A stretch of 64,000 nucleotides of DNA, from positions 1,302,001 through 1,366,000 of the forward strand of contig NZ_CP070968.1 of the NCBI RefSeq assembly GCF_017086445.1, written 5' to 3'. The translations under genes were made by a program, and so were the position numbers. The notes beneath the pieces are model-generated. The model saw only the letters and a list, made by a program, of their open reading frames with translations, searched no databases and was not told where the DNA came from. Source of the stretch: Brevundimonas fontaquae. Lineage in GTDB: Bacteria > Pseudomonadota > Alphaproteobacteria > Caulobacterales > Caulobacteraceae. Below, piece by piece: positions 1-64,000 of this stretch; the first letter of the stretch is position 1, and every line of letters starts with the position of its first letter.

Positions 1-258
1 GTTCGCGCAGCCCTAACGGCTCAGCAGCAGGCCAATGAGGTGCGGGGTTTCCTGTCGGCGCTCGCCAACGAGAACAGGCGGCCGACGATCCCGGCGCTGG
101 ATGCGCGCGATATCGCCTCAGGCCGCGCCGTGTCACTTGATGACCCTGCCCTGGTGCAACGTCCGCAAGCGCATGAGGTCACGGTGACGGTGGATGGTCA
201 GTTCCTGACCTACCGCCCGCTGTCGCGCGCCAGTCTGGAACCGTTTTTCGGCCGTTAG
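1..258 (+). CDS. Hypothetical protein, C-terminal part (gene begins left of window)
   Basis: The frame is open from the first base to a TAG at 256-258, giving about 85 residues with no stop. An internal GTG at 40 exists, but the open frame upstream of it suggests the gene starts outside the window. The visible part is mixed helical/charged and ends in a short polar tail. There is no motif I recognise and no membrane segment, so no function is offered. The next gene starts 57 nt downstream on the same strand with its own ribosome binding site. Confidence 0.5.
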   Translation, partial: VRAALTAQQQANEVRGFLSALANENRRPTIPALDARDIASGRAVSLDDPALVQRPQAHEVTVTVDGQFLTYRPLSRASLEPFFGR

Positions 259-315
259 GAACAATCGGCTCGACCGCGTGGTTGTCAGGGGCAGTCCATA
301 CTCAAGGAGCCCATC

Positions 316-540
316 ATGGCCGATATCGACAACACTCAGCCCTCGCTCGAAGACGAAGTCGCCGTCAACCGCGCCATTGAACAGGGCCTCGGCGTCGGCG
401 CCCGCGAACTGGCCGCCCAGCGCGAACCGGGCGGCGTGGTTACGCCGGACGAGGACGAAGGTTCTGAAGACGGGATGTCGACCGACGCTGGCGAGCTGGA
501 CGAAAGCCTGGCCGTTCAGGGCGTCGACGACGCCGACTGA
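316..540 (+). CDS. Small acidic hypothetical protein (74 aa)
   Basis: A 74-residue, strongly acidic protein. The C-terminal half is rich in Asp/Glu, Gly and Ser and is probably disordered. An AAGGAG ribosome binding site at 304-309 lies just before the ATG, which supports this start. Its TGA stop (538-540) abuts the TCA that is the stop codon of purQ on the other strand, so the two genes converge with zero spacing. It has no recognisable domain. A competing frame at 278-556 is a shadow and lacks this ribosome binding site. Confidence 0.65.
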   Translation: MADIDNTQPSLEDEVAVNRAIEQGLGVGARELAAQREPGGVVTPDEDEGSEDGMSTDAGELDESLAVQGVDDAD

Positions 541-1203
541 TCAGGCAGCCGCGTAGATGCTCTGGAACAGGGTCGCGCCGTCGGCGGAGCCGAGTTCGGC
601 TTCGAAGGCGCGATCCGGGTGGGGCATCATGCCCAGGACATTGCCGCGCGCGTTCTGGATGCCGGCGATATCGTTGACCGAGCCGTTGGGGTTGTCGACG
701 TAGCGGAAGACGACCTGACCTTCGCCCTCGATCCGGGCCAGGGTTTCGGCGTCGGCGAAGAAGTTTCCGTCGCCGTTGCCCTGGGTCATCGTCACTTCGC
801 GCTGACCTTGATAGCCGGCGGTGAAGCGGGTCTGGCCGTTTGCGACGGTCAGGGCGATGGGCTTGCAGACGTATTTCAAACCCTTGTTGCGCAACAGGGC
901 GCCGGGCAGCATTCCGGCCTCACACAGGATCTGGAAGCCGTTACAGATGCCGACCACGGCGACACCGTCGTCCGCCGCCTTCTTGACCGCCTGCATGACC
1001 GGCGACTGGGCCGCCATGGCGCCGCAGCGCAGATAGTCGCCGTAGGAGAAGCCGCCGGGAATGACGATCAGGTCCAGGCCCTGGGGCAGGTCGGTCTCGG
1101 CGTGCCACACCATCGAGACCGGCTCGCCGGTGGAGCGTTCGACGGCGACCTTGCAGTCGCGATCACAGTTGGAACCGGGGAAGACGATGACGGCTGCGCT
1201 CAT
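541..1203 (-). CDS. purQ: Phosphoribosylformylglycinamidine synthase subunit PurQ
   Basis: The glutaminase subunit of FGAM synthase (purine synthesis, step 4). It releases ammonia from glutamine for the PurL subunit in a PurL-PurQ-PurS complex in the cytoplasm. The 220 aa are full length for the small-subunit family. The class I amidotransferase nucleophile lies in GICNGFQ, with Cys at residue 87. The His is at about residue 195 in PHPDR, where most relatives I recall have HPE, so the usual triad Glu appears to be Asp. PurS and purC lie about 1.9 kb upstream on the same strand, separated from purQ by two unrelated genes. PurL is not in the window. Confidence 0.95.
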
Positions 1204-1236
1204 GGCGCGGGCCTTTAGCAGGGTTCTTTCGCCTTG

Positions 1237-2439
1237 TCAGGCCGTCGCGCGCGCCCGACCGGTCAACCAGGCGATCAGGAAGATGACGAATCCTCCCAGC
1301 GACAGGCCCATGCCGACCCAACCGGTCGAGGCCCAGCCATAGCCGGCCGCGATCGCCATTCCGCCCAGCAGCGGGCCGATGGCGTTGGCCGTGTTGAACG
1401 CCGAGTGATTCAGCGCCGCCGCCAGGGTCTGGGCGTCGCCGGCGACGTCCATCAGCCGTGTCTGCAGGATCGAACCCAGACCGCCTCCGCCGCCGATCAG
1501 GAAGACCACGACCATCACGGCCCACAGGTGCGGCGCCGCCAGCGGATAGAGGGCCAGCGCCGCTGCACTCCATAGCAACAGGCCGCCGGCCGCCTTGAAT
1601 CCCAGATGATCCGCCGCCCAGGCCCCCAGGATGTTGCCGACGAACATGCCGATGCCGAACACGGCGAAGACCCACGGCATCAGGGCTGGGCCGATGCCTG
1701 TGACGGACTGCAAGGTCGAGGCGAGATAGGCGTAGACCGCGAACATGCCGCCAAAGCCGATGGCGCCGACGCCCAGCGTCAGCCAGACCTGGCTGCGCTT
1801 TAACGCGCCCAGCTCGCGCCACGGGCTGGCGTCGTGATGGGCCGGATCGCGCGGTGCGAACAGGGCGACCAGGACCATGGTCAGAACCGCCAGCATGCCG
1901 ACGATGGCGAACGTCCAGCGCCAGCCGTGGGCATGGCTGATGATGTTGACGACGGGCACGCCCAGAACGGTGCCTACCGTCAGTCCCATCAGGATGGTAG
2001 AAACCGCGCGCGTGCGGAAATGCAGGGGCACGATGGAGGCCGCGACCAGGGCCGCCACGCCGAAATAGGCCCCGTGCGGCAGGCCGCTGAGGAAGCGGAA
2101 GACCAGCATCCAGTGATAGGTCGGGGCCAGGGCGCTGGCCACATTGCCGATGGCGAACAGGGCCATGAAGGCGATCAAAAGCAACCAGCGTGGATACCGT
2201 GCGCCCAGAACCGCCAGGATCGGCGCGCCGACCACGACGCCGGCGGCATAGGCGCTGATGACATGGCCCGCAGTGGGCGCATCGACGCCTAGACCCGCAG
2301 CGAAGTCCGGCAGGACGCTCATGGCGGCGAACTCGGTCACGCCGATCGCGAATCCGCCCATGGCGAGGGCGATCAGCACGAGGGCGACCGCCCCGCGAGA
2401 GCGGACGGGAAGGGCGGTGTCGAGGGCGGCGTTTGTCAT
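1237..2439 (-). CDS. MFS transporter, AraJ/DHA1-type efflux permease
   Basis: A 400-residue, very hydrophobic inner-membrane protein with the spacing of 12 transmembrane helices, typical of the DHA1 drug or sugar efflux branch of the major facilitator superfamily. A short basic stretch between early helices (GARYPRW) fits the conserved cytoplasmic loop. The substrate cannot be told from sequence. I prefer the ATG at 2439 over a GTG four codons upstream; neither has a clear ribosome binding site. The gene sits between a PEBP-like gene and purQ on the same strand, an unusual place within purine genes, which may mean chance co-orientation or purine-analogue export. Confidence 0.85.
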   Translation of the reverse strand: MTNAALDTALPVRSRGAVALVLIALAMGGFAIGVTEFAAMSVLPDFAAGLGVDAPTAGHVISAYAAGVVVGAPILAVLGARYPRWLLLIAFMALFAIGNVASALAPTYHWMLVFRFLSGLPHGAYFGVAALVAASIVPLHFRTRAVSTILMGLTVGTVLGVPVVNIISHAHGWRWTFAIVGMLAVLTMVLVALFAPRDPAHHDASPWRELGALKRSQVWLTLGVGAIGFGGMFAVYAYLASTLQSVTGIGPALMPWVFAVFGIGMFVGNILGAWAADHLGFKAAGGLLLWSAAALALYPLAAPHLWAVMVVVFLIGGGGGLGSILQTRLMDVAGDAQTLAAALNHSAFNTANAIGPLLGGMAIAAGYGWASTGWVGMGLSLGGFVIFLIAWLTGRARATA

Positions 2440-2499
2440 GTTGCGCTGCACACTAATCAGCGTTCATGACGCCACAAGGGCGACGCCGCCCCGCACCGA

Positions 2500-2979
2500 T
2501 CACGCCTTGTTTTCGTAGGTCGCGGTGATCGACGCCTTGGCCAGGGTGTGGAAGTGCAGATTGAAGCCGAACACGGCGCCGGAATCGTCGGCCGTGACCT
2601 CCAGGCTCTCCACATCCACGGCGAAGACGGTGAAGATGTAGTGGTGCGGACCATGGCCGGGCGGCGGGGCGGCGCCGCCAAAGCCTGGCTGACCATAGTC
2701 GGTGCGGCCCTGGACGGCGGTATGCGGCAGATGCCCGCCCGGCGAGCCGGCGCCGGCCGGCAGCTCGGTCACGTCCGCCGGAATATTGGCCACTGTCCAG
2801 TGCCAGAAGCCCGAGCCGGTCGGCGCATCGGGATCATAGCAGGTGATCGCATAGCTCTTGGTCCCCTCCGGCGCGCCGGACCAGGAGAGCTGAGGCGAGG
2901 TGTTGCCCTTGGCGTGAACCTGGGCGTCCGGCAGCACGCCGCCGTCCTGGATATCGGTGGAGGTAAGGGTGAAGGTCAT
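2500..2979 (-). CDS. YbhB/YbcL family Raf kinase inhibitor-like protein (PEBP fold)
   Basis: A 159-residue phosphatidylethanolamine-binding-protein-like protein. The family signature is visible as YDPDAP followed by WHW, with a later HHY segment that lines the small anion-binding pocket. The bacterial role is unclear; relatives are cytoplasmic or periplasmic, and no signal peptide is seen here. I chose the ATG at 2979 because GGAG lies four to seven bases upstream; a longer frame adds six residues without such a site. It is followed 48 nt downstream by an MFS gene on the same strand. Confidence 0.88.
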   Translation of the reverse strand: MTFTLTSTDIQDGGVLPDAQVHAKGNTSPQLSWSGAPEGTKSYAITCYDPDAPTGSGFWHWTVANIPADVTELPAGAGSPGGHLPHTAVQGRTDYGQPGFGGAAPPPGHGPHHYIFTVFAVDVESLEVTADDSGAVFGFNLHFHTLAKASITATYENKA

Positions 2980-3075
2980 GGGCGCTCCGTCAATCAAGCC
3001 GTCTGCTTAACTGGCGTCGATATCGAAGGATGCAACTGCCTCCTTCCCGCGACATGGGAAGGGAGACAGCAGAGT

Positions 3076-3312
3076 TTACGCCGCCTCGATGCGGTAGCTT
3101 TCGATCACCGTATTGGCGAGCAGCTGCTCGCACATCTTCCTGGCTTCGCCTTGCGGGTCTTCGGCGCCGGCGAGGTCGAACTCGATCAGCTTGCCGACGC
3201 GGGCGTTGGAGACGCCCGACCAGCCCAGGCCCTGCAAGGCGCCTTCGACAGCCTTGCCCTGAACGTCCAGGACGCCGGGCTTGAGGAAGACGTGAACTTT
3301 CACCTTCGCCAT
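3076..3312 (-). CDS. purS: Phosphoribosylformylglycinamidine synthase subunit PurS
   Basis: A 78-residue PurS, the small structural subunit that bridges PurQ and PurL in the three-part FGAM synthase. It shows the family's N-terminal beta strand with V-x-V-x-L-K-P-G-V-L-D and the mid-protein GK-x-I-E-F/D-L pattern. Length is normal (about 80 aa). Its ATG shares one base with the purC stop (TGATG), so it is probably translated by coupling with purC. Confidence 0.95.
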   Translation of the reverse strand: MAKVKVHVFLKPGVLDVQGKAVEGALQGLGWSGVSNARVGKLIEFDLAGAEDPQGEARKMCEQLLANTVIESYRIEAA

Positions 3313-4070
3313 CAGTGCAGACCTCCCTGGATCACCGTCGGCATGCCCTTCATGATGCCCAGGCGACGCGCGACTTCGGTATAGCTCTCGATGACGTCGC
3401 CCAGATCGCGGCGGAAGCGGTCCTTGTCCAGCTTCTCACCCGAGGCCGTGTCCCACAGGCGGCAGCTGTCGGGGCTGATCTCGTCGGCCAGCAGGACGCG
3501 GCTGAAGTCGTTTTCCCACACCCGGCCGAACTCGATCTTGAAGTCGACCAGGGTGATGCCGACGGCGCTGAACATGCCCGACAGATAGTCGTTCACCCGC
3601 ACCGTCATCGCCAGCATGTCGTCCAGCTCCTGGGTCGAGGCCCAGTTGAAGGCGGTGATGTGCTCTTCGGTGACCATCGGGTCGTTGAGCTCATCCTTCT
3701 TGTAGTAGAATTCGATGATCGAGCGGGGTAGGGGCGTGCCTTCCTCGATGCCCAGGCGCTGGCTCATCGAGCCGGCGACGATGTTGCGGCACACGACTTC
3801 CAGCGGAATGATCTCGACTTCGCGGATCAGCTGCTCGCGCAGGTTCAGACGCTTGATGAAGTGGTTGGTCACGCCGATGCCGTTCAGGCGCGACATGATG
3901 AACTCGCTGATCTGGTTGTTCACCACGCCCTTGCCTTCGAGAACGGCCTTTTTCTGCGCGTTGAAGGCGGTGGCGTCGTCCTTGAAATACTGGATCAGGG
4001 TGCCGGGCTCGGGTCCTTCGTACAGGATCTTGGCCTTGCCTTCGTAGATCTTCTTGCGCTTGCTGTTCAT
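3312..4070 (-). CDS. purC: Phosphoribosylaminoimidazole-succinocarboxamide synthase
   Basis: SAICAR synthetase: joins aspartate to CAIR with ATP in purine synthesis. The 252 aa are full length. The start at 4070 gives the usual N-terminus (KKIYEGKAK, the ATP-binding first strands), and the conserved aspartate-site stretch with VVCRN is present. The frame stays open 51 codons upstream, but that part has no similarity to the family. It overlaps purS by one base. The upstream gap to the DUF1476 gene (about 290 nt, divergent) holds both promoters; I do not recognise a riboswitch there. Confidence 0.95.
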
Positions 4071-4359
4071 GGTCCGGTCCCGGCTTACGGGCGCCCTCCA
4101 GAAACAAAAATCGCGCGGCCATATGTGGAGGGGGAAGACCCGGTCCTGGCGGCGCGTTTCGGAATCGTTCGGGCAGTCAATCTCGTTCGGGGTCTCCTTA
4201 GCCGAAGGCGGCCCTCGATACAAATGAGGATGGCCGGCGCCGCAATCATTGGGGACAGGATGTCCATGCGACGGAAGTCAGGTTGCGTTCACGGGCGGGC
4301 GGTCTATAGACGGCGCTTGCCCCGACGTTAGCGGGGTGGACGGAGCTTTGCTGAGCGAA

Positions 4360-4683
4360 ATGACGACCTTCGACGATCGGGAAAAGGCCTTCGAGGCCAA
4401 GTTCGCCCTCGATCAGGAGCAGGAGTTCAAGGCCATCGCCCGGCGCAACCGGATGCTGGGCCTGTGGGCTGCCGAAAAGATGGGGCTGTCCAGCGAAAGC
4501 GCGGACCAGTACGCCGCCGCCGTCGTGCGCGCCGATTTCGAACAGCCGGGCGACGAGGACGTGTTCCGCAAGGTCGCCGGCGACTTCAAGGCCTCGGGCC
4601 TGTCAGTTTCGGAGGGCGAGATCCGCTCCAAGATCGACGAGCTTGCCTCCATCGCCCGCGAGCAAATTCGCGCCGGCGAGTAA
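4360..4683 (+). CDS. DUF1476 family protein, likely ATP synthase inhibitor subunit zeta
   Basis: A 107-residue helical protein beginning with the family hallmark TTFDDREKAFEAKFA. DUF1476 proteins include the zeta subunit of alphaproteobacterial F1Fo ATP synthase, which blocks ATP hydrolysis through its N-terminal helix. Assignment follows the family; binding to F1 here is inferred. The ATG at 4360 puts the conserved motif at the N-terminus; the frame runs 37 codons further up with unrelated sequence. A strong hairpin terminator follows 35 nt after the stop. Confidence 0.88.
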   Translation: MTTFDDREKAFEAKFALDQEQEFKAIARRNRMLGLWAAEKMGLSSESADQYAAAVVRADFEQPGDEDVFRKVAGDFKASGLSVSEGEIRSKIDELASIAREQIRAGE

Positions 4684-4717
4684 TCGCCTCGGGTATTTGG
4701 ACTGATCTGAGAATTCG

Positions 4718-4753
4718 AAAGGGCCGCACCCGGGGGAAAGTGCGGCCCTTTCT
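4718..4753 (+). terminator. Intrinsic terminator after the DUF1476 gene
   Basis: The stem AAAGGGCCGCAC pairs with GTGCGGCCCTTT around a ten-base loop and is followed by TTCTT. It has A residues on the left and T residues on the right, so it could act in both directions. Confidence 0.85.
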
Positions 4754-4829
4754 TCTTGCCGGGGACGTTGGGGGATGTCTCACCCGGCGTACTGTGCGTC
4801 TCGCGCCCCTGAAGAACACAGGGGACAAG

Positions 4830-4870
4830 ATTTGGTTTCAGGCGTCGCCGCCCGAAACCAAATATTTTTT
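4830..4870 (+). terminator. Hairpin with T run next to the fasciclin gene end
   Basis: ATTTGGTTTC (4830-4839) pairs exactly with GAAACCAAAT (4854-4863) and is followed on the plus strand by ATTTTTT. The T run overlaps the stop codon of the minus-strand fasciclin gene. It would best stop plus-strand transcripts before they run antisense through that gene; in the minus direction the T tract is poor. Confidence 0.7.
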
Positions 4871-5501
4871 ACGGCATCAGAACCGTGTCGACGACGTGGA
4901 CGACGCCGTTCGATTGGCCCACGTCGGCTTGGGTGATCGTGGACTTGCCGCCCTTGGCGTCGGTGATGACCCAAGTGTTGTTCGGGCCGGCCGAAACCTT
5001 CAGTTCTTCACCCTGAACCGTCTTCAGCGTGGCGGTGCCGCCGTTGGCCTGGGCCTGGGCGGCGATATCGGCGGCCGTCAGGCGACCCGGCACGACGTGA
5101 TAGGTGAGGATCTTGGTCAGATCCGCCTTCATCGCCGGCTGCATCAGGCTGGTGCGGGTCGCCTCGGGGATCTTCTCGAAGGCGGCGTTGTCAGGGGCGA
5201 AGACCGTGAACGGGCCGGGACCCTGCAGCGTTTCCACCAGGCCGGCGGCTTGGACGGCGGACACCAGGGTGCTGAGGTTCGAGGCCTTGGAGGCGTTGGC
5301 GACGATGGTCTCGTTGGGGCTCATGGCTGCGCCGCCCACCATCGGATCGGTTGCTGGAGCCATTGCGGCGCCCTCAGCCGGAGCCATGGCGGTGGACTCG
5401 GCCGGGGTCGTGGCGGCTGGTTCGTTGTTGTTGCAGGCGCCCAGCGCCATCAGCGCGCCGCCGGACACGGCGACGAGCATCAGATTGCGAAGATTTGTCA
5501 T
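4869..5501 (-). CDS. Fasciclin domain lipoprotein
   Basis: A 210-residue secreted protein with one fasciclin (FAS1) domain. The N-terminus is a lipoprotein signal with the lipobox LGAC, lipidated Cys at residue 23. An Ala/Pro/Thr-rich linker to about residue 70 follows, then the domain with the H1 motif (FAPDNAAF), the YHVVPG segment and the closing NGVVHVVD. FAS1 domains mediate adhesion or matrix contacts, so a cell-surface role is likely. The start at 5501 has an AAGGGAA site seven bases upstream; the frame extends further up without a signal peptide. Confidence 0.88.
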   Translation of the reverse strand: MTNLRNLMLVAVSGGALMALGACNNNEPAATTPAESTAMAPAEGAAMAPATDPMVGGAAMSPNETIVANASKASNLSTLVSAVQAAGLVETLQGPGPFTVFAPDNAAFEKIPEATRTSLMQPAMKADLTKILTYHVVPGRLTAADIAAQAQANGGTATLKTVQGEELKVSAGPNNTWVITDAKGGKSTITQADVGQSNGVVHVVDTVLMP

Positions 5502-5652
5502 TGTGTTTCGTTCCCTTGGGGCCGCTCTCAAGGCGGTAACAGGAACGTTACGCGTCAGACCGAACAATGGATGCGTGTCGCGCGACAAGTTATCGCAGCT
5601 TGACCATTCAAATACTATGCGCAGTTTCTTTTGCTGATTTGCAGCGAAAGAC

Positions 5653-6165
5653 TTAGGTCGAGACGATATCTGTCAACGAATTCCACGAGCTGGCCTTGAT
5701 TGTCATCCCCACCGCATGAGCGGGACTGGACGATGGCAGATCAATCAAGCGAACACCGTTGACGTCGCCAATAATGCGTCGCCCCAGCTTGGCTGCCAGC
5801 TTTCCATTGAAGGCTACCGCCCTCAGCGCAGGCAGGCCGTCGATCAGACTTCTAAGATCGGCCGCCTCCGGTGAGCGGATCGCCGCATCCAGACTGCCCG
5901 ACCGCTCCGCCGACGCAATCACGTCCCATAGACCGACGCCGCGCGCCTTCAATCGGTCGATACGCTGCTCGTAGGGCAGGACCGTAAGGTCTTCGCCCAA
6001 AACGCCGCCGATCAGGGGCCAAAAGGCGTTGCGCGGATGAGCGTAGTACTGCGCCGCCTTCAGCGAGGCGTCGCCTGGCAAGCTGCCCAGGATCAAGAGG
6101 CGTGTGGCCGCATCGACGACGGGCGGGAAGCCGATGCGGCGATCTGCCGGCAGGGCGGGGGTCAC
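5653..6165 (-). CDS. DNA-deoxyinosine glycosylase (UDG superfamily, family 6 type)
   Basis: A 170-residue uracil-DNA-glycosylase-fold protein. The water-activating loop is GSLPGDASL at about residues 27-35, followed by NAFW, and the C-terminal substrate loop is LPSSSPAH. This pattern matches hypoxanthine-DNA glycosylases, which remove deaminated adenine. The start is GTG at 6165 and overlaps the purB stop by four bases (GTGA), so the repair gene is translationally coupled to a purine gene. Exact base preference cannot be read from sequence. Confidence 0.85.
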   Translation of the reverse strand: MTPALPADRRIGFPPVVDAATRLLILGSLPGDASLKAAQYYAHPRNAFWPLIGGVLGEDLTVLPYEQRIDRLKARGVGLWDVIASAERSGSLDAAIRSPEAADLRSLIDGLPALRAVAFNGKLAAKLGRRIIGDVNGVRLIDLPSSSPAHAVGMTIKASSWNSLTDIVST

Positions 6166-7463
6166 CCCTCTCCGAACACCCGCTTGAACACCACGTCCAC
6201 GTTCTTGGTGTGGTAGCCGAGGTCGAACAGGGCTTCGAGCTGGTCGGCGGGCAGGGTGACGCGGTCGTCGGCCTTCAGGAAATCCAGGAAGGCGCCTTCG
6301 CCACGCCAGACCTTCATGGCGTTTTCCTGAACGGCGGCATAGGCGTCTTCGCGCGACACGCCGGCCTGGGTCAGGGCCAGCATCACCCGCTGCGAGTGCA
6401 CCAGACCGCCCAGGCGGTCGATGTTTTTCTGCATGTTCTCAGGGTACACGTTCAGCCGCTCGACCACATTGGCCAAACGGTGCAGGGCGAAGTCTAGGTG
6501 GATAGTGGCGTCCGGGCCGATACCGCGTTCGACCGAGGAGTGGCTGATGTCGCGCTCGTGCCACAGGGCGACGTTTTCCATCGCCGGGGTCACGGCCGAA
6601 CGGACCAGACGGGCGAGGCCCGTCAGGTTCTCGGTCAGGATCGGGTTGCGCTTGTGCGGCATGGCCGACGAGCCCTTTTGACCCTTATCGAAGAACTCCT
6701 CCGCTTCGAGGACTTCGGTGCGCTGCAGGTGTCGGATTTCTACGGCGAGACGTTCGACCGAGCTGGCGACGACGCCCAAGGCGGCGAAGAAGGCGGCGTG
6801 GCGATCGCGCGGGATGACTTGGGTCGAGACAGGTTCGACCGTCAGGCCCATCTGGTCGGCCACATACTGCTCCACCGCCGGATCGACATTGGCGAAGGTG
6901 CCGACAGCGCCCGAGATGGCGCAGGTGGCGATCTCTTCCTTGGCGGTGATCAGGCGGCGTTTGGCGCGCTGGAACTCGGCATGATAGCCGGCCAGCTTCA
7001 GGCCGAAGGTGACGGGCTCGGCGTGGATGCCGTGCGAACGGCCCACGGTCGGGGTGTATTTATGCTCCTTGGCGCGGGTCTCCAGCGCGGCCAGAACCCG
7101 GTCGACGCCCTCGATCAGCAGGTCCGACGAGCGCGCCAGCTGAACCGCGAAACAGGTGTCCAGAACGTCCGAAGAGGTCATGCCCTGGTGCAGGAAACGG
7201 GCTTCTTCGCCGACGATCTCGGCGACGTGCGTCAGGAAGGCGATGACGTCGTGTTTGGTGGTGCGCTCGATCTCGTCGATGCGGTCGGCGTCGAAGGTCG
7301 CATCCTTGCCCTTGGCCCAGATGGCGTCGGCCGATTCCTTTGGGATCACGCCCAGCTCGGCCATCTTCGTGGCGGCGTGGGCCTCGATCTCGAACCAGAT
7401 CTTGTACTTGGTGTCCTGGGACCAGATGGCGGCGGCGACGGGGCGGGAGTAGCGCGTGATCAT
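6162..7463 (-). CDS. purB: Adenylosuccinate lyase
   Basis: 433-residue PurB of the fumarase/aspartase superfamily. It cleaves SAICAR to AICAR and adenylosuccinate to AMP, both with release of fumarate. The superfamily signature GSSAMPHKRNP is present and carries the catalytic serine loop. A TSSDVLDT segment (about residue 93 onward) and the GRSHG segment (second conserved region) are also intact. It is the first gene of a two-gene unit with the downstream glycosylase. Confidence 0.97.
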   Translation of the reverse strand: MITRYSRPVAAAIWSQDTKYKIWFEIEAHAATKMAELGVIPKESADAIWAKGKDATFDADRIDEIERTTKHDVIAFLTHVAEIVGEEARFLHQGMTSSDVLDTCFAVQLARSSDLLIEGVDRVLAALETRAKEHKYTPTVGRSHGIHAEPVTFGLKLAGYHAEFQRAKRRLITAKEEIATCAISGAVGTFANVDPAVEQYVADQMGLTVEPVSTQVIPRDRHAAFFAALGVVASSVERLAVEIRHLQRTEVLEAEEFFDKGQKGSSAMPHKRNPILTENLTGLARLVRSAVTPAMENVALWHERDISHSSVERGIGPDATIHLDFALHRLANVVERLNVYPENMQKNIDRLGGLVHSQRVMLALTQAGVSREDAYAAVQENAMKVWRGEGAFLDFLKADDRVTLPADQLEALFDLGYHTKNVDVVFKRVFGEG

Positions 7464-7650
7464 GGGCGGGTCGTGTCGGTCGTGGGGTGCGCGGAGTCAA
7501 GGTTTGGCGGGGCCGTGAGACTGACTTTGACAGTCCTTGTTCCAGATTCAGCGCGCTTCTCGTACGCCGCTCGGATCGCGGGCGAGGCCTTGGCGGTGGT
7601 TGTGCCGAGGCGGGCGGCGAGCCACTGATGGCGGCGACAGGAGACGCGTG

Positions 7651-8308
7651 ATGGAACTGGTAATCGGCGACAAGGCCTATTCGACTTGGTCGCTGCGGCC
7701 GTGGCTGGTGCTGAAACATTGCGGCGCGGTCTTTGACGAGATCGTCGTGCCGCTGAACCAGCCCGACACCGATCAGCGCATCCGCGAGCATTCGCCGTCC
7801 GGTCTCGTGCCGGTGCTGAAGGTCGAGGGCGAGGTGATCTGGGATTCGATGGCCATCGCCGTCTGGGCCGCCGAACGCTATCCGCAAGCCCGCCTCTGGC
7901 CGTCGGAGGCCCATGCGCGGTTCGGCGGCGTGCGAGATGCACGGCGGCTTCACCGCCTTGCGCACGGCCTGTTCGACCGGCCCGGATCACTGGATGGTCG
8001 GCCCCAGCCGCGCACCGGCGCCGGACCATCCGGGCCTGGCCAAGGATTTGCGCCGGATCGTCGAACTGTGGCGGAGCCTGCGTGACCGGTTCGGCGCGAG
8101 CGGGCCGTATCTGTTCGGCGACTGGTCCGTGCCGGACGCCTTTTTCACGCCGGTCGCCGCCCGCATCCGCCATTTCCAGCTGGACCTCGCCGCCCACGGA
8201 GACGACGGCACGGCCCAGGCCTATGCCGAGACCTTGCTGGCCCATTCGCACTTTCTTGAGTGGGAAGCCGACGCGCTGGGCTTAACGCGCGACAACCATC
8301 CCGGCTGA
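7651..8308 (+). pseudogene. Glutathione S-transferase family gene, frameshifted
   Basis: From the ATG at 7651 (CAGGAGA site just upstream) the protein has the GST thioredoxin-like domain: start MELVIGDKAYSTWSLRPW, the cis-Pro region LVPVL, and the DS pair before MAIAVW. After about residue 90 the frame loses similarity. The alpha-helical C-terminal domain resumes one frame over (EMHGGF, then LRRIVELWRSLRDRFG and YLFG) and ends at 8308. Removing one T from the TT at 7921-7922 joins both parts smoothly (AHARSAACEMHGGF). Either a real one-base insertion or an assembly error explains this; as written the enzyme would be truncated. Confidence 0.8.
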
Positions 8309-8343
8309 CGCAGCGTTAAACGGACGCTGTTATCTCTATAGGG

Positions 8344-8475
8344 ATGACGAGCCCGATCCTGCCCAGCCCTCCAACGCAAGCTGCTGCGCGCGGCCTCAAT
8401 CCCATCATGGCCTATGGGCTTGCGGCCCTCGTCGGGGCGGCGTTTTGGGCCAGCCTGCTGTTCGCGGTCTTTTAA
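8344..8475 (+). CDS. Small putative membrane protein (43 aa)
   Basis: A short frame from ATG 8344 to TAA 8473-8475. It has a Pro/Ser/Ala-rich N-terminus of about 20 residues followed by one hydrophobic helix (AYGLAALVGAAFWASLLFAV) that reaches the C-terminus, so it would be a tail-anchored single-span peptide. It fills the gap between the GST pseudogene and the convergent transglycosylase gene. Base composition is like coding sequence, but there is no strong ribosome binding site and I cannot test conservation. Confidence 0.4.
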   Translation: MTSPILPSPPTQAAARGLNPIMAYGLAALVGAAFWASLLFAVF

Positions 8476-8479
8476 AAGG

Positions 8480-10168
8480 TCAGCGCGCGCCTGCGATGGG
8501 CGTGGTCTCAGCGATCAGGACCGGCTCGGCCTGCGGCGGCGGGGCCACGTAATCCAGCGCCATCGGAACTGCGCGCGCGCCCGACGCGACGGCGTCCAGC
8601 GTCTTCAGCGGGCCGCCGAACAGCCGCTGATAGATCCAGTAGCTGGCCATGACCTTTTCGACATAGTCGCGCGCCTGGGGCACGTCGATCGTCTCGATCA
8701 GCAACAGGGGATCGGCGTCCGCGCCCAGCTTCCTGACCGCCGCCAGCATCGGCCCAGGACCGGCGTTGTAGGAGGCCACGGCTCGCAGCAGATCGCCCTG
8801 GAAGGCCGGCAGGGCCAGCATCTTGTTGATGTAGGCCTGGCCTAGACGCATGTTCACCGCCGGGACCAGCAGCTTGGTCGGGTCAGAGACGAAGCTGCGA
8901 TCGCCGGTCATCTCTGCCGCCGTCGTCGGCATGACCTGCATCAGCCCATAGGCGCCGACGCTGGAACGGGCGTTCGGATTGAAGTCGGTTTCCTTGCGCG
9001 CCAGGGCGTAGACGAGCGCCCGCTCGATGACGAAGCCGCCTTCGGGCGTCAGGTCCGGCATCGGATAACGGGTCGCGTCGATGCGGCTGGCTTCGGCCGA
9101 CGTGTTGATCGGCAGGATGGCGCGCGCCAGGGCGGTCCACATCTTGGCCGCATCGCCGACGGCGGTGCGCAGCCCGGACCGCAGCTCGGTCTCGGCATCG
9201 GCGTTGCGCCCGACTTCGTAGAAGGCGACGGTGCGTTTGGCGCGGGCGTCGGCCTGGACGAAGGCTTCCAGGGCGGTCGGTTCGACGGCGGCGCTCTGGG
9301 GCACATAGGCCGCGCGGCGCAGGCGGGGCTCGGCTTCGTAGGGGCGGGGGCCCATGTTCTCGATCGTCGGCTCTTCTCCGAGCTGACGCAGGGCGATCTG
9401 GCCATAGAAGGTGGCGGGCCACTGGGCCGACAGGCGCAGATAGTCGGTGACGCGATCCTGACGACCCGACTGGGCGGCGGCGCGCGCGGTCCAGAAGGCG
9501 GCGCCTGCGCGGACCCAGGCATCCTCGGTCGGATCGTTGGCGACGCGTTCGAAGGCGGCGAAGGATTCGTGGAACTGGCCCAGACGCCATTCCGCCAGGC
9601 CGACCGTCCACCAGTCGCCGATCTGGCGCCCCAGGGCCGAGGCGCCGGTCAGGTCGTCGTTGTTATAGGCGACGCGCGCCGCCTTCATCGGATCGGTGAC
9701 GCCGCCTCCGCCGGACACGGCGGTGACCAGACTGTTCCAGGTGCGGCCGATCACGCCGCCGGGACGCACCGGCTCGGGGGCGCCGTCGGGTCGACGACGC
9801 AGCGCCAGCGTGTAGACGCGGTCCGCGCACGGCAGATCCGAATAGGTCTCAAGCCAGGCCGTCAGCTCTTCATAGGTGGCGACATGGTCGGGATGGAACA
9901 GGCTTTCGAACTCGACCTGACCCAGAAGCACGCGGTCCTGCGCCTGGCGCGCGGCGGTGCGAGCGGTCTCAATGTCGCCGCGGCGCAGGGCGTCGAAGGC
10001 GGTTGTGTAGGACAGTCGGTCGGCGGAACTCAGCGCGGTGGGGCGCACGGAACCGGCGCCGGCTTCAGCGGTTGACCCGTAAGGCGTTTCGGCGGTCGCG
10101 GCCGTCGTGGCGGCGCAGAACGCAAGAACAAGCGTCGGCGCGAGGAACGCGCGGCGGAACAGGAACAT
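8480..10168 (-). CDS. Lytic murein transglycosylase (SLT domain)
   Basis: A 562-residue periplasmic enzyme. It has a cleavable signal peptide (hydrophobic segment then AATAA), an alpha-helical middle of TPR-like repeats, and a C-terminal SLT domain. The catalytic glutamate is Glu393 in ARKETDFNP, followed by the goose-lysozyme-like motif GAYGLMQVMP and, later, AVASYNAGPG. It cuts glycan strands of peptidoglycan, giving 1,6-anhydro-MurNAc ends. Length and order fit the Slt70-like branch. Its stop is five bases from the convergent small frame. Confidence 0.92.
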   Translation of the reverse strand: MFLFRRAFLAPTLVLAFCAATTAATAETPYGSTAEAGAGSVRPTALSSADRLSYTTAFDALRRGDIETARTAARQAQDRVLLGQVEFESLFHPDHVATYEELTAWLETYSDLPCADRVYTLALRRRPDGAPEPVRPGGVIGRTWNSLVTAVSGGGGVTDPMKAARVAYNNDDLTGASALGRQIGDWWTVGLAEWRLGQFHESFAAFERVANDPTEDAWVRAGAAFWTARAAAQSGRQDRVTDYLRLSAQWPATFYGQIALRQLGEEPTIENMGPRPYEAEPRLRRAAYVPQSAAVEPTALEAFVQADARAKRTVAFYEVGRNADAETELRSGLRTAVGDAAKMWTALARAILPINTSAEASRIDATRYPMPDLTPEGGFVIERALVYALARKETDFNPNARSSVGAYGLMQVMPTTAAEMTGDRSFVSDPTKLLVPAVNMRLGQAYINKMLALPAFQGDLLRAVASYNAGPGPMLAAVRKLGADADPLLLIETIDVPQARDYVEKVMASYWIYQRLFGGPLKTLDAVASGARAVPMALDYVAPPPQAEPVLIAETTPIAGAR

Positions 10169-10253
10169 AAAGCGGCGGCCCCCTCGTTGGCGACGCGCAT
10201 GGGATACAGGCGCGTGTATGGCGATCGGTCGTCAGCATGCGAGCATGCCGCGA

Positions 10254-11066
10254 TTAGCCTTGTTCTTCAACCGAGTCCGTTTCAAGGCGAACGGCCAGAG
10301 AAAGCAGGTCCGCCCACACCTGCCGTTTCGCTTGTGGCTGACGCAGTAAGAAGGCGGGATGCAGGGTCGGCATGACGGGCGCCGACAGGGCCCCTTCCAG
10401 CAAACGCCATTCCTTCCAGTTGCCGCGCAGCTTCATGATGCCCTCCTCGGCGCCAAGCACCGACTTGGCCGAGGCTGCGCCCAGCAGCAGTACGGCCCTC
10501 GGCTTCAGCAGGGCGAAGGCGCGCTCGACGAAAGGCGCGCAGACCGCCTGTTCCTGCGGGCTGGGGGTGCGGTTGCCGGGGGGGCGCCAGAAGACGGTGT
10601 TGGTGATGAAGACCTTGTCGGTCAGGCCCGCCGCCGCCAGCATCCGGTCCAGCAACTGCCCGGCCTTGCCGACGAAGGGCTGGCCCGCCCGGTCCTCATC
10701 TCCGCCTGGACCTTCGCCGATAATCAGGATCGAGGCGTTGGGGTTGCCGCGTCCGAACACCGATTGCGTCGCGCCCATGCCGCGCAGCGGACAGCCCTCG
10801 AACGCCGCGACCGCCGCCGCCAGATCCTGAAGCGTCGCGGCGCCAGCGGCGAGCCGCCGCGCCTCGGCTAGGGCGTCATCGGCGTTGACGCCGGCCAGAG
10901 GCATGACGACCGAGGCCGTCGCCCTCTGCACCGCCTTTACGGCCGGCGGCGGGGCGACATGGGTGTGATCGACGGGCGCATCGCCATAGCAGGCGTCGAC
11001 CCCCGCATCCCGCCAGAAGGCGAGCAGGCTTTCGACTGCAGCGATGTCATGGGGTTGCGCGTTCAT
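10254..11066 (-). CDS. Uracil-DNA glycosylase, family 4 type
   Basis: A 270-residue glycosylase of the SPO1/UdgA group. The active-site loop GEGPGGDEDRAGQPFVG (residues 117-133) and the HPAFLLR leucine loop are intact, so uracil excision is expected. Family 4 enzymes usually hold a 4Fe-4S cluster with four Cys; only Cys92 and Cys176 remain here. The positions of the other two appear to be Phe89 and Trp160 (WRPPGNR in place of CRPPGNR). The N-terminal 80 residues are a less conserved extension. It diverges from the ETF-QO gene. Confidence 0.88.
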   Translation of the reverse strand: MNAQPHDIAAVESLLAFWRDAGVDACYGDAPVDHTHVAPPPAVKAVQRATASVVMPLAGVNADDALAEARRLAAGAATLQDLAAAVAAFEGCPLRGMGATQSVFGRGNPNASILIIGEGPGGDEDRAGQPFVGKAGQLLDRMLAAAGLTDKVFITNTVFWRPPGNRTPSPQEQAVCAPFVERAFALLKPRAVLLLGAASAKSVLGAEEGIMKLRGNWKEWRLLEGALSAPVMPTLHPAFLLRQPQAKRQVWADLLSLAVRLETDSVEEQG

Positions 11067-11156
11067 GTCTTGGACTACCGATAAGCCTTGACCGCCCTCG
11101 CGTCACCTTCCGATAAGCGGCATAACCACACAGATAACCGGGATTCAGGGGAAACC

Positions 11157-12917
11157 ATGGCCGAAGACGCCATCGAAGGCGGCGCGGAAAACGCCCGTCA
11201 GGACGCCATCATCGACAATCTGCCGCCGCTGGAGGCGCTGAACGGCGTCGAGCGCGAGATCATGGAATATGATGTCGTGATCGTCGGCGGCGGTCCGGCC
11301 GGCCTGTCAGCGGCCATCCGCCTGAAGCAGCGCGCGGAAAAGGACGGCAAGGAAATCACCGTCGCCGTCCTGGAAAAGGCGGCCGAGGTCGGCGGTCACA
11401 TCCTGTCGGGCGCGGTCATCGATCCCAAGGCGCTGAACGAGCTGTTCCCCGACTGGAAGGAACGCGGCGCGCCGCTGGAGACGCCGGTCACCAAGGACAA
11501 GTTCCTGCTGCTGGGCCCGCAAGGGTCGGCGTCGCTGCCCATGCCGCTGATGCCGCCCTTCATGCACAATCACGGCTGCTACATCGCTTCGCTGGGCAAC
11601 GTCACACGCTGGCTGGGTGAGCAGGCCGAGGCGCTGGGCGTCGAGGTCTATCCCGGTATGGCCGCCAGCCACGTCGTCTGGGAAGAAGAGACCGGTCAGG
11701 TGAAGGGCGTCGTCGCCGGCGTCTTCGGCATCGACCGCGAGGGCAAGCCGACCGGCGACTTCCAGCCCGGCATCGAACTGCACGGCAAATACGTCTTCGT
11801 CGCCGAGGGCGTGCGCGGCTCCCTGGCCAAGACCATCATCGCCAGGCACAAGCTTCAGGACGGCAAGTCGCCCCAGAAATACGGCATCGGCCTGAAAGAA
11901 TTGTGGCAGGTGCCGGCCGACAAGCATCAGCCCGGCCTGGCCCAGCACACGACCGGCTGGCCGCTGGACGAACACACCGGCGGCGGCAGCTTCCTGTATC
12001 ACTTCGGCGATCGCTACGTGGCCGTCGGCTATGTGGTTCACCTGAACTACGAGAACCCGTTCCTGTCGCCGTTCGACGAGTTCCAGCGCTTCAAGCACCA
12101 CCCTGAGATCGCTCAGCACCTGGAGGGCGGAACACGCATCTCCTACGGCGCGCGCGCCATCACCGAGGGCGGCCTGCAGTCGATCCCGAAGCTGAGCTTC
12201 GCCGGCGGCGTGCTGATCGGCTGTTCGGCCGGCTTCGTGAACGTGCCCCGCATCAAGGGCAGCCACAACGCCATGAAGACCGGCATGCTGGCCGCCGACG
12301 CCGCTTACGACGCCGTTCAGGCCGGGCGCGCGGGCGACGAACTGGTCGAATACCAGACCGCCTTCGAAAAGAGCTGGGTCTACAAGGAGCTGTCGGTCGT
12401 CCGGAACGCCAAGCCCCTGCTGTCCAAGTTCGGCACGACGCTGGGCGGGGCGCTGGGCATGTTCGACATGTGGTGCCGCACCCTCTTGGGCGGCCTGTCG
12501 CCGATCCCGACGCTGAAGCACGAAAAGACCGACGCCGCCTCGACCGGCCTGGCCGCCGACCACAAGGCGATCGCGTACCCCAAGCCGGACGGCAAGCTGT
12601 CGTTCGACAAGCTGTCTTCGGTGTTCATCTCCAACACCAACCATGCCGAGGACCAGCCGGCCCACCTTAAGCTGCTGGATCCGTCGATCCCGATCCGCGT
12701 CAACCTGCCCAAATACGGCGAGCCGGCGCGGCTTTACTGCCCGGCCGGCGTGTACGAGGTGGTCTATGGCGACGAGGCGGCCAAGGCCGATCCCCGCTTC
12801 GTCATCAACGCCCAGAACTGCGTTCACTGCAAAACCTGCGACATCAAGGATCCGTCGCAGAACATCGTCTGGACCACGCCCGAGGGCGGCGGCGGTCCCA
12901 ACTATCCGAACATGTGA
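11157..12917 (+). CDS. Electron transfer flavoprotein-ubiquinone oxidoreductase
   Basis: 586-residue ETF-QO, which passes electrons from ETF (fatty and amino acid oxidation) to ubiquinone at the inner membrane. The FAD-binding fold is at residues 40-52 (VVIVGGGPAGLSA). The 4Fe-4S cluster is carried near the C-terminus by Cys528, Cys555, Cys558 and Cys561 (NCVHCKTCDIKDP). All ligands are present and length is normal. The ATG at 11157 has AGGGGAA upstream; a longer frame from 11088 lacks family similarity. A GC hairpin without a T run follows (12925-12952). Confidence 0.96.
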   Translation: MAEDAIEGGAENARQDAIIDNLPPLEALNGVEREIMEYDVVIVGGGPAGLSAAIRLKQRAEKDGKEITVAVLEKAAEVGGHILSGAVIDPKALNELFPDWKERGAPLETPVTKDKFLLLGPQGSASLPMPLMPPFMHNHGCYIASLGNVTRWLGEQAEALGVEVYPGMAASHVVWEEETGQVKGVVAGVFGIDREGKPTGDFQPGIELHGKYVFVAEGVRGSLAKTIIARHKLQDGKSPQKYGIGLKELWQVPADKHQPGLAQHTTGWPLDEHTGGGSFLYHFGDRYVAVGYVVHLNYENPFLSPFDEFQRFKHHPEIAQHLEGGTRISYGARAITEGGLQSIPKLSFAGGVLIGCSAGFVNVPRIKGSHNAMKTGMLAADAAYDAVQAGRAGDELVEYQTAFEKSWVYKELSVVRNAKPLLSKFGTTLGGALGMFDMWCRTLLGGLSPIPTLKHEKTDAASTGLAADHKAIAYPKPDGKLSFDKLSSVFISNTNHAEDQPAHLKLLDPSIPIRVNLPKYGEPARLYCPAGVYEVVYGDEAAKADPRFVINAQNCVHCKTCDIKDPSQNIVWTTPEGGGGPNYPNM

Positions 12918-12924
12918 CGGAATG

Positions 12925-12952
12925 GGGCAGGGGCGGCGTTCCGCCCTTGCCC
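12925..12952 (+). terminator. GC-rich hairpin after the ETF-QO gene
   Basis: GGGCAGGGGCGG pairs with CCGCCCTTGCCC around a four-base loop, just after the stop. There is no T tract, so termination may be weak and the downstream TPR gene may partly be read through. Confidence 0.4.
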
Positions 12953-12981
12953 GCCGCTGCAAAAGCGTGAAGGGTCCGGGC

Positions 12982-14859
12982 ATGATCGCCTCCCGTTCTC
13001 GCCTGTTCGCCGCCTCCCTGACCGTCCTCGCCGTGGCGCTTGCCGGCCATGCCTCGGCTCAGGAAACGACCCCGCCCGCCCCGACGCCGGACACCCACCC
13101 GCCGGCCGTCATCCTGGAGCCGGGCCAGACGGCGCCGGGCCAGGCCACACCGAGTCAGGCGCCGACCGAGGCCGCCCCCGATCCTCACATCATCATCACT
13201 GACACGCCCGCGACGCCGGCGATCCCGGCCGTCTGGGCGCCGATCCCGACGAACGCCGAGGGCCGCAGCGCCTACGGTCTGTATCTGGCGGGCAAGCTGG
13301 CCCTGATGCAGGGCGAGGGGGCGACCGGCTCGGACTATCTGGCCCAGGCGGAACGACTGACGCCGGAACAGCCGCGCGTGCGCGAACAGGCCTTCACCTC
13401 CGCCCTGCTGACCGGCGATCTGGACGTGGCGGCCGCCCTGGCCCCGACCGATGCGACCGCGTCTCCGGCGTTTGTGGAGGGCGGGCGACTGGTGCGTCTG
13501 GTTCAGGATTTCGTGCGCGGCGACGCCAGGGCGCCGAACGCCGAACTGGCCCGTCAGCCCATCGGCGCCCCGCACGCGCGCGCCGGTCTGCTGGTCGCGC
13601 CGTGGATCGCGGCGGCGGCGGACGACTGGACCCGGGCGCTTCGGCCGGTGCCGACCGCCGGCGATCCCCTGACCCTGGCCTTCGCCCGGATCAATCGCGC
13701 CGCCCTGTTGGAGAAGCGCCGCGACTATGCTGAGGCCGAGGTCGAGCTGAAGACCGCGTCCGAAGTCGCCGGCGTCGGCGCCCTGTTCAAACGCCCTTAT
13801 GGCGAGTTTCTGGAACGGCGGGGACGCCGCGACGACGCCGTCGCCCTGTATGAAGCCGCCATGGCGGTGCAACCCGTCGATCCGGGCGTGGCCCGCGCGC
13901 TGCAACGGCTGAAAGACGGCGGCCGGCCGCCCGCCTTGCCCGACGTCCGCGAAGGCGCCGCCCAAGGCCTGATCACCGCCGCCGCCCAGGCTTCGGCCGA
14001 GCGCGGCAACGAGTTCGCCGCCGTCTATCTGCGCCTCGCCCAGAACCTGCACGACGATGACGAGACGGAATATCAGCTGGCCCAGGTGCTCTCCCGCGCC
14101 GGTCTGAAGTCCGCCGCCCGCAACGCCCTGTCGCGGGTCGGAACCGCCGATCCGCAGCTCTACGCCGCCGCCCGCGCCCAGTTGGCCGTGGGGCTGGAAG
14201 AAGACGGTCAGTCGCAGGACGCGCTCACCGAGCTGCGTCGCGCCGCCGCCGCCAGCCCCGACGATCGGCAGATCGCCTTGGTCTTGGCCGGTCAGCTGAT
14301 GCAGCTGAAACAGCATGACGAGGCGCTCACCCTGCTGGACGGGCCGCTTCTGAACACCGCCGATCAGGGCGCCAGCGTCCACTTCCTGCGCGGCGCCGCC
14401 TATGAGGCGCTGGGTCGTGTTCCCGAGGCGGAGGCCGAACTGTGGGCCGCGCTTCAGACCGCGCCGAACGACGCCGACATGCTGAACTACCTCGGCTATC
14501 TCTGGGTCGATAAGGGGCTGCGGGTTCAGGAAGGCGCCGAGATGATCGCCCGCGCCCATGCGTTGGAGCCCGACAACGGCAATATTCAGGACTCGCTGGG
14601 CTGGGCGCAGTTCAAACAGGGCCAGTACGAGACCGCCGTCAACACGCTGGAAGAGGCTGTGGACAAGGAGCCGTCCAACGCCGAGATCAATGATCACCTC
14701 GGTGACGCCTACTGGAAGGTCGGCCGTCAACGCGAAGCCGTCTGGCTGTGGAACCGCGTCCTGGTTTTGGAGCCCGAACCCGAACGTCGGGCCGAGGTCG
14801 AACGCAAGATCGCCAATGGGCTGGACAGCGCGCCGAGCGCTAAGGGCGTCGCGCAATAG
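12982..14859 (+). CDS. Exported TPR-repeat protein
   Basis: A 625-residue protein with a signal peptide ending near AGHASAQE, a Pro/Thr/Ala-rich linker (to about residue 85), and then tandem tetratricopeptide-like helical repeats to the C-terminus. The last repeats are the clearest, with a DMLNYLGYLWVDKG segment and a DSLGWAQFKQGQ segment. TPR domains hold protein partners; an envelope scaffolding or assembly role is likely but the partner is unknown. I chose ATG 12982 because it opens directly into the signal peptide. The ispE start is only three bases after its stop, so the two are probably co-transcribed. Confidence 0.85.
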   Translation: MIASRSRLFAASLTVLAVALAGHASAQETTPPAPTPDTHPPAVILEPGQTAPGQATPSQAPTEAAPDPHIIITDTPATPAIPAVWAPIPTNAEGRSAYGLYLAGKLALMQGEGATGSDYLAQAERLTPEQPRVREQAFTSALLTGDLDVAAALAPTDATASPAFVEGGRLVRLVQDFVRGDARAPNAELARQPIGAPHARAGLLVAPWIAAAADDWTRALRPVPTAGDPLTLAFARINRAALLEKRRDYAEAEVELKTASEVAGVGALFKRPYGEFLERRGRRDDAVALYEAAMAVQPVDPGVARALQRLKDGGRPPALPDVREGAAQGLITAAAQASAERGNEFAAVYLRLAQNLHDDDETEYQLAQVLSRAGLKSAARNALSRVGTADPQLYAAARAQLAVGLEEDGQSQDALTELRRAAAASPDDRQIALVLAGQLMQLKQHDEALTLLDGPLLNTADQGASVHFLRGAAYEALGRVPEAEAELWAALQTAPNDADMLNYLGYLWVDKGLRVQEGAEMIARAHALEPDNGNIQDSLGWAQFKQGQYETAVNTLEEAVDKEPSNAEINDHLGDAYWKVGRQREAVWLWNRVLVLEPEPERRAEVERKIANGLDSAPSAKGVAQ

Positions 14860-14862
14860 GTC

Positions 14863-15735
14863 ATGCCTGCCCTGACCGCCCTGGCGCCGGCCAAGATCAA
14901 TCTGTTCCTACACGTCGGCGCGGTGGACGCTGACGGCTATCATCCGCTGTCCAGCCTGGTCGCCTTTGCCGATGTCGGGGATCGCGTTTCGGTCGAGCCG
15001 GCGGATCGTCTGTCGTTGACGGTCGACGGGCCTTTCGGCGCCGGACTGGGGGCGACGGAGGACAATCTGATCCTGCGCGCGCTGCGTCAGCTGGGCGAGG
15101 CCTGCGGTATTGGAGAGCCGAAGCTCAAGGTCACGCTGGACAAACGCCTGCCCATCGCGGCGGGGCTGGGCGGCGGATCGTCCGATGCGGGCGCGGCGCT
15201 GAAACTGGCGCGCGACGTCCTGGCGCTCGATCTCGACGACCACGCGCTTGAGGCGGTTGCGGGCGTCGTCGGCGCGGACGGGCCGATGTGTCTGCGGATG
15301 CGCACGGCCTGGGCCGAGGGGAGGGGAGATGTGCTGACTGACGAACCCCGCCTGCCGCTGCTGCCGGCCGTTCTGTTCAATCCCGGCGTCCCGTCGCCGA
15401 CCGGCGCCGTCTACCAGGCCTATGACGCAGGGCCGGTCAGATCGGCGAACCGCCCGGCGCCTCCCACAGACTGGAGCGTGGAGGCGGTGATCGACCGGCT
15501 TTCGGTCCAGCGCAATGATCTGGAGGCGCCGGCGGTGTCCCTGACGCCCGCCATCGCCGAGGCCCTGCGCGCCGTCGCCGACACGCCGGACGTGGCCCTG
15601 ACCCGCATGTCCGGCTCGGGCGCGACCGTGTTCGGCCTTTATCGGACGGATGCGGCGGCCAATGCGGCGGCGGCGATCCTGGCCGAAATCCACCCGTCCG
15701 CCTGGGTTCGCGCAACCTGCCTGGCTGCGTCTTAG
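14863..15735 (+). CDS. ispE: 4-diphosphocytidyl-2-C-methyl-D-erythritol kinase
   Basis: 290-residue GHMP-family kinase of the MEP isoprenoid pathway; it phosphorylates the 2-hydroxyl of CDP-ME with ATP. Motif 1 has Lys11 in PAKINLFLHV, the ATP loop GLGGGSSDAG is at residues 101-110, and the third motif MSGSGATVFG lies near the C-terminus. All family parts are present. It follows the TPR gene by three bases. Confidence 0.95.
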   Translation: MPALTALAPAKINLFLHVGAVDADGYHPLSSLVAFADVGDRVSVEPADRLSLTVDGPFGAGLGATEDNLILRALRQLGEACGIGEPKLKVTLDKRLPIAAGLGGGSSDAGAALKLARDVLALDLDDHALEAVAGVVGADGPMCLRMRTAWAEGRGDVLTDEPRLPLLPAVLFNPGVPSPTGAVYQAYDAGPVRSANRPAPPTDWSVEAVIDRLSVQRNDLEAPAVSLTPAIAEALRAVADTPDVALTRMSGSGATVFGLYRTDAAANAAAAILAEIHPSAWVRATCLAAS

Positions 15736-15790
15736 CGCCGTTCATCGCTCCACGCCGCCAAATGGCCGGGCTCAGCGTGTTGAAGCGAAC

Positions 15791-15822
15791 GGCGGCGGGC
15801 CCTATGGTCCGCCGTCGTTTTT
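15791..15822 (+). terminator. Intrinsic terminator between ispE and glyQ
   Basis: GGCGGCGGGCC pairs with GGTCCGCCGTC (with G-U pairs) around CTAT, and is followed by GTTTTT. It lies 55 nt after ispE and ends 25 nt before the glyQ start, so it could also act as an attenuator of glyQS. I see no T-box. Confidence 0.65.
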
Positions 15823-15846
15823 GCAGCCCCTCCCCACGAGCCCGAT

Positions 15847-16740
15847 TTGACCACCTCGACCGAGCCGCTTGCGTTTCAGGACCTGATCCTGACGCTCCAC
15901 CGCTATTGGGGCGAGCAGGGCTGCGCCATTCTACAGCCCTATGACATCGAGGTCGGGGCCGGTACGCTGCATCCCGCCACCGTCCTGCGCGCGCTAGGCT
16001 CCAAGCCGTGGAAGGCCGCCTATGTCCAGCCCAGCCGCCGCCCCGGCGACGGTCGCTATGGCGAGAACCCCAACCGCCTCCAACACTATTACCAATACCA
16101 GGTCATCCTAAAGCCGAACCCGGACAATCTTCAGGCGCTGTATCTGGGGTCGCTGGCGGCCATCGGCATCGATCCGAAACTGCACGACATTCGCTTCGTG
16201 GAGGACGACTGGGAAAACCCCACCGTGGGCGCCTGGGGTCTGGGCTGGGAGGTCTGGTGCGATGGGATGGAGGTCACGCAGTTCACCTATTTCCAGGGCG
16301 TCGGCGGCATCGAGGTCGATGTGGTGTCGGGCGAGCTGACCTACGGGCTGGAGCGTCTGGCCATGTACGTCCAGGGCGTGGACAACGTCTATGATCTGAA
16401 GTTTACCAAGGAGGGCCTGACCTATGGCGAGGTCTTCCTGGAGAACGAGCGCCAGCAGTCGGAAGCCAACTTCCACGGCTATGACGTGGACGGTCTGAAG
16501 CGCCGGTTCGAGGACATGGTGAGCGAGGTTCAGCGCCTGCTGGATATGCGTGGGCCGCAGGATCAGCCGCTGGTCCTGCCCGCCTACGATCAGGTTCTGA
16601 AGGCCAGCCACCTGTTCAACCTGATGGACGCCCGCGGCGCCATCGCCGTCGCCGAACGCCAGAGCTACATCGGCCGCATCCGCGAACTCTGCAAAGCCTG
16701 CGCCCTCGCCTACGTCGAACAAGAGCGGAAAACCGCCTGA
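15847..16740 (+). CDS. glyQ: Glycine--tRNA ligase alpha subunit
   Basis: 297-residue catalytic alpha subunit of the bacterial alpha2beta2 glycyl-tRNA synthetase, which forms glycyl-adenylate. The family N-terminus [17 protein letters not shown], the PYD-EVGAGT segment and the YVQPSRRP segment are all present. The start is TTG at 15847, the only reasonable start before the conserved FQDLI region. Its TGA shares one base with the glyS ATG (TGATG). Confidence 0.96.
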
Positions 16741-18932
16741 TGCCCCAACTCCTCCTCGAAATCTTCTCCGAAGAAATCCCCGCCCGGATGCAGCAGGGCG
16801 CCGCGCGCGACCTGGAGCGTATGGTCTCCGACCGGCTCAAGGCCGCCGGCCTGACGTGGGACGCGCTGACGACCTATGCCGGTCCGCGCCGCCTGACGCT
16901 GGTCATCGACGGCTTGCCCACGGCCACGCCGGACCGCGAGGAAGAGGTCAAGGGCCCGCGCGCCTCGGCCCCGGAACAGGCGCTGGAAGGCTTCCTGCGC
17001 AAGACCGGCCTGACGCGCGATCAGCTAACCGAGCGCGACGGCGTCCTGTTCGCCGTCCTGTCGTCCAAGGGCCGCGCCACGACCGACCTAGTCGCCGAGA
17101 CGGTCGATCAGGTCATCCGCACCTTCCCCTGGCCCAAGTCGATGCGCTGGGGGTCCGGCACGCTGCGCTGGGTGCGTCCGATCAAGCGCATCCTGTGCCT
17201 GTTCGACGGCAAGGTCGTGCCGTTCGAGATCGACGGGATTCAGAGCGACGCGATCACCGAGGGCCACCGTTTCCTGGGATCCGGCGAGCTGCTGCGCGTC
17301 AGCGACTTCGTCGATTACCGCACCCAACTGGAAAAAAACTTCGTCCTGCTGGACGTCGCCGACCGCAAGCTGCGCATTCTGGAACAGGCCAAGGCCGCCT
17401 GCGCCGCGCGCGGCCTCGCCCTGGTCGACGACGACGGCCTGCTGGACGAGGTGGCGGGCCTGGCGGAATGGCCGACCCCGATCCTGGGCGACATGGACCC
17501 GCAGTTCCTGGCCCTGCCGCCGGAAGTCGTGCGTCTGTCGATGAAGGTCCACCAGAAGTATTTCGCCGTCCGCGATCCGTCCAGGGATGGCCTGGCGCCC
17601 AACTTCCTGGTCGTCGCCAATGTCGAGGCGACCGACGGCGGCAAGGCCCTGGCCGCCGGCAACAGCCGCGTCCTGTCCGCCCGTCTGAACGACGCCCGCT
17701 TCTTCTGGGACGAGGATCAGAAGGTCGGCTTCGACGCCTGGAACGCCAAACTGTCCGGCGTCACCTTCCACGCCAAACTGGGCACCCTGGCCGAGCGCGT
17801 CGAGCGCATCGCCGCCCTGGCCCGCGAGATCGCGCCGCTGGTCGGCGCCGACGCCGACGAGGCCGAAACCGCCGCCCGCCTGTCCAAGGCCGACCTGCTG
17901 TCGGGCATGGTCAGCGAATTCCCGGAACTGCAGGGGATCATGGGCGGCTATTACGCCCGCCTCGCCGGCCATTCCGACGCGATCGCCGACGCCGTGCGCG
18001 ACCACTACAAGCCCCAAGGCCCCGCCGACACGGTCCCGACCGCGCCCGTCACGGTCGCCGTCGCCCTGGCCGATAAGCTGGACACCCTGGTCGGCTTCTT
18101 CGCCATCGACGAAAAGCCCACGGGGTCGAAGGATCCGTTCGCGCTGCGCCGCGCGGCGCTGGGGGTGATCCGTCTTATCCTCAACGGAGGATTCCGCCTG
18201 TCGCTGCTGGATGTCGTGTTTGCGACGGACGCAGCGTTCATCAGCCATCACCGCGAAACAGCGGCAGACAACATCCGTTATGCCGACGCGATTTCAGAAT
18301 TAACTCGCGGTGCTTACGGCGTGAGAGCAACGGACTCCCTAACGCGCATAATGATTGCGGGGGCGACGACCTTCGTTGGGGCGCATTTGGCGAGGATGCA
18401 AACCGCCCCCTTAGTTGTGCTTGAGTTCTTTACTGACCGCCTGAAGGTCCTCCTCCGCGATCAGGGCAAGCGCCACGACCTGGTGGACGCCGTCTTCGCT
18501 CTGGGCGACGACGACCTCGTCCGCATCGTGCGTCGGGTCGAGGCGCTGGACGTCTTCCTCGCCACTGACGACGGGGCCAATCTGCTGGCCGGCTACAAGC
18601 GCGCCTCCAACATCCTGCGCGCCGAGGAGAAGAAGGGGCCTATCCCGACCGGCATGGTCCAGACCGGCCTGCCGAACCAGCCCGAGGCCGAGACCGAACT
18701 GGCCTTCGCCGTCGGCGCCGCGCGCACCGCCGTGGAGGCCGCGCTGGAGACCGAGGACTTCGCCGCCGCCATGACGGCCTTGGCGCGCCTGCGCGCGCCC
18801 GTGGACCGCTTCTTCGACGACGTTCTGGTCAACTCCGACATCCCCGCCGAACGCGACAACCGCCTGAAGCTGCTGGGCCAGGTCCGCGACGTCATGGGCC
18901 AGGTCGCCGACTTCGGCCAGATCGCGGGGTAA
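16740..18932 (+). CDS. glyS: Glycine--tRNA ligase beta subunit
   Basis: 730-residue beta subunit, which binds tRNA-Gly. It has the usual start (LLLEIFSEEIPARMQ), the HD-like central part, and the DALR-type anticodon-binding C-terminus with FFDDVLVN. It is somewhat longer than the E. coli protein (689 aa). Residues about 501-560 (18241-18420) are encoded by visibly AT-richer DNA (roughly 58% GC against near 70% around it) with otherwise rare codons (TTA, ATA, AGA, CTA). This is the segment between NGGFRLSLLDV and FFTDRLKVLLRDQG and may be a replaced or inserted patch. Confidence 0.95.
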   Translation: MPQLLLEIFSEEIPARMQQGAARDLERMVSDRLKAAGLTWDALTTYAGPRRLTLVIDGLPTATPDREEEVKGPRASAPEQALEGFLRKTGLTRDQLTERDGVLFAVLSSKGRATTDLVAETVDQVIRTFPWPKSMRWGSGTLRWVRPIKRILCLFDGKVVPFEIDGIQSDAITEGHRFLGSGELLRVSDFVDYRTQLEKNFVLLDVADRKLRILEQAKAACAARGLALVDDDGLLDEVAGLAEWPTPILGDMDPQFLALPPEVVRLSMKVHQKYFAVRDPSRDGLAPNFLVVANVEATDGGKALAAGNSRVLSARLNDARFFWDEDQKVGFDAWNAKLSGVTFHAKLGTLAERVERIAALAREIAPLVGADADEAETAARLSKADLLSGMVSEFPELQGIMGGYYARLAGHSDAIADAVRDHYKPQGPADTVPTAPVTVAVALADKLDTLVGFFAIDEKPTGSKDPFALRRAALGVIRLILNGGFRLSLLDVVFATDAAFISHHRETAADNIRYADAISELTRGAYGVRATDSLTRIMIAGATTFVGAHLARMQTAPLVVLEFFTDRLKVLLRDQGKRHDLVDAVFALGDDDLVRIVRRVEALDVFLATDDGANLLAGYKRASNILRAEEKKGPIPTGMVQTGLPNQPEAETELAFAVGAARTAVEAALETEDFAAAMTALARLRAPVDRFFDDVLVNSDIPAERDNRLKLLGQVRDVMGQVADFGQIAG

Positions 18933-18944
18933 TCAAACCGCATA

Positions 18945-19088
18945 CCCTCTCCCGGTGGGAGAGGGCTTGAGCGCACGGCGGCGACTGCCGTCGTTCTGGC
19001 GCGAAAGGGTGAGGGCCGAGCGTGCGAGCTGGCCCGTCAGCCGACCCTCATCCGGCCCTTCGGGCCACCTTCTCCCAATGGGAGAAGG
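18945..19088. repeat. Dispersed intergenic repeat with two terminal hairpins
   Basis: Right after glyS. It opens with CCCTCTCCCGGTGGGAGAGGG and closes with the hairpin CCTTCTCCCAATGGGAGAAGG; between them lie GTGAGGGCCGAG and CCTCATCCGGCCCTTCGGG. Such paired hairpins are typical of REP-like families in GC-rich Proteobacteria. It occupies about half of the 300-nt gap before ppdK. Confidence 0.75.
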
Positions 19089-19237
19089 CTAAATGCATTT
19101 GGCCTTAAGGAAACCGCAAACCCCCTCACGCATTGTTACATCCGCAATGGTCAAGGCCGCTCTCACGCGCTAGATCATGCTGCATGTGCGAGCGGGGCCA
19201 ACCCGCCGGACGATCCGAAAAGCTCAGGGACTGCATG

Positions 19238-21916
<2,679 letters not shown>

Positions 21917-21930
21917 AAGCTACCCAAGAC

Positions 21931-22040
21931 CCGTCATCCTCGGGCTTGACCCGAGGACCGGCGGTTCCGCCGCTGGTGCTATGACGGCGACGCACAGTCT
22001 GTCTGATGTCCGATCCTCGGGTCGAGCCCGAGGATGACGG
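21931..22040. repeat. Inverted repeat element after ppdK
   Basis: The left arm (CCGTCATCCTCGGG, then TTGACCCGAGGA) and the right arm (TCCTCGGGTC, then GAGCCCGAGGATGACGG) are near-perfect inverted copies separated by about 56 nt; each arm is itself a small palindrome. A fragment similar to the left arm occurs inside murD (49686-49717). The rest of the 340-nt gap holds a terminator and the upstream region of the barrel-protein gene. Confidence 0.8.
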
Positions 22041-22051
22041 ATAGCAAGATG

Positions 22052-22083
22052 AAAGGGCGGTCTTGATCGAGGCCGCCCTTTTT
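22052..22083 (+). terminator. Intrinsic terminator of ppdK
   Basis: AAAGGGCGG pairs with CCGCCCTTT around a loop of about twelve bases, followed by a run of five T. It sits after the inverted repeat element. Confidence 0.8.
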
Positions 22084-22259
22084 GCTGCGGCGCCACAAAG
22101 TCGCCGATCTTGATGGAACGCTGTATGTGTCCCGAAGTCCACAGGCATTCGTCGTGTTTTCGCGCCTCTGGAACAGATGACGCCGTGACCTATTTAAGCA
22201 CTCGCTGGATGGGGCTGATGATCGGCTCGGTCATCACATCTAGGAGTTAATAAGAAACA

Positions 22260-22787
22260 ATGCGTAACATTCTTCTCGCCGCTGTCGCCGTTTCCGCAAT
22301 CGCCGCTCCGGCCTTTGCTCAAACCAATCCTGAGCCGCGTGGTTACGGCTCGCTGGGCTACACTCATCTTGAAGGCGACAATGCAACGACGGGCGCTGTC
22401 ACCGGTCGTCTTGGCGTCAACCTCAACCGTTACATCGCTGTGGAAACTGAAGCCTCGGTCGGCGTGAAGCATGACGACTTCACCGTCGCGGGCGTCGATG
22501 GCGAGATCAAGCACGAGTGGGACGCCGCCGGTTACGTGGTCGGCAAGGTGCCGGTCTCTGACAAGCTGGAACTGTTCGCACGCGGCGGCTACGGCCACAC
22601 CGAGCTGAAGCAGAAGTTCCCGGGCGCCAACACCGACGTGGGCGGCGACAGTTGGAACTACGGCGCCGGCGCCAACTACTACCTGGACGGCGTCAACGGC
22701 GTGCGCGCCGACTGGACCCGTCGCGACTACCGCGACAACGGTGGTGAAGCCGACGCCTATTCGGTCAGCTACATCCGTCGCTTCTGA
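22260..22787 (+). CDS. Outer-membrane beta-barrel protein (porin/OmpA-N-like)
   Basis: A 175-residue protein with a Sec signal peptide cleaved after PAFA (about residue 20). The remainder is alternating beta-strand sequence with glycine turns, and the C-terminus ends in Arg-Arg-Phe; the terminal aromatic residue is the BAM recognition signal. This suggests a small eight-stranded barrel. The ATG is preceded by TAGGAG. The DNA upstream is less GC-rich than its surroundings. Its function as pore or adhesin cannot be decided. Confidence 0.85.
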   Translation: MRNILLAAVAVSAIAAPAFAQTNPEPRGYGSLGYTHLEGDNATTGAVTGRLGVNLNRYIAVETEASVGVKHDDFTVAGVDGEIKHEWDAAGYVVGKVPVSDKLELFARGGYGHTELKQKFPGANTDVGGDSWNYGAGANYYLDGVNGVRADWTRRDYRDNGGEADAYSVSYIRRF

Positions 22788-22811
22788 TCTGATCGATCAG
22801 TCCTAACGACG

Positions 22812-22842
22812 AAGGCGCGCTCCGCAGGGAGCGCGCCTTTTT
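22812..22842 (+). terminator. Intrinsic terminator of the barrel-protein gene
   Basis: AAGGCGCGCTCC pairs perfectly with GGAGCGCGCCTT around a GCAG loop, and runs into TTTTT. The hairpin lies 24 nt after the stop and just before the convergent 86-residue gene. Confidence 0.9.
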
Positions 22843-22859
22843 CGTTCAGGACATTCAAA

Positions 22860-23120
22860 TCAGCCGAAGTCGCCGGCCAGGGCCCAACGCTGCGAGCCTT
22901 CGCCGAACGGGCGAACGAACCAGTCGCGATAGTATTCAAAGGTCTCGATGATCTTTTGTCGAAGATCGGGCGGGTTGACCGCCTCGCCGCGCTGGCGCTT
23001 CATCGCCGCCACGCAATCGACCACCATGTTCTGGTGCGCCGAGCCACCCATGCTCTTCAACACGGTGGCGATATCATGAGCCAAGCTTTCCAGGACCTGC
23101 TTGGGCGTCTTGTGAGCCAT
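22860..23120 (-). CDS. Conserved-looking hypothetical protein (86 aa)
   Basis: An 86-residue, mostly helical soluble protein with a basic start (MAHKTPKQVLESLAHD) and an aromatic segment TFEYYRDWFVRPFG near the end. I do not recognise a named domain. I prefer ATG 23120 over the ATG three codons upstream because AGGGG sits nine bases before it. The frame runs far upstream without coding character. It points away from the M48 protease gene, with a 145-nt shared upstream region. Confidence 0.65.
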   Translation of the reverse strand: MAHKTPKQVLESLAHDIATVLKSMGGSAHQNMVVDCVAAMKRQRGEAVNPPDLRQKIIETFEYYRDWFVRPFGEGSQRWALAGDFG

Positions 23121-23265
23121 CTGGGACATCCCCTGTTCTCGACAGGAGAATGCGTGACAAAAAGTCGTGAAAGATTCAAGCGTGGCCGGGCGAGAATCAT
23201 CATGGATGCGAATTAACCTGACATAACGCGGGTCGCGCGGTTTGGTTCTCTCAAGGGAGAAAACC

Positions 23266-24471
23266 ATGACGAATTTCGATCCGGCGGCCGCGACGGCCCA
23301 ATGGCTGGCGACTTTGTCGCCCCAGGAAACGGCACGCGCCATCGCCTATACCCACGGTTCGCACTGGCTGATCCTGTGGAGCTTCCTGGTTTCGGCCTTG
23401 GTCGCCTGGATCATCGTGCGTACCGGCCTGCTGGTCGCGATCCGCAGCCGGATCGAACGTCGCCGTCGTCGGCCGATCCTGGCCAGTTTCGCCGTCGCCC
23501 TGGTCTATTCGGGCATGAGCTGGGCGCTGACCCTGCCGTGGGCGATCTATCAGGGCTGGTGGCGAGAGAAACAGTATGGACTGACCAGCCAGGCCTTGGG
23601 CGGCTGGCTGGGCGAGGCCGTGATCGGCGCGGCCATCTCGGTCGTGGCGACCTCGCTGCTGCTCGTGGCGATCTATGCGCTGATCCGGCGTGCGCGCCGG
23701 TTCTGGTGGGCCTGGGCGGCCGGAGTGACGGCGGCCTTCATCGTCATCGGCCTGGTGCTTGCGCCCCTGGTGATCGAACCGATCTTCAACACCTATACGC
23801 CCGCTCCGAACGGGCCGGTGCGCGACGCCGTCGTGACCCTGGCCAAACAGACGGGCACGCCGTCGGACAAGATTTTCATCTACAACGGCTCCAAACAGTC
23901 CGACCGCTACACCGCCAATGTCTCGGGCCTGTTCGGCACGGCGCGGGTGGCGATGAGCGACACCATGTTTAAACAGGGCGCGGATCTGGCCGAGGTGCGC
24001 GGCGTGGTCGGCCACGAGATGGGCCACTATGTCCGGGCGCACATTCTCTGGACCGTCGGCATTCTGGTCCTCCTGTCGGTGCTGGCCTTCTGGCTGACCG
24101 ACCGGCTCTATCCAGTGGCGCATCGTCTGCTGAGGGCGGATCGCGTGGGCGACATCTCCGACCCTGCGGGCCTGCCGGTCCTGGCCCTGGTGCTGGCCTT
24201 CCTGGGCGTGCTGGGAACCCCGGTCTTCGCCACCATGACTCGCACGATGGAGGAGGACGCCGACCACTTCTCGCTGGTTCACGCCAACGAACCGGACGGT
24301 CTGTCCAAGGCCCTGATCAAGACCGCCGAATACCGCGCCCCGTCGCCGTCGGCGATCGAGGAGTTCCTGTTCTACGATCACCCCAGCGTCGAGAACCGCA
24401 TCCGCCGCGCCATGGAATGGAAGGCGACGCATCCAGCCAAAGCCTCGGCAGGGCAACCGACCCGCCCGTAG
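23266..24471 (+). CDS. M48 family metallopeptidase (Ste24/CAAX protease-like)
   Basis: A 401-residue inner-membrane zinc protease. Several transmembrane helices fill the first 190 residues, then the zinc motif HEMGH (His250, Glu251, His254) lies at the membrane face, and further helices and a third ligand region (EEDADHFS) follow. The family removes C-terminal tripeptides from prenylated proteins in eukaryotes; in bacteria it is linked to membrane protein quality control. The start at 23266 has AAGGGAGA upstream; the frame extends eight codons further up. Confidence 0.9.
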   Translation: MTNFDPAAATAQWLATLSPQETARAIAYTHGSHWLILWSFLVSALVAWIIVRTGLLVAIRSRIERRRRRPILASFAVALVYSGMSWALTLPWAIYQGWWREKQYGLTSQALGGWLGEAVIGAAISVVATSLLLVAIYALIRRARRFWWAWAAGVTAAFIVIGLVLAPLVIEPIFNTYTPAPNGPVRDAVVTLAKQTGTPSDKIFIYNGSKQSDRYTANVSGLFGTARVAMSDTMFKQGADLAEVRGVVGHEMGHYVRAHILWTVGILVLLSVLAFWLTDRLYPVAHRLLRADRVGDISDPAGLPVLALVLAFLGVLGTPVFATMTRTMEEDADHFSLVHANEPDGLSKALIKTAEYRAPSPSAIEEFLFYDHPSVENRIRRAMEWKATHPAKASAGQPTRP

Positions 24472-24513
24472 GGCATTGAAGGCTTCGCCTTTCCAAGCGG
24501 AGCCTTCCCCCTC

Positions 24514-24975
24514 ATGATCGACCTCTATCGCGGCCTCGGCCTGGGCGTTCCGGCGCTGATGGACATCGCGCCTTTGATCGCGCGGGTCGTGGTCGGGGGC
24601 ATGTTCTTCCTGTCCGGCTTCTACAAGCTGTTCACCCCGGCCCAGGCCGAGAAGATGCAGAAGACGATGGTCGAGGTCGGGATCGCCGCGCCCCGCCAGA
24701 CCGCCAAGTTCGTCTCGGTGTGCGAGTTCGCCTTCGGCGTCCTGCTGATCATGGGCCTGTTCACCAGCCTGGCGGCCTTGGTGCTGCTGATCATCAGTCT
24801 GGTCGCCCTGGTGACCGTGGCGTCAAAGTCGGTGGAGGGGACCAGCCTCGGCTATCGCCTCTCCAGCTATTTCGACCTGCCCGAGACCCTGCTGATGGTC
24901 ATCCTGGTCTGGCTGATCGCCAATGGACCGGGGCTCTGGAGCCTGGACTTCGTCCTGTTCCTGCCCCGGCTTTAA
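24514..24975 (+). CDS. DoxX family membrane protein
   Basis: A 153-residue protein with four hydrophobic helices and the DoxX hallmark near the N-terminus (ARVVVGGMFFLSGFYKL). DoxX proteins are small quinone- or thiol-linked membrane proteins whose exact reaction is often unknown. The gene begins 42 nt after the M48 protease and probably shares its transcript; the small gap contains a weak GAAGGCT hairpin. The C-terminus nearly touches the convergent KAS III gene (four bases between). Confidence 0.85.
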   Translation: MIDLYRGLGLGVPALMDIAPLIARVVVGGMFFLSGFYKLFTPAQAEKMQKTMVEVGIAAPRQTAKFVSVCEFAFGVLLIMGLFTSLAALVLLIISLVALVTVASKSVEGTSLGYRLSSYFDLPETLLMVILVWLIANGPGLWSLDFVLFLPRL

Positions 24976-24979
24976 CGCG

Positions 24980-26134
24980 TCAGGCGGCACGCTTCCTGAC
25001 GAAGATCGTCCCGGCCGAATAGCCGGCGCCGAAGCTGCAGATCAGTCCCGTATCGCCCGCCTCGAACCCGTCGTTGTGCAGGTGGAAGGCGATGATCGAC
25101 CCGGCCGAGGAGGTGTTGGCGTATTCGTCCAGGATGATGACGTTCTCATCGGCCGAGGGCTCGCGACCCAGCACCTTCTTGCCGATCATGGTATTCATGT
25201 TGATGTTGGCCTGGTGCAGCCATAGGCGCTTTAGCTCGTGCGGATCCAGGCCCAGTTCGCCGGCGTGATCCACGATCATATCCGACACCATCGGCACCAC
25301 GTCGCGGAAGACCTTGCGGCCCTGCTGGATGAACAGCTTGTCGTTCTGGACGCTGTCGTCGGCCTCGGGGCTGTCCAGATGCGCGGTGTCACGCGCGTTG
25401 CGATTCAGGAAGCCGAAGTTGTTGCGGATATTGTTGGAGAAGGTCGTCTTCAGCCGCGTGCCCAGCACGTCCCAGCCGCCCGGCCCCGCCGTATCCGACG
25501 ACTCCACGATCACCGCCGTCGCCACGTCGCCGAAGATGAAATGGCTGTCGCGGTCGGTGAAGTTCAGGTGGGCCGAACAGACCTCAGGATTGACCATCAG
25601 CACCGCCTTAACCGAGCCGCCGGCGATGAAGTCCGCCGCCGTCTTGATGCCGAAGGTCGCCGAGCTGCACGCCACATTCATGTCGAAGGCGAACCCCTCG
25701 ATGCCCAGGGCCTGCTGAACCTCGATCGCCATGGCCGGATAGGCGCGCTGCATGTTCGACGCGGCGCACAGGACGGCGCCGATTTCCGAAACAGGCTTGC
25801 CCCAAGCCTCGATCGCCTGACGCGCAGCCTTGACCGCCATCTCGGCCAGGATCGAAATCTCGTCATTGGAGCGTTCCGCCAGGTTCGGGGCCATCCGCTC
25901 GGGATCGATGATCCCGGCCTTGTCCAGCACGAACCGGCTCTTGATGCCCGAGGCCTTTTCGATGAACTCGGGCGAGGAATGCGATTTCGCCTCCAGCTCG
26001 CCGGCCTCGATCTGGGCGGCGTGGCGGGCGTTCCAGCCGTCAGCCCAGGCGTTGTAGCTGTCGACCAGTTCGGCGTTTGAGACCGACTGTTCGGGGGTGA
26101 AGAGGCCGGTGGCGGCGATCACTGCATTCGACAC
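24980..26134 (-). CDS. 3-oxoacyl-ACP synthase III-like enzyme
   Basis: 384-residue thiolase-fold ketosynthase of the FabH type. The catalytic triad is visible: Cys156 (NVACSSATFG), His307 (LWLHQAN) and Asn340 (EYANTSSAGS). It condenses an acyl-CoA with malonyl-ACP. At 384 aa it is longer than E. coli FabH (317) and resembles the second FabH-like group seen in many Alphaproteobacteria; extra residues lie near the N-terminus. The true substrate (short-chain starter or long acyl-CoA) is uncertain. No other fatty-acid gene is adjacent. Confidence 0.9.
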   Translation of the reverse strand: MSNAVIAATGLFTPEQSVSNAELVDSYNAWADGWNARHAAQIEAGELEAKSHSSPEFIEKASGIKSRFVLDKAGIIDPERMAPNLAERSNDEISILAEMAVKAARQAIEAWGKPVSEIGAVLCAASNMQRAYPAMAIEVQQALGIEGFAFDMNVACSSATFGIKTAADFIAGGSVKAVLMVNPEVCSAHLNFTDRDSHFIFGDVATAVIVESSDTAGPGGWDVLGTRLKTTFSNNIRNNFGFLNRNARDTAHLDSPEADDSVQNDKLFIQQGRKVFRDVVPMVSDMIVDHAGELGLDPHELKRLWLHQANINMNTMIGKKVLGREPSADENVIILDEYANTSSAGSIIAFHLHNDGFEAGDTGLICSFGAGYSAGTIFVRKRAA

Positions 26135-26140
26135 TTTGTG

Positions 26141-26240
26141 GTTCCTATCGCTCGACGCGCGGCGTCTCGCTGCTTGAGGAGTGTGTTCCTATCGCTCGGC
26201 CCGCGGGACCTTGCTGCTTGAGGACAGTCCGTTTCCTATC
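26141..26240. repeat. Imperfect tandem 44-bp repeat
   Basis: Two copies begin with GTTCCTATCGCTCG at 26141 and 26185 and share CTGCTTGAGGA near their ends; a third partial copy starts at 26231. The CTGCTTGAGG core also appears in the tandem repeat downstream of rnpB. It fills the 110-nt gap between the KAS III and KpsC-like genes. Confidence 0.75.
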
Positions 26241-26248
26241 AGAACGCG

Positions 26249-28303
26249 TCAATAGGACGGCGGCGGCTTGCGGTCGAGACTGGCGATGATCCCGGCGGCC
26301 CAGCGCTGCACCTGGCCGCGCGGCGCCTTGGGCGTCGGCTGGTCGCGCGCGGCGATCAGCCGGTCCACAAGATCCTCGGCCTCGCAGGGCCAGCCCTCGG
26401 GCGTGACATAGAGGGGATAGGCGATCAGGGCGGCGTGGACCAGGTGATCGACGCCGGCGCGGCGGCTGCGGCGCTCGAAGGTCAGCCGATCGTCGGTCAG
26501 CCCCCATCCGGCATAGAAGGGCCGGCCATAGACCGACACCGCCTTGCCCCGCATCAGGGCCTCGAACCCGGTCAGGGAGGTCAGGGTCGCCACTTGGCGA
26601 CAGGCGCTCAGACAGTCGATGATATCCAGCCCGTCGCCCACAGCATCGACCGAGGCCATGGCCCCGGCGTCCAGTCGCCCGGGCCGGTTGCCCGCCAGCA
26701 CGTCGGGGTGATTGCGATAGACCAGAAAGGCGTCCGGATGATCGCGCCGCGCCGCCTCCACCAGGGCCGAGTTGGTGTTCAGATCCGGCGCACAGCCCAG
26801 CAGGATCGACTTGTCGTTCTCGACTTGGCCGACCACCAGCAGGATGTCGCGATCAACGGGCCAGTCCGTCGGCGCCTGACCCCTCAGATTGTATTTCGAC
26901 AGGCCGGCATCGACCACGCGCGTCCGCAAGGCGGCGGCCCGCGCCAACTGCACCGGCGACAGGTCCGAGGTCTCGATGAGGGTCTCCAGCCGCGAGGGCC
27001 GCGACGGATCGTAATAGACGCCCTGATCGTCCAGGGCGACCGACAGGGCGCCGACGAAGTCGGACCCCAGGCCCCGCGAACGGATAAAGCCGTCCTCCAT
27101 CCGCACCGTCGGGCCGTCGAAATCGGCCGCCGCCTGACGCGTCGCCTCGCTCTCCTTGCCCGCCCACCAGATCAGCCGGCCGTCGCTCGCCTTGGCATGG
27201 GCGGCGGCGCGCGAGGGCGACATGAAATAGCGCATCGACGCCTTGGGCGAGTTCAGCAGGCGGCGCACCGGCGGACGCTTTGCCGGCGCGAACCCCACCG
27301 CTGACCACGAGCCCGCCAGCCGGTCGGCCCGGTCGCGCAACGCGATCAATCGCTCCAGCGCCTGTTCGGCCTCGCACCGTTCGCCGGTGACGGGATCGAC
27401 ATAGCGGCTGTAGGCGATCAGAGCGGCGGCGGCGACCTGTTCGATCGACCGCATGACGCCGCGCCGCCCCGTCTGGACCGCATCGGTCGTCAGACCCCAG
27501 CCGGAATAGAAGGGCGCCCCGAAACACCGCACCGGCAGGCCGCGCAACAGGGCCTCGAAGCCCAGGGCCGAGGTGACACAATAGACCGCATCCACCGCCG
27601 CCAGCAGGTCGGCGGGCCGTACATCCGTATCGACCAGGGTGACGCCGGCCAGGTCCGTCACGCAGCCGCGCTTCTTGCCCGCCGCTACCGCCGGGTGGCG
27701 TTTGACGATCAACTGGGCGTCCGGCTCGTCGCGCCGGGCGGCGGCGATCATCTCGTCAAAGCTCTGGGCCGTCGCGAGGCCACAGGCGATGGAGGCGTCT
27801 CCAAACGTCTGGTCCACGATCAGCACACGCCGACCGGGTTTCAGCAGGCCCGGATCCAGCGGCCCGCCCATATTGGTCTTGGACACGCCCGAAGCCACGA
27901 TCCGGTCAATCAGCCCGCGCGCCCGCCCGATCATGGCCGCGTCGCACCAGTCGTCGGCGCTGGCGATCAGATGCTCCAGCCGACTGGGCCGGGTCGCATC
28001 GTAATAGACGCCCAGATCGTCGACGATCAGGCTGAGGCTGGTCGCTCCCGCCTCGCCGATCCCGACCGAGCGCAGGAACCCGTCCTCCAACGCCACATAG
28101 GGCCGCCCGTTCTTTTGCGCCCACCTTCGCCCCGCCGCCGCCGTCGGCTTCATCCCCCAGCCCAGCACCGCCTGCACATCGTCGCCTGGCAAGCGACGCA
28201 GGTCGTAGTCGGCCAGAAACACGTCGAGGAACGGGACCTTCAGCACGCCGGGCGCGCAAACCCAGGCCGGGATTTTCAAAGGCGTGTCGAAGGGTAGGGG
28301 CAA
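26249..28303 (-). CDS. Capsule polysaccharide beta-Kdo transferase, KpsC-like
   Basis: A 684-residue cytoplasmic protein made of two related halves. Each half carries the same signature, LEDGFLRSVG plus GVYYDATRPSRLE in the first (about residues 72-112) and MEDGFIRSRG plus GVYYDPSRPSRLE in the second (about 395-440), followed by a downstream RCFGAPFYSGWG or SVYGRPFYAGWG motif. This is the layout of KpsC, whose modules build the poly-Kdo linker on lysophosphatidylglycerol for group 2 capsules. No kpsS, kpsF or transporter gene is adjacent, so the export route must lie elsewhere. Confidence 0.9.
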   Translation of the reverse strand: MPLPFDTPLKIPAWVCAPGVLKVPFLDVFLADYDLRRLPGDDVQAVLGWGMKPTAAAGRRWAQKNGRPYVALEDGFLRSVGIGEAGATSLSLIVDDLGVYYDATRPSRLEHLIASADDWCDAAMIGRARGLIDRIVASGVSKTNMGGPLDPGLLKPGRRVLIVDQTFGDASIACGLATAQSFDEMIAAARRDEPDAQLIVKRHPAVAAGKKRGCVTDLAGVTLVDTDVRPADLLAAVDAVYCVTSALGFEALLRGLPVRCFGAPFYSGWGLTTDAVQTGRRGVMRSIEQVAAAALIAYSRYVDPVTGERCEAEQALERLIALRDRADRLAGSWSAVGFAPAKRPPVRRLLNSPKASMRYFMSPSRAAAHAKASDGRLIWWAGKESEATRQAAADFDGPTVRMEDGFIRSRGLGSDFVGALSVALDDQGVYYDPSRPSRLETLIETSDLSPVQLARAAALRTRVVDAGLSKYNLRGQAPTDWPVDRDILLVVGQVENDKSILLGCAPDLNTNSALVEAARRDHPDAFLVYRNHPDVLAGNRPGRLDAGAMASVDAVGDGLDIIDCLSACRQVATLTSLTGFEALMRGKAVSVYGRPFYAGWGLTDDRLTFERRSRRAGVDHLVHAALIAYPLYVTPEGWPCEAEDLVDRLIAARDQPTPKAPRGQVQRWAAGIIASLDRKPPPSY

Positions 28304-28360
28304 GTCGGGTCCGCTGAAGTTCGACGCGAGCTTTACGGCGGTTGCGTCACACCCGCCAGT

Positions 28361-28496
28361 CTCCTCACCATTTCATGGGGAGGTGGCTCGAAGCGCAGCG
28401 AGAGACGGAGGGGCTCTTCAAATCATCACAGGCGTCTGTAGGACTTCCAGAGCCCCTCCACCGCTTCGCGGTCCCCCTCCCCACAAGTGGGGAGGA
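28361..28496. repeat. Dispersed intergenic repeat (third family)
   Basis: It starts near CTCCTCACCATTTCATGGGGAGG and ends with CTCCCCACAAGTGGGGAG; internal parts AGCGCAGCGAGAGACGGAGGGG and CCCCTCCACCGCTTCGCGG are inverted relatives of each other. It fills most of the 200-nt gap between the KpsC-like gene and the CoA-ester lyase gene. Confidence 0.75.
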
Positions 28497-28502
28497 TACA
28501 GG

Positions 28503-29333
28503 CTAGTCCGCCCGCGCCAGCAAGGCCTTCGCCTGCTCCAGATGCAGCCGTTCGACCATCGCCCCGTTCACGCGGATCGCGCCTCGGCCCTCGGCGTCCG
28601 GCGCGTCGAAAGCGGCGACGATCGCCCGTGCATCGGCGATCTCGGCTTCGGACGGCGAGAAGGCGGCGTTGGCGGCCGCGATCTGCGACGGGTGGATCAG
28701 GCTCTTTCCGTCGAACCCGTACAGTCGTCCCTGCAGTGCCTCGGCCGCCAGGCCTTCGGCATCGTCGATCCGGTTGAACACCCCGTCGATGGCCAGCAAG
28801 CCATTGGCCCGCGCGGCGGCGACCAGCATGGCCAGCCACGGCTTGAAGGGCTCGCGATCCGGCGACGCCCCCGTCCCCAACGCCTTGGCGAGGTCGTTGA
28901 CCCCCAGCATCAGCCCGTCCAGCGCCCCATCCGACGTGGCGATGTCGGCCAGGGCCATCAGCGCGCGCGGCGTCTCGATCATCGCCCACAGGGCGCAGCC
29001 CTTGGCCAGACCGGCGGACAGGGCGTGCACGGCCTCGGGCGTCTCCACCTTGGGCGCGACGACCAGCGTGGCCCCCGCCGCCTTCATCGCCGCCAGATCG
29101 TCCAGCCCCCAGTCGGTGTCCAGCCCATTGATCCGCACGCCCAGGCGCGGCCCGAAGCCGCCGTCCCGAACCGCCGCGACGGCGGCGTCGCGGGCGTCAG
29201 CCTTGGCCTCGGGCGCCACGGCGTCTTCCAGGTCCAGCACGGCGACATCGCAGTCCAGCGTCCGCGCCTTCTCGATCGCCCGTGCATTGGAGGCGGGCAG
29301 ATAAAGGACGCTGCGGACCCGGTCGCTGCGCAT
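28503..29333 (-). CDS. HpcH/HpaI aldolase-family CoA ester lyase
   Basis: A 276-residue TIM-barrel enzyme of the citrate lyase beta/malyl-CoA lyase group. Visible parts are the start RSVLYLPA, the metal-site AVLDLEDAV (about residues 31-39), the Arg-containing RING segment, and the AMIET and GVNDL strands. It cleaves or forms beta-hydroxyacyl-CoA esters; the substrate is not clear. It overlaps the upstream SDR gene by one base (TGATG), suggesting a two-gene pathway unit. Confidence 0.88.
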   Translation of the reverse strand: MRSDRVRSVLYLPASNARAIEKARTLDCDVAVLDLEDAVAPEAKADARDAAVAAVRDGGFGPRLGVRINGLDTDWGLDDLAAMKAAGATLVVAPKVETPEAVHALSAGLAKGCALWAMIETPRALMALADIATSDGALDGLMLGVNDLAKALGTGASPDREPFKPWLAMLVAAARANGLLAIDGVFNRIDDAEGLAAEALQGRLYGFDGKSLIHPSQIAAANAAFSPSEAEIADARAIVAAFDAPDAEGRGAIRVNGAMVERLHLEQAKALLARAD

Positions 29334-30010
29334 CAGACGCGGCCCGTGACGGGCACCAGGGCGCCGGTCATGGCTCGGCTCTCGGGCGAGGCCAGGAACA
29401 GGATCACCGCCGCCAGATCGGCCGGCGCGACCCAGGTCGCCGGGTCGGCGTCGGGCATGTCATTGCGGTTCGTCGGCGTGTCGATGATCGACGGCAGGAC
29501 GGCGTTGACCGTCACCTTTGTCGTCTTCAACTCCTCGGCCAGCGCCTGGGTCAGGGCGTGGACCCCGGCCTTGGCGGCCCCATAGGCCCCCATGCCGGCC
29601 GCGGCTTTCAACGCGGCGGCCGAGCCAACGTTGACGATCCGACCCTCGGACGAGGCCTTCAGGGCATCCAGCGCCGCGCGGCTGGCGTTTACGGCGGTCG
29701 CGACGTTCAGCGCATGCATCCGGTCCCACGCCGGTTCCGCATCGTCGGTCGTCTGCCAGACGAAGCCGCCGGCGATGTTCAGCAGGGCGTCCAGCCGCCC
29801 GAACCGCGCGATCACGGCGTCGACGGCCTTCTGCGCCTGGCTGGCGTCCGTCAGATCGACCCCGCCGACCTCCAGCACGCCCTCGGGCACGGCATGGCCC
29901 GAGGCATGGTCGATGACCGCGACCTGCCAACCGGCCTTCAACGCCGCCTCCAGCACCGCCCGGCCCAGGACGCCGTGTCCGCCCGTGATTGCGACTGTCC
30001 GCTGCATCAT
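29333..30010 (-). CDS. Short-chain dehydrogenase/reductase (SDR)
   Basis: A 225-residue Rossmann-fold oxidoreductase. It has the cofactor loop TGGHGVLG near the N-terminus, an NIAG (NNAG-type) strand, the catalytic Ser before the YGAAK motif (YxxxK), and a PS-IDTP loop. NAD(H) or NADP(H) preference is not certain. The ATG at 30010 is five bases after GGAGG; a second ATG directly follows it. It is coupled to the CoA ester lyase, so the pair may act on one substrate such as a 3-hydroxyacyl compound. Confidence 0.88.
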   Translation of the reverse strand: MMQRTVAITGGHGVLGRAVLEAALKAGWQVAVIDHASGHAVPEGVLEVGGVDLTDASQAQKAVDAVIARFGRLDALLNIAGGFVWQTTDDAEPAWDRMHALNVATAVNASRAALDALKASSEGRIVNVGSAAALKAAAGMGAYGAAKAGVHALTQALAEELKTTKVTVNAVLPSIIDTPTNRNDMPDADPATWVAPADLAAVILFLASPESRAMTGALVPVTGRV

Positions 30011-30070
30011 CCGATCCTCCATGTCGCCGGGGACCATAGAGCCGGACACGGCCGGATCAACCAGCCCCGA

Positions 30071-30568
30071 TCAAGCGTCGGCGAACACCTTCGCCATCAG
30101 CCGTTCCAGCGCCTCTTTATCGTCCGTATCGAAGGCGGCCGGCGTCGTCGCATCCACGTCGAACACCGCGATCAGCGTGCCGGATGCGTCGCGCACGGGC
30201 ACCACAATCTCGCTGGCCGAACGGCTGTCGCAGGCGATGTGGCCGGGGAAGGCGTGCACGTCTTCGACCAACTGCGTCTGGCCCGTCGCCGCCGCCGCGC
30301 CGCACACCCCGCGCCCGAACGCGATGCGCAGGCACCCCAGCGTTCCCTGATAGGGCCCGACCACCAGTTCGTCCGCCTTATCCGGCGCCACGACATAGAA
30401 GCCGGTCCAGAAATAGTGCTCGAACGCATCCGCCAGCATCGACGCCACCGTCGCCATTCGCGCCGTCACATTCGGCTCGCCATCCAGCACGGCCAGGATC
30501 TCCGCCTCGACCTCCAGATAGCGCGCCGCCTTGTCGGCGGGACGATCGTTACGGGCGACATAGGCCAT
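30071..30568 (-). CDS. Free methionine-(R)-sulfoxide reductase (GAF domain)
   Basis: A 165-residue GAF-domain enzyme of the fRMsr (MsrC/YebR) type, which repairs oxidised free methionine. The three conserved cysteines are at residues 79 (TLGCLRI), 89 (GRGVCG) and 113 (GHIACDS), matching the resolving and catalytic positions of the family. The ATG at 30568 has GGAG upstream; the 54-codon extension of the frame is low complexity and not part of the family. Confidence 0.9.
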   Translation of the reverse strand: MAYVARNDRPADKAARYLEVEAEILAVLDGEPNVTARMATVASMLADAFEHYFWTGFYVVAPDKADELVVGPYQGTLGCLRIAFGRGVCGAAAATGQTQLVEDVHAFPGHIACDSRSASEIVVPVRDASGTLIAVFDVDATTPAAFDTDDKEALERLMAKVFADA

Positions 30569-30711
30569 CGAAAAACTCCGGAGCGGGACAGGCTGGCGAT
30601 ATAGGCGAGCGGCCGGCCGAAGGGGAGGGGCGCCGTCAATCGCCGCCGCCTGGCCGGGAACGCTTCCATGCGCCCCCGTGTTGGCGCTGGGAGACAACGA
30701 CGGAGGCTCCC

Positions 30712-31209
30712 GTGACATCAACCCCTTCACGATCGCTCAGCCTGATGGCCGCCCTGATGCTGTCGGCCGCCGCGGCCGCCTGCGGTCAGGACGCCGGCGC
30801 GCCTGGGCCAACTGACGCGACTCAGACCCCCGCGCCGTCCGCGCCAGAGCCCACAGCACCGCCCCCGGAACCGGCCAAGACCGGCGCAAGCTCCGCTACC
30901 TCGTTGTCAGAACCCGCGACGCCGGCGGCGTCGCGCAAGTCCTGCTATCTCTCGGTCGACGGCAAGGTTCTGCTCGATGAGCCCTGCCTCGTCTATCCGT
31001 TCGGCGACGGCGGCTACACGATGAACGCGTGGTCCGAGGGCAAGCCCAAGAACTCGCATTTCGCCGTCGTTGCCCTGATGGCCGACGGCTCGGCCGACGC
31101 CACCTGGAACGCCGACCCCGACGACGACAAGGCCGGCGATCGCTTAGGGACCGTGCGCCTCAGCGACGGCTGCTGGATCAACGACCGCGCGCGTATCTGT
31201 GTGGAATAA
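30712..31209 (+). CDS. Hypothetical lipoprotein
   Basis: A 165-residue protein starting at GTG 30712, with GGAGG six bases upstream. The N-terminal signal ends in a lipobox-like AAAC, followed by a Pro/Thr/Ala-rich spacer of about 45 residues. A C-terminal globular part carries four Cys (SCYLSVDG, EPCLVYPFGDGGYTM, DGCWIND and ICVE), likely two disulfides. No named domain is recognised. It diverges from the fRMsr gene. Confidence 0.7.
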   Translation: MTSTPSRSLSLMAALMLSAAAAACGQDAGAPGPTDATQTPAPSAPEPTAPPPEPAKTGASSATSLSEPATPAASRKSCYLSVDGKVLLDEPCLVYPFGDGGYTMNAWSEGKPKNSHFAVVALMADGSADATWNADPDDDKAGDRLGTVRLSDGCWINDRARICVE

Positions 31210-31419
31210 CCGTGTTCAATAGGGCCGGGCAGGATCCAATCCGTGCCTAAAGCTTGAGCGCAAGCGCATGATCTATCCCAAACAAAACCACTGGGACGAA
31301 ACGTCTCAAGGCTAAAATGTGGTTGACGACAACGCAAAACACCTACGATTTGTACGTCTGAGTTGCGTCATGGGGGCGCAGAAGACGAGTTGTCGGCCAC
31401 AGGCCGCAGGGGGTTTGTT

Positions 31420-34400
31420 TTGGGTTTTAGTTTCAAGGGCGGGCTTCTGGCCGCAGCGGCTGGCGTCGCGATCATGGTGGGCACGACGGCTGTGGCGCAG
31501 ACCGCTCCGGCTCCCACGGCGCCGACCGGCGGTTTCTACATGGCCAACGGAACGCGCACGACGAACTATCAAACGGCCATCGCCTCCTGGCGTGCGGACA
31601 GCCAGTTCGCCGTCGACTATTCCAAAGGCTTCCTGGGGCTGGAACACGCCTACGCCATGGGGCTGAGCGGACGCGGCCAGACGGTCGGGGTCAATGACGC
31701 CGGCGTCTATGTCGATCACCCGCTGTTCGGATCGGCCGGCAAGGTGACGGGCCTGCGCACCGAGGCGGTCGCCGGCTACGGCAATGACGGCCTGATCAAC
31801 CCGCGCCGCCGTTGGGAAGGCCACGGCACCCACGTGTCCGGCACCATCGCCGGCGACCGCGTGGCGGGACAGACGATGTTCGGCAACGCCTTCAACGCCA
31901 AGCTCTACGCCGCCACCGCCAACTTCTCGGCTGGCGACTTCCTTTGGTACAAGGACGCGATCATCGACGGCAAGATCGTCGCCACCCAGAACCAGAACAT
32001 CGTCGACCTGGCCAATACGGGCCAGGTGCGCATCATCAACAACAGCTGGGGCAGCGGCAACAGTCTGCCATTCAACGCCTCGCTGCCCACCGTGCTGGCG
32101 TCGTTCAACCGCAACTACGGCGACTTCTACAAGCCGGTGCTGGACAAGGACGTCCTGGTCGTCTTCTCCGCCGGCAATGGCTATGGCGTCCATGCCGGGA
32201 TCGATGCGGCCGCGCCGCTGAACGACCCGCGCCTGCGCTCCAACTGGCTGTCGGTCGCCAACTATTCCAGCTTCACCGCCGCCGATCCCTCGACCAGCTT
32301 CTGCGGCCAGACGGCGACCTGGTGCGTCGCCGGACCGGGCTCGAGGGTGATCTCGTCGGTGCCTGCCTATACGATGGACCGGGCGGGCATCCTTGCGCTT
32401 TATCCGCGCGCCAACTATGCCAGCCTATATTCGGCGACTACGGTTTCGGCGCTGGAGACGGCGTCGGTCAATCAGTTCCTGGGCGTTCTGAACGCCTATC
32501 TGAACGCCCGTCAGACTGGCGGCCCCACCTACAACGAAGATGCGTGGCGTCGTGAGGTCGCGCGCCAAGCGGCGGCCATCACCCTGGTTTCGGGGGCGCG
32601 CCTTGGCGATCCGGACGGCTTCACCTCGCGTCTGGCCGGGCTGCTGGTTTCGACCGGAAACATGGCGATCCTGACTCCGGCCTTCTCCAGCGCCGTGCTG
32701 CAATATGCCAACGACGAGCTTCAACGCGTCCTGAACCAGTACATAAAATACACCGGCGCGGGTTATGCGGCCTACACCGGCACCTCGATGGCGGCGCCGA
32801 ACATCTCGGGCTTCGCGGCCCTGCTGATGGAGAACTTCCCCGAATATTCGACGGCTCTGATCTCGGATATTCTGGTGTCCAGCTCCAAGGATCTGGACAC
32901 GCCGGGCGTCGATCTGCGCTCGGGCTGGGGCGCGCCGCAGATGGACGTGGCCCTGCGCGGACCGACGGCGCTGCGCGACACCCGCGACGTCACCGTCGCC
33001 GTGGGCACGGTCGATATCTGGAGTAACAACATCGGCGATGCGCGCGACCGCTATTCGGCCGAGGTCAAGGCCAACTTCGGCAATGACATCGGCGGTCTGG
33101 TCAAGAAGGGCGGCGGTCAGCTGATCCTGACGGGCGCCAACGACTACAGCGGCCCGACCCGGGTCGAGGGCGGCCTGCTGACCGTCAACGGCAGCCTGCT
33201 GCGTTCCAGCGCCACCGTCGGCGGCGTCGGCATGATCGGCGGCACGGGCACGCTGGCGAACTTGACGGCGGAAAGCGGCGGCGTGGTGTCGCCCGGCGAC
33301 GGCGTCAATCCGTTCGGAACCCTGACGGTCGCGGGCAATCTGAACTTCAAGCCCGGCTCCTTCCTGTGGATCCGCTCCAACGTAAACGGCGCGGCCTATT
33401 CTCGCCTGAACGTGGGCGGCACGACCAAGATCGACGGCGGCCAGGTCATCCTGAAAGCCGACAACGGTGAATGGAATCTGCGGACGCAGATGAACATCAT
33501 CAACTCGACCGGCGCGGTGACGGGCACGTTCAGCGGCGCCCAGAGCGATCTGGCCTTCCTGGCCCCGGTGCTGACCTATTCGACCAACGGCGTGGTCCTG
33601 ACGGTGCGGCGCAACGACGTGACCGTGGCTTCGCTGGGTCGGACGGACAATCAGCAGTCGGTCGGCAGTGCGCTGGACGTCATGATCAACAACACCGCGA
33701 CCGGGACCAACCGCGATCTGTCGCTGGAAAACGCCCTGCTGGACGCCAGCGTGCCGGCGGTTCAGGGCGCGCTCAGCGGCCTGACCGGCGAGGTCCACGC
33801 CATCTTGGGCGGCCTGGCCGTTTCGGACACCCGCGTCATCCGCGACGCCATGTCCGAGCGCGGACGCAGTCAGGGCGGCGCGGCCACCTACGTCGGCAAC
33901 GGCGTGTCGGTCTGGGGCAGCGGCGTCTTCGGCAACGGCCGGGGCTCGGCGCATGACGGCCTCGCGGGCTTCCGCAACGAAGCCTCCGGCTATCTGGTCG
34001 GGGCCGAAAAGGCGCTGGCGAACGACGTCCATGTCGGCGTGGCGCTGGGCGAAACCCGCTCGGAACTGCGCTCGCCGCGTCTGCGCTCGACCGGCCGGGT
34101 CACCAGTGAACAGATCGGCGTCTATGGCGGCGCCGGCGTCGGCGACTTCCAGATCCGCGTCGGCGGATCCTGGGCCAGCGCCGATGTCCGCACGGATCGT
34201 ACGGCCCAACTGAACGCCTTCACCAACGCCTTGGTCGGCGACTATGACGGCGACGTCTGGCAGGCCTATGGCGAGGTGGCGTGGAGCCGCGCCGTCGGCG
34301 GCACGATGTTCGAGCCCTACGCCGCCTACAGCCACGTCGAATACGACGCCGATGTCGTTGAGACGGGCGGCGACGCCGCTCTGTCGGGCAATGTGAAGCA

Positions 34401-34722
34401 AAAGGCCGATCTGCTGACCGCCGGCTTCCGCACCCGCACCGTGCTGGCGGGCGGCGAGGGGCGTCCGCGTCTGTCGGCGGTGACCCACCTGGCCTACACC
34501 CACGACCTGAATGGCGACGGCCCGGTCTTCGACGCCGCCTTCGCCGATGGTCCGCGCTTCCTGATCGACGGAGCCAATCCTGGCGACGACGTGATCTCGG
34601 GCGGACTGGGCTTCAACATCCAGGCGACCGAACGCACCGCGATCGAGCTGGGCTATACCGGGCTCTACAAGGACGAATATCGCGACAACCGCATCTATGG
34701 CCGGTTCAGCGTCAAGTTCTGA
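31420..34722 (+). CDS. Subtilisin-type (S8) serine protease autotransporter
   Basis: About 1100 residues. A signal peptide ends near TAVAQT, then an S8 protease domain with Asp93 (VNDAGVYVDHP), His135 (GHGTHVSG) and Ser456 (GTSMAAPN). A beta-helical passenger follows with a PATR-type repeat (GGGQLILTGANDYSG) at about 560-620, and last a beta-barrel of roughly 270 residues ending in Phe (RFSVKF) for BAM insertion. A 100-residue insert (GSRVISSVPAY region to GYAAYTG) separates the catalytic His and Ser regions. The start is uncertain: TTG at 31420 has AGGGGG six bases upstream and leads straight into the signal; the frame is open from 31363. It is secreted by the type Va route. Confidence 0.9.
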   Translation: MGFSFKGGLLAAAAGVAIMVGTTAVAQTAPAPTAPTGGFYMANGTRTTNYQTAIASWRADSQFAVDYSKGFLGLEHAYAMGLSGRGQTVGVNDAGVYVDHPLFGSAGKVTGLRTEAVAGYGNDGLINPRRRWEGHGTHVSGTIAGDRVAGQTMFGNAFNAKLYAATANFSAGDFLWYKDAIIDGKIVATQNQNIVDLANTGQVRIINNSWGSGNSLPFNASLPTVLASFNRNYGDFYKPVLDKDVLVVFSAGNGYGVHAGIDAAAPLNDPRLRSNWLSVANYSSFTAADPSTSFCGQTATWCVAGPGSRVISSVPAYTMDRAGILALYPRANYASLYSATTVSALETASVNQFLGVLNAYLNARQTGGPTYNEDAWRREVARQAAAITLVSGARLGDPDGFTSRLAGLLVSTGNMAILTPAFSSAVLQYANDELQRVLNQYIKYTGAGYAAYTGTSMAAPNISGFAALLMENFPEYSTALISDILVSSSKDLDTPGVDLRSGWGAPQMDVALRGPTALRDTRDVTVAVGTVDIWSNNIGDARDRYSAEVKANFGNDIGGLVKKGGGQLILTGANDYSGPTRVEGGLLTVNGSLLRSSATVGGVGMIGGTGTLANLTAESGGVVSPGDGVNPFGTLTVAGNLNFKPGSFLWIRSNVNGAAYSRLNVGGTTKIDGGQVILKADNGEWNLRTQMNIINSTGAVTGTFSGAQSDLAFLAPVLTYSTNGVVLTVRRNDVTVASLGRTDNQQSVGSALDVMINNTATGTNRDLSLENALLDASVPAVQGALSGLTGEVHAILGGLAVSDTRVIRDAMSERGRSQGGAATYVGNGVSVWGSGVFGNGRGSAHDGLAGFRNEASGYLVGAEKALANDVHVGVALGETRSELRSPRLRSTGRVTSEQIGVYGGAGVGDFQIRVGGSWASADVRTDRTAQLNAFTNALVGDYDGDVWQAYGEVAWSRAVGGTMFEPYAAYSHVEYDADVVETGGDAALSGNVKQKADLLTAGFRTRTVLAGGEGRPRLSAVTHLAYTHDLNGDGPVFDAAFADGPRFLIDGANPGDDVISGGLGFNIQATERTAIELGYTGLYKDEYRDNRIYGRFSVKF

Positions 34723-34747
34723 TCTGACGGCAGGATAAGACGGCGGC

Positions 34748-34781
34748 GGCCCCGATCGACGATCGGGGCCGTTGTTGCTTT
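34748..34781 (+). terminator. Terminator of the autotransporter gene
   Basis: GGCCCCGATCG and CGATCGGGGCC form a perfect palindromic hairpin, followed by GTTGTTGCTTT. It lies between the autotransporter and a convergent hypothetical gene. Confidence 0.7.
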
Positions 34782-34786
34782 GGAGT

Positions 34787-35470
34787 CTAGTTCGTCTGGG
34801 CGGACAGGGCGTCGTTGTCCTGGGTGAACGGTCGATCTCGCTCGGACGTGCGGTTTTCGATCCAGACTCCGCTGCGACCCGTCACCCGCTCGACCGCCTC
34901 CACCGCGCTGCGGATGAAGACGTCCGGGCTTTCCGCTTCATTGGAGCGTCGAACGGGTATCGCCGGATCGCCCTCCAGCAGGGTCGAGGCATAGACGTTC
35001 AACTGATGCCCCCGACGTCGCCCGTCGCGATAGGGAAACAGGCACAGGGTGTAGTGCTGCTCGATCCGCGCCTGCAGACGCTGAACCGCCTCGGCGCGCC
35101 AACTCGCGCCCTTGCACACCACCGTTCGGGGCGCGCTCAGCCACCCGGCCGGCGCGCGGGTCGCCGGCCCTTGCAGACCAAACGCGCTTTGCGCTGTCGG
35201 ATCGACCAGGGTGAAGCGGCCGGGCGAGCGCGGCGCATCGGCCACGCTCAGCTGACGATAGGTCACTTGCATCGGCAAGCGATCGAGATGACGCTGCAGG
35301 GCTTGCGCGATTTCACGACCGCTGCGCGACGTCTGGAAATCCACGATCGCATAGGCCTGATCGATGCTGTGCCGATCGGCCCGCGCGGACTGAGCCTGAG
35401 CCTGAGCGCCCGACGCCTGACCCAGCGCAACCAGAGTCACAAGCGCCACAGACCGTCGAAAGATCGCCAT
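34787..35470 (-). CDS. Secreted hypothetical protein (227 aa)
   Basis: A 227-residue protein with an N-terminal signal peptide (basic MAIFRRS, a hydrophobic stretch, then AQAQA). The mature part has two Cys (TVVCKGASW and YTLCLFPYRDGRRRG) and mixed alpha/beta character. It has no domain I can name. It converges on the autotransporter gene and lies upstream of the tRNA on the same strand. Confidence 0.7.
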   Translation of the reverse strand: MAIFRRSVALVTLVALGQASGAQAQAQSARADRHSIDQAYAIVDFQTSRSGREIAQALQRHLDRLPMQVTYRQLSVADAPRSPGRFTLVDPTAQSAFGLQGPATRAPAGWLSAPRTVVCKGASWRAEAVQRLQARIEQHYTLCLFPYRDGRRRGHQLNVYASTLLEGDPAIPVRRSNEAESPDVFIRSAVEAVERVTGRSGVWIENRTSERDRPFTQDNDALSAQTN

Positions 35471-35524
35471 AGGCCATGACGTTCACGACCGACCGATCTG
35501 TCAAGGTTGCGCACGACAAAGATT

Positions 35525-35600
35525 TGGTAGGCCCGGAGGGACTCGAACCCCCAACCAGACCGTTATGAGCGGTCGGCTCTAACCATTGAGCTACAGGCCC
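35525..35600 (-). tRNA. tRNA with CAU anticodon, probably tRNA-Ile2
   Basis: A 76-nt cloverleaf with encoded CCA. The acceptor is GGGCCTG, the D arm GCTC-AATGGTTA-GAGC, the anticodon stem GACCG/CGGTC around CTCATAA, and the T arm carries GGTTCGAGTCC. The anticodon is CAT. The D-loop and C4-G69 and C5-G68 pairs resemble tRNA-Ile2 that is modified to lysidine by TilS; an elongator Met tRNA is the alternative. The first pair is G-U. Confidence 0.9.
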
Positions 35601-35812
35601 CCAAGACGCGCCTCGGCGGTAGGGGTTTCGCCTAGCAGGCGCGGGCGCGACTTGCCAAGCGGGAGCGGGCAAGAAGGCCATCTTTCGGCGATTTCACGAA
35701 GATGAACGGAAACTGCCACGGCGCACGGGCGTTGGTTCAGGCGAGAACGGCCAAGGTCGTTGCAACGGATCGGCGAACGCGCCGGTCCCGGATCGCTTAC
35801 GGAGAAGACTGC

Positions 35813-36607
35813 ATGACCCGCACCCTGGCCGCCGCCCCCCTGAAGACCGTTTCGTTGAAGACCGTCGCTTTCGGCGGCGCCGTCGTCGCCGCCGCCTTCC
35901 TGGCCGCCGCCACGCCGCGCGCCATGGCCCAAACCGCCGAACCCTCGATGGGAGCCATGCACATGATGCAGCCCGCGCCGTCGCTGAATCTGTCGGCCTA
36001 TGGCGAGGTCAAGGCCGCGCCGGACATGGCCACCATCACCTTCGGCGTCCAGACCGAGGCCGTCACGGCTCAGCAAGCCATGCGCGACAACGCTGCGCAA
36101 ATGACGCGCGTCGTCGCCGCTCTGCGCCGCGCTGGCATCGCCGAACGCGACATCCAGACCTCGGGTTTGAACCTGTCGGCGCAATACGACTACGTCCAGA
36201 ACGAGCCGCCCAAGCTGCGCGGCTATCAGGCGGTCAACCGCGTGACGGTGGTCATCAATGACCTGAGCAAAGTCGGCACGACGGCCGACGCCGTGGTCGC
36301 CGCCGGCGTCAACCAGATCGACGGCATCAGCTTCGGCCTGAAGGATCCGACCGCCGCCGAAAATCAGGCGCGCCAGCTGGCCGTGCGCAACCTGCAGGCC
36401 AAGGCCCAGCTGTACGCCCAGTCGCTGAACGTCCAACTGTCGGGCATCCGCAACCTGACCGAGGGTGGCGGCTATACGCCCCAGCCGCCGATGCCGATGT
36501 TCGCCGCCCGCGCTGTGTCGATGGATCGGGCCGAGAGCACCCCGGTTTCCGCCGGCGAACTGACGGTGCGGATCGACATCACGGGCGTCTACGACATCGC
36601 CCGCTGA
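35813..36607 (+). CDS. SIMPL domain (DUF541) periplasmic protein
   Basis: A 264-residue exported protein with a signal peptide ending near RAMAQT (about residue 40). The SIMPL domain follows, with the first strand LNLSAYGEVKAAPDMATITFGV and the middle KLRGYQAVNRVTVVI pattern. The family forms oligomeric periplasmic or outer-membrane assemblies of unclear function. The ATG at 35813 has GGAGAAG upstream; the open frame before it is not protein-like. A strong terminator follows. Confidence 0.87.
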   Translation: MTRTLAAAPLKTVSLKTVAFGGAVVAAAFLAAATPRAMAQTAEPSMGAMHMMQPAPSLNLSAYGEVKAAPDMATITFGVQTEAVTAQQAMRDNAAQMTRVVAALRRAGIAERDIQTSGLNLSAQYDYVQNEPPKLRGYQAVNRVTVVINDLSKVGTTADAVVAAGVNQIDGISFGLKDPTAAENQARQLAVRNLQAKAQLYAQSLNVQLSGIRNLTEGGGYTPQPPMPMFAARAVSMDRAESTPVSAGELTVRIDITGVYDIAR

Positions 36608-36626
36608 TCGCATCGACCGGATGAAG

Positions 36627-36657
36627 AAAAGGCCCGCCGTCGCCGGCGGGCCTTTTT
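36627..36657 (+). terminator. Intrinsic terminator between SIMPL and panD genes
   Basis: AAAAGGCCCGCCG pairs with CGGCGGGCCTTTTT around a four-base loop; with A and T runs on the two sides it can serve both the SIMPL gene and convergent panD. Confidence 0.9.
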
Positions 36658-36681
36658 GCATTTCTAGAGCCGAGAGACGCC

Positions 36682-37038
36682 TCAGCCGGCGTTCTTGATC
36701 GCGTTGGCGTCGTCCAGCAGGACCACGTTCGGGTTCCACTGGCGGGCTTCTTCCTGGGGCAGTTGCCCATAGGTGACAACGATCACCTTGTCGTTCTTCT
36801 GCACCAGACGGGCGGCGGCGCCGTTGACGCCGATGACCTTGGAGCCGCGCGGCGCCTCAATCGCATAGGTGGTGAAGCGCGCGCCATTGGTGATGTTCAG
36901 CACATCGACCTGCTCGTGCGGATAGATGCCGGCGGCGTCCAGCAGGTCCATGTCGATGGCGATCGATCCCTCGTAATCGAGATCGGCCTGGGTCACCGTG
37001 GCGCGGTGCAGCTTGGACTTCATCAGGGTGACCAGCAT
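36682..37038 (-). CDS. panD: Aspartate 1-decarboxylase
   Basis: A 118-residue proenzyme that makes beta-alanine for pantothenate and CoA. The self-cleavage site Gly24-Ser25 (YEGSI) yields the pyruvoyl cofactor at the new N-terminus of the alpha chain. Lys9 and the [20 protein letters not shown] core are intact. It is monocistronic, convergent with the SIMPL gene and divergent from sppA. The 227-nt gap to sppA must hold both promoters; I see no other feature there. Confidence 0.96.
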
Positions 37039-37265
37039 CGTGCGGTCTCCAGCAAGAAAAACGCGGGGCGCAGGCCCTCGCTCACAGGCGGCTCATATAG
37101 GGATTTCCAGCCCCCGCATCAATCCGCACGCTGCGCCGCAGCAATCGGGTGCGGCTGCGAACGTCATGTCAGCAGACGGATTGCACGCGCGTCATTTGAC
37201 GACGGCCCGCGTCCCCCTATGCTGGCGACGCCATTTCCGGCCTGCGAGCGCGCGTTTTCCCTCCG

Positions 37266-39044
37266 ATGAAGCAATTCTTCCTGACGGTCCTTGGTGTCTT
37301 CACCGGGCTGATCCTGTTCGTGGTCGTCATTCCCGTGGTGCTGTTGACGGTCGCCGTCGCCTCGTCGTCCAAGCCGACGACGCCGGCGACCACCGTGCTG
37401 GAGCTGGACTTGCGCGGCGGCGTCAGCGACCAGCCGTCGTCCAATCCGTTCGCGGCCTTCGGCAGTTCGGGCCTGGCCCTGACGGACGTGGTCGATGGCC
37501 TGCATCAGGCCCAGGGCGACAGCAGCGTCAAGGCTCTGCTGATCCGCCTGCCGGAAAGCGGCATGACGCCCGCCACCGCCGACGAACTGCGCCAGGCGAT
37601 TCATCGCTTCCGCAACGCAGGCAAGCCGGTCATCGCCCACAGCCAGGGCTTCGCCCCGTCGGGCGCGGTGATGTCCACCTATATGGTCGGGGCCTCGGCG
37701 TCGGAGCTGTGGATGCAGAACACCGCCGGCTTCCAGGCCACGGGCTTCTCGGCCGACAGCCTGTTCCTGGGCCGCGCCTTCCAGAAATACGGCGTCAAGC
37801 CCGAGTTCGAACAGCGCTACGAGTACAAGAACGCCGTCAACGAATACACCCAGAGCGATTACACCGGCCCACACCGCGAGGCGATGACGGCCTGGATGAC
37901 GTCGATCTACGACACCGCCCTGGCCAACGCGGCCAAGGACCGCAAGACGACGGCCCCGGCGCTGAAGACGGTGATCGAGGCCGGCCCCTATTCGGCCGAG
38001 CAGGCGCTCAGCAACCGGCTGATCGACAAGGTGGGCCAGGTCGAAGAGGCCGAGATCGCCATCAAGACCCGCGCCGGCAAAGGCGCCAAGATCGTCGAGT
38101 TCGGCAAATACGCCAGCCAGAAGGGCGAACGCACGGGTTCGGGCAAGAACGCCATCGCCATCGTCGGCGGGGAGGGGGCCATCGTCACCGGGCGCGGCGG
38201 CGGCGCCAGCTTCGGCGGCGGCTCGTCCATCCATTCCGACGACACGGCCGAGGCTATCTATGACGCGATCGAGGACAAGAGCGTCAAGGCGATCGTCTTC
38301 CGCGTCTCATCGCCGGGCGGTTCGCCTGAAGCGTCCGAGCAGATCCTGGCCGCCGTGCGCGCGGCGCGGGCGGCGGGCAAGCCGGTGGTGGTGTCCATGG
38401 GCGCCTATGCGGCCTCGGGCGGTTACTGGATCAGTTCCGAGGCCGACTGGATCGTGGCCCAGCCGACGACCCTGACCGGCTCGATCGGCGTGTTCGGCGG
38501 CAAGTTCGTGCTGGCCGATGCGCTGGGCCGGTTCGGCGTCGACATGCGTGAGCTGACGGTGGGCGGGGAATACGCCGACGCCTTCTCGCCGACGCAGGCG
38601 TTCACGCCCCAGCAGCGCGCGGCCTTTGCCGGTTCGATGGACCGGATCTACGACGACTTCATCACCCGTGTGGCGACGGGCCGCAAACTGTCGCCGGACC
38701 GGGTGCGCGAAATCGCCAAGGGGCGCGTCTGGACCGGCGCCCAGGCCCTGCCGTTGGGCCTCGTCGACCAGCTGGGCGGAGTGACCGAGGCGGTGAACAA
38801 GGCCCGCCAACTGGCCAAGATCCCCGACAACGAGCCCGTCCGCTTCAAGCATTTCCCCAAGCAGCAGTCGCCGTTCGAGGCCCTGTCGGAAATGTTCGGC
38901 GTCCAGACCGAGGCCGCCAAGGCCCTGGTCATGCTGGGCGGCGTCATGGCCGATCCCCAGGCCCAGGCCGTGATGCGCCGGATCGACGGCGACCGCATGC
39001 GCAGCCAGGGCGCGGTGGTTCTGGCCGATCAGCCGATCTTTTGA
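37266..39044 (+). CDS. sppA: Signal peptide peptidase SppA (67K type)
   Basis: 592-residue membrane-anchored serine protease that degrades cleaved signal peptides. One N-terminal transmembrane helix is followed by two tandem S49 domains. The catalytic dyad is split between them as in E. coli SppA: Lys188 in YEYKNAVN of the first half and Ser384 in AYAASGGYW of the second. Both are present. Length fits the long form. Confidence 0.93.
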   Translation: MKQFFLTVLGVFTGLILFVVVIPVVLLTVAVASSSKPTTPATTVLELDLRGGVSDQPSSNPFAAFGSSGLALTDVVDGLHQAQGDSSVKALLIRLPESGMTPATADELRQAIHRFRNAGKPVIAHSQGFAPSGAVMSTYMVGASASELWMQNTAGFQATGFSADSLFLGRAFQKYGVKPEFEQRYEYKNAVNEYTQSDYTGPHREAMTAWMTSIYDTALANAAKDRKTTAPALKTVIEAGPYSAEQALSNRLIDKVGQVEEAEIAIKTRAGKGAKIVEFGKYASQKGERTGSGKNAIAIVGGEGAIVTGRGGGASFGGGSSIHSDDTAEAIYDAIEDKSVKAIVFRVSSPGGSPEASEQILAAVRAARAAGKPVVVSMGAYAASGGYWISSEADWIVAQPTTLTGSIGVFGGKFVLADALGRFGVDMRELTVGGEYADAFSPTQAFTPQQRAAFAGSMDRIYDDFITRVATGRKLSPDRVREIAKGRVWTGAQALPLGLVDQLGGVTEAVNKARQLAKIPDNEPVRFKHFPKQQSPFEALSEMFGVQTEAAKALVMLGGVMADPQAQAVMRRIDGDRMRSQGAVVLADQPIF

Positions 39045-39149
39045 CGGGGCGCGGCGCACGCGACCGTGCGTCGCGGTCCATTGACCGCAGGCCCCGATGG
39101 ACCGACATTGCGTATCAGGCGTTCCGCGGATCGCCTGAAAGGATGATCC

Positions 39150-39473
39150 ATGTTCCAGTCTGAACGTCTCGCCGCCATCGGCCATGCCGCCCGCCGCCGT
39201 CCCAACGGCCTGGTGGCGTCCGTCATGTGGGTCGCCGGCATGATCGCCGCCGTCTGCGCCATGGCGGTCGGCGCCGTCCTCGCCGTCTTCACCGCTGCGG
39301 CCGTGGCGGTGATCGCCCTGTTCGCCGGCGTTCTGGTCTTTCTGGTCGGCCTGGTCATGCGCACCCGCCGCAATATCGCGCCGCGTCGTCGCAACAACGA
39401 TCCCGACCTGATCGAGGCCCACAAGGTGGACGGCGCCTGGGTCGCCTATGGCTGGGAGCGCAACGGCCGCTGA
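39150..39473 (+). CDS. Small membrane hypothetical protein (107 aa)
   Basis: A 107-residue protein with a basic N-terminus and two adjacent hydrophobic helices (about residues 22-70), then a basic tail (MRTRRNIAPRRRNN) and an acidic/aromatic end with DGAWVAYGWE. It is probably a hairpin of two spans with both ends in the cytoplasm. The family is not recognised. It ends 13 nt before the amidase gene and may be co-transcribed with it. Confidence 0.65.
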   Translation: MFQSERLAAIGHAARRRPNGLVASVMWVAGMIAAVCAMAVGAVLAVFTAAAVAVIALFAGVLVFLVGLVMRTRRNIAPRRRNNDPDLIEAHKVDGAWVAYGWERNGR

Positions 39474-39486
39474 GCCGACGCCGCCC

Positions 39487-40248
39487 ATGACGTCCTACAT
39501 CGACGCGCCTTCGCCCAACTTCGACGCGCGCCGTGCGCCGCCGGACATGCTGGTGTTGCACTACACCGGCATGCAGACCGGCGAGGCCGCTCTGGCCCGC
39601 CTGCGCGACCCCGAGGCCAAGGTTTCGGCCCACTATCTGGTCGAGGAAGACGGCCGCGTCTTTCGGCTGGTGCCCGAGGAGCGCCGCGCCTGGCACGCCG
39701 GTCGCGGCGTCTGGCAGGGCGAGGACGACTGCAACGCCGCCTCCATCGGCATCGAGATCGTCAATCCTGGCCATGAGTTCGGCTATCGCGCCTTCCCCGA
39801 AGCCCAGATTGCGGCCGTCATCGCCCTGATCTCCGATATTCGCAGCCGCTGGACCATCGCCGACAACCGCATCATCGCCCATTCCGACCTGGCGCCGGAT
39901 CGCAAGGAAGATCCGGGCGAACTCTTCCCCTGGAAACGTCTGGCAGAGGCTGGGCACGGCCTGTGGTTCGAACCGGCGGCCGAACGGGTGCAGGCCTTGG
40001 GCGGCCTCCTGCAGAAAAGCGATCAGGGCATCGGCCCGATGGTGCTCAGCGCCGGCCTGCATCGGCTGGGCTACGGCCTGAAGGCCAGCGGCGACTACGA
40101 CGCCGCCGTCGAAACCGCCGTTCGCGCCTTCCAGCGTCATTGGCGCCCGGCCCACGTCGACGGCGTCGCCGACGGCGAAACCCGCGCCCGCCTGGTCGGC
40201 CTGCTCCAACTGGCCAGCGCCGAGAGTGTCACGGGCGTGCTCAACTAG
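39487..40248 (+). CDS. N-acetylmuramoyl-L-alanine amidase (Amidase_2 with peptidoglycan-binding domain)
   Basis: A 253-residue zinc amidase of the AmpD/AmiD type. Zinc ligands are expected at the His of VLHYTG (about residue 23), the IIAHSDLAPDRK His, and its Asp. The Glu-containing IGIEIVNPGH strand is present. The C-terminal 80 residues resemble a PG_binding_1 helical domain (LGYGLKASGDYDAAVETAVRAFQ). No signal peptide is seen with this start, suggesting a cytoplasmic recycling role. Its TAG overlaps the toxin gene stop on the other strand (CTAG). Confidence 0.9.
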   Translation: MTSYIDAPSPNFDARRAPPDMLVLHYTGMQTGEAALARLRDPEAKVSAHYLVEEDGRVFRLVPEERRAWHAGRGVWQGEDDCNAASIGIEIVNPGHEFGYRAFPEAQIAAVIALISDIRSRWTIADNRIIAHSDLAPDRKEDPGELFPWKRLAEAGHGLWFEPAAERVQALGGLLQKSDQGIGPMVLSAGLHRLGYGLKASGDYDAAVETAVRAFQRHWRPAHVDGVADGETRARLVGLLQLASAESVTGVLN

Positions 40249-40541
40249 GGTTCGGATCGGTCTTGGAAGGGCCCGAAGACGCGGATGATCGAAATGGTGC
40301 GGTTCCCGTCGTCGATCCGATACAAGATGCGATGGCCCTCGACGGGGCGTTCTCGAACGCCTGCGACATCGCCCTCGGGCCATCTGAACGGTGTGAACTG
40401 CAGTTCGACAATTGCGCGCGTGATGCGGGCGGATCGCAAGCGCGCCCTCAGGCCGCTCCCAGGCTGATATAGCCAGCGCCGCACCGCCAGCAGATCGACG
40501 CGCGCCCGAGCGGTGAAGCCGACCTGATAAGGCCCACTCAT
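40245..40541 (-). CDS. RelE/ParE family toxin
   Basis: A 98-residue small basic protein with the ParE/RelE fold pattern: TARARVDLLAVRRWLY near the start, a central VAGVRERPVEGHRILYRID beta pair, and a final IIRVFGP strand. ParE members inhibit DNA gyrase and RelE members cut mRNA; which applies here is unknown. Its ATG follows the antitoxin TAA directly with no spacer. It converges with and overlaps the amidase stop by four bases. Confidence 0.85.
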   Translation of the reverse strand: MSGPYQVGFTARARVDLLAVRRWLYQPGSGLRARLRSARITRAIVELQFTPFRWPEGDVAGVRERPVEGHRILYRIDDGNRTISIIRVFGPFQDRSEP

Positions 40542-40739
40542 TTAGCTGAGGGTGGGGTTTTCGAGATCTTCGCCCGCCGCCCAGTGATCCAGCCATTCCA
40601 GAGCTTCATCGCCGAAAATGACGCGTCCGGCGGCAATGTCAGCGTCTGCTTCTGCGATGCGTGTACGCTCCCAAGTCAGGCGGCGTTCACGCTGCTCGAC
40701 GCTTTCTTGATCAGCAATGTTGGAGGCGGGTTCGGCCAT
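40542..40739 (-). CDS. Antitoxin of the RelE/ParE-type pair
   Basis: A 65-residue acidic, helical protein with an ERRLTWERTRIAEADADIAAGRV core, a pattern seen in antitoxins paired with ParE-like toxins, and a Trp-rich C-terminus (EWLDHWAAGED) likely to wrap the toxin. A start six codons upstream (40757) is also possible. It lies immediately before the toxin. Autoregulation by the complex is usual for this class; I do not see a clear operator in the 57 nt before rnpB. Confidence 0.75.
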   Translation of the reverse strand: MAEPASNIADQESVEQRERRLTWERTRIAEADADIAAGRVIFGDEALEWLDHWAAGEDLENPTLS

Positions 40740-40814
40740 GGGTGGATCATATCCCATTTCCCCTGCCTCTGCATCCGTTGGTTGACCTCGGCGCCGCTAA
40801 CGCGCATCTAGCGC

Positions 40815-41203
40815 GCGCCAGACGGCTGGGCGGTCGCGGCGGACTTCGCGTCCGTCGAGGAAAGTCCGGGCTCCACGGTGAAAAGGCGGCGGATAACTTC
40901 CGCCCGGGGTGACCCGAGGGATAGCGCCACAGAAAGCAAACCTCCGGCCTTGCGAGGCCGGTAAGGGTGAAAGGGTGGGGTAAGAGCCCACCGCGGACCT
41001 GGCAACAGGGACGGCATGGCAAGCCCCGCCTGGAGCAAGACCAAATAGGGACATCGCGCGGGCTCGCTCGCGGGGCTCACCGCCTCAGATGTCCGGGTAG
41101 GTCGCGAGAACCGATCAGCAATGGTCGGTCCAGAGGAATGATCGTCGCCGATCCGGGCCTCGGCCTCGGATCGGAACAAAACCCGGCTTACAGGCCGTCT
41201 GGC
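40815..41203 (+). ncRNA. rnpB: RNase P RNA, bacterial type A
   Basis: About 389 nt. The two ends form helix P1 (GCCAGACGGC at 40815 with GCCGTCTGGC at 41194). The universal core is present: GAGGAAAGTCCGGGCTCC near 40856, ACAGAAAGC, GGTAAGGGTGAAAGGGTGGGGTAAGAGCCCACC in order (CR II/III region), and the closing GGCTTACAGGCC. It cuts 5' leaders from tRNA precursors. ATTTTTC follows and may end transcription. Confidence 0.95.
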
Positions 41204-41233
41204 ATTTTTCTCGGCCTACCGCGCTTCGCGCTG

Positions 41234-41326
41234 CTTGAGGCCGGCTTTTTCTTTGGGCCTATCGGCCTTTGGCCTACTTGAGGCCGGCTTTTTCTTTGGG
41301 CCTATCGGCCTTTGGCCTACTTGAGG
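41234..41326. repeat. Tandem 43-bp repeat downstream of rnpB
   Basis: Two exact copies begin with CTTGAGGCCGGCTTTTTC at 41234 and 41277 (each continues with TTTGGGCCTATCGGCCTTTGG), and a third partial copy starts at 41320. Each unit contains a GGCC-rich hairpin and a T run, so it may be a multiplied terminator or processing signal of rnpB. It starts the 487-nt gene-free stretch before mraZ. Confidence 0.85.
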
Positions 41327-41493
41327 CCCGTGGGGTTGGGCGTTGGCGCCCTCCCTAAGCGCGTCGCCGAATCCGAGTTCGGATTATCCCCGCATTTCAG
41401 CGTTCTGGTGGCGCTCCCATGCGTTGGCGGGCGTTAACCTATTGTCTGGCAATGGAAGGTTAGAACGCCGCACAGCCTGTGAATACTTTGTTT

Positions 41494-41508
41494 GTTCCGT
41501 GTATGTTC
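41494..41508. promoter_or_regulatory. LexA-type SOS box upstream of mraZ
   Basis: GTTC-CGTGTAT-GTTC is an exact match to the alphaproteobacterial LexA operator GTTC-N7-GTTC. It lies 183 nt before the mraZ start and six bases before a CtrA-type box. Function is inferred from the motif. Confidence 0.7.
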
Positions 41509-41514
41509 CAGCTG

Positions 41515-41529
41515 TTAAAGCGTGCTTAA
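41515..41529. promoter_or_regulatory. CtrA-type box upstream of mraZ
   Basis: TTAA-AGCGTGC-TTAA matches the full CtrA binding consensus TTAA-N7-TTAA of Caulobacterales. A lone TTAA half-site follows at 41552-41555. CtrA is the master cell-cycle regulator that represses or activates division genes; its action here is inferred. Confidence 0.75.
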
Positions 41530-41569
41530 GTCGCCACACGTCAAAACATGGTTAAATCTTGGCTTCGAT

Positions 41570-41603
41570 CCCATTGAGGCCCATTTCATCCCATGCTATC
41601 CCA
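41570..41603 (-). promoter_or_regulatory. Probable MraZ operator: four TGGG repeats at 10-bp spacing
   Basis: CCCA occurs at 41570, 41580, 41590 and 41600, so the minus strand carries four TGGG boxes with an exact 10-bp period. MraZ is known to bind tandem TGGGN boxes separated by five bases near its own gene. The array ends 87 nt before the mraZ start and suggests autoregulation of the dcw cluster. Confidence 0.75.
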
Positions 41604-41690
41604 GCATCATGATTTGGGGCTGAGAGGCGGGCGCGGCGGGCGTTCGTCAGGGCATCTAGGGACGGGCCGAAGGGCTCGATTGGACAGGGC

Positions 41691-42167
41691 GTGTTTCTCT
41701 CGACCTATGAGAAGCAGCTGGACGGCAAGCGCCGTCTCCTCATCCCCAACGATTTCCGCACGACCGAAAACGGCGCCGCTGGCGGCGTGTTCATCTTCCC
41801 TTCGATCGAGGCCGACTGTCTGGAAGCGGGCGGCGACCGCCTGTTCGCCGTCTATGCCGAAATGATCGAAGCCCTGCCGTTCGGCTCCGAGGAGCGTTCG
41901 GCGCTGGAGTGGCAGGTGATGGGCGAGCAGGTGCGTCTGGCCTACGATTCCGGCGGTCGGATCACCTTGCCTGAGGCGCTGTGCGCCGAGGCGGGTTTGG
42001 GCGACACCGTCGTCATCGTCGGCCTGAACGACCGCTTCCAGATCTGGTCGCGAGAAAAATGGGCGGCCCGCCGCGCCGAACAGCGCGCCTTGGCCAAGGC
42101 CGGCATGGCCCAGATCGGCGCCCTGAAACTGGCGGCCCAGATGAAGCTGGCTGGAGGCGGATCGTGA
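41691..42167 (+). CDS. mraZ: Division/cell wall cluster transcriptional regulator MraZ
   Basis: 158 residues, two SpoVT/AbrB-like half-domains: the first with [20 protein letters not shown] (start to about residue 22) and the second with [18 protein letters not shown]. MraZ binds TGGG boxes in its own promoter as a ring-shaped oligomer and controls the dcw genes. The start is GTG at 41691. Its TGA overlaps the rsmH GTG by four bases. A four-box array lies just upstream. Confidence 0.93.
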
Positions 42168-43132
42168 CTGACGCTCCCCACGCCCCCGTCCTGCTGGCCG
42201 AGGTGATCGAGGCCCTGGCGCCCGCGCCCGGCGACGTCGTGATCGACGCCACCTTCGGCGCCGGCGGCTACACTCGCGCCATCCTGAAAACGGGCGCCCA
42301 GGTCGTCGCCCTGGATCGCGACCCGACGGTCCAGCTGCACGCCGACGCCGTCGCCAGCGACTTCCCTGGCCAGTTCCAGCTGATCCGCACCCCCTTCTCG
42401 GGTCTGGCTCAGGCGTTCGCCGACAGCGGCAAGGCGAAGCTGGACGGCGCCGTCTTCGACATTGGCGTCTCGTCGATGCAGCTGGATCAGGCCGAGCGCG
42501 GCTTCTCCTTCATGCGCGACGGTCCGCTGGACATGCGCATGTCCGATGAAGGCGCGACCGCCGCCGACATCGTCAATACCTGGGACCACGGTCCCCTGGC
42601 CCACATTTTCAAACTGTATGGCGAAGAGCGCCAGTCGGGCCGCGTCGCCACCGCCATCCTGCGTCGCCGCGTCGAACAGTCGTTCACCCGCACCCTGGAT
42701 CTGGCCGAGGTGGTCGAAAAGGCCCTGGGCGGCCGTCGCGGCGCGCCCATCCATCCGGCGACGCGGGTGTTCCAGGCCCTGCGCATCGCGGTCAACGACG
42801 AACTGGGCGAGCTGGAGCGCGGTCTGGAGGCGGCCGAGGCGACGCTCGCCCCCGGTGGACGCCTCGCCGTCGTCACCTTCCATTCGCTGGAAGACCGCAT
42901 CGTCAAGGCCTTCCTGACCGAGCGCACGGGCAACAGCCCCGCAGGTTCGCGTCATGCGCCGATGGCCGTCGATCCGCGCAAGCCCAGCTTCACGCTTCAG
43001 TTCAAGGGCGCGCGCGAGGCGGGCGACGAAGAGCGTTCCACCAACCCCCGCGCCCGCTCGGCCAAGCTGCGCGCCGCCGTCCGCACCGACGCCCCCGCCT
43101 GGGGCAAGATGGCGGGGAGGGCTGCGGCATGA
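42164..43132 (+). CDS. rsmH: 16S rRNA (cytosine1402-N4)-methyltransferase
   Basis: 322-residue RsmH (MraW), which methylates C1402 of 16S rRNA with SAM to tune the P site. The opening [13 protein letters not shown], the SAM loop [10 protein letters not shown] and the later [10 protein letters not shown] motif are intact. The start is GTG at 42164 with GGAGG upstream and overlaps mraZ by GTGA; a longer frame from 41981 is a shadow of mraZ. It overlaps ftsL by ATGA. Confidence 0.95.
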
Positions 43133-43578
43133 CCACGGCGCCCTTCTTCACCTATTCCCGCACCGCCCTTCAGCGCCTGTTCGACTGGAAGGTGCGGGGC
43201 GTGCGCTGGGTCGAGATCATCGGCGTGGCCCTGGTCGCGATCATGATCGTGTCGGTCTATGCCGCCAAGGCCGCCGCAGCGCGTGAGAGCAGCCGCATCG
43301 CCCAGATCGAACAGGACATCCGTGAGAACGGACAGCGCGTCCGCCTGCTGCGCGCCGAGGTCGCCCGGCTGGAGCAGCCCGCCCGTCTGGAAAGCCTGTC
43401 TCGCCAGATCGGCATGGCGCCCGTCGCGGTCGCCCGTCAGGCCAAGGAAGGTCAGCTGACCGCCCTTAAACCCGTCCCCGCTCAACCCGCCGCATCTGCT
43501 CCCGCAGCCGCGCCGGCGCCCACCGCCGTCGCCGATGACGCACCCGTCCCAACGCCTTCGCCGGAGCCGGCGCAATGA
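43129..43578 (+). CDS. ftsL: Cell division protein FtsL-like
   Basis: A 149-residue bitopic membrane protein: a cytoplasmic N-terminus, one helix at about residues 27-46 ([15 protein letters not shown]), then a periplasmic coiled coil to about residue 95, and a Pro/Ala-rich tail. Position between rsmH and ftsI and this layout mark it as FtsL, which forms the FtsQBL complex that activates septal synthesis. Sequence identity in this family is low, so the name rests mainly on context. It overlaps both neighbours by four bases. Confidence 0.8.
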
Positions 43579-45359
43579 GCGTTCAGGATCATCGCTATCA
43601 CCGCCCCGCGCCGGGCGCCGATTTCCAGGAACGGCTGCAAGGCCGCCTGTCGCCCTTCTGGCGCTGGCTGACGGAACTGGTCTGGCGGCTGGAGCACGGC
43701 TTCGAGCGCGCCCGCGCCGACGCTCGCCCGGAAGAGGACACGCGCGTCCGCATCTTCCTGATCCTGATCGTCTTTTCCTGCGTCTTCGGCGGCCTGGCCA
43801 TCGGCGCATCGTATAAGGCCCTGTTCGCCCCGGCCAACGGCCTGGGACGCGGCGTCAATCCGAACGCCCTGGTGCGCGGCGACCTGACGGACCGCAATGG
43901 CGAGCTTCTGGCCACCAACATCGTCCACTACGGCCTCTACATCGACCCGGCCGAGATCTGGGATCGCGATCTGGCCTATCGCCAGATCCGCCGCGCCCTG
44001 CCGCGCATCTCGGCTGAGCGTCTGAAAAGGGTGCTGGGCGGCGACCGTCGTCTGATCGCCCTGACTGGCCTGACGCCTCAGGAAAAGGCCGCCGTCCACG
44101 ACCTGGCGCTGGGCGGCGTCACCTTCGAGCCCGAGGACCGTCGCGCCTATCCGCTGGGAACCTCGGCCGTCCACCTGATCGGCGACGCCGACACGGGCGG
44201 GCAGGGCGTCTCGGGCGCCGAGCTGGCCTTCAACGACGAGATCCGCGCGGCGGGTCAGCGCGGCGAGGCCTTCCCCCTGTCCATCGACCTGCGCGTGCAG
44301 GGCGTGCTGGAAAACGAACTCGCCGCCGCCGCGATCAAGAACCAAGCCAAGGGCGCCGTCGGCATCGTCACCGACGTCCAGACCGGCGAGGTGCTGGGCA
44401 TGGCGTCCTGGCCGACCTTCAACTCGGCCGATCGCGGCGCGGCGCCCGACGGCGCCACCCTGAACCGCGCCGTCTCGGGCCACTACGAAATGGGCTCGGT
44501 GTTCAAGACCTTCACCGTCGCCGCCGGCCTCGACACCGGTCGGGCCGACATGAACACCCTGTTCGACGCCTCCCAGGCCTTCCAGATCGGCGATCGCAAG
44601 ATCAAGGACTTTCACGCCCAGAACCGGGTGATGACCCTGGAAGAGGTCTATCTGCACTCCTCCAACATCGGCACGTCGCAACTGGCGGTGCAGATGGGCC
44701 CCAACACCATGCGCGACTATTTCCGCCGCCTGGGCCTGCTGGACGCCGCAAAGATTGAGCTGAAGGAATCGGCCAAGCCCGTCGTGCCGCGTCGCTGGGA
44801 CAACTCGACCCTGGCGTCGCTGTCCTTCGGCTACGGCATCATGATCACCCCGGCCCAGATGGTTCAGGCCATGGGCGCCCTGACCAACGGCGGTCGGATG
44901 ATCCCGCTGTCGCTGCGCAAGGGCGGCGCCCGCAACGTCCAGCCGCAACAGGTCGTCACCGAAGAGACCTCGCGCGCCATTCTCGACCTGCTGCGTCGCA
45001 ACGTCGTCAAGGGTTCGGGCGGCTTCGCCGATGCGCCGGGCCTGCGAGTCGGCGGCAAGACGGGCTCGGCCAACAAACTGGTCGGGGGTCGCTACGACCC
45101 CAGCCACGCCCTGGGCTCCTTCGCGGCGGTCTTCCCCGTCGACGGCCCGCTGAACGGCAAGCGCTACGCCATCCTGATCGTGATGGACGAGCCGGGGACC
45201 TATCCCAAGACCGGCGCCTATGTCGCTGCGCCCGCCGTGCACAATATCGCCGACCGCATCGCCGGCTTCCTGGGCGTCGAACGCCGCGACGACCGCTGGC
45301 GCACGGCCTCGGGCGAGAAGATCCCGCAGTATCAGGACGTGGCGGGGGACGGGCTTTGA
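43575..45359 (+). CDS. ftsI: Septal peptidoglycan transpeptidase FtsI (PBP3 class)
   Basis: 594-residue class B penicillin-binding protein that cross-links septal peptidoglycan with FtsW. A short cytoplasmic part and one membrane helix (about residues 58-80) precede the pedestal domain and the transpeptidase domain. Active-site motifs: Ser308-x-x-Lys311 (GSVFKT), Ser362-Ser363-Asn364 and Lys495-Thr-Gly (GGKTGSA). All are present. It overlaps ftsL (ATGA) and murE (TTGA). Confidence 0.96.
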   Translation: MSVQDHRYHRPAPGADFQERLQGRLSPFWRWLTELVWRLEHGFERARADARPEEDTRVRIFLILIVFSCVFGGLAIGASYKALFAPANGLGRGVNPNALVRGDLTDRNGELLATNIVHYGLYIDPAEIWDRDLAYRQIRRALPRISAERLKRVLGGDRRLIALTGLTPQEKAAVHDLALGGVTFEPEDRRAYPLGTSAVHLIGDADTGGQGVSGAELAFNDEIRAAGQRGEAFPLSIDLRVQGVLENELAAAAIKNQAKGAVGIVTDVQTGEVLGMASWPTFNSADRGAAPDGATLNRAVSGHYEMGSVFKTFTVAAGLDTGRADMNTLFDASQAFQIGDRKIKDFHAQNRVMTLEEVYLHSSNIGTSQLAVQMGPNTMRDYFRRLGLLDAAKIELKESAKPVVPRRWDNSTLASLSFGYGIMITPAQMVQAMGALTNGGRMIPLSLRKGGARNVQPQQVVTEETSRAILDLLRRNVVKGSGGFADAPGLRVGGKTGSANKLVGGRYDPSHALGSFAAVFPVDGPLNGKRYAILIVMDEPGTYPKTGAYVAAPAVHNIADRIAGFLGVERRDDRWRTASGEKIPQYQDVAGDGL

Positions 45360-46816
45360 GCGCGCTTCACCTGTCCGACCTGCTGCGCCGCGACGTGTCC
45401 TCGGACCCCGTCATCACCGGCGTCACCGCCGACAGCCGCAAGGTCTCGCCCGGCGCCCTGTTCGTCGCCCTGCCGGGCACGGCCGCCGACGGCCGCGCCT
45501 TCATCCCCCAGGCGCTGGCGCAAGGGGCCGCTGCGGTTCTGGCGCCGACCGACACGCCGGATGGTGCGGCGCCCGTTCTGGTCACCTCGGGCGACGTGCG
45601 CCGGGCCTACGCCATCGCCGCGCGCGGCTTCTACGGCGCCCAACCCGAGACCTGCGTCGCCGTCACCGGCACCAACGGCAAGACTTCGGTCGCCACCTTC
45701 TGCCGCCAGATCTGGGCCGGGATCGGCCACAAGTCCGCCAGCATGGGCACGCTAGGCGTCATCGGCCAGAAGGGCGTCAAGACCTACGCCCTGACCGGCC
45801 CCGGCCTGACCAGCCCCGACGCCGCCGAGGCCGCGCGCCTGATGGCCGAACTGGCCGCCAAGGACGTGACCCACGTCGCGCTGGAGGCCTCGTCCCACGG
45901 CATCGATCAGCGCCGCCTGGATGGAGTCGCCTTGAAGGCCGCCGCCTTCACCAACCTGACCCAGGACCACCTCGATTATCACGGCACCATGGCGGACTAC
46001 CGCGCCGCCAAGATGCGCCTGTTCGAAACCCTGCTGCCGCGCGGCCGCACCGCCGTGCTGAACGCCGATTCCGACGCCTATTCGGTCTTCGCCTCGGCCT
46101 CGATCATGGCGGGCCTGGGCGTCATGGGCGTGGGCGAGCGCGGTCGCGACCTGACCCTGATCGGCCGTCGCGCGACGCCTGAGGGCCAGCGTCTGACCAT
46201 CGACGTGCGCGGCGACATCCGCGAAATCCTGCTGCCGCTGGCCGGCGCGTTTCAGGCGTCCAACGCCCTGGTAGCGGCCGGTCTGTGCATCGCCGCCGGC
46301 GATCCTGCCGACGCCGTCATCGGCGCGCTGGAAGGCCTGACCGGCGCGCAAGGCCGCCTCCAACGCATCGACGGCGGCATAGAAGGCCGGGGCGAGGTCT
46401 ATGTCGACTACGCCCACACGCCCGACGGGCTTGAGACGGTGCTGAACGCGCTGCGTCCGCACGCGACCGGCCGACTGATCGTCGTCTTCGGCGCCGGCGG
46501 CGATCGCGATCGTGGCAAGCGTCCCCTGATGGGCGAGATCGCCGGGCGTCTGGCCGACATCGCCATCGTCACCGACGACAATCCGCGTTCCGAAGACGCC
46601 GCCGCCATCCGCGCCCAGGTCCGCGCCGGCTGCCCGGACGGGATCGAGATCGGCGACCGCCGCGCCGCCATCGAGGCCGCCGTCGAAATGATGCGTGACG
46701 GGGATGTGGTGGTCATCGCCGGAAAAGGGCATGAACAGGGTCAGATCGTCGCGGGCGTGACCCACCCCTTCGACGACGCCACTGTCGCGTCCGAGGCCCT
46801 GTCTCTCTATGCCTGA
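45356..46816 (+). CDS. murE: UDP-MurNAc-L-Ala-D-Glu--2,6-diaminopimelate ligase
   Basis: 486-residue Mur ligase adding the third peptide residue. The ATP loop is TGTNGKTS (about residue 104), and the DNPRSED motif near residue 408 indicates meso-diaminopimelate rather than lysine as substrate, as expected for a Gram-negative. The start is TTG at 45356, overlapping the ftsI stop. It overlaps murF by eight bases. Confidence 0.95.
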   Translation: MSALHLSDLLRRDVSSDPVITGVTADSRKVSPGALFVALPGTAADGRAFIPQALAQGAAAVLAPTDTPDGAAPVLVTSGDVRRAYAIAARGFYGAQPETCVAVTGTNGKTSVATFCRQIWAGIGHKSASMGTLGVIGQKGVKTYALTGPGLTSPDAAEAARLMAELAAKDVTHVALEASSHGIDQRRLDGVALKAAAFTNLTQDHLDYHGTMADYRAAKMRLFETLLPRGRTAVLNADSDAYSVFASASIMAGLGVMGVGERGRDLTLIGRRATPEGQRLTIDVRGDIREILLPLAGAFQASNALVAAGLCIAAGDPADAVIGALEGLTGAQGRLQRIDGGIEGRGEVYVDYAHTPDGLETVLNALRPHATGRLIVVFGAGGDRDRGKRPLMGEIAGRLADIAIVTDDNPRSEDAAAIRAQVRAGCPDGIEIGDRRAAIEAAVEMMRDGDVVVIAGKGHEQGQIVAGVTHPFDDATVASEALSLYA

Positions 46817-48227
46817 ACACTCCGCCCGCCCGCTCTGGTCGGCCGCCGAAGTCGCCGCCGCCACGGGGGGCGTGCTGCAGGGCGACGATCGCCCGATCAC
46901 GGGCCTGACCTACAACAGCCGCGAGATCGTCCCCGGCGATCTGTTTCTGGCGCTCAAGGGCGAACGCGACGGGCATCAGTTCGCCAGCGGCGCCTTCGCA
47001 TCGGGCGCTGCGGCCGCCCTAGTCGAACACCCGGTTGAAGGCGGCCCGTGCGTCGTCGTGCCCGACACCTTGCGCGGCCTCGAAGCCCTGGGCGTCGCCG
47101 CCCGCGAGCGCGCGCCCCATGTGAAGCGCGGCGCCGTCACCGGCAGCGTCGGCAAGACCAGCGTCACCCAGGCGATCAAGGCGGGCCTCGACCTCGCCGG
47201 TCCCGCCCACGGCTCGATCAAGAGCTACAACAACCACATTGGCGTGCCCCTGACGCTGGCCCGGATGCCGGTCGAGACCCAGCGCGCCGTGTTCGAGATC
47301 GGCATGAATGCGCCGGGCGAGATCGCGCCGCTGTCGCGCTTCGTCGCCCCCCACGCCGCCTGCGTCACCACGGTCGGTCCGGTCCATATCGAGGCCTTCG
47401 CAGACGGCGAGGCCGGGGTCGCGCGTGAAAAGGCGACCATCTTCCAGGGTCTGGTCCCGGGCGGTGCGGCGGTGGCGAACGGCGACGTCGCCTTCTCGGC
47501 TATCCTGTGCGATGCGGCCAAGGCGGTCGGCGCGCGTTTGCTGACGTTCGGATCCGACGCCGGCCATGACGCTCGCCTGCTGGACTTCCGGCCGGACGCA
47601 GAGGGCGCGGCGGTGGCCGCCGAACTGTTCGGGCGACGCATCGACTATCGCCTGGCCCAGTCCGGCGCCCATTGGGGCCTGAATAGCCTGTGCGTCCTCT
47701 TGATGCTCGACGCCCTGGACGTGTCGCTGGAGACGGGCCTGGAGGCCCTCGCGGGGGTCCAGCCTCTGGCCGGACGCGGCCAGACCCGCACGGTCACGAC
47801 GCCGGACGGCGCCTTCACCCTGATTGACGAGAGCTACAACGCCAATCCCCTGTCCATGGCCGCCGGGTTCAAGACTTTGGGCGCGCGCTCGACCTCGGGC
47901 CGCCGCGTGGTGGTGCTGACCGACATGCTGGAACTGGGCGAGCAGAGCCGCGACCTGCATGAAGGTCTCGCCGGCCCCATCGACGCCGCCGGCCTCGACC
48001 TCGTCCACGCCGCCGGGCTCGAGATGCGCTGGCTGTACGACGCGCTGCCGGTCTCGCGACGCGGCGTCTGGCGCGCGACGGCGGCGGAACTGGCGGCCGA
48101 GGCGGCCCTGCTGGTCGCGCCCGGCGACATCGTCATGGTCAAGGGCTCGAACGGCTCCAAGGCCTCGCTGGTGGCAAAGGCGCTGGCCGATCTTCAAGGC
48201 CGCGACACGCCGCCCGCGACGCGATAG
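46809..48227 (+). CDS. murF: UDP-MurNAc-tripeptide--D-alanyl-D-alanine ligase
   Basis: 472-residue Mur ligase that adds the D-Ala-D-Ala dipeptide, the last cytoplasmic peptide step. The ATP loop TGSVGKTS lies at about residue 112, KSYNNHIGVPLT follows, and the C-terminal domain has DESYNANPLSM. It starts inside the end of murE and ends nine bases before mraY. Confidence 0.95.
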   Translation: MPEHSARPLWSAAEVAAATGGVLQGDDRPITGLTYNSREIVPGDLFLALKGERDGHQFASGAFASGAAAALVEHPVEGGPCVVVPDTLRGLEALGVAARERAPHVKRGAVTGSVGKTSVTQAIKAGLDLAGPAHGSIKSYNNHIGVPLTLARMPVETQRAVFEIGMNAPGEIAPLSRFVAPHAACVTTVGPVHIEAFADGEAGVAREKATIFQGLVPGGAAVANGDVAFSAILCDAAKAVGARLLTFGSDAGHDARLLDFRPDAEGAAVAAELFGRRIDYRLAQSGAHWGLNSLCVLLMLDALDVSLETGLEALAGVQPLAGRGQTRTVTTPDGAFTLIDESYNANPLSMAAGFKTLGARSTSGRRVVVLTDMLELGEQSRDLHEGLAGPIDAAGLDLVHAAGLEMRWLYDALPVSRRGVWRATAAELAAEAALLVAPGDIVMVKGSNGSKASLVAKALADLQGRDTPPATR

Positions 48228-48236
48228 AGGACCAAA

Positions 48237-49346
48237 ATGTTCTATCTGCTCTATCTCTACTACGCCGACGTGGCGCACCAGTATCCGCTGCTGAACCTGG
48301 TTCAGTACCAGACGGTGCGCGTGGCCCTCGCCATGGCCACCGCCATGATCGTCGCCGTCGCCATGGGCAGCCGCTTCATCAACTGGATCCGCGCCAAACA
48401 GGGCCGGGGCCAGCCGATCCGCGACGACGGCCCGGTGTCCCACCTGTCCAAGGTCGGCACCCCTACCATGGGCGGTCTGATGATCCTGGCCGGCATCGGC
48501 GTGGCGGTGCTGCTCTGGGGCGACCTGACCAACCCCTACATCTGGATCGTCAGCTTCGTGACGGCGGCATTCGGCGTGCTGGGCTTCATCGACGACTACG
48601 CCAAGGTGACCAAACAGACTTCGGCCGGCCTGACCTCGAAACAGAAGCTCCTGGCCCAGACCGTCGTCGCCGTCGTCGCCGGCGTCCTGACCGTGCTGTG
48701 GATGACCGTCTCGCCGACCTCGCCGGGGCTCGAGACGTCGATCGCCTTCCCCTTCTTTAAGGCCGTGCTGCTGAACATCGGCTGGTTCTATGTGGCGTTC
48801 GCGGCGTTCACCATCGTCGGCTTCTCCAATGCGGTGAACCTGACCGACGGTCTGGACGGGCTGGCGACCGTGCCGGTGATGATGGCGGCGGGCGCGTTCG
48901 GCGTGATCAGCTACCTCGCCGGCAACTTCGTCTTCGCCCAGTATCTTCAGGTCCACCACGTGCCTGGCGCGGGCGAACTGGCCATCTTCTGCGCGGCCAT
49001 GATCGGCGGCGGCGCGGGCTTTCTCTGGTACAATGCCCCGCCGGCCAAGATCTTCATGGGCGACACCGGTTCGCTGGCTCTGGGCGGCGCGCTGGGCGCC
49101 ATCGCCGTCACCACCAAGCACGAACTGGTCCTGGGCATCGTCGGCGGCCTGTTCGTCATGGAGGCCGCCTCGGTCATGATCCAGGTCGGCTATTACAAGC
49201 TGACGAAGAAGCGCATCTTCCTGATGGCGCCGGTCCACCACCATTTCGAGAAGATGGGCTGGCCGGAATCCACCGTCGTCATCCGCTTCTGGATCATCGC
49301 CGGCGCCCTGGCCCTGCTGGGCCTGTCGACGCTGAAGCTGCGCTGA
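48237..49346 (+). CDS. mraY: Phospho-N-acetylmuramoyl-pentapeptide-transferase
   Basis: 369-residue polytopic membrane enzyme that moves phospho-MurNAc-pentapeptide to undecaprenyl phosphate, making lipid I. The magnesium/substrate motifs [16 protein letters not shown] and the loop APVHHHFE are all intact, with about ten transmembrane helices between. It lies four bases before murD. Confidence 0.97.
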
Positions 49347-49350
49347 TCCG

Positions 49351-50859
49351 ATGATCCCCGTTCCCGGCTTTGAAGGCAGGCGGGTCGCGGTCTTCGGCCT
49401 GGGACGGTCGGGGATCACGGCCGCACGCGCCCTTCAGGCCGGGGGCGCGATACCGGTCCTGTGGGACGACGGCGAGGCCGGCCGGGCGCAGGCGAAAGGC
49501 GAGGGTTTCACGGTCGAGGACCTGGCTGCCGCCGACTGGTCCGACTTCGCCGCCCTGGTTCTGTCGCCCGGCGCGCCGCTGACCCATCCCAGGCCGCACT
49601 GGACCGTGGACCTGGCCCGCGCGGCCGGCGTGCCCGTCCTCGGCGACATCGAACTGTTCGCCCGCGCCCTGGCCTCGTATTCGTCGTCATCCTCCGGCTT
49701 GACCGGGGGACCGCGCGTCGTCGCCATCACCGGCACGAACGGCAAGTCCACCACCACCGCCCTGATCGGCTGGGTGCTGAGGTCGTCGGGCCTGACGGTC
49801 CACGTCGGCGGCAATATCGGCGTCGGCGTCCTGGCCTTGCCCGAACCGACGCCGGGCGCCGTCTATGTGATCGAGGTCTCCAGCTACCAGCTGGACCTGA
49901 CCACGACCTTCGCCCCCGATGTCGCCATCCTGACCAACATCAGCCCGGACCACCTGGACCGCCACGGCGGCATGGACGGCTATGTCGCGGCCAAGGCGCG
50001 TATCTTCGCCAATCAGGGACGGGATAATTTGGCTCTGGTGGGTGTGGACGACAGCTGGGGGCAGGGGATCGCATCTGAACGCTCCCAACGCGTCATCGCT
50101 ATTTCCTCCTCCGCTCATCCCCGCGAAGGCGGGGACCCAGGGCTTTCGTCAGGAGACGATGCCGAGGATCAACGTCTTGCCCCATCCCTACCTGTGGAGC
50201 GCCCACAGAACTGGGTCCCCGCCTTTGCGGGGATGAGCGGCATCAAGGCTGTCCCCGGCGCGATCTGGAGCGAAGGTCGCAAACTCGTAAACCTCACCGC
50301 CGCCCGCTCGCTTCCCGGCCGTCACAACGCCCAGAACGCCGCCTTCGCCTATGCGACCGCCCGCGCGCTCGGTCTGGATCACGACGCCGCCGTCGCCGGC
50401 CTGCTGTCCTTCCCCGGCCTGGCGCACCGCATGGAGGCGGTCGGCCGCCTCGGCTCCGTGCGCTTCATCAACGATTCCAAGGCCACCAACGCCGACGCCG
50501 CCCGTCAGGCCCTGGCCTCCTATCCGTCCGTCTTCTGGATCGCCGGCGGCGTGCCCAAGGCCGGGGGCATCGCGGACCTCGCCGACCTCTTCCCCCGCAT
50601 CGCCAAAGCCTATCTGATCGGCGACGCGGCAGCGGCCTTCGCCGAAACACTTGCTGATACGCCCCACGTCATCGCCCGCACCCTCGACGCCGCCGTGGCC
50701 GCCGCCGCCGTCGATGCAGCCTCCGCCGGCGGCGACCAGATCGTCCTTCTGTCCCCCGCCTGCGCCAGCTTCGATCAGTTCAAGGACTTCGAGGCGCGCG
50801 GCGAGGCCTTCCGCGCCGCCGTTCTGGCTCTCGGCACCGTCCCGGAAACCGCGTCATGA
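49351..50859 (+). CDS. murD: UDP-MurNAc-L-alanine--D-glutamate ligase, with repeat-derived insertions
   Basis: 502-residue Mur ligase, about 60 longer than E. coli MurD (438). The ATP loop TGTNGKSTT is at about residues 128-136, ILTNISPDHLDRHG follows, and the C-terminal domain has FINDSKATNADA. Two segments look foreign. Residues about 112-123 (SSSSSGLTGGPR) are read from DNA resembling one arm of the repeat after ppdK. Residues about 254-297 (HPREGGDPG to WVPAFAGM) are read from a complete 130-bp palindromic repeat. Both are in frame with no stop, so the enzyme should still be made; as an essential step it is presumably active. Confidence 0.94.
   Translation: MIPVPGFEGRRVAVFGLGRSGITAARALQAGGAIPVLWDDGEAGRAQAKGEGFTVEDLAAADWSDFAALVLSPGAPLTHPRPHWTVDLARAAGVPVLGDIELFARALASYSSSSSGLTGGPRVVAITGTNGKSTTTALIGWVLRSSGLTVHVGGNIGVGVLALPEPTPGAVYVIEVSSYQLDLTTTFAPDVAILTNISPDHLDRHGGMDGYVAAKARIFANQGRDNLALVGVDDSWGQGIASERSQRVIAISSSAHPREGGDPGLSSGDDAEDQRLAPSLPVERPQNWVPAFAGMSGIKAVPGAIWSEGRKLVNLTAARSLPGRHNAQNAAFAYATARALGLDHDAAVAGLLSFPGLAHRMEAVGRLGSVRFINDSKATNADAARQALASYPSVFWIAGGVPKAGGIADLADLFPRIAKAYLIGDAAAAFAETLADTPHVIARTLDAAVAAAAVDAASAGGDQIVLLSPACASFDQFKDFEARGEAFRAAVLALGTVPETAS
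49686..49717 (+). repeat. Repeat-arm fragment inside murD
   Basis: GTCATCCTCCGGCTTGACC and the next bases match the left arm of the inverted element at 21932 onward at about 27 of 32 positions. It encodes part of a Ser/Gly-rich stretch just before the murD ATP loop. Confidence 0.6.
50111..50240 (+). repeat. 130-bp palindromic repeat inside murD
   Basis: The left arm 50111-50140 (begins CCGCTCATCCCCGCGAAGG) and right arm 50211-50240 are inverted copies identical at 29 of 30 positions. Each contains its own short stem (CCCCGC and GCGGGG). A 70-base unique core lies between. The whole is translated within murD. Confidence 0.92.
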
Positions 50860-52031
50860 GCGCTCCCTACACCCCCGCCTTTTCCCGCAACGACCAAAGC
50901 CATGTGGCCCAGTGGTTCTGGACCGTGGATCGCGGCCTGCTGGGCGCGGCGCTCGCGCTGATGGCCCTGGGCGTGGCGCTCAGCTTCGCCTCCAGCCCCG
51001 CCGCCATCCTGGCCGATGAATCGATCACCGACCCCTTCCACTATTCCTGGCGGATGATGGTCTTCTCGGGCGTGGGGCTCAGCATCATGCTGACGACCTC
51101 GCTGATGTCGCCGCGCGGCGTGCGGCGGATCGCGGTCCTGGCCCTGTTCGGCGCCATCGTCGTGATGATGGCCCTGCCGTTCATCGGCGATACGGTGAAG
51201 GGGGCCGCCCGCTGGGTGAACTTCGGCCCCTTCAGCCTGCAACCGTCCGAGTTCGCCAAGCCCGGCCTGATCGTCTTCGCCGCCTGGATGTTCGCCGAGG
51301 CGCAAAAAGGGCAGGGGGTGCCCGGCGTCACCATCGCCTTCGGCTTCTATGCCCTGACCGTCTCGCTGCTGCTGATCCAGCCCGACATCGGCCAGACGCT
51401 TCTGATCACCACCACCTTCATGGCCGTCTTCTTCATGGCGGGCGTGCCGTTCAAATGGATGGCGGTTCTGGCCAGCCTGGGCATGGCGGGGCTGGTGTCG
51501 CTGTATTTCGTCTTCGGCCACATGCGCGACCGTCTCAGCCGCTTCTTCTCGCCCGAAACCACCGACACCCATCAGATCGATAGCGCGTCCGAGGCCATTC
51601 GCGCCGGCGGCCTGCTGGGACGCGGCATTGGCGAAGGCGTGATGAAGCGCCGCGTGCCCGACCTCCACACCGACTTCATCTATTCGGTCGGCGCCGAGGA
51701 GTTCGGCCTGATCCTCAGCCTGATCATGATCAGCCTCTACGCCTTCATCGTCATTCGCGGCATGCGCCGGGCGATGAAGCTGACCGATCCGTTCGAGCAG
51801 ACGGCGGCGGCGGGCCTATTCATGCTGATCGGGCTTCAGGCCTGCATCAACGTCGCGGTGAACCTGAACCTGATCCCGACCAAGGGCATGACCCTGCCCT
51901 TCATCAGCTACGGCGGCTCCTCCATGCTGGCCATGGGCCTGACCATGGGCTTTGCGCTCGCCCTGACGCGACGCAGACCCGGCGCCTACGAACCCGGCGC
52001 CAGCCTGACCATGGGCCGGCGGTTGCTGTAG
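50856..52031 (+). CDS. ftsW: Septal peptidoglycan glycosyltransferase FtsW
   Basis: 391-residue SEDS-family polymerase with about ten membrane helices. Conserved loops GAARWVNFGPFSLQPSEF-AKP and PFISYGGSS are present; the former carries the LQPSE region near the central cavity. It polymerises lipid II at the septum with FtsI. It overlaps murD by ATGA. A 282-nt gap with short repeats follows before murG. Confidence 0.96.
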   Translation: MSAPYTPAFSRNDQSHVAQWFWTVDRGLLGAALALMALGVALSFASSPAAILADESITDPFHYSWRMMVFSGVGLSIMLTTSLMSPRGVRRIAVLALFGAIVVMMALPFIGDTVKGAARWVNFGPFSLQPSEFAKPGLIVFAAWMFAEAQKGQGVPGVTIAFGFYALTVSLLLIQPDIGQTLLITTTFMAVFFMAGVPFKWMAVLASLGMAGLVSLYFVFGHMRDRLSRFFSPETTDTHQIDSASEAIRAGGLLGRGIGEGVMKRRVPDLHTDFIYSVGAEEFGLILSLIMISLYAFIVIRGMRRAMKLTDPFEQTAAAGLFMLIGLQACINVAVNLNLIPTKGMTLPFISYGGSSMLAMGLTMGFALALTRRRPGAYEPGASLTMGRRLL

Positions 52032-52033
52032 TT

Positions 52034-52082
52034 CTCTTTCGTCGTCCCGCGATCTCGCTACGCCCGTCGGAGGACGAAAGAG
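52034..52082 (+). repeat. Inverted repeat after ftsW
   Basis: CTCTTTCGTC at 52034-52043 pairs with GACGAAAGAG at 52073-52082 over a 29-base loop, right after the ftsW stop. It lacks a T run and may be a decayed copy of the dispersed palindromes seen elsewhere. Confidence 0.55.
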
Positions 52083-52222
52083 CGATTAGCCAGCCTTCTT
52101 TGACGAAAACATCCGTATGATTTCCTTCGCTTACCGCTCGCGATCGACCGTCTCCTGCCCACGCTGCAAAACCGTGCGATCCTGTCGCCGCCCCATTCCT
52201 CGCCGCACCGTTCCTGGCCGAC

Positions 52223-52247
52223 ATTAGACAGATTAGACGAATTAGAC
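52223..52247 (+). repeat. Three ATTAGAC repeats at 9-bp spacing upstream of murG
   Basis: ATTAGAC occurs at 52223, 52232 and 52241 with two-base spacers, 67 nt before the murG start. The stretch is AT-rich for this genome. It could be an operator or a slipped microsatellite; no known regulator fits that I can name. Confidence 0.7.
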
Positions 52248-52313
52248 GGTGTTTTTGCCTGCCCACCGTCTGAACTTCAGACTATTCAGCCCCTCTTTTT
52301 CGGAGCCTCGCCC

Positions 52314-53411
52314 ATGACCAAGCTCTGCGTCGTCGCCGCCGGCGGCACCGGCGGCCATATGTTCCCGGCCGAGGCCCTGGCGCGCGAGATGGCGGCGCGC
52401 GGCTGGCGCGTGGTCCTGGCGACCGATCATCGGGGCGAACAATACGCCCACGCCTTTCCCGCCGAGGAGCGGCTGGCGCTGGACGCCGCCACCGGCTCCG
52501 GCCCTCTGGGCCTGATCAAGGCGGGCGTCGCCATCTTCAAGGGCGTGGTCCAGGCGCGAACGGCCTTCGACCGGCTGGGCGCGGACGTCGTCGTCGGCTT
52601 CGGCGGCTATCCGTCCGCCCCGGCCCTGGTCGCCGCCGTCACGTCCCAGCGACCGACGGTGATTCATGAGCAGAACGCGGTCCTGGGCCGCACCAACCGC
52701 ATCCTGGCCCCCTATGTCGGTCAGGTCGCCTCGTCCTTCCCGACGCTGGAACGCGCGCCGGCCAAGGTCCAGGGCCGATCCCATGTCGTCGGCTCGCCGG
52801 TGCGGTCCGAGATCCGCGCCCTGTTCGACCGCCCCTATGTCGCTCCCGCCGCCGACGGCCCCATCCATCTGCTGGTCACCGGCGGCAGCCAGGGCGCCCG
52901 CATCCTGTCCGAGACCACGCCCCGCGCCCTGGCCGCCCTGCCGGAAGCCCTGCGTCGCCGCCTGAAGGTGCAGCAGCAGTCCCGCCCCGAGACGCTGGAG
53001 GCCGCGCGCCAGATCTATCTGGAGGCCGGGATTGAGGCTGAGGTCGCCCCCTTCTTCCGCGACATGGCTGACCGGCTGTCCAAGGCGCACCTGGTCGTCG
53101 GCCGCTCCGGCGCCTCGACCTGCGCCGAACTGGCGGTCGCGGCCCTGCCGTCCGTCCTGATCCCGCTGAAGATCGCCACCGACGACCACCAGCGCCTGAA
53201 CGCCAAGGCCCTGACCGATGCGGGCGCGGCCGAGGTCATTCTGGAAGACGACCTGACCGTCGATCGCCTGGCTTCGACCCTGACCGGCGTCCTGTCCGAT
53301 CCGGCGCGCCTGTCGGCCATGTCCGCCGCCGCCCGCAGCGTCGCCATCCCCGACGCCGCCCAGCGCCTGGCCGACCTCGTCGAGGCGACGGCTCAACCGC
53401 AAAGGCCCTGA
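52314..53411 (+). CDS. murG: UDP-GlcNAc:lipid I N-acetylglucosaminyltransferase
   Basis: 365-residue GT28 enzyme that completes lipid II at the cytoplasmic membrane face. The N-terminal glycine loop GGTGGHMFPA is at residues 10-19, the second loop TGGSQGA at about 190, and the C-terminal GRSGASTCAEL and IPLKIATDDHQ donor-binding motifs are intact. Start ATG 52314. Unlike the genes before it, it is separated from its upstream neighbour by 282 nt, so a private promoter is possible. Confidence 0.96.
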   Translation: MTKLCVVAAGGTGGHMFPAEALAREMAARGWRVVLATDHRGEQYAHAFPAEERLALDAATGSGPLGLIKAGVAIFKGVVQARTAFDRLGADVVVGFGGYPSAPALVAAVTSQRPTVIHEQNAVLGRTNRILAPYVGQVASSFPTLERAPAKVQGRSHVVGSPVRSEIRALFDRPYVAPAADGPIHLLVTGGSQGARILSETTPRALAALPEALRRRLKVQQQSRPETLEAARQIYLEAGIEAEVAPFFRDMADRLSKAHLVVGRSGASTCAELAVAALPSVLIPLKIATDDHQRLNAKALTDAGAAEVILEDDLTVDRLASTLTGVLSDPARLSAMSAAARSVAIPDAAQRLADLVEATAQPQRP

Positions 53412-53426
53412 CGCGTTAGGAAGCTC

Positions 53427-54572
53427 ATGCCTCCCGAAATCATCGCCGTCACCCGCCAGATCCGCGCCCTGTGGCACCGGTTCGACTGGCTGCCCGAATG
53501 GACGGTCATCGGCCTGGTCCTGCTGGTCTTCGTCGGCGGCGGCTGGCTGACGCACAAGATCGTCTTCGCCATCCTGCGTCGCGTCGTTCGGAACAAGGAT
53601 CTCTTCTGGCGCGGCGTGGTCGAACGCGCCCGGGTCAAGCTGCGCGTCCTGATCATCATCATCGGCATCGGCATCGGCGTGACCGTCTCGCCGATGGATC
53701 CCGGCCCTTCCGAGGATATCCGCAGCGCCCTGCTGTTCCTGTTCATCCTGACCCTCGGCTGGATGGCGTCGGGCGTGCTCGACATGTGGTCGGTCATGCA
53801 CCTCAAGCGGTACAATATCGCCGTCGAGGACAATCTGCTGGCCAGGAAGCACCTGACCCAGACCCGCATCCTGCAGCGGGTGGCCAAGGTCGTGCTGTTC
53901 ATCGTCACCGTGGGCCTTGCCCTGATGACCATCGCCGGTTTCCGCCAGTGGGGCGTCAGCCTGCTGGCCTCGGCCGGCGTGGTCGGCATCATCGCCGGTC
54001 TGGCGCTCCAGCCGATCCTGACGAACATGGTCGCCGGCATCCAAATCGCCCTGACCCAGCCCATCCGCCTGGACGACGCCGTCATCGTCGAGAACGAGTG
54101 GGGCAATGTCGAGGAGATCACCTCGACCTATGTGGTGGTCAAGCTGTGGGACTGGCGCCGGATGGTGCTGCCCCTGTCCTATTTCATCACCAAGCCGTTC
54201 CAGAACTGGACGCGCGAGAACGCCCGTCTGATCGGCGTCGCCTTCTTTTACGTGGACTACGAAGCGCCCATCGACCGGCTGCGCACCGCCTTCGAGGGCA
54301 TCGTCAAGGCGTCCAAACACTGGGACGGCGACGTGCAGGTGATGCAGGTCACCGACATCACCGAACGCGTGCTTCAGGTGCGCTGCCTGGCCAGCGCCCG
54401 CTCGGCCCCGGTCGCCTTCGACCTACGCTGCGAGATCCGCGAGAAGCTGATGGCCTTCATGCGCGACGAATGCCGCGAGGCCCTGCCGCGCGACCGTATC
54501 GAATGGCCGCAAGGGTCGGACAAGCCCGCCGAGGGGGCTGTCAGTCCGCCAGCGCCCTTTGTCCCTGGCTGA
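53427..54572 (+). CDS. MscS family mechanosensitive ion channel
   Basis: A 381-residue inner-membrane protein with about four N-terminal helices, the pore helix with Gly/Ala packing (GVSLLASAGVVGIIAGLALQP, split here by the family kink), and the cytoplasmic beta domain with DDAVIVENEWGNVEEI. It opens on membrane tension to release solutes. It starts 15 nt after murG, where murC would be expected. The last 32 nt overlap the convergent adhesin-E-like gene. Confidence 0.9.
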   Translation: MPPEIIAVTRQIRALWHRFDWLPEWTVIGLVLLVFVGGGWLTHKIVFAILRRVVRNKDLFWRGVVERARVKLRVLIIIIGIGIGVTVSPMDPGPSEDIRSALLFLFILTLGWMASGVLDMWSVMHLKRYNIAVEDNLLARKHLTQTRILQRVAKVVLFIVTVGLALMTIAGFRQWGVSLLASAGVVGIIAGLALQPILTNMVAGIQIALTQPIRLDDAVIVENEWGNVEEITSTYVVVKLWDWRRMVLPLSYFITKPFQNWTRENARLIGVAFFYVDYEAPIDRLRTAFEGIVKASKHWDGDVQVMQVTDITERVLQVRCLASARSAPVAFDLRCEIREKLMAFMRDECREALPRDRIEWPQGSDKPAEGAVSPPAPFVPG

Positions 54573-54954
54573 TGGCCTGCTTCAGCGTCAGCGCCTGGGC
54601 CGGCCGTTCGGCCCCGCAGGCGATGGCCAGCAGCTCGGCTGCATCCCCGCCCGGCGCGGCGTCGTAGGCGGGGGTGGCGTCCGGCGTCGCCGGCCCTTCC
54701 GTCCCGTCCGCCTTCAAGGAGGAGAAGTCCAACCGATCCGCCGTGCTCGCCCGACAGTCGAACGCCCACCGCGACCAGCCCCCGACATAGGTCACGTCTC
54801 CGACCTTGAACCCGGCCTCGGTCACCTGCAGTTCCCGCATCCGCGCCACGTCACCCTCGCGCTCGATCGAGGCGGCGTCGGCATAGATGGCGAACCGCCC
54901 TACGCCGGTCGGGACAAGTTGAGGATCGGCGAACGCGAGCAGCAGGGCGATCAT
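54541..54954 (-). CDS. Hypothetical protein resembling surface-adhesin E family
   Basis: A 137-residue protein. A short hydrophobic start is followed by the pattern [19 protein letters not shown] and, later, a WAFDCRAST segment, which resembles the Protein E/adhesin-E family (D-x-x-S-I-x-R-x-G, then FDC). Two Cys (FDC and the late IACG) could form a disulfide. The match is loose and the function unproven. Its ATG overlaps the smc stop by four bases, and its end overlaps the MscS gene. Confidence 0.6.
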
Positions 54955-57900
54955 GCGATCAGGGTCTCCGCCTGTTTCAGGTCCACGCTGACCAGCTGGC
55001 TCATGCCGCGTTCGGGCATGGTGACGCCGTACAGCCGGTCCATCCGGCTCATGGTCACGGGGTTGTGGGTGATGACGATGAAGCGGGTGTCTGTGCGGCT
55101 GCGCATCTCGTGCAGCATCCGGCAGAAGCGGTCCACGTTGGCGTCGTCCAGCGGTGCGTCCACCTCGTCCAGCACGCAGACCGGCGCGGGGTTGGCCAGG
55201 AAGACGCCGAAGATCAGGGCCGCCGCCGTCAGCGCCTGCTCGCCCCCGCTCATCAGGCTCATGACCGACAACCGCTTGCCGGGCGGGCAGGCGTAGATCT
55301 CAAGCCCCGCCTCCAGCGGATCGTCGCTCTCGACCAGCTTCAGCTCCGCCTGCCCCCCGCCGAATAGGGCCTCGAACAGGGTCTTGAAGTTGGTGTTGAT
55401 CACGTCGAAGGCCGCCACCAGCCGCTCACGGCCCTCGGCGTTCAGCTCGTCGATGCCGTCGCGCAGCTTGGCGATCGCCTGGGTCAGGTCGATGCGCTCC
55501 GACTTCATGCTGTTCAGCCGCTCGCCGTATTCAACCGCCTCGTCCTCGGCGCGCAGGTTGACGGCTCCCAGGGCCTCGCGTTCGCGCTCCAGCCCGTAGA
55601 GCAGGCTCTCGGCCCCGGCAGCGTCGGGCGGGCGGGCGATGGCGTCGTCGGTCAGCTTCTGACCCAGCTCCTGCGGCGACATCTGCGCAGTCTCGCGCAG
55701 GGTGGTCTCGGCCTCGGTCAGCTTCTCGGCGGCGGCCTCGGCGCGGGCGGACAGGCCGGCGCGCGCCTCGCGGGCCTGCGACGCGGCGGTTTCGGCGGCG
55801 CGCGACGCGCGGTCGGCCTCGGTCGCCTCGGTCTCGGCGATGGCCATGGCGTCCGACGCCTGCTGTTTCCTCTGTTCGGCGGCGACCAGGGTGTCCAGCA
55901 GCTTGCCGCGCTGTTCAGCGAAGCCCTGGGGCGCGACCTCGGCCTGTTTCAGCAGGGCTGAGGTCCGGTCGGCGTCCTTGGCCAGGGCGGCGACGCGGCC
56001 GGCGCTGTCCCTGGACCGCGTGACCCAGCCTTCGCGAGCGCGGGTCAGGCTGCCCAGCCGCTGCTCGCGGCCCTGACGATCGCGGGCCTCGGCGTCACGG
56101 TCCGACCGGGCGGTCTGGGCTGCGGTGCGGGCGGCGTCGGCCGTGGCGCGGGCGTCGGTCAGCTCATCGCGCAAGCCGGCGATCGTCTCGGACGGGGCGT
56201 CGGTGGTCTGGGCGGCGTCCAAGGCGGCTTGCGCCTCGGCTGCGTCGGCCGCCAGCCGGCTCACGGTGTCGTCCAACGCCTGGGCGCGGGCCTCGCGGCG
56301 GGTCTGGTCGCGGGCCAGGGTCTCGACGCGGTCGCGGGCGGCGGTCACGGCCTTTTCGGCGGCGAAGGGCTTCAAGCGTGCGGCCTTGACCTTCTCTTCG
56401 GCGGCGCGGAAGGCTTCCGTCGCCGACTTCTGGGCGGCCTGGGCCTGATCCAGGGCGGGCTTGCCCTTGTCGATCTCGGCCTCAAGCTCGGCCAGGCGCG
56501 TGCGCTGGGCCAGCCGCACGGCGGCCGGGCGCGGCGCCTCGGCGCGGCTGACGAACCCGTCCCAGCGATAGAGGTCGCCCTCGACCGTCACCAGGCGCGC
56601 GCCGGGCGGCAGGGCCTGAGCCAGCCGGGCCGCCTCGGCCTTCGGCGCCACACCGCACAGAGCGAGGCGAGCGGTCAGCTGTTCCGGGGCCTGGACATGG
56701 TCGGACAGGGGCGCGATCCCGGCGGGCCAGGACGGGGAGGGCGCCTCCGCCCCGCCCCAATAGGCGGCGGCTTTGGCGTCCAGCGCCGCATCCAGATCGT
56801 CGCCCAGGGCGGCGGCCAAGGCGGCCTCGAACCCCTTGTCGGCCCGCACCTTGTCCAGCGCAGGGGGATGGTCGCGCTTGCCGGTGACCAGCAGTTGGGC
56901 CAGGCCGCGCGCCTCGGTCTGAAGCCGGCCCAACCGGTCCTCAGCGGCGCGGGCGGCGGTGCGGGCCTCTTGTTCGGCGCGGGCCAGGTCGCCGCGTGTG
57001 GCCTCAGCCGCCTCGACGGCGTCGCGCGCCGCGGCAAGGTCGGCCTGCGCCGCTTCCAGCGCTTGGCGGGCGGCTTCCAGCTCTAGCGTTTCCAGCGGCC
57101 CTAGAGCCTCGCGTTCGCGTCGGGCTTGATTGTGCTGGGCGGTGATGCGGGCCAGTCGGGCCTCGGCGTCGCGCTTGCGGGCCGTCTCGGCGTTGGCGCG
57201 GGCCTCGACGGCGGCCAGCATCCCCGCCAGCCGTTCGACCTCGCCGTCGGCAGCCTTGCGGGCGTCCTCAGCGGCCGCCAGGGCCTTGTCCAGTTCGGGG
57301 CCGCGTTCGGGGGCGGCGGCGATCTCGGCCTTCAGCCGGCTCAGTTCGTTCTCCAGCCGGTCCAGTTCGCGCTGGGCGTCGGCGGCCATGCCGTCTTCGC
57401 GCGCGGCGTCGGCTGCGATGCGTGCGGCCTCGGCCTTGAGGCGATCCACTTCCGCGCGGGCCGCCTGTTCGGCCATGTCCAGCCGATCGCGCTCCAGACT
57501 GGCGCGGTGCAGCAGGGCGGAGGCGACGGCGTCCTCTTCCCGCGCGGGCTTCAGAGCGTCCTGAGCGGACAGGGCGGCCGTCTGGGCGGCGGCGGCGGCG
57601 GTCGTGGTGTCGGCCACCGCCCGGTCGGCCTCGCGCAGTTCGGCGGCGGCGGCCTCTGCGGCCAGGCGCGCGTCGTTCCAACGCACATAGAGCAGGGCGG
57701 CCTGGAGGGCGCGGATCTCTGCTGAGATCTTCTTGTATTTCTCGGCTTGGCGGGCTTCACGCTTCAACCGGGTCAGCGCCGTCTCCAGCTCGCGGCCGAT
57801 GTCGTCCAGCCGGTCCAGATTGGTCTCGGCGGCCTTGAGGCGCAGCTCGGCCTCGTGCCGACGGGTATGCAGACCGGCGACGCCGCCCGCCTCTTCCAGG

Positions 57901-58388
57901 ATGCGACGGCGGTTCTGCGGCTTGGCGGCGATCAGTTCCGAGATCTGGCCCTGACGCACCAGTGCCGGCGAGTTGGCGCCGGTCGAGGCGTCGGCGAACA
58001 ACAGCTGCACATCGCGTGCGCGCACCTCCTTGCCGTTGATGCGGTAGGTCGAGCCCTGGCCCCGGTCGATCCTGCGCGACACCTCCAGCACGGGGCTGTC
58101 TGTGAAGGGTTGGGGCGCGCGGCGTTGCGCGTTGTCGATGGTCAGGCTGACTTCGGCGTGGCTGCGCGGGGGACGGCCGGCCGCTCCGGCGAAGATGACG
58201 TCGTCCATGCCCTGGCCGCGCATGGCCTTGGCCGAGTTGGCGCCCATGACCCAGCGCAGACTTTCAAGGACATTGGACTTGCCGCAGCCGTTCGGGCCGA
58301 CGACGCCGGTCAGGCCGGATTCGATATGCACCTCCGCCGGATCGACGAACGACTTGAAGCCGACGAGCCGGAGGCGCTGGAACTGCAT
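54951..58388 (-). CDS. smc: Chromosome segregation protein SMC
   Basis: 1145-residue SMC ATPase that, with ScpA and ScpB, loads at parS sites and extrudes loops to align chromosome arms. The Walker [10 protein letters not shown] is at residues 31-39; two long Ala/Glu/Arg-rich coiled coils flank a hinge near residues 510-620; the C-terminal head has the [11 protein letters not shown] signature and the Walker B segment [12 protein letters not shown]. All ATPase parts are intact. It overlaps the next gene by ATGA and starts 13 nt after the dsbA-like gene. Confidence 0.96.
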
Positions 58389-58400
58389 CGTCCCGACGGA

Positions 58401-59012
58401 CTACCGAAGCAGCGGATCGATGGCGGCCGACAGAGCCTCCAGCGAATGATCCATGACCATCGTCCCATTGACGAAGAAGGTGGGCGTTCCCGTGACGCCG
58501 GCCTTGTCGGCGCCTTCGATCTGCTGATCCAGGGCGGTGCGGCCCGCCGGGGTTTCCATGCAGGCTTGAATCTGGTCGCGGGTTTTTCCGCTGGCGGCGA
58601 TGCCGGCCGCGAACCAGGGCTGGGGTCCGGTGACGCGCAGGCCTGCCTGATCACGCATGAAGACGGCCGCCACGTCGAAGTAGCGCTCGGGCGCCGCGCA
58701 CATCGCCACGACCGCGGCGGCGGCGGCCAGATTGGCGGGCGGGGTCGGCAGGTTGCGGTGAACCAGCCGGACCTTGCCTGTGTCGATATATTTGGCCTTG
58801 AAGGCCGGCAGCACGGTGTTGTGGAAGTCCGCACAGTGCGAGCAGGTGAAGGACGCGTATTCGATCACCGTCACCGGCGCATTCGCCCGACCCAGGATAT
58901 GATCCTGGGCCGTGACGGGCGGGGGCGCATCGGCGGCGAGCGCCGGCGTCGCCAAACCGCTGGTCAGGGCGGCGAGGGCGAAACCGGCGGCGATGAAGGC
59001 GCGTCGCATCAT
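58401..59012 (-). CDS. DsbA family thioredoxin-like protein (periplasmic)
   Basis: A 203-residue protein with a cleavable signal (to about TPALAADA) and a DsbA/DSBA-like thioredoxin fold. The active site is Cys57-Ser-His-Cys60 in ASFTCSHCADFH, and the cis-proline loop is TGTPTFFVNG. It probably forms or shuffles disulfides in the periplasm. A very similar gene lies just upstream (59028-59672), pointing to a tandem duplication. It precedes smc on the same strand. Confidence 0.9.
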   Translation of the reverse strand: MMRRAFIAAGFALAALTSGLATPALAADAPPPVTAQDHILGRANAPVTVIEYASFTCSHCADFHNTVLPAFKAKYIDTGKVRLVHRNLPTPPANLAAAAAVVAMCAAPERYFDVAAVFMRDQAGLRVTGPQPWFAAGIAASGKTRDQIQACMETPAGRTALDQQIEGADKAGVTGTPTFFVNGTMVMDHSLEALSAAIDPLLR

Positions 59013-59027
59013 CTGATTTGGCCTCGG

Positions 59028-59672
59028 TTACTTGGCCAGGGCCGCGTCGATGGCGGTGGACAGGTCGGCCAGGCTGGCGCCTTCGCCGCCGGGCGAGATG
59101 ACCTGCGTCTCATTGACGTAGAAGGCCGGTGTGCCGGTCACGCCCTGGGCGCGGGCGGCCTGCACGCGCTTCTCCATGGCGGCTACGGCGTCCTTGTCGG
59201 TGACGCAGTCGTTGAACTGCTGCTCGGACAGGCCGGCGGCCTGGGCGGTGCGCAGCAGCCAGTCGCGCGGCGAGGACGTCAGCATCTCCTGCTGTGTCGC
59301 CATCAGCTGGTGAACCACGTCGAAATACTTGTCCGGACCGGCGCAGCGCGCGACCAGGAAGCCGGCGGTGGCGGCGTCGACCGGCGGGGTCGGCAGTTCG
59401 CGGAAGACGTAGCGGACCTTGTTGGTGTCGACGTATTTCGCCTTGAACGCTGGCCAGGTGTTCTTCTGCCACAGGGCGCAGTGGGGGCAGGTGACCGAGG
59501 CGTATTCGACCACCGTGACCTTGGCGCCTTCGGGCGCGCCCAGACCCATGTCGCCTTCGGCCGCACCCTTGGCGCCGCCGCCGCAGGCCGCCAAAGCCAT
59601 GGTCGCCAGTGCGGCGCCGGTGATGGCCGCACGACGGCTCATGCGGGCGAAGCGGGATTCAGTGTCGGCCAT
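59028..59672 (-). CDS. DsbA family lipoprotein
   Basis: A 214-residue relative of the next gene, but with a lipoprotein signal (LAAC, lipid Cys30) instead of a cleaved one. The active site is Cys62-Pro-His-Cys65 (CPHC, the DsbA type), and the cis-Pro loop is TGTPAFYVNE. The twin differs by CSHC, so redox potentials may differ. The start at 59672 has GAGGAA upstream; the frame runs 12 codons further. An extra Cys pair is possible (ARCAG and NDCVT). Confidence 0.9.
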   Translation of the reverse strand: MADTESRFARMSRRAAITGAALATMALAACGGGAKGAAEGDMGLGAPEGAKVTVVEYASVTCPHCALWQKNTWPAFKAKYVDTNKVRYVFRELPTPPVDAATAGFLVARCAGPDKYFDVVHQLMATQQEMLTSSPRDWLLRTAQAAGLSEQQFNDCVTDKDAVAAMEKRVQAARAQGVTGTPAFYVNETQVISPGGEGASLADLSTAIDAALAK

Positions 59673-59779
59673 GAAGGTTCCTCGGATCGGATCGTTGGCG
59701 ATGATCACGCGATTCCCCGGGAATGGCGCAACCCTGAACTAGTCTGGAACAGGTGCGGCGAAGTTTTGTCAACAGCGCC

Positions 59780-60235
59780 TTATCCGCGCGCCCAGGCCCG
59801 ATCGATGGCCGGTGCGGGGATGAAACTTTGCGGCCTGTCCTGACGCGGCGGCGGATCGCTTAGACCCTGCTGAATGAAGCGCATCGCCGACAGCAGGCCG
59901 GAACGCGAGAAGGGCTTGGGGATCACGCCGTGGGCGCCCAAGAAGTCCTCGGGAATCATCTTCGGGTTGGCGGTCAGGAACACGACGGCCGTGGACGGCC
60001 AGCGGTCCTTGATCAGGCGAGACACGTCCAGACCGCTGGAGTTTTCCGCCAACTGGATATCGACGAAGGCGATGTCGGGCGGGGCATCGAGCGACAGAGC
60101 CTCGACCTCGCTCAAGGACATGGCCTCGGCGACCAGTCGGTGGCCTTCGTCCTCGAGCATGGCCTCGAGGTCCATCACGAGCAGGGCCTCGTCCTCGACG
60201 ACCAGGATGTCGAAGTGAGGCCCGGCGGCGCGCAC
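59780..60235 (-). CDS. Single-domain response regulator, LovR-like
   Basis: A 151-residue receiver domain without an output domain. Phospho-acceptor Asp59 (FVDIQL), acidic pair Glu14-Asp15 (VEDEALL), Thr88 (FLTAN) and Lys107 (PKPFS) are all present. It starts with GTG at 60235, directly after the kinase TAG, so the two are coupled. In Caulobacter, the LovK-LovR pair tunes the general stress response and adhesion in response to blue light; LovR acts as a phosphate sink. By analogy this is the partner of the LOV kinase. Confidence 0.85.
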   Translation of the reverse strand: MRAAGPHFDILVVEDEALLVMDLEAMLEDEGHRLVAEAMSLSEVEALSLDAPPDIAFVDIQLAENSSGLDVSRLIKDRWPSTAVVFLTANPKMIPEDFLGAHGVIPKPFSRSGLLSAMRFIQQGLSDPPPRQDRPQSFIPAPAIDRAWARG

Positions 60236-61330
60236 CTAGCCGCTCACGGGGAAGTCGACGACCGCGCGCGTTCCGGGTTCGGCCGGGAGCCACAGCGTCT
60301 TGCCGCCGATCTGTTTGGAGAGACGACCGATCAAAGTCTTGCCCAATCCCTGATGCGCGGCGCCGGGTATGCCGGGGCCGTCGTCCTGAACAACAACCTG
60401 GCCGCCTTGTTCCGTCTTCCTGGCCGAGACGATCAATCGGCCGCCCCGATCGTCGGCGAAGCCGTGCTTGATCGCATTGGTCAGCAGTTCGTTGATGATC
60501 AGGCCGATCGACGAGGCATGGGTCGAGGGGATGAACATCGGCTCCACATCGACGACGACCTCGATATCGGTGCGTCCCGTCGAGCCGATCACATCGGCGA
60601 CCAGGGTGTTGGTGAAGGCGCCGACGTCGAACTGGGTGACGTCCTCGGACTGATAGAGTTTGCGATGAACGGTCGCCAGGGCGTCCACCCGCTCCAGCAT
60701 GGAGTCCAGGGTTGCGGTCAGGGCCGGATCGGACAGCGTGCGTGATTGCAGGCGCAGCAGCGAGCCGATCATGGTCAGGTTGTTCTTGACCCGGTGATCG
60801 ACCTCGTGAAGCAGCAGGGTCTTGGCGGTCAGCGCTTCCTGCAGGTCAGCGGTGCGGGCGGCGACCTCGCGCTCGACGACGGCCTTCTGCTTTTCGACCA
60901 GAACCTGAGCCTCGACGCGTTCGGTGACGTTCAGCTGAGAGGCGAAGAAATATTCGATCTCGCCCTCGGCGTTGCGCACGGGGCTGATGAACAGGGCGTT
61001 CCAGAAGGTGCTGCCGTCCTTGCGATAGTTCAGCAGGTCGACATGAATGTCTTTGCCGGCGTCGATCGCTTCGCGGATCCTGGCGACGGCGGTTTTGTCC
61101 GACTTGGGGCCTTGGAGGAACCGGCAGTTCTGGCCGATGATTTCGTCGCGCTCGTAACCCGTCAGGTCCTGGAAGGCCTTGTTGACGAAGACGATCGGAT
61201 TGTCAGGCAGGCGCGGGTTGGTGATGACCATCGGCATGCGGGTGCCGCGAACGGCGGCCGCAAACGGGTCGCCGCGACCCATCTCGTGCTCCACGAGCTC
61301 GGTCAGTCGCCAATCGTCTTGTTGCTTCAT
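60236..61330 (-). CDS. lovK: LOV-domain sensor histidine kinase (LovK-like)
   Basis: A 364-residue cytoplasmic kinase. An N-terminal LOV (PAS) domain carries GQNCRFLQG with the photo-reactive Cys69, plus Asn50 and Gln132 that contact flavin. A coiled linker follows (about 138-170). The HisKA_2 dimer domain has HEVDHRVKNN with the expected phospho-His179, and the ATPase domain has NELLTNAIKHGF and DDGPGIP. This is nearly the length of Caulobacter LovK (368). Blue light should form a Cys-FMN adduct that changes kinase activity. No membrane segment is seen. Confidence 0.92.
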   Translation of the reverse strand: MKQQDDWRLTELVEHEMGRGDPFAAAVRGTRMPMVITNPRLPDNPIVFVNKAFQDLTGYERDEIIGQNCRFLQGPKSDKTAVARIREAIDAGKDIHVDLLNYRKDGSTFWNALFISPVRNAEGEIEYFFASQLNVTERVEAQVLVEKQKAVVEREVAARTADLQEALTAKTLLLHEVDHRVKNNLTMIGSLLRLQSRTLSDPALTATLDSMLERVDALATVHRKLYQSEDVTQFDVGAFTNTLVADVIGSTGRTDIEVVVDVEPMFIPSTHASSIGLIINELLTNAIKHGFADDRGGRLIVSARKTEQGGQVVVQDDGPGIPGAAHQGLGKTLIGRLSKQIGGKTLWLPAEPGTRAVVDFPVSG

Positions 61331-61437
61331 CGAGGCTAGGAGTCCAGGCGCGCGACCAGGACATGCCGTGCGGAATTCTTATCTTTACCGTCCCTACCTA
61401 CAGCAGGCGAGAAGACCTGCCAACCGAGGCGCAGGGT

Positions 61438-61992
61438 TCACTCGCTGTCGATGCTGGGGCGCGACAGGGCGACGCGGCCCAGCCGGGCCAGGGCGGCGCG
61501 CAGATCGTCGGGGGCTGAAGCGATCGATGCGGCCAGATCGGCCTCGGCCTTGGCGGGCAGGGGCGGCGGCTTGGCGCTGCGTTTGGGACGGGCGGCGGCC
61601 TCCTTCAAAGGGGCGACCGGACCCTGGGCGATGCGCAATCGATCCACCGTCCCGGCGCCCAGGAACAGGTTGACGCGGGCCAGGATGTCCTCGGACTGGT
61701 GCTGGATCAGCAGGGCGGCGGCGCCGGCGACGCGCAACTCCAACACGCCGGGCTGCCCGCCCTTACCCTTGGTCAGTTTCTGAGGACGGGTCACGCGCGC
61801 CAGGCGATCGCCGACGATCTCACGCCAGCGGGGCTCCAGCGCGCCTGCGCCCCGGCCGAACTGCTCGTCCAGCTTCTTGATCAGGGGCGTCAGCGCCTTG
61901 CCCGCGCGCGGCGCCGGTCGGGGGACCGGACGGGTGCGGCGGCGAGACAGGATCTCGCGGACCTCGGCGTCTGTGGGCAGCGTGCGGCGCAT
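61438..61992 (-). CDS. DUF721 protein, DciA-like helicase loader
   Basis: A 184-residue protein with the DUF721 core: LDEQFGRGAGALEPRWREIVG then LARVTRPQKL and a VLELRVAGAAALLIQHQSEDILARVN segment, a KH-like fold. DciA proteins of this family load the DnaB helicase in bacteria lacking DnaC. A basic N-terminal tail and a basic/Pro-rich C-terminal tail could bind DNA. The ATG at 61992 lies only 20 nt from the divergent mutY start. Naming as DciA is by family only. Confidence 0.82.
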   Translation of the reverse strand: MRRTLPTDAEVREILSRRRTRPVPRPAPRAGKALTPLIKKLDEQFGRGAGALEPRWREIVGDRLARVTRPQKLTKGKGGQPGVLELRVAGAAALLIQHQSEDILARVNLFLGAGTVDRLRIAQGPVAPLKEAAARPKRSAKPPPLPAKAEADLAASIASAPDDLRAALARLGRVALSRPSIDSE

Positions 61993-62012
61993 GGGTCTAT
62001 ATAGCGCGACCG

Positions 62013-63062
62013 ATGCCTGACGTCTCTCCCGACATAGACCTGATCCGCTCCCGGCTCCTGGCCTGGTACGACGCCCATGCGCGCAGCCTGCCGTGGCGGG
62101 CCGCCGTCGGCGCGCCGCGGACCGAGCCATACCGCGTCTGGTTGTCGGAGGTCATGCTGCAGCAGACGACCGTGCCGCATGCGACGCCGTATTTCCACGC
62201 CTTCACCACGCGCTGGCCGACGGTCTCGGACCTGGCGGCGGCCGAGGATGCGGAGGTGATGGGGGCCTGGGCGGGGCTGGGCTACTATGCGCGCGCGCGC
62301 AATCTGCTGGCCTGTGCGCGGGCGGTGGCGGGCGAGCATGGCGGCGTGTTTCCGGACACCGAGGCGGCGCTGCTCGCGCTGCCGGGCGTCGGCGCCTATA
62401 CGGCCGCAGCCGTCGCCTCCATCGCCTTCGACCGGGCGGCCAATGTCGTGGACGGCAATGTCGAGCGGGTGATGGCGCGGCTGTTTGCGGTCGAGACGCC
62501 GGTCCCCGCCGCCCGGCCCGAGCTGAGGCGGCTGGCGGGCCTGTTCGTCACGGACGAGCGGCCGGGCGATTGGGCTCAGGCGCTGATGGATCTGGGCGCG
62601 ACGGTTTGCCGGCCCAAGTCGCCATCTTGCGGGACGTGTCCGGTGGCCAGCGAATGCCTGGGTCTTGCCACGGGCGACCCGGCCCGGTTTCCGGTGAAGA
62701 TCAAGAAGGCCGACCGGCCGCATTGGCGGGGCGTGGCCTATGTGCTGATCGACGACCAAAGGCGTGTCGCGGTCGAGACGCGACCCGAAAAAGGGCTGCT
62801 CGGCGGAATGTTGGGCCTGCCGACCAGCGACTGGGCGATAGGCGAGCCTGTTGCCGCAGCGCCGGTCGAGGCCGACTGGCGCGACGCGGGGGCTGTGGAG
62901 CACGTCTTCACCCACTTCAGCCTGACGCTGGCGGTGATGACCGCGCGCGTCGATGCGGACGGCGACTATCGCTGGATGCCGATCGAGGCGGCGCGGGCCG
63001 CCCTGCCGACGGTCTTCGCCAAGGCGCTGGATCGGGCGAGTGCCCCCGATCTCTTCGGCTGA
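62013..63062 (+). CDS. mutY: A/G-specific adenine glycosylase
   Basis: 349-residue MutY, which removes A opposite 8-oxoG. The catalytic Glu46 is in SEVMLQQTTV, the helix-hairpin-helix LPGVGAYTAAAVA at about residues 123-135, Asp147 in VVDGNV, and the 4Fe-4S ligands Cys199, 206, 209 and 215 (C-x6-C-x2-C-x5-C) are intact. A C-terminal MutT-like recognition domain begins near residue 235 and ends with HVFTHFSLTL. It ends three bases before the convergent glucosidase gene. Confidence 0.95.
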   Translation: MPDVSPDIDLIRSRLLAWYDAHARSLPWRAAVGAPRTEPYRVWLSEVMLQQTTVPHATPYFHAFTTRWPTVSDLAAAEDAEVMGAWAGLGYYARARNLLACARAVAGEHGGVFPDTEAALLALPGVGAYTAAAVASIAFDRAANVVDGNVERVMARLFAVETPVPAARPELRRLAGLFVTDERPGDWAQALMDLGATVCRPKSPSCGTCPVASECLGLATGDPARFPVKIKKADRPHWRGVAYVLIDDQRRVAVETRPEKGLLGGMLGLPTSDWAIGEPVAAAPVEADWRDAGAVEHVFTHFSLTLAVMTARVDADGDYRWMPIEAARAALPTVFAKALDRASAPDLFG

Positions 63063-63065
63063 CCC

Positions 63066-64000
63066 CTATCGCAACGTGCGGATCGAAACCTTGCCCTGCT
63101 TGTGATGCGGGATGACCACGGCGCGACCGTCGGCGTGCTGGATATTCAGATCGACAACGGCGCCGCCGACTTCCAGGCCGGTGATCTTGAGACGATCCAG
63201 ACCGGCGGGCAGGACCGGGTCAGCGAGATCGACCGTCTCGGTCCAGGCGTCGATCGACAGGCCCAGGGTCGCCTGAAGCATCAGGAAGACCGATCCCGCC
63301 GCCCAGGCCTGGGGCAGGCAGGCGACCGGATAGGCGATGGGCGGCTCGCCCGGCTCACGCGGGAAGCCGCAGAACAGTTCGGGCAGCCGCAGGTGGAAGT
63401 GGGCGGCCGCAGCGTAGATCTCGGCCAGGATTTGCGCGACCGCATCGCGCTCGCCATAGGCGGCCATGCCGGCGGCGGCCATGGCGGTGTCGTGCGGCCA
63501 GACCGAGCCGTTGTGATAGCTCATCGGATTGAAGCGGGCCTGTCCGACCTCCAGGGTGCGGATGCCCCAGCCGGTGCGGAACTCGGCGGTCAGCAGGCGT
63601 TTGGTGACGCGCCGCGCGCGTTCCAGCGACGGCAGGCCGGTGAACAGCAGGTGCCCGGCGTTGGAGGCGATGGCGCGACATTGCTGGCCGTCGCCGTCGA
63701 GGGCCACGGCATAGAAGCCCTCATCTTCCATCCAGAACTTTTCCTCGACCAGCGAGCGGACCTGTTCGGCGCGCATCCGCCATTCGGTCGTGCGATCGTC
63801 GTGCAGGCGCTCGCCCAGATCACCCAGCGCTTTCCAGGCGGCGAAGGCGTAGCCCTGAACCTCCAAAAGCGCGATCGGACCTTTGGGGAAGCGACCGTCG
63901 GCGTGGAAGATGGAATCCTCAGAGTCCTTCCAGCCCTGGTTGGACAGGCCGGTGTCGGCCCCGCGCTGGTAGTCGATCAGGCCGTCATTGTTGCTGTCGC
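63066..64000 (-). CDS. Amylo-alpha-1,6-glucosidase-like protein, C-terminal part
   Basis: The frame remains open to the right edge, so the N-terminus is missing; about 311 residues are visible. It is an (alpha/alpha)6-type glycoside hydrolase with GLSNQGWKDSEDSIFHADG, a catalytic-region pattern of glycogen-debranching-like amylo-alpha-1,6-glucosidases, then MSYHNGSVWPHDTA and the ELFCGFPRE segment with a conserved acid. The internal ATG/TTG starts are not real starts. The enzyme probably acts on alpha-glucans or trehalose/glucosylglycerate-like sugars. Confidence 0.85.
   Translation of the reverse strand, partial: DSNNDGLIDYQRGADTGLSNQGWKDSEDSIFHADGRFPKGPIALLEVQGYAFAAWKALGDLGERLHDDRTTEWRMRAEQVRSLVEEKFWMEDEGFYAVALDGDGQQCRAIASNAGHLLFTGLPSLERARRVTKRLLTAEFRTGWGIRTLEVGQARFNPMSYHNGSVWPHDTAMAAAGMAAYGERDAVAQILAEIYAAAAHFHLRLPELFCGFPREPGEPPIAYPVACLPQAWAAGSVFLMLQATLGLSIDAWTETVDLADPVLPAGLDRLKITGLEVGGAVVDLNIQHADGRAVVIPHHKQGKVSIRTLR

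Follow-up and report, generated by a model that had tools for sequence, protein, structure and literature searches.

Predicted LexA-, CtrA- and MraZ-type sites upstream of mraZ and the dcw cluster in Brevundimonas fontaquae and other Alphaproteobacteria

Bacteria must avoid dividing over broken DNA, and the damage brakes known from Caulobacter are small inhibitor proteins. In Brevundimonas fontaquae, LexA-, CtrA- and MraZ-type motifs lie together before mraZ, the opening gene of the dcw cluster, and raise the question whether DNA damage could reach septal wall synthesis through transcription of the cluster itself. Our best reading, which we regard as probable, is a composite dcw control region with LexA and CtrA input, autoregulated by MraZ, whose joint sites plausibly tie dcw expression to DNA damage, the cell cycle and MraZ feedback. 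We infer binding by LexA, CtrA and MraZ, as well as the promoter and its start, from the DNA sequence and its comparison across genomes.

The mraZ upstream region and its MraZ boxes

The analysed window of 64,000 nucleotides corresponds to positions 1302001-1366000 of a single-contig genome of 3300602 bases. Within it, mraZ occupies 41691-42167 on the plus strand (Pfam PF02381, E 2.3e-16), starts with GTG at 41691 and encodes a 158-residue product with a MraZ domain. It is followed on the same strand, at 42164-52031, by mraW, an ORF at the place of ftsL, ftsI, murE, murF, mraY, murD and ftsW, as assigned from ORFs and Pfam matches; the ORF at the ftsL place had no Pfam match. The gene upstream of mraZ, running in the same direction, is rnpB for the RNase P RNA (40818-41206, plus strand; Rfam RF00010, 303.5 bits). 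Behind rnpB stand three tandem 43-nt units with terminator-like stems (41205-41333), whose core word occurred one to three times in eight relatives by a crude count. An earlier note on this DNA had placed stacked LexA, CtrA and MraZ motifs within 110 bp upstream of mraZ. Direct reading and pattern search found every one of these motifs where it had been reported; the 110 bp, however, is the span of the sites, which stand 88-197 bp before the mraZ GTG.

Four nested groups of mraZ upstream regions were compared. The Brevundimonas set combined named relatives with genomes of the same genus, and included a few from other genera; its named relatives, the best 80 of 229 loci, were mostly Brevundimonas strains with MraZ 96-99% identical. 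A family sample, with mraZ in 143 of 149 genomes, provided 23 of the 24 own-genus genomes (G083 had no locus) and 67 of 119 other-genus matches. The order sample provided 19 other-family loci among 30 returned, from 42 matching other-family genomes, the 11 Caulobacteraceae loci being omitted as already sampled. For the class, 90 of 244 matching genomes were taken, mostly one per family, and six of them (L224, L257, L285, L286, L287, L301) were dropped for want of a usable mraZ start, leaving 84, for most of which 400 or 500 bp of upstream DNA was covered (194 bp in one).

The predicted MraZ boxes are four CCCA words, TGGG on the minus strand, beginning at 41570, 41580, 41590 and 41600 and thus at exact 10-bp spacing (41570-41603). 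Three or four exact CCCA words at this spacing within 300 bp of mraZ were present in 86/88 sequences of the Brevundimonas set, 43/67 of other Caulobacteraceae, 17/19 of other Caulobacterales and 71/84 of other orders, indicating a class-wide element. When two or more words sufficed, the counts rose to 88/88, 63/67, 19/19 and 79/84, compared with a mean of at most 0.8 in base-shuffled DNA. Conservation of the CCCA arrays therefore supports well the MraZ sites proposed in the earlier note.

The same stretch carries a predicted core promoter on the plus strand (41574-41602), consisting of TTGAGG (41574-41579), a 17-bp spacer and TATCCC (41597-41602), with a TG at 41594-41595. We infer that this main promoter lies inside the MraZ boxes and that its start falls near 41609. 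The pattern TTG-N20-TATCCC was found in 83/88 sequences of the Brevundimonas set, 5/67 of other Caulobacteraceae, 13/19 of other Caulobacterales and 38/84 of other orders, and its reversed control in none of any group; the count in other Caulobacteraceae reached 57/67 once TA[TA][CA]CC was allowed. A generic sigma-70 scan detected no promoter here, presumably since its rule calls for a final T, which TATCCC lacks. Since the predicted TTGAGG-N17-TATCCC promoter lies inside the four boxes, MraZ, encoded by the first gene behind it, would be expected to cover the promoter and so to limit transcription of its own operon.

The LexA-type box and the CtrA-type elements across relatives

The predicted LexA operator TGTTCCGTGTATGTTC (41493-41508, plus strand) is a GTTC-N7-GTTC direct repeat, proposed on its motif, conservation and matrix score. 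The repeat itself, GTTCCGTGTATGTTC at 41494-41508, has zero mismatches, and the box TTGTTCCGTGTATGTTC agrees with the extended Caulobacter LexA consensus (T/A)TGTTC-N6-TGTTC, as quoted in PMC13384398. GTTC-N7-GTTC is frequent, with two occurrences in the window (1.61 expected) and 121 in the genome compared with 66 for the reversed pattern, so the motif alone says little. The stricter TGTTC-N6-TGTTC occurred 12 times in the genome, the mraZ site among them, versus twice for its reversed control. Six of the 11 other strict sites precede ORFs with these Pfam domains: LexA, UvrA, SSB, a Y-family polymerase (IMS), a radical-SAM ORF that we read as SplB-like, and a divergent pair with PHP (DnaE-like) and MsrA domains. 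Three others had no clear partner gene. The last two (G000:C1:417506, L171, and G000:C1:981550, L173) stand 50 and 91 bp before a coaBC-like ORF (Pfam Flavoprotein, DFP) and a pheT-like ORF (tRNA_bind), respectively, which are unusual as SOS genes. A matrix built from the six sites of the first group gave the mraZ box 20.3 bits, the top score of the window, the source sites themselves scoring 13.8-24.1 bits when each was left out in turn. The runner-up in the window, at 16.0 bits, is at position 16717 on the minus strand. The host has a LexA of its own, seen as a PF01726 match at genome positions 2015092-2015280 with a LexA-type site just upstream.

A perfect GTTC-N7-GTTC within 350 bp of mraZ was present in 82/88 distinct sequences of the Brevundimonas set (shuffle mean 1.04), 54/67 of other Caulobacteraceae genera (1.03), 9/19 of other Caulobacterales families (0.18) and 36/83 of other orders (0.61); it was absent from 6/88, 13/67 and 10/19 in the first three groups. 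Among the other orders, 30 of the 36 boxes were inverted, 28 of 68 families had at least one box-bearing sequence, and the count was 40/84 when all upstream DNA covered, mostly 400-500 bp, was considered. In other classes, no GTTC-N7-GTTC was found within 400 bp of mraZ in 29 loci, one of which had CTGT-N8-ACAG, and the E. coli K-12 mraZ upstream region yielded no LexA-type site. In three stacks of aligned boxes, where the half-sites are invariant by selection of the sequences and the spacer bases are unselected, the spacer carried 1.19, 1.01 and 0.83 bits per column, compared with 0.45, 0.19 and 0.16 in the flanks. Boxes of the Brevundimonas set gave the consensus TGTTCTGTGTATGTTC, and the inverted ones from other orders gave TGTTCTTgtTATGTTC. 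Genome G077, which we take to be Caulobacter vibrioides (over 177 residues a PopZ query was 100% identical to its protein, compared with 98% for the next genome), has GTTCTGTGTATGTTC 185 bp upstream of mraZ together with three CCCA boxes. In locus L210 the LexA box stands on the mraZ side of the CCCA array. Being conserved, the LexA-type and MraZ-type sites exceed what chance would give.

The box was also compared with the presence of LexA, by a PF01726 search in 160 genomes that included the 84 of other orders. Fifteen of the 84 had no match over the cut-off, one of them showing a weak match below it. None of these 15 had a box at mraZ versus 40 of the 69 LexA-bearing genomes (Fisher p 1.8e-5, with relatedness ignored), an association confounded by ancestry, since most genomes without LexA are small and such genomes come from particular lineages. 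The remaining 29 LexA-bearing genomes lacked a perfect box at mraZ, and 11 of the 15 LexA-less genomes still had three or four exact CCCA boxes. Before lexA itself, GTTC-N7-GTTC occurred in 52 of 60 genomes, a sample chosen to include many without the mraZ box, and represents the expected self-control of lexA. The mraZ box was also present in 26 of these 52 and missing from all eight genomes without the lexA box (p 0.008, again ignoring relatedness). The lexA boxes have a conserved spacer of their own, in many genomes TAGTTTA or TAGTTTG, unlike the spacer at mraZ. Taken together, conservation and the tracking of LexA presence support well the claim of the earlier note that a LexA site stands here.

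The CtrA-type elements fared unevenly. The TTAA-N7-TTAA pair TTAAAGCGTGCTTAA (41515-41529, plus strand) is rare, occurring once in the window versus 0.02 expected and nine times in the genome versus zero for the reversed control, and the earlier note had named it beside a TTAA half-site. A perfect pair was found in a single sequence of the Brevundimonas set, that of this genome (1/88), and was missing even in strains with 99% identical MraZ (L001, L031-L033); we therefore rejected it as the key CtrA site and as a conserved feature. The supposed half-site, in contrast, has a conserved core in the Brevundimonas set. The TTAA at 41552 lies within CATGGTTAA (41548-41556), which reads TTAACCATG on the minus strand, a predicted CtrA site of the form TTAACC(AT), presumably a CtrA variant. 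Among the 82 array-bearing sequences of that set, 74 have its GGTTAA core starting 20-21 bp ahead of the CCCA array. Hence, of the boxes that the earlier note had stacked, the LexA and MraZ boxes and the supposed CtrA half-site recur across relatives, and the perfect TTAA pair does not.

Related elements were seen at shifted positions. Some genomes of other Caulobacteraceae have TTAACCAT elsewhere, and in genus g14 a perfect TTAA-N7-TTAA (TTAATCCCATGTTAA) stands within the MraZ array in 4/11 genomes (L164, L165, L166, L167), which would make the CtrA-type sites overlap those of MraZ. Another TTAACC element, CGTTAACC at 41432-41439, is located upstream of the LexA box and is part of the majority consensus that 30 aligned upstream regions gave. 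A CtrA-type motif has been reported before mraZ in S. meliloti (PMC3616915, PMC4414408, as far as these texts were available); the present element shares its place before the gene, and differs in that its position and orientation are lineage-specific. With a conserved core here, shifted sites elsewhere and the S. meliloti reports, the CtrA input looks real but mobile.

How LexA may act, and alternative readings of the box

The predicted LexA operator lies at about -116 to -101 from the predicted start, and the CtrA-type TTAACCATG at about -61 to -53, a place where an activator could act. In undamaged cells, bound LexA would restrain additional transcription of mraZ and of the genes downstream, and damage, by destroying LexA, would release them. 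The earlier note had held that a transcription start far from the boxes would count against its reading: the predicted promoter does lie inside the MraZ boxes, yet it is about 100 bp from the LexA box, which is far for classical occlusion.

The most likely mode, which we put forward tentatively, is that LexA represses a second, distal promoter with the -10-like element AATACT (41482-41487), whose transcripts would start inside the box. Within 22 bp upstream of the box, AATACT was found in 51/80 and TATACT in 14/80 sequences of the Brevundimonas set, and in 4/54 and 2/54, respectively, of other Caulobacteraceae; no -35 element was found for this promoter. AATACT belongs to a conserved 20-bp block just upstream of the box (41469-41488, plus strand), for which 82 sequences of the Brevundimonas set gave the consensus TCCACAGCCTGTgAATACTT, with 0.3-1.3 bits per column (mean about 0.9) and a near-palindromic CACAG-C-CTGTG. 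The block also contains a DnaA-like TGTGAATAC (41478). Matches to TTWTNCACA with at most one mismatch occurred near the box in 26/54 sequences of other Caulobacteraceae versus 4.6 expected and in 39/80 of the Brevundimonas set versus 2.2, and the DnaA-like element may add replication initiation as a further input. In L115 and other Caulobacteraceae loci, a DnaA-like TGTGGAT(A/T)A abuts the 3' side of the LexA box.

The next likeliest mode, to which we give somewhat less weight, is fine-tuning of the main promoter from a distance, LexA acting from about -100 on the same helix face in a fixed helical phase. It would work by looping, or by contact with RNA polymerase, CtrA or the MraZ ring. Rhodobacter has a LexA that also activates, which favors such action. 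Distances from the box to CCCAT(G/A)NTAN cluster near 76, 87, 96, 107 and 117 bp, and for inverted boxes near 140, 150, 160, 170 and 180 bp. A 10.5-bp period gave p values of 2.2e-5 for 38 genus-distinct values outside Brevundimonas, 0.016 for 16 distinct values of the Brevundimonas set, and for inverted boxes 6e-4 with 21 values and 0.003-0.013 with 17 distinct values, although the independent changes are few and shared ancestry inflates these figures. Moreover, the CCCA array itself repeats every 10 bp, so that slippage of the anchor yields part of the ladder, and distances off the ladder exist (for example 80-82, 90, 101 and 218 bp).

Both modes take mraZ and the dcw operon to be what the box serves. 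That LexA binds the box and serves instead rnpB, or a small RNA or peptide encoded between rnpB and mraZ, we consider unlikely. The reading draws on the presence of rnpB upstream in most scanned loci, 18/20, 12/20 and 14/20 in three scans (L253, L255 and L266 were in two of them, and the L245 match was partial, distant and on the opposite strand), and on the frequent inversion of the box in other orders, where in several loci it stands less than about 60 bp from an rnpB-like 3' end. Against it, many box-bearing loci had no rnpB match (L213, L225, L228, L188, L198, L202, L204, L210, L253, L266, L293, L100 and the short L260), and because of these loci the box seems to belong with mraZ. We rejected it as an rnpB operator on these grounds, with the qualification that in such loci rnpB may lie beyond the DNA scanned. 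An operator of a divergent gene was likewise rejected, since no consistent divergent ORF accompanied the box across loci, the exceptions being a 276-codon minus-strand ORF over the box in L266 and a divergent ORF about 360 bp away in L228. As for a small SOS peptide between box and mraZ, 25 of 26 loci (all but L065, which has no perfect box) shared no ORF beyond near-identical strains, with the sole exception of frames running through the conserved MraZ boxes, and this candidate was dropped as well.

Somewhat less probable still is a reading without LexA, in which the direct repeat is bound by some other regulator that recognizes repeats with a period of about 11 bp, such as an OmpR-type response regulator. 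At the Rhodobacter mraZ promoter, ChIP-seq signals have been described for NtrX and also for CenR, the latter doubted by the authors themselves (PMC7240162, PMC9275681, in the parts available), and in other Caulobacteraceae the repeat runs on as GTTCTGTGTATGTTCTGTGGAT, exceeding the needs of a LexA half-site pair. However, neither the CenR motif (TGA-N8-TGA) nor the proposed NtrX motif (GCA-N9-TGC) falls on the box, a single CenR-type match being found at 41610; the half-sites at mraZ are those that stand before lexA in 52 of the 60 genomes; and the box follows LexA across the other orders. No GANTC was found in 41400-41700. Finally, co-occurrence of the motifs by chance in an AT-richer intergenic stretch, suggested by the commonness of GTTC-N7-GTTC and by the TTAA pair private to this genome, is very improbable given conservation far above shuffles in the four nested groups, which refutes it for the predicted LexA and MraZ sites; the TTAA-N7-TTAA at 41515 may be a chance match.

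A proposed damage input to division and its relation to known systems

The mraZ box is thus a predicted and unusually wide addition to the alphaproteobacterial SOS operator set, placed at the head of the division cluster, and suggests an influence of DNA damage on how wall building is controlled during division. If true, transcription would link the SOS response directly to the septal machinery. A bolder version, which we think improbable and offer as speculation, is an old, class-wide transcriptional division checkpoint without a dedicated inhibitor, in which loss of LexA would cause a pulse of MraZ that closes the dcw promoter. MraZ, by closing the promoter embedded in its own boxes, would then slow septal wall synthesis until LexA returns. 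Such a checkpoint would predate inhibitors like SidA and be more widespread than they are.

Judged by repeat and period, the CCCA array is the same kind of element as that before E. coli K-12 mraZ, which has three TGGG words with a 10-bp period; here it stands on the opposite strand and on the predicted core promoter. The B. cenocepacia mraZ is preceded by four repeats of 7, separated by 3-nt spacers, which, like the E. coli boxes, lie downstream of the -10 element and which also cover the start (PMC7761207, seen in part). The array described here, in contrast, overlaps the predicted -35 to -10 region.

The LexA-type box resembles the SOS operators of Caulobacter crescentus in its direct repeat and extended consensus (PMC12700426, PMC13384398, in the parts available) and differs from them in its place, which is before the dcw operon and not before a repair gene, and about 100 bp ahead of the predicted start. 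The main texts on the Caulobacter SOS response that were available to us (PMC12700426, PMC13384398, PMC6120978, PMC1839093) do not name mraZ, which may stand in a table. A wider look at literature on LexA, mraZ, CtrA and Caulobacter, confined to main texts and thus no proof of absence, found no LexA site at an alphaproteobacterial mraZ. For the human-gut SOS meta-regulon, LexA control of a MraZ homologue was proposed and in vitro binding with B. subtilis LexA was reported (PMC3998124, in the part available). That case, as described there, belongs to a Gram-positive context and to B. subtilis LexA, whereas the box before mraZ in B. fontaquae has the alphaproteobacterial motif and is widespread in the class. 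Since that study independently reported a LexA site before a mraZ homologue, the SOS response and mraZ may have become connected, or have stayed so, more than once.
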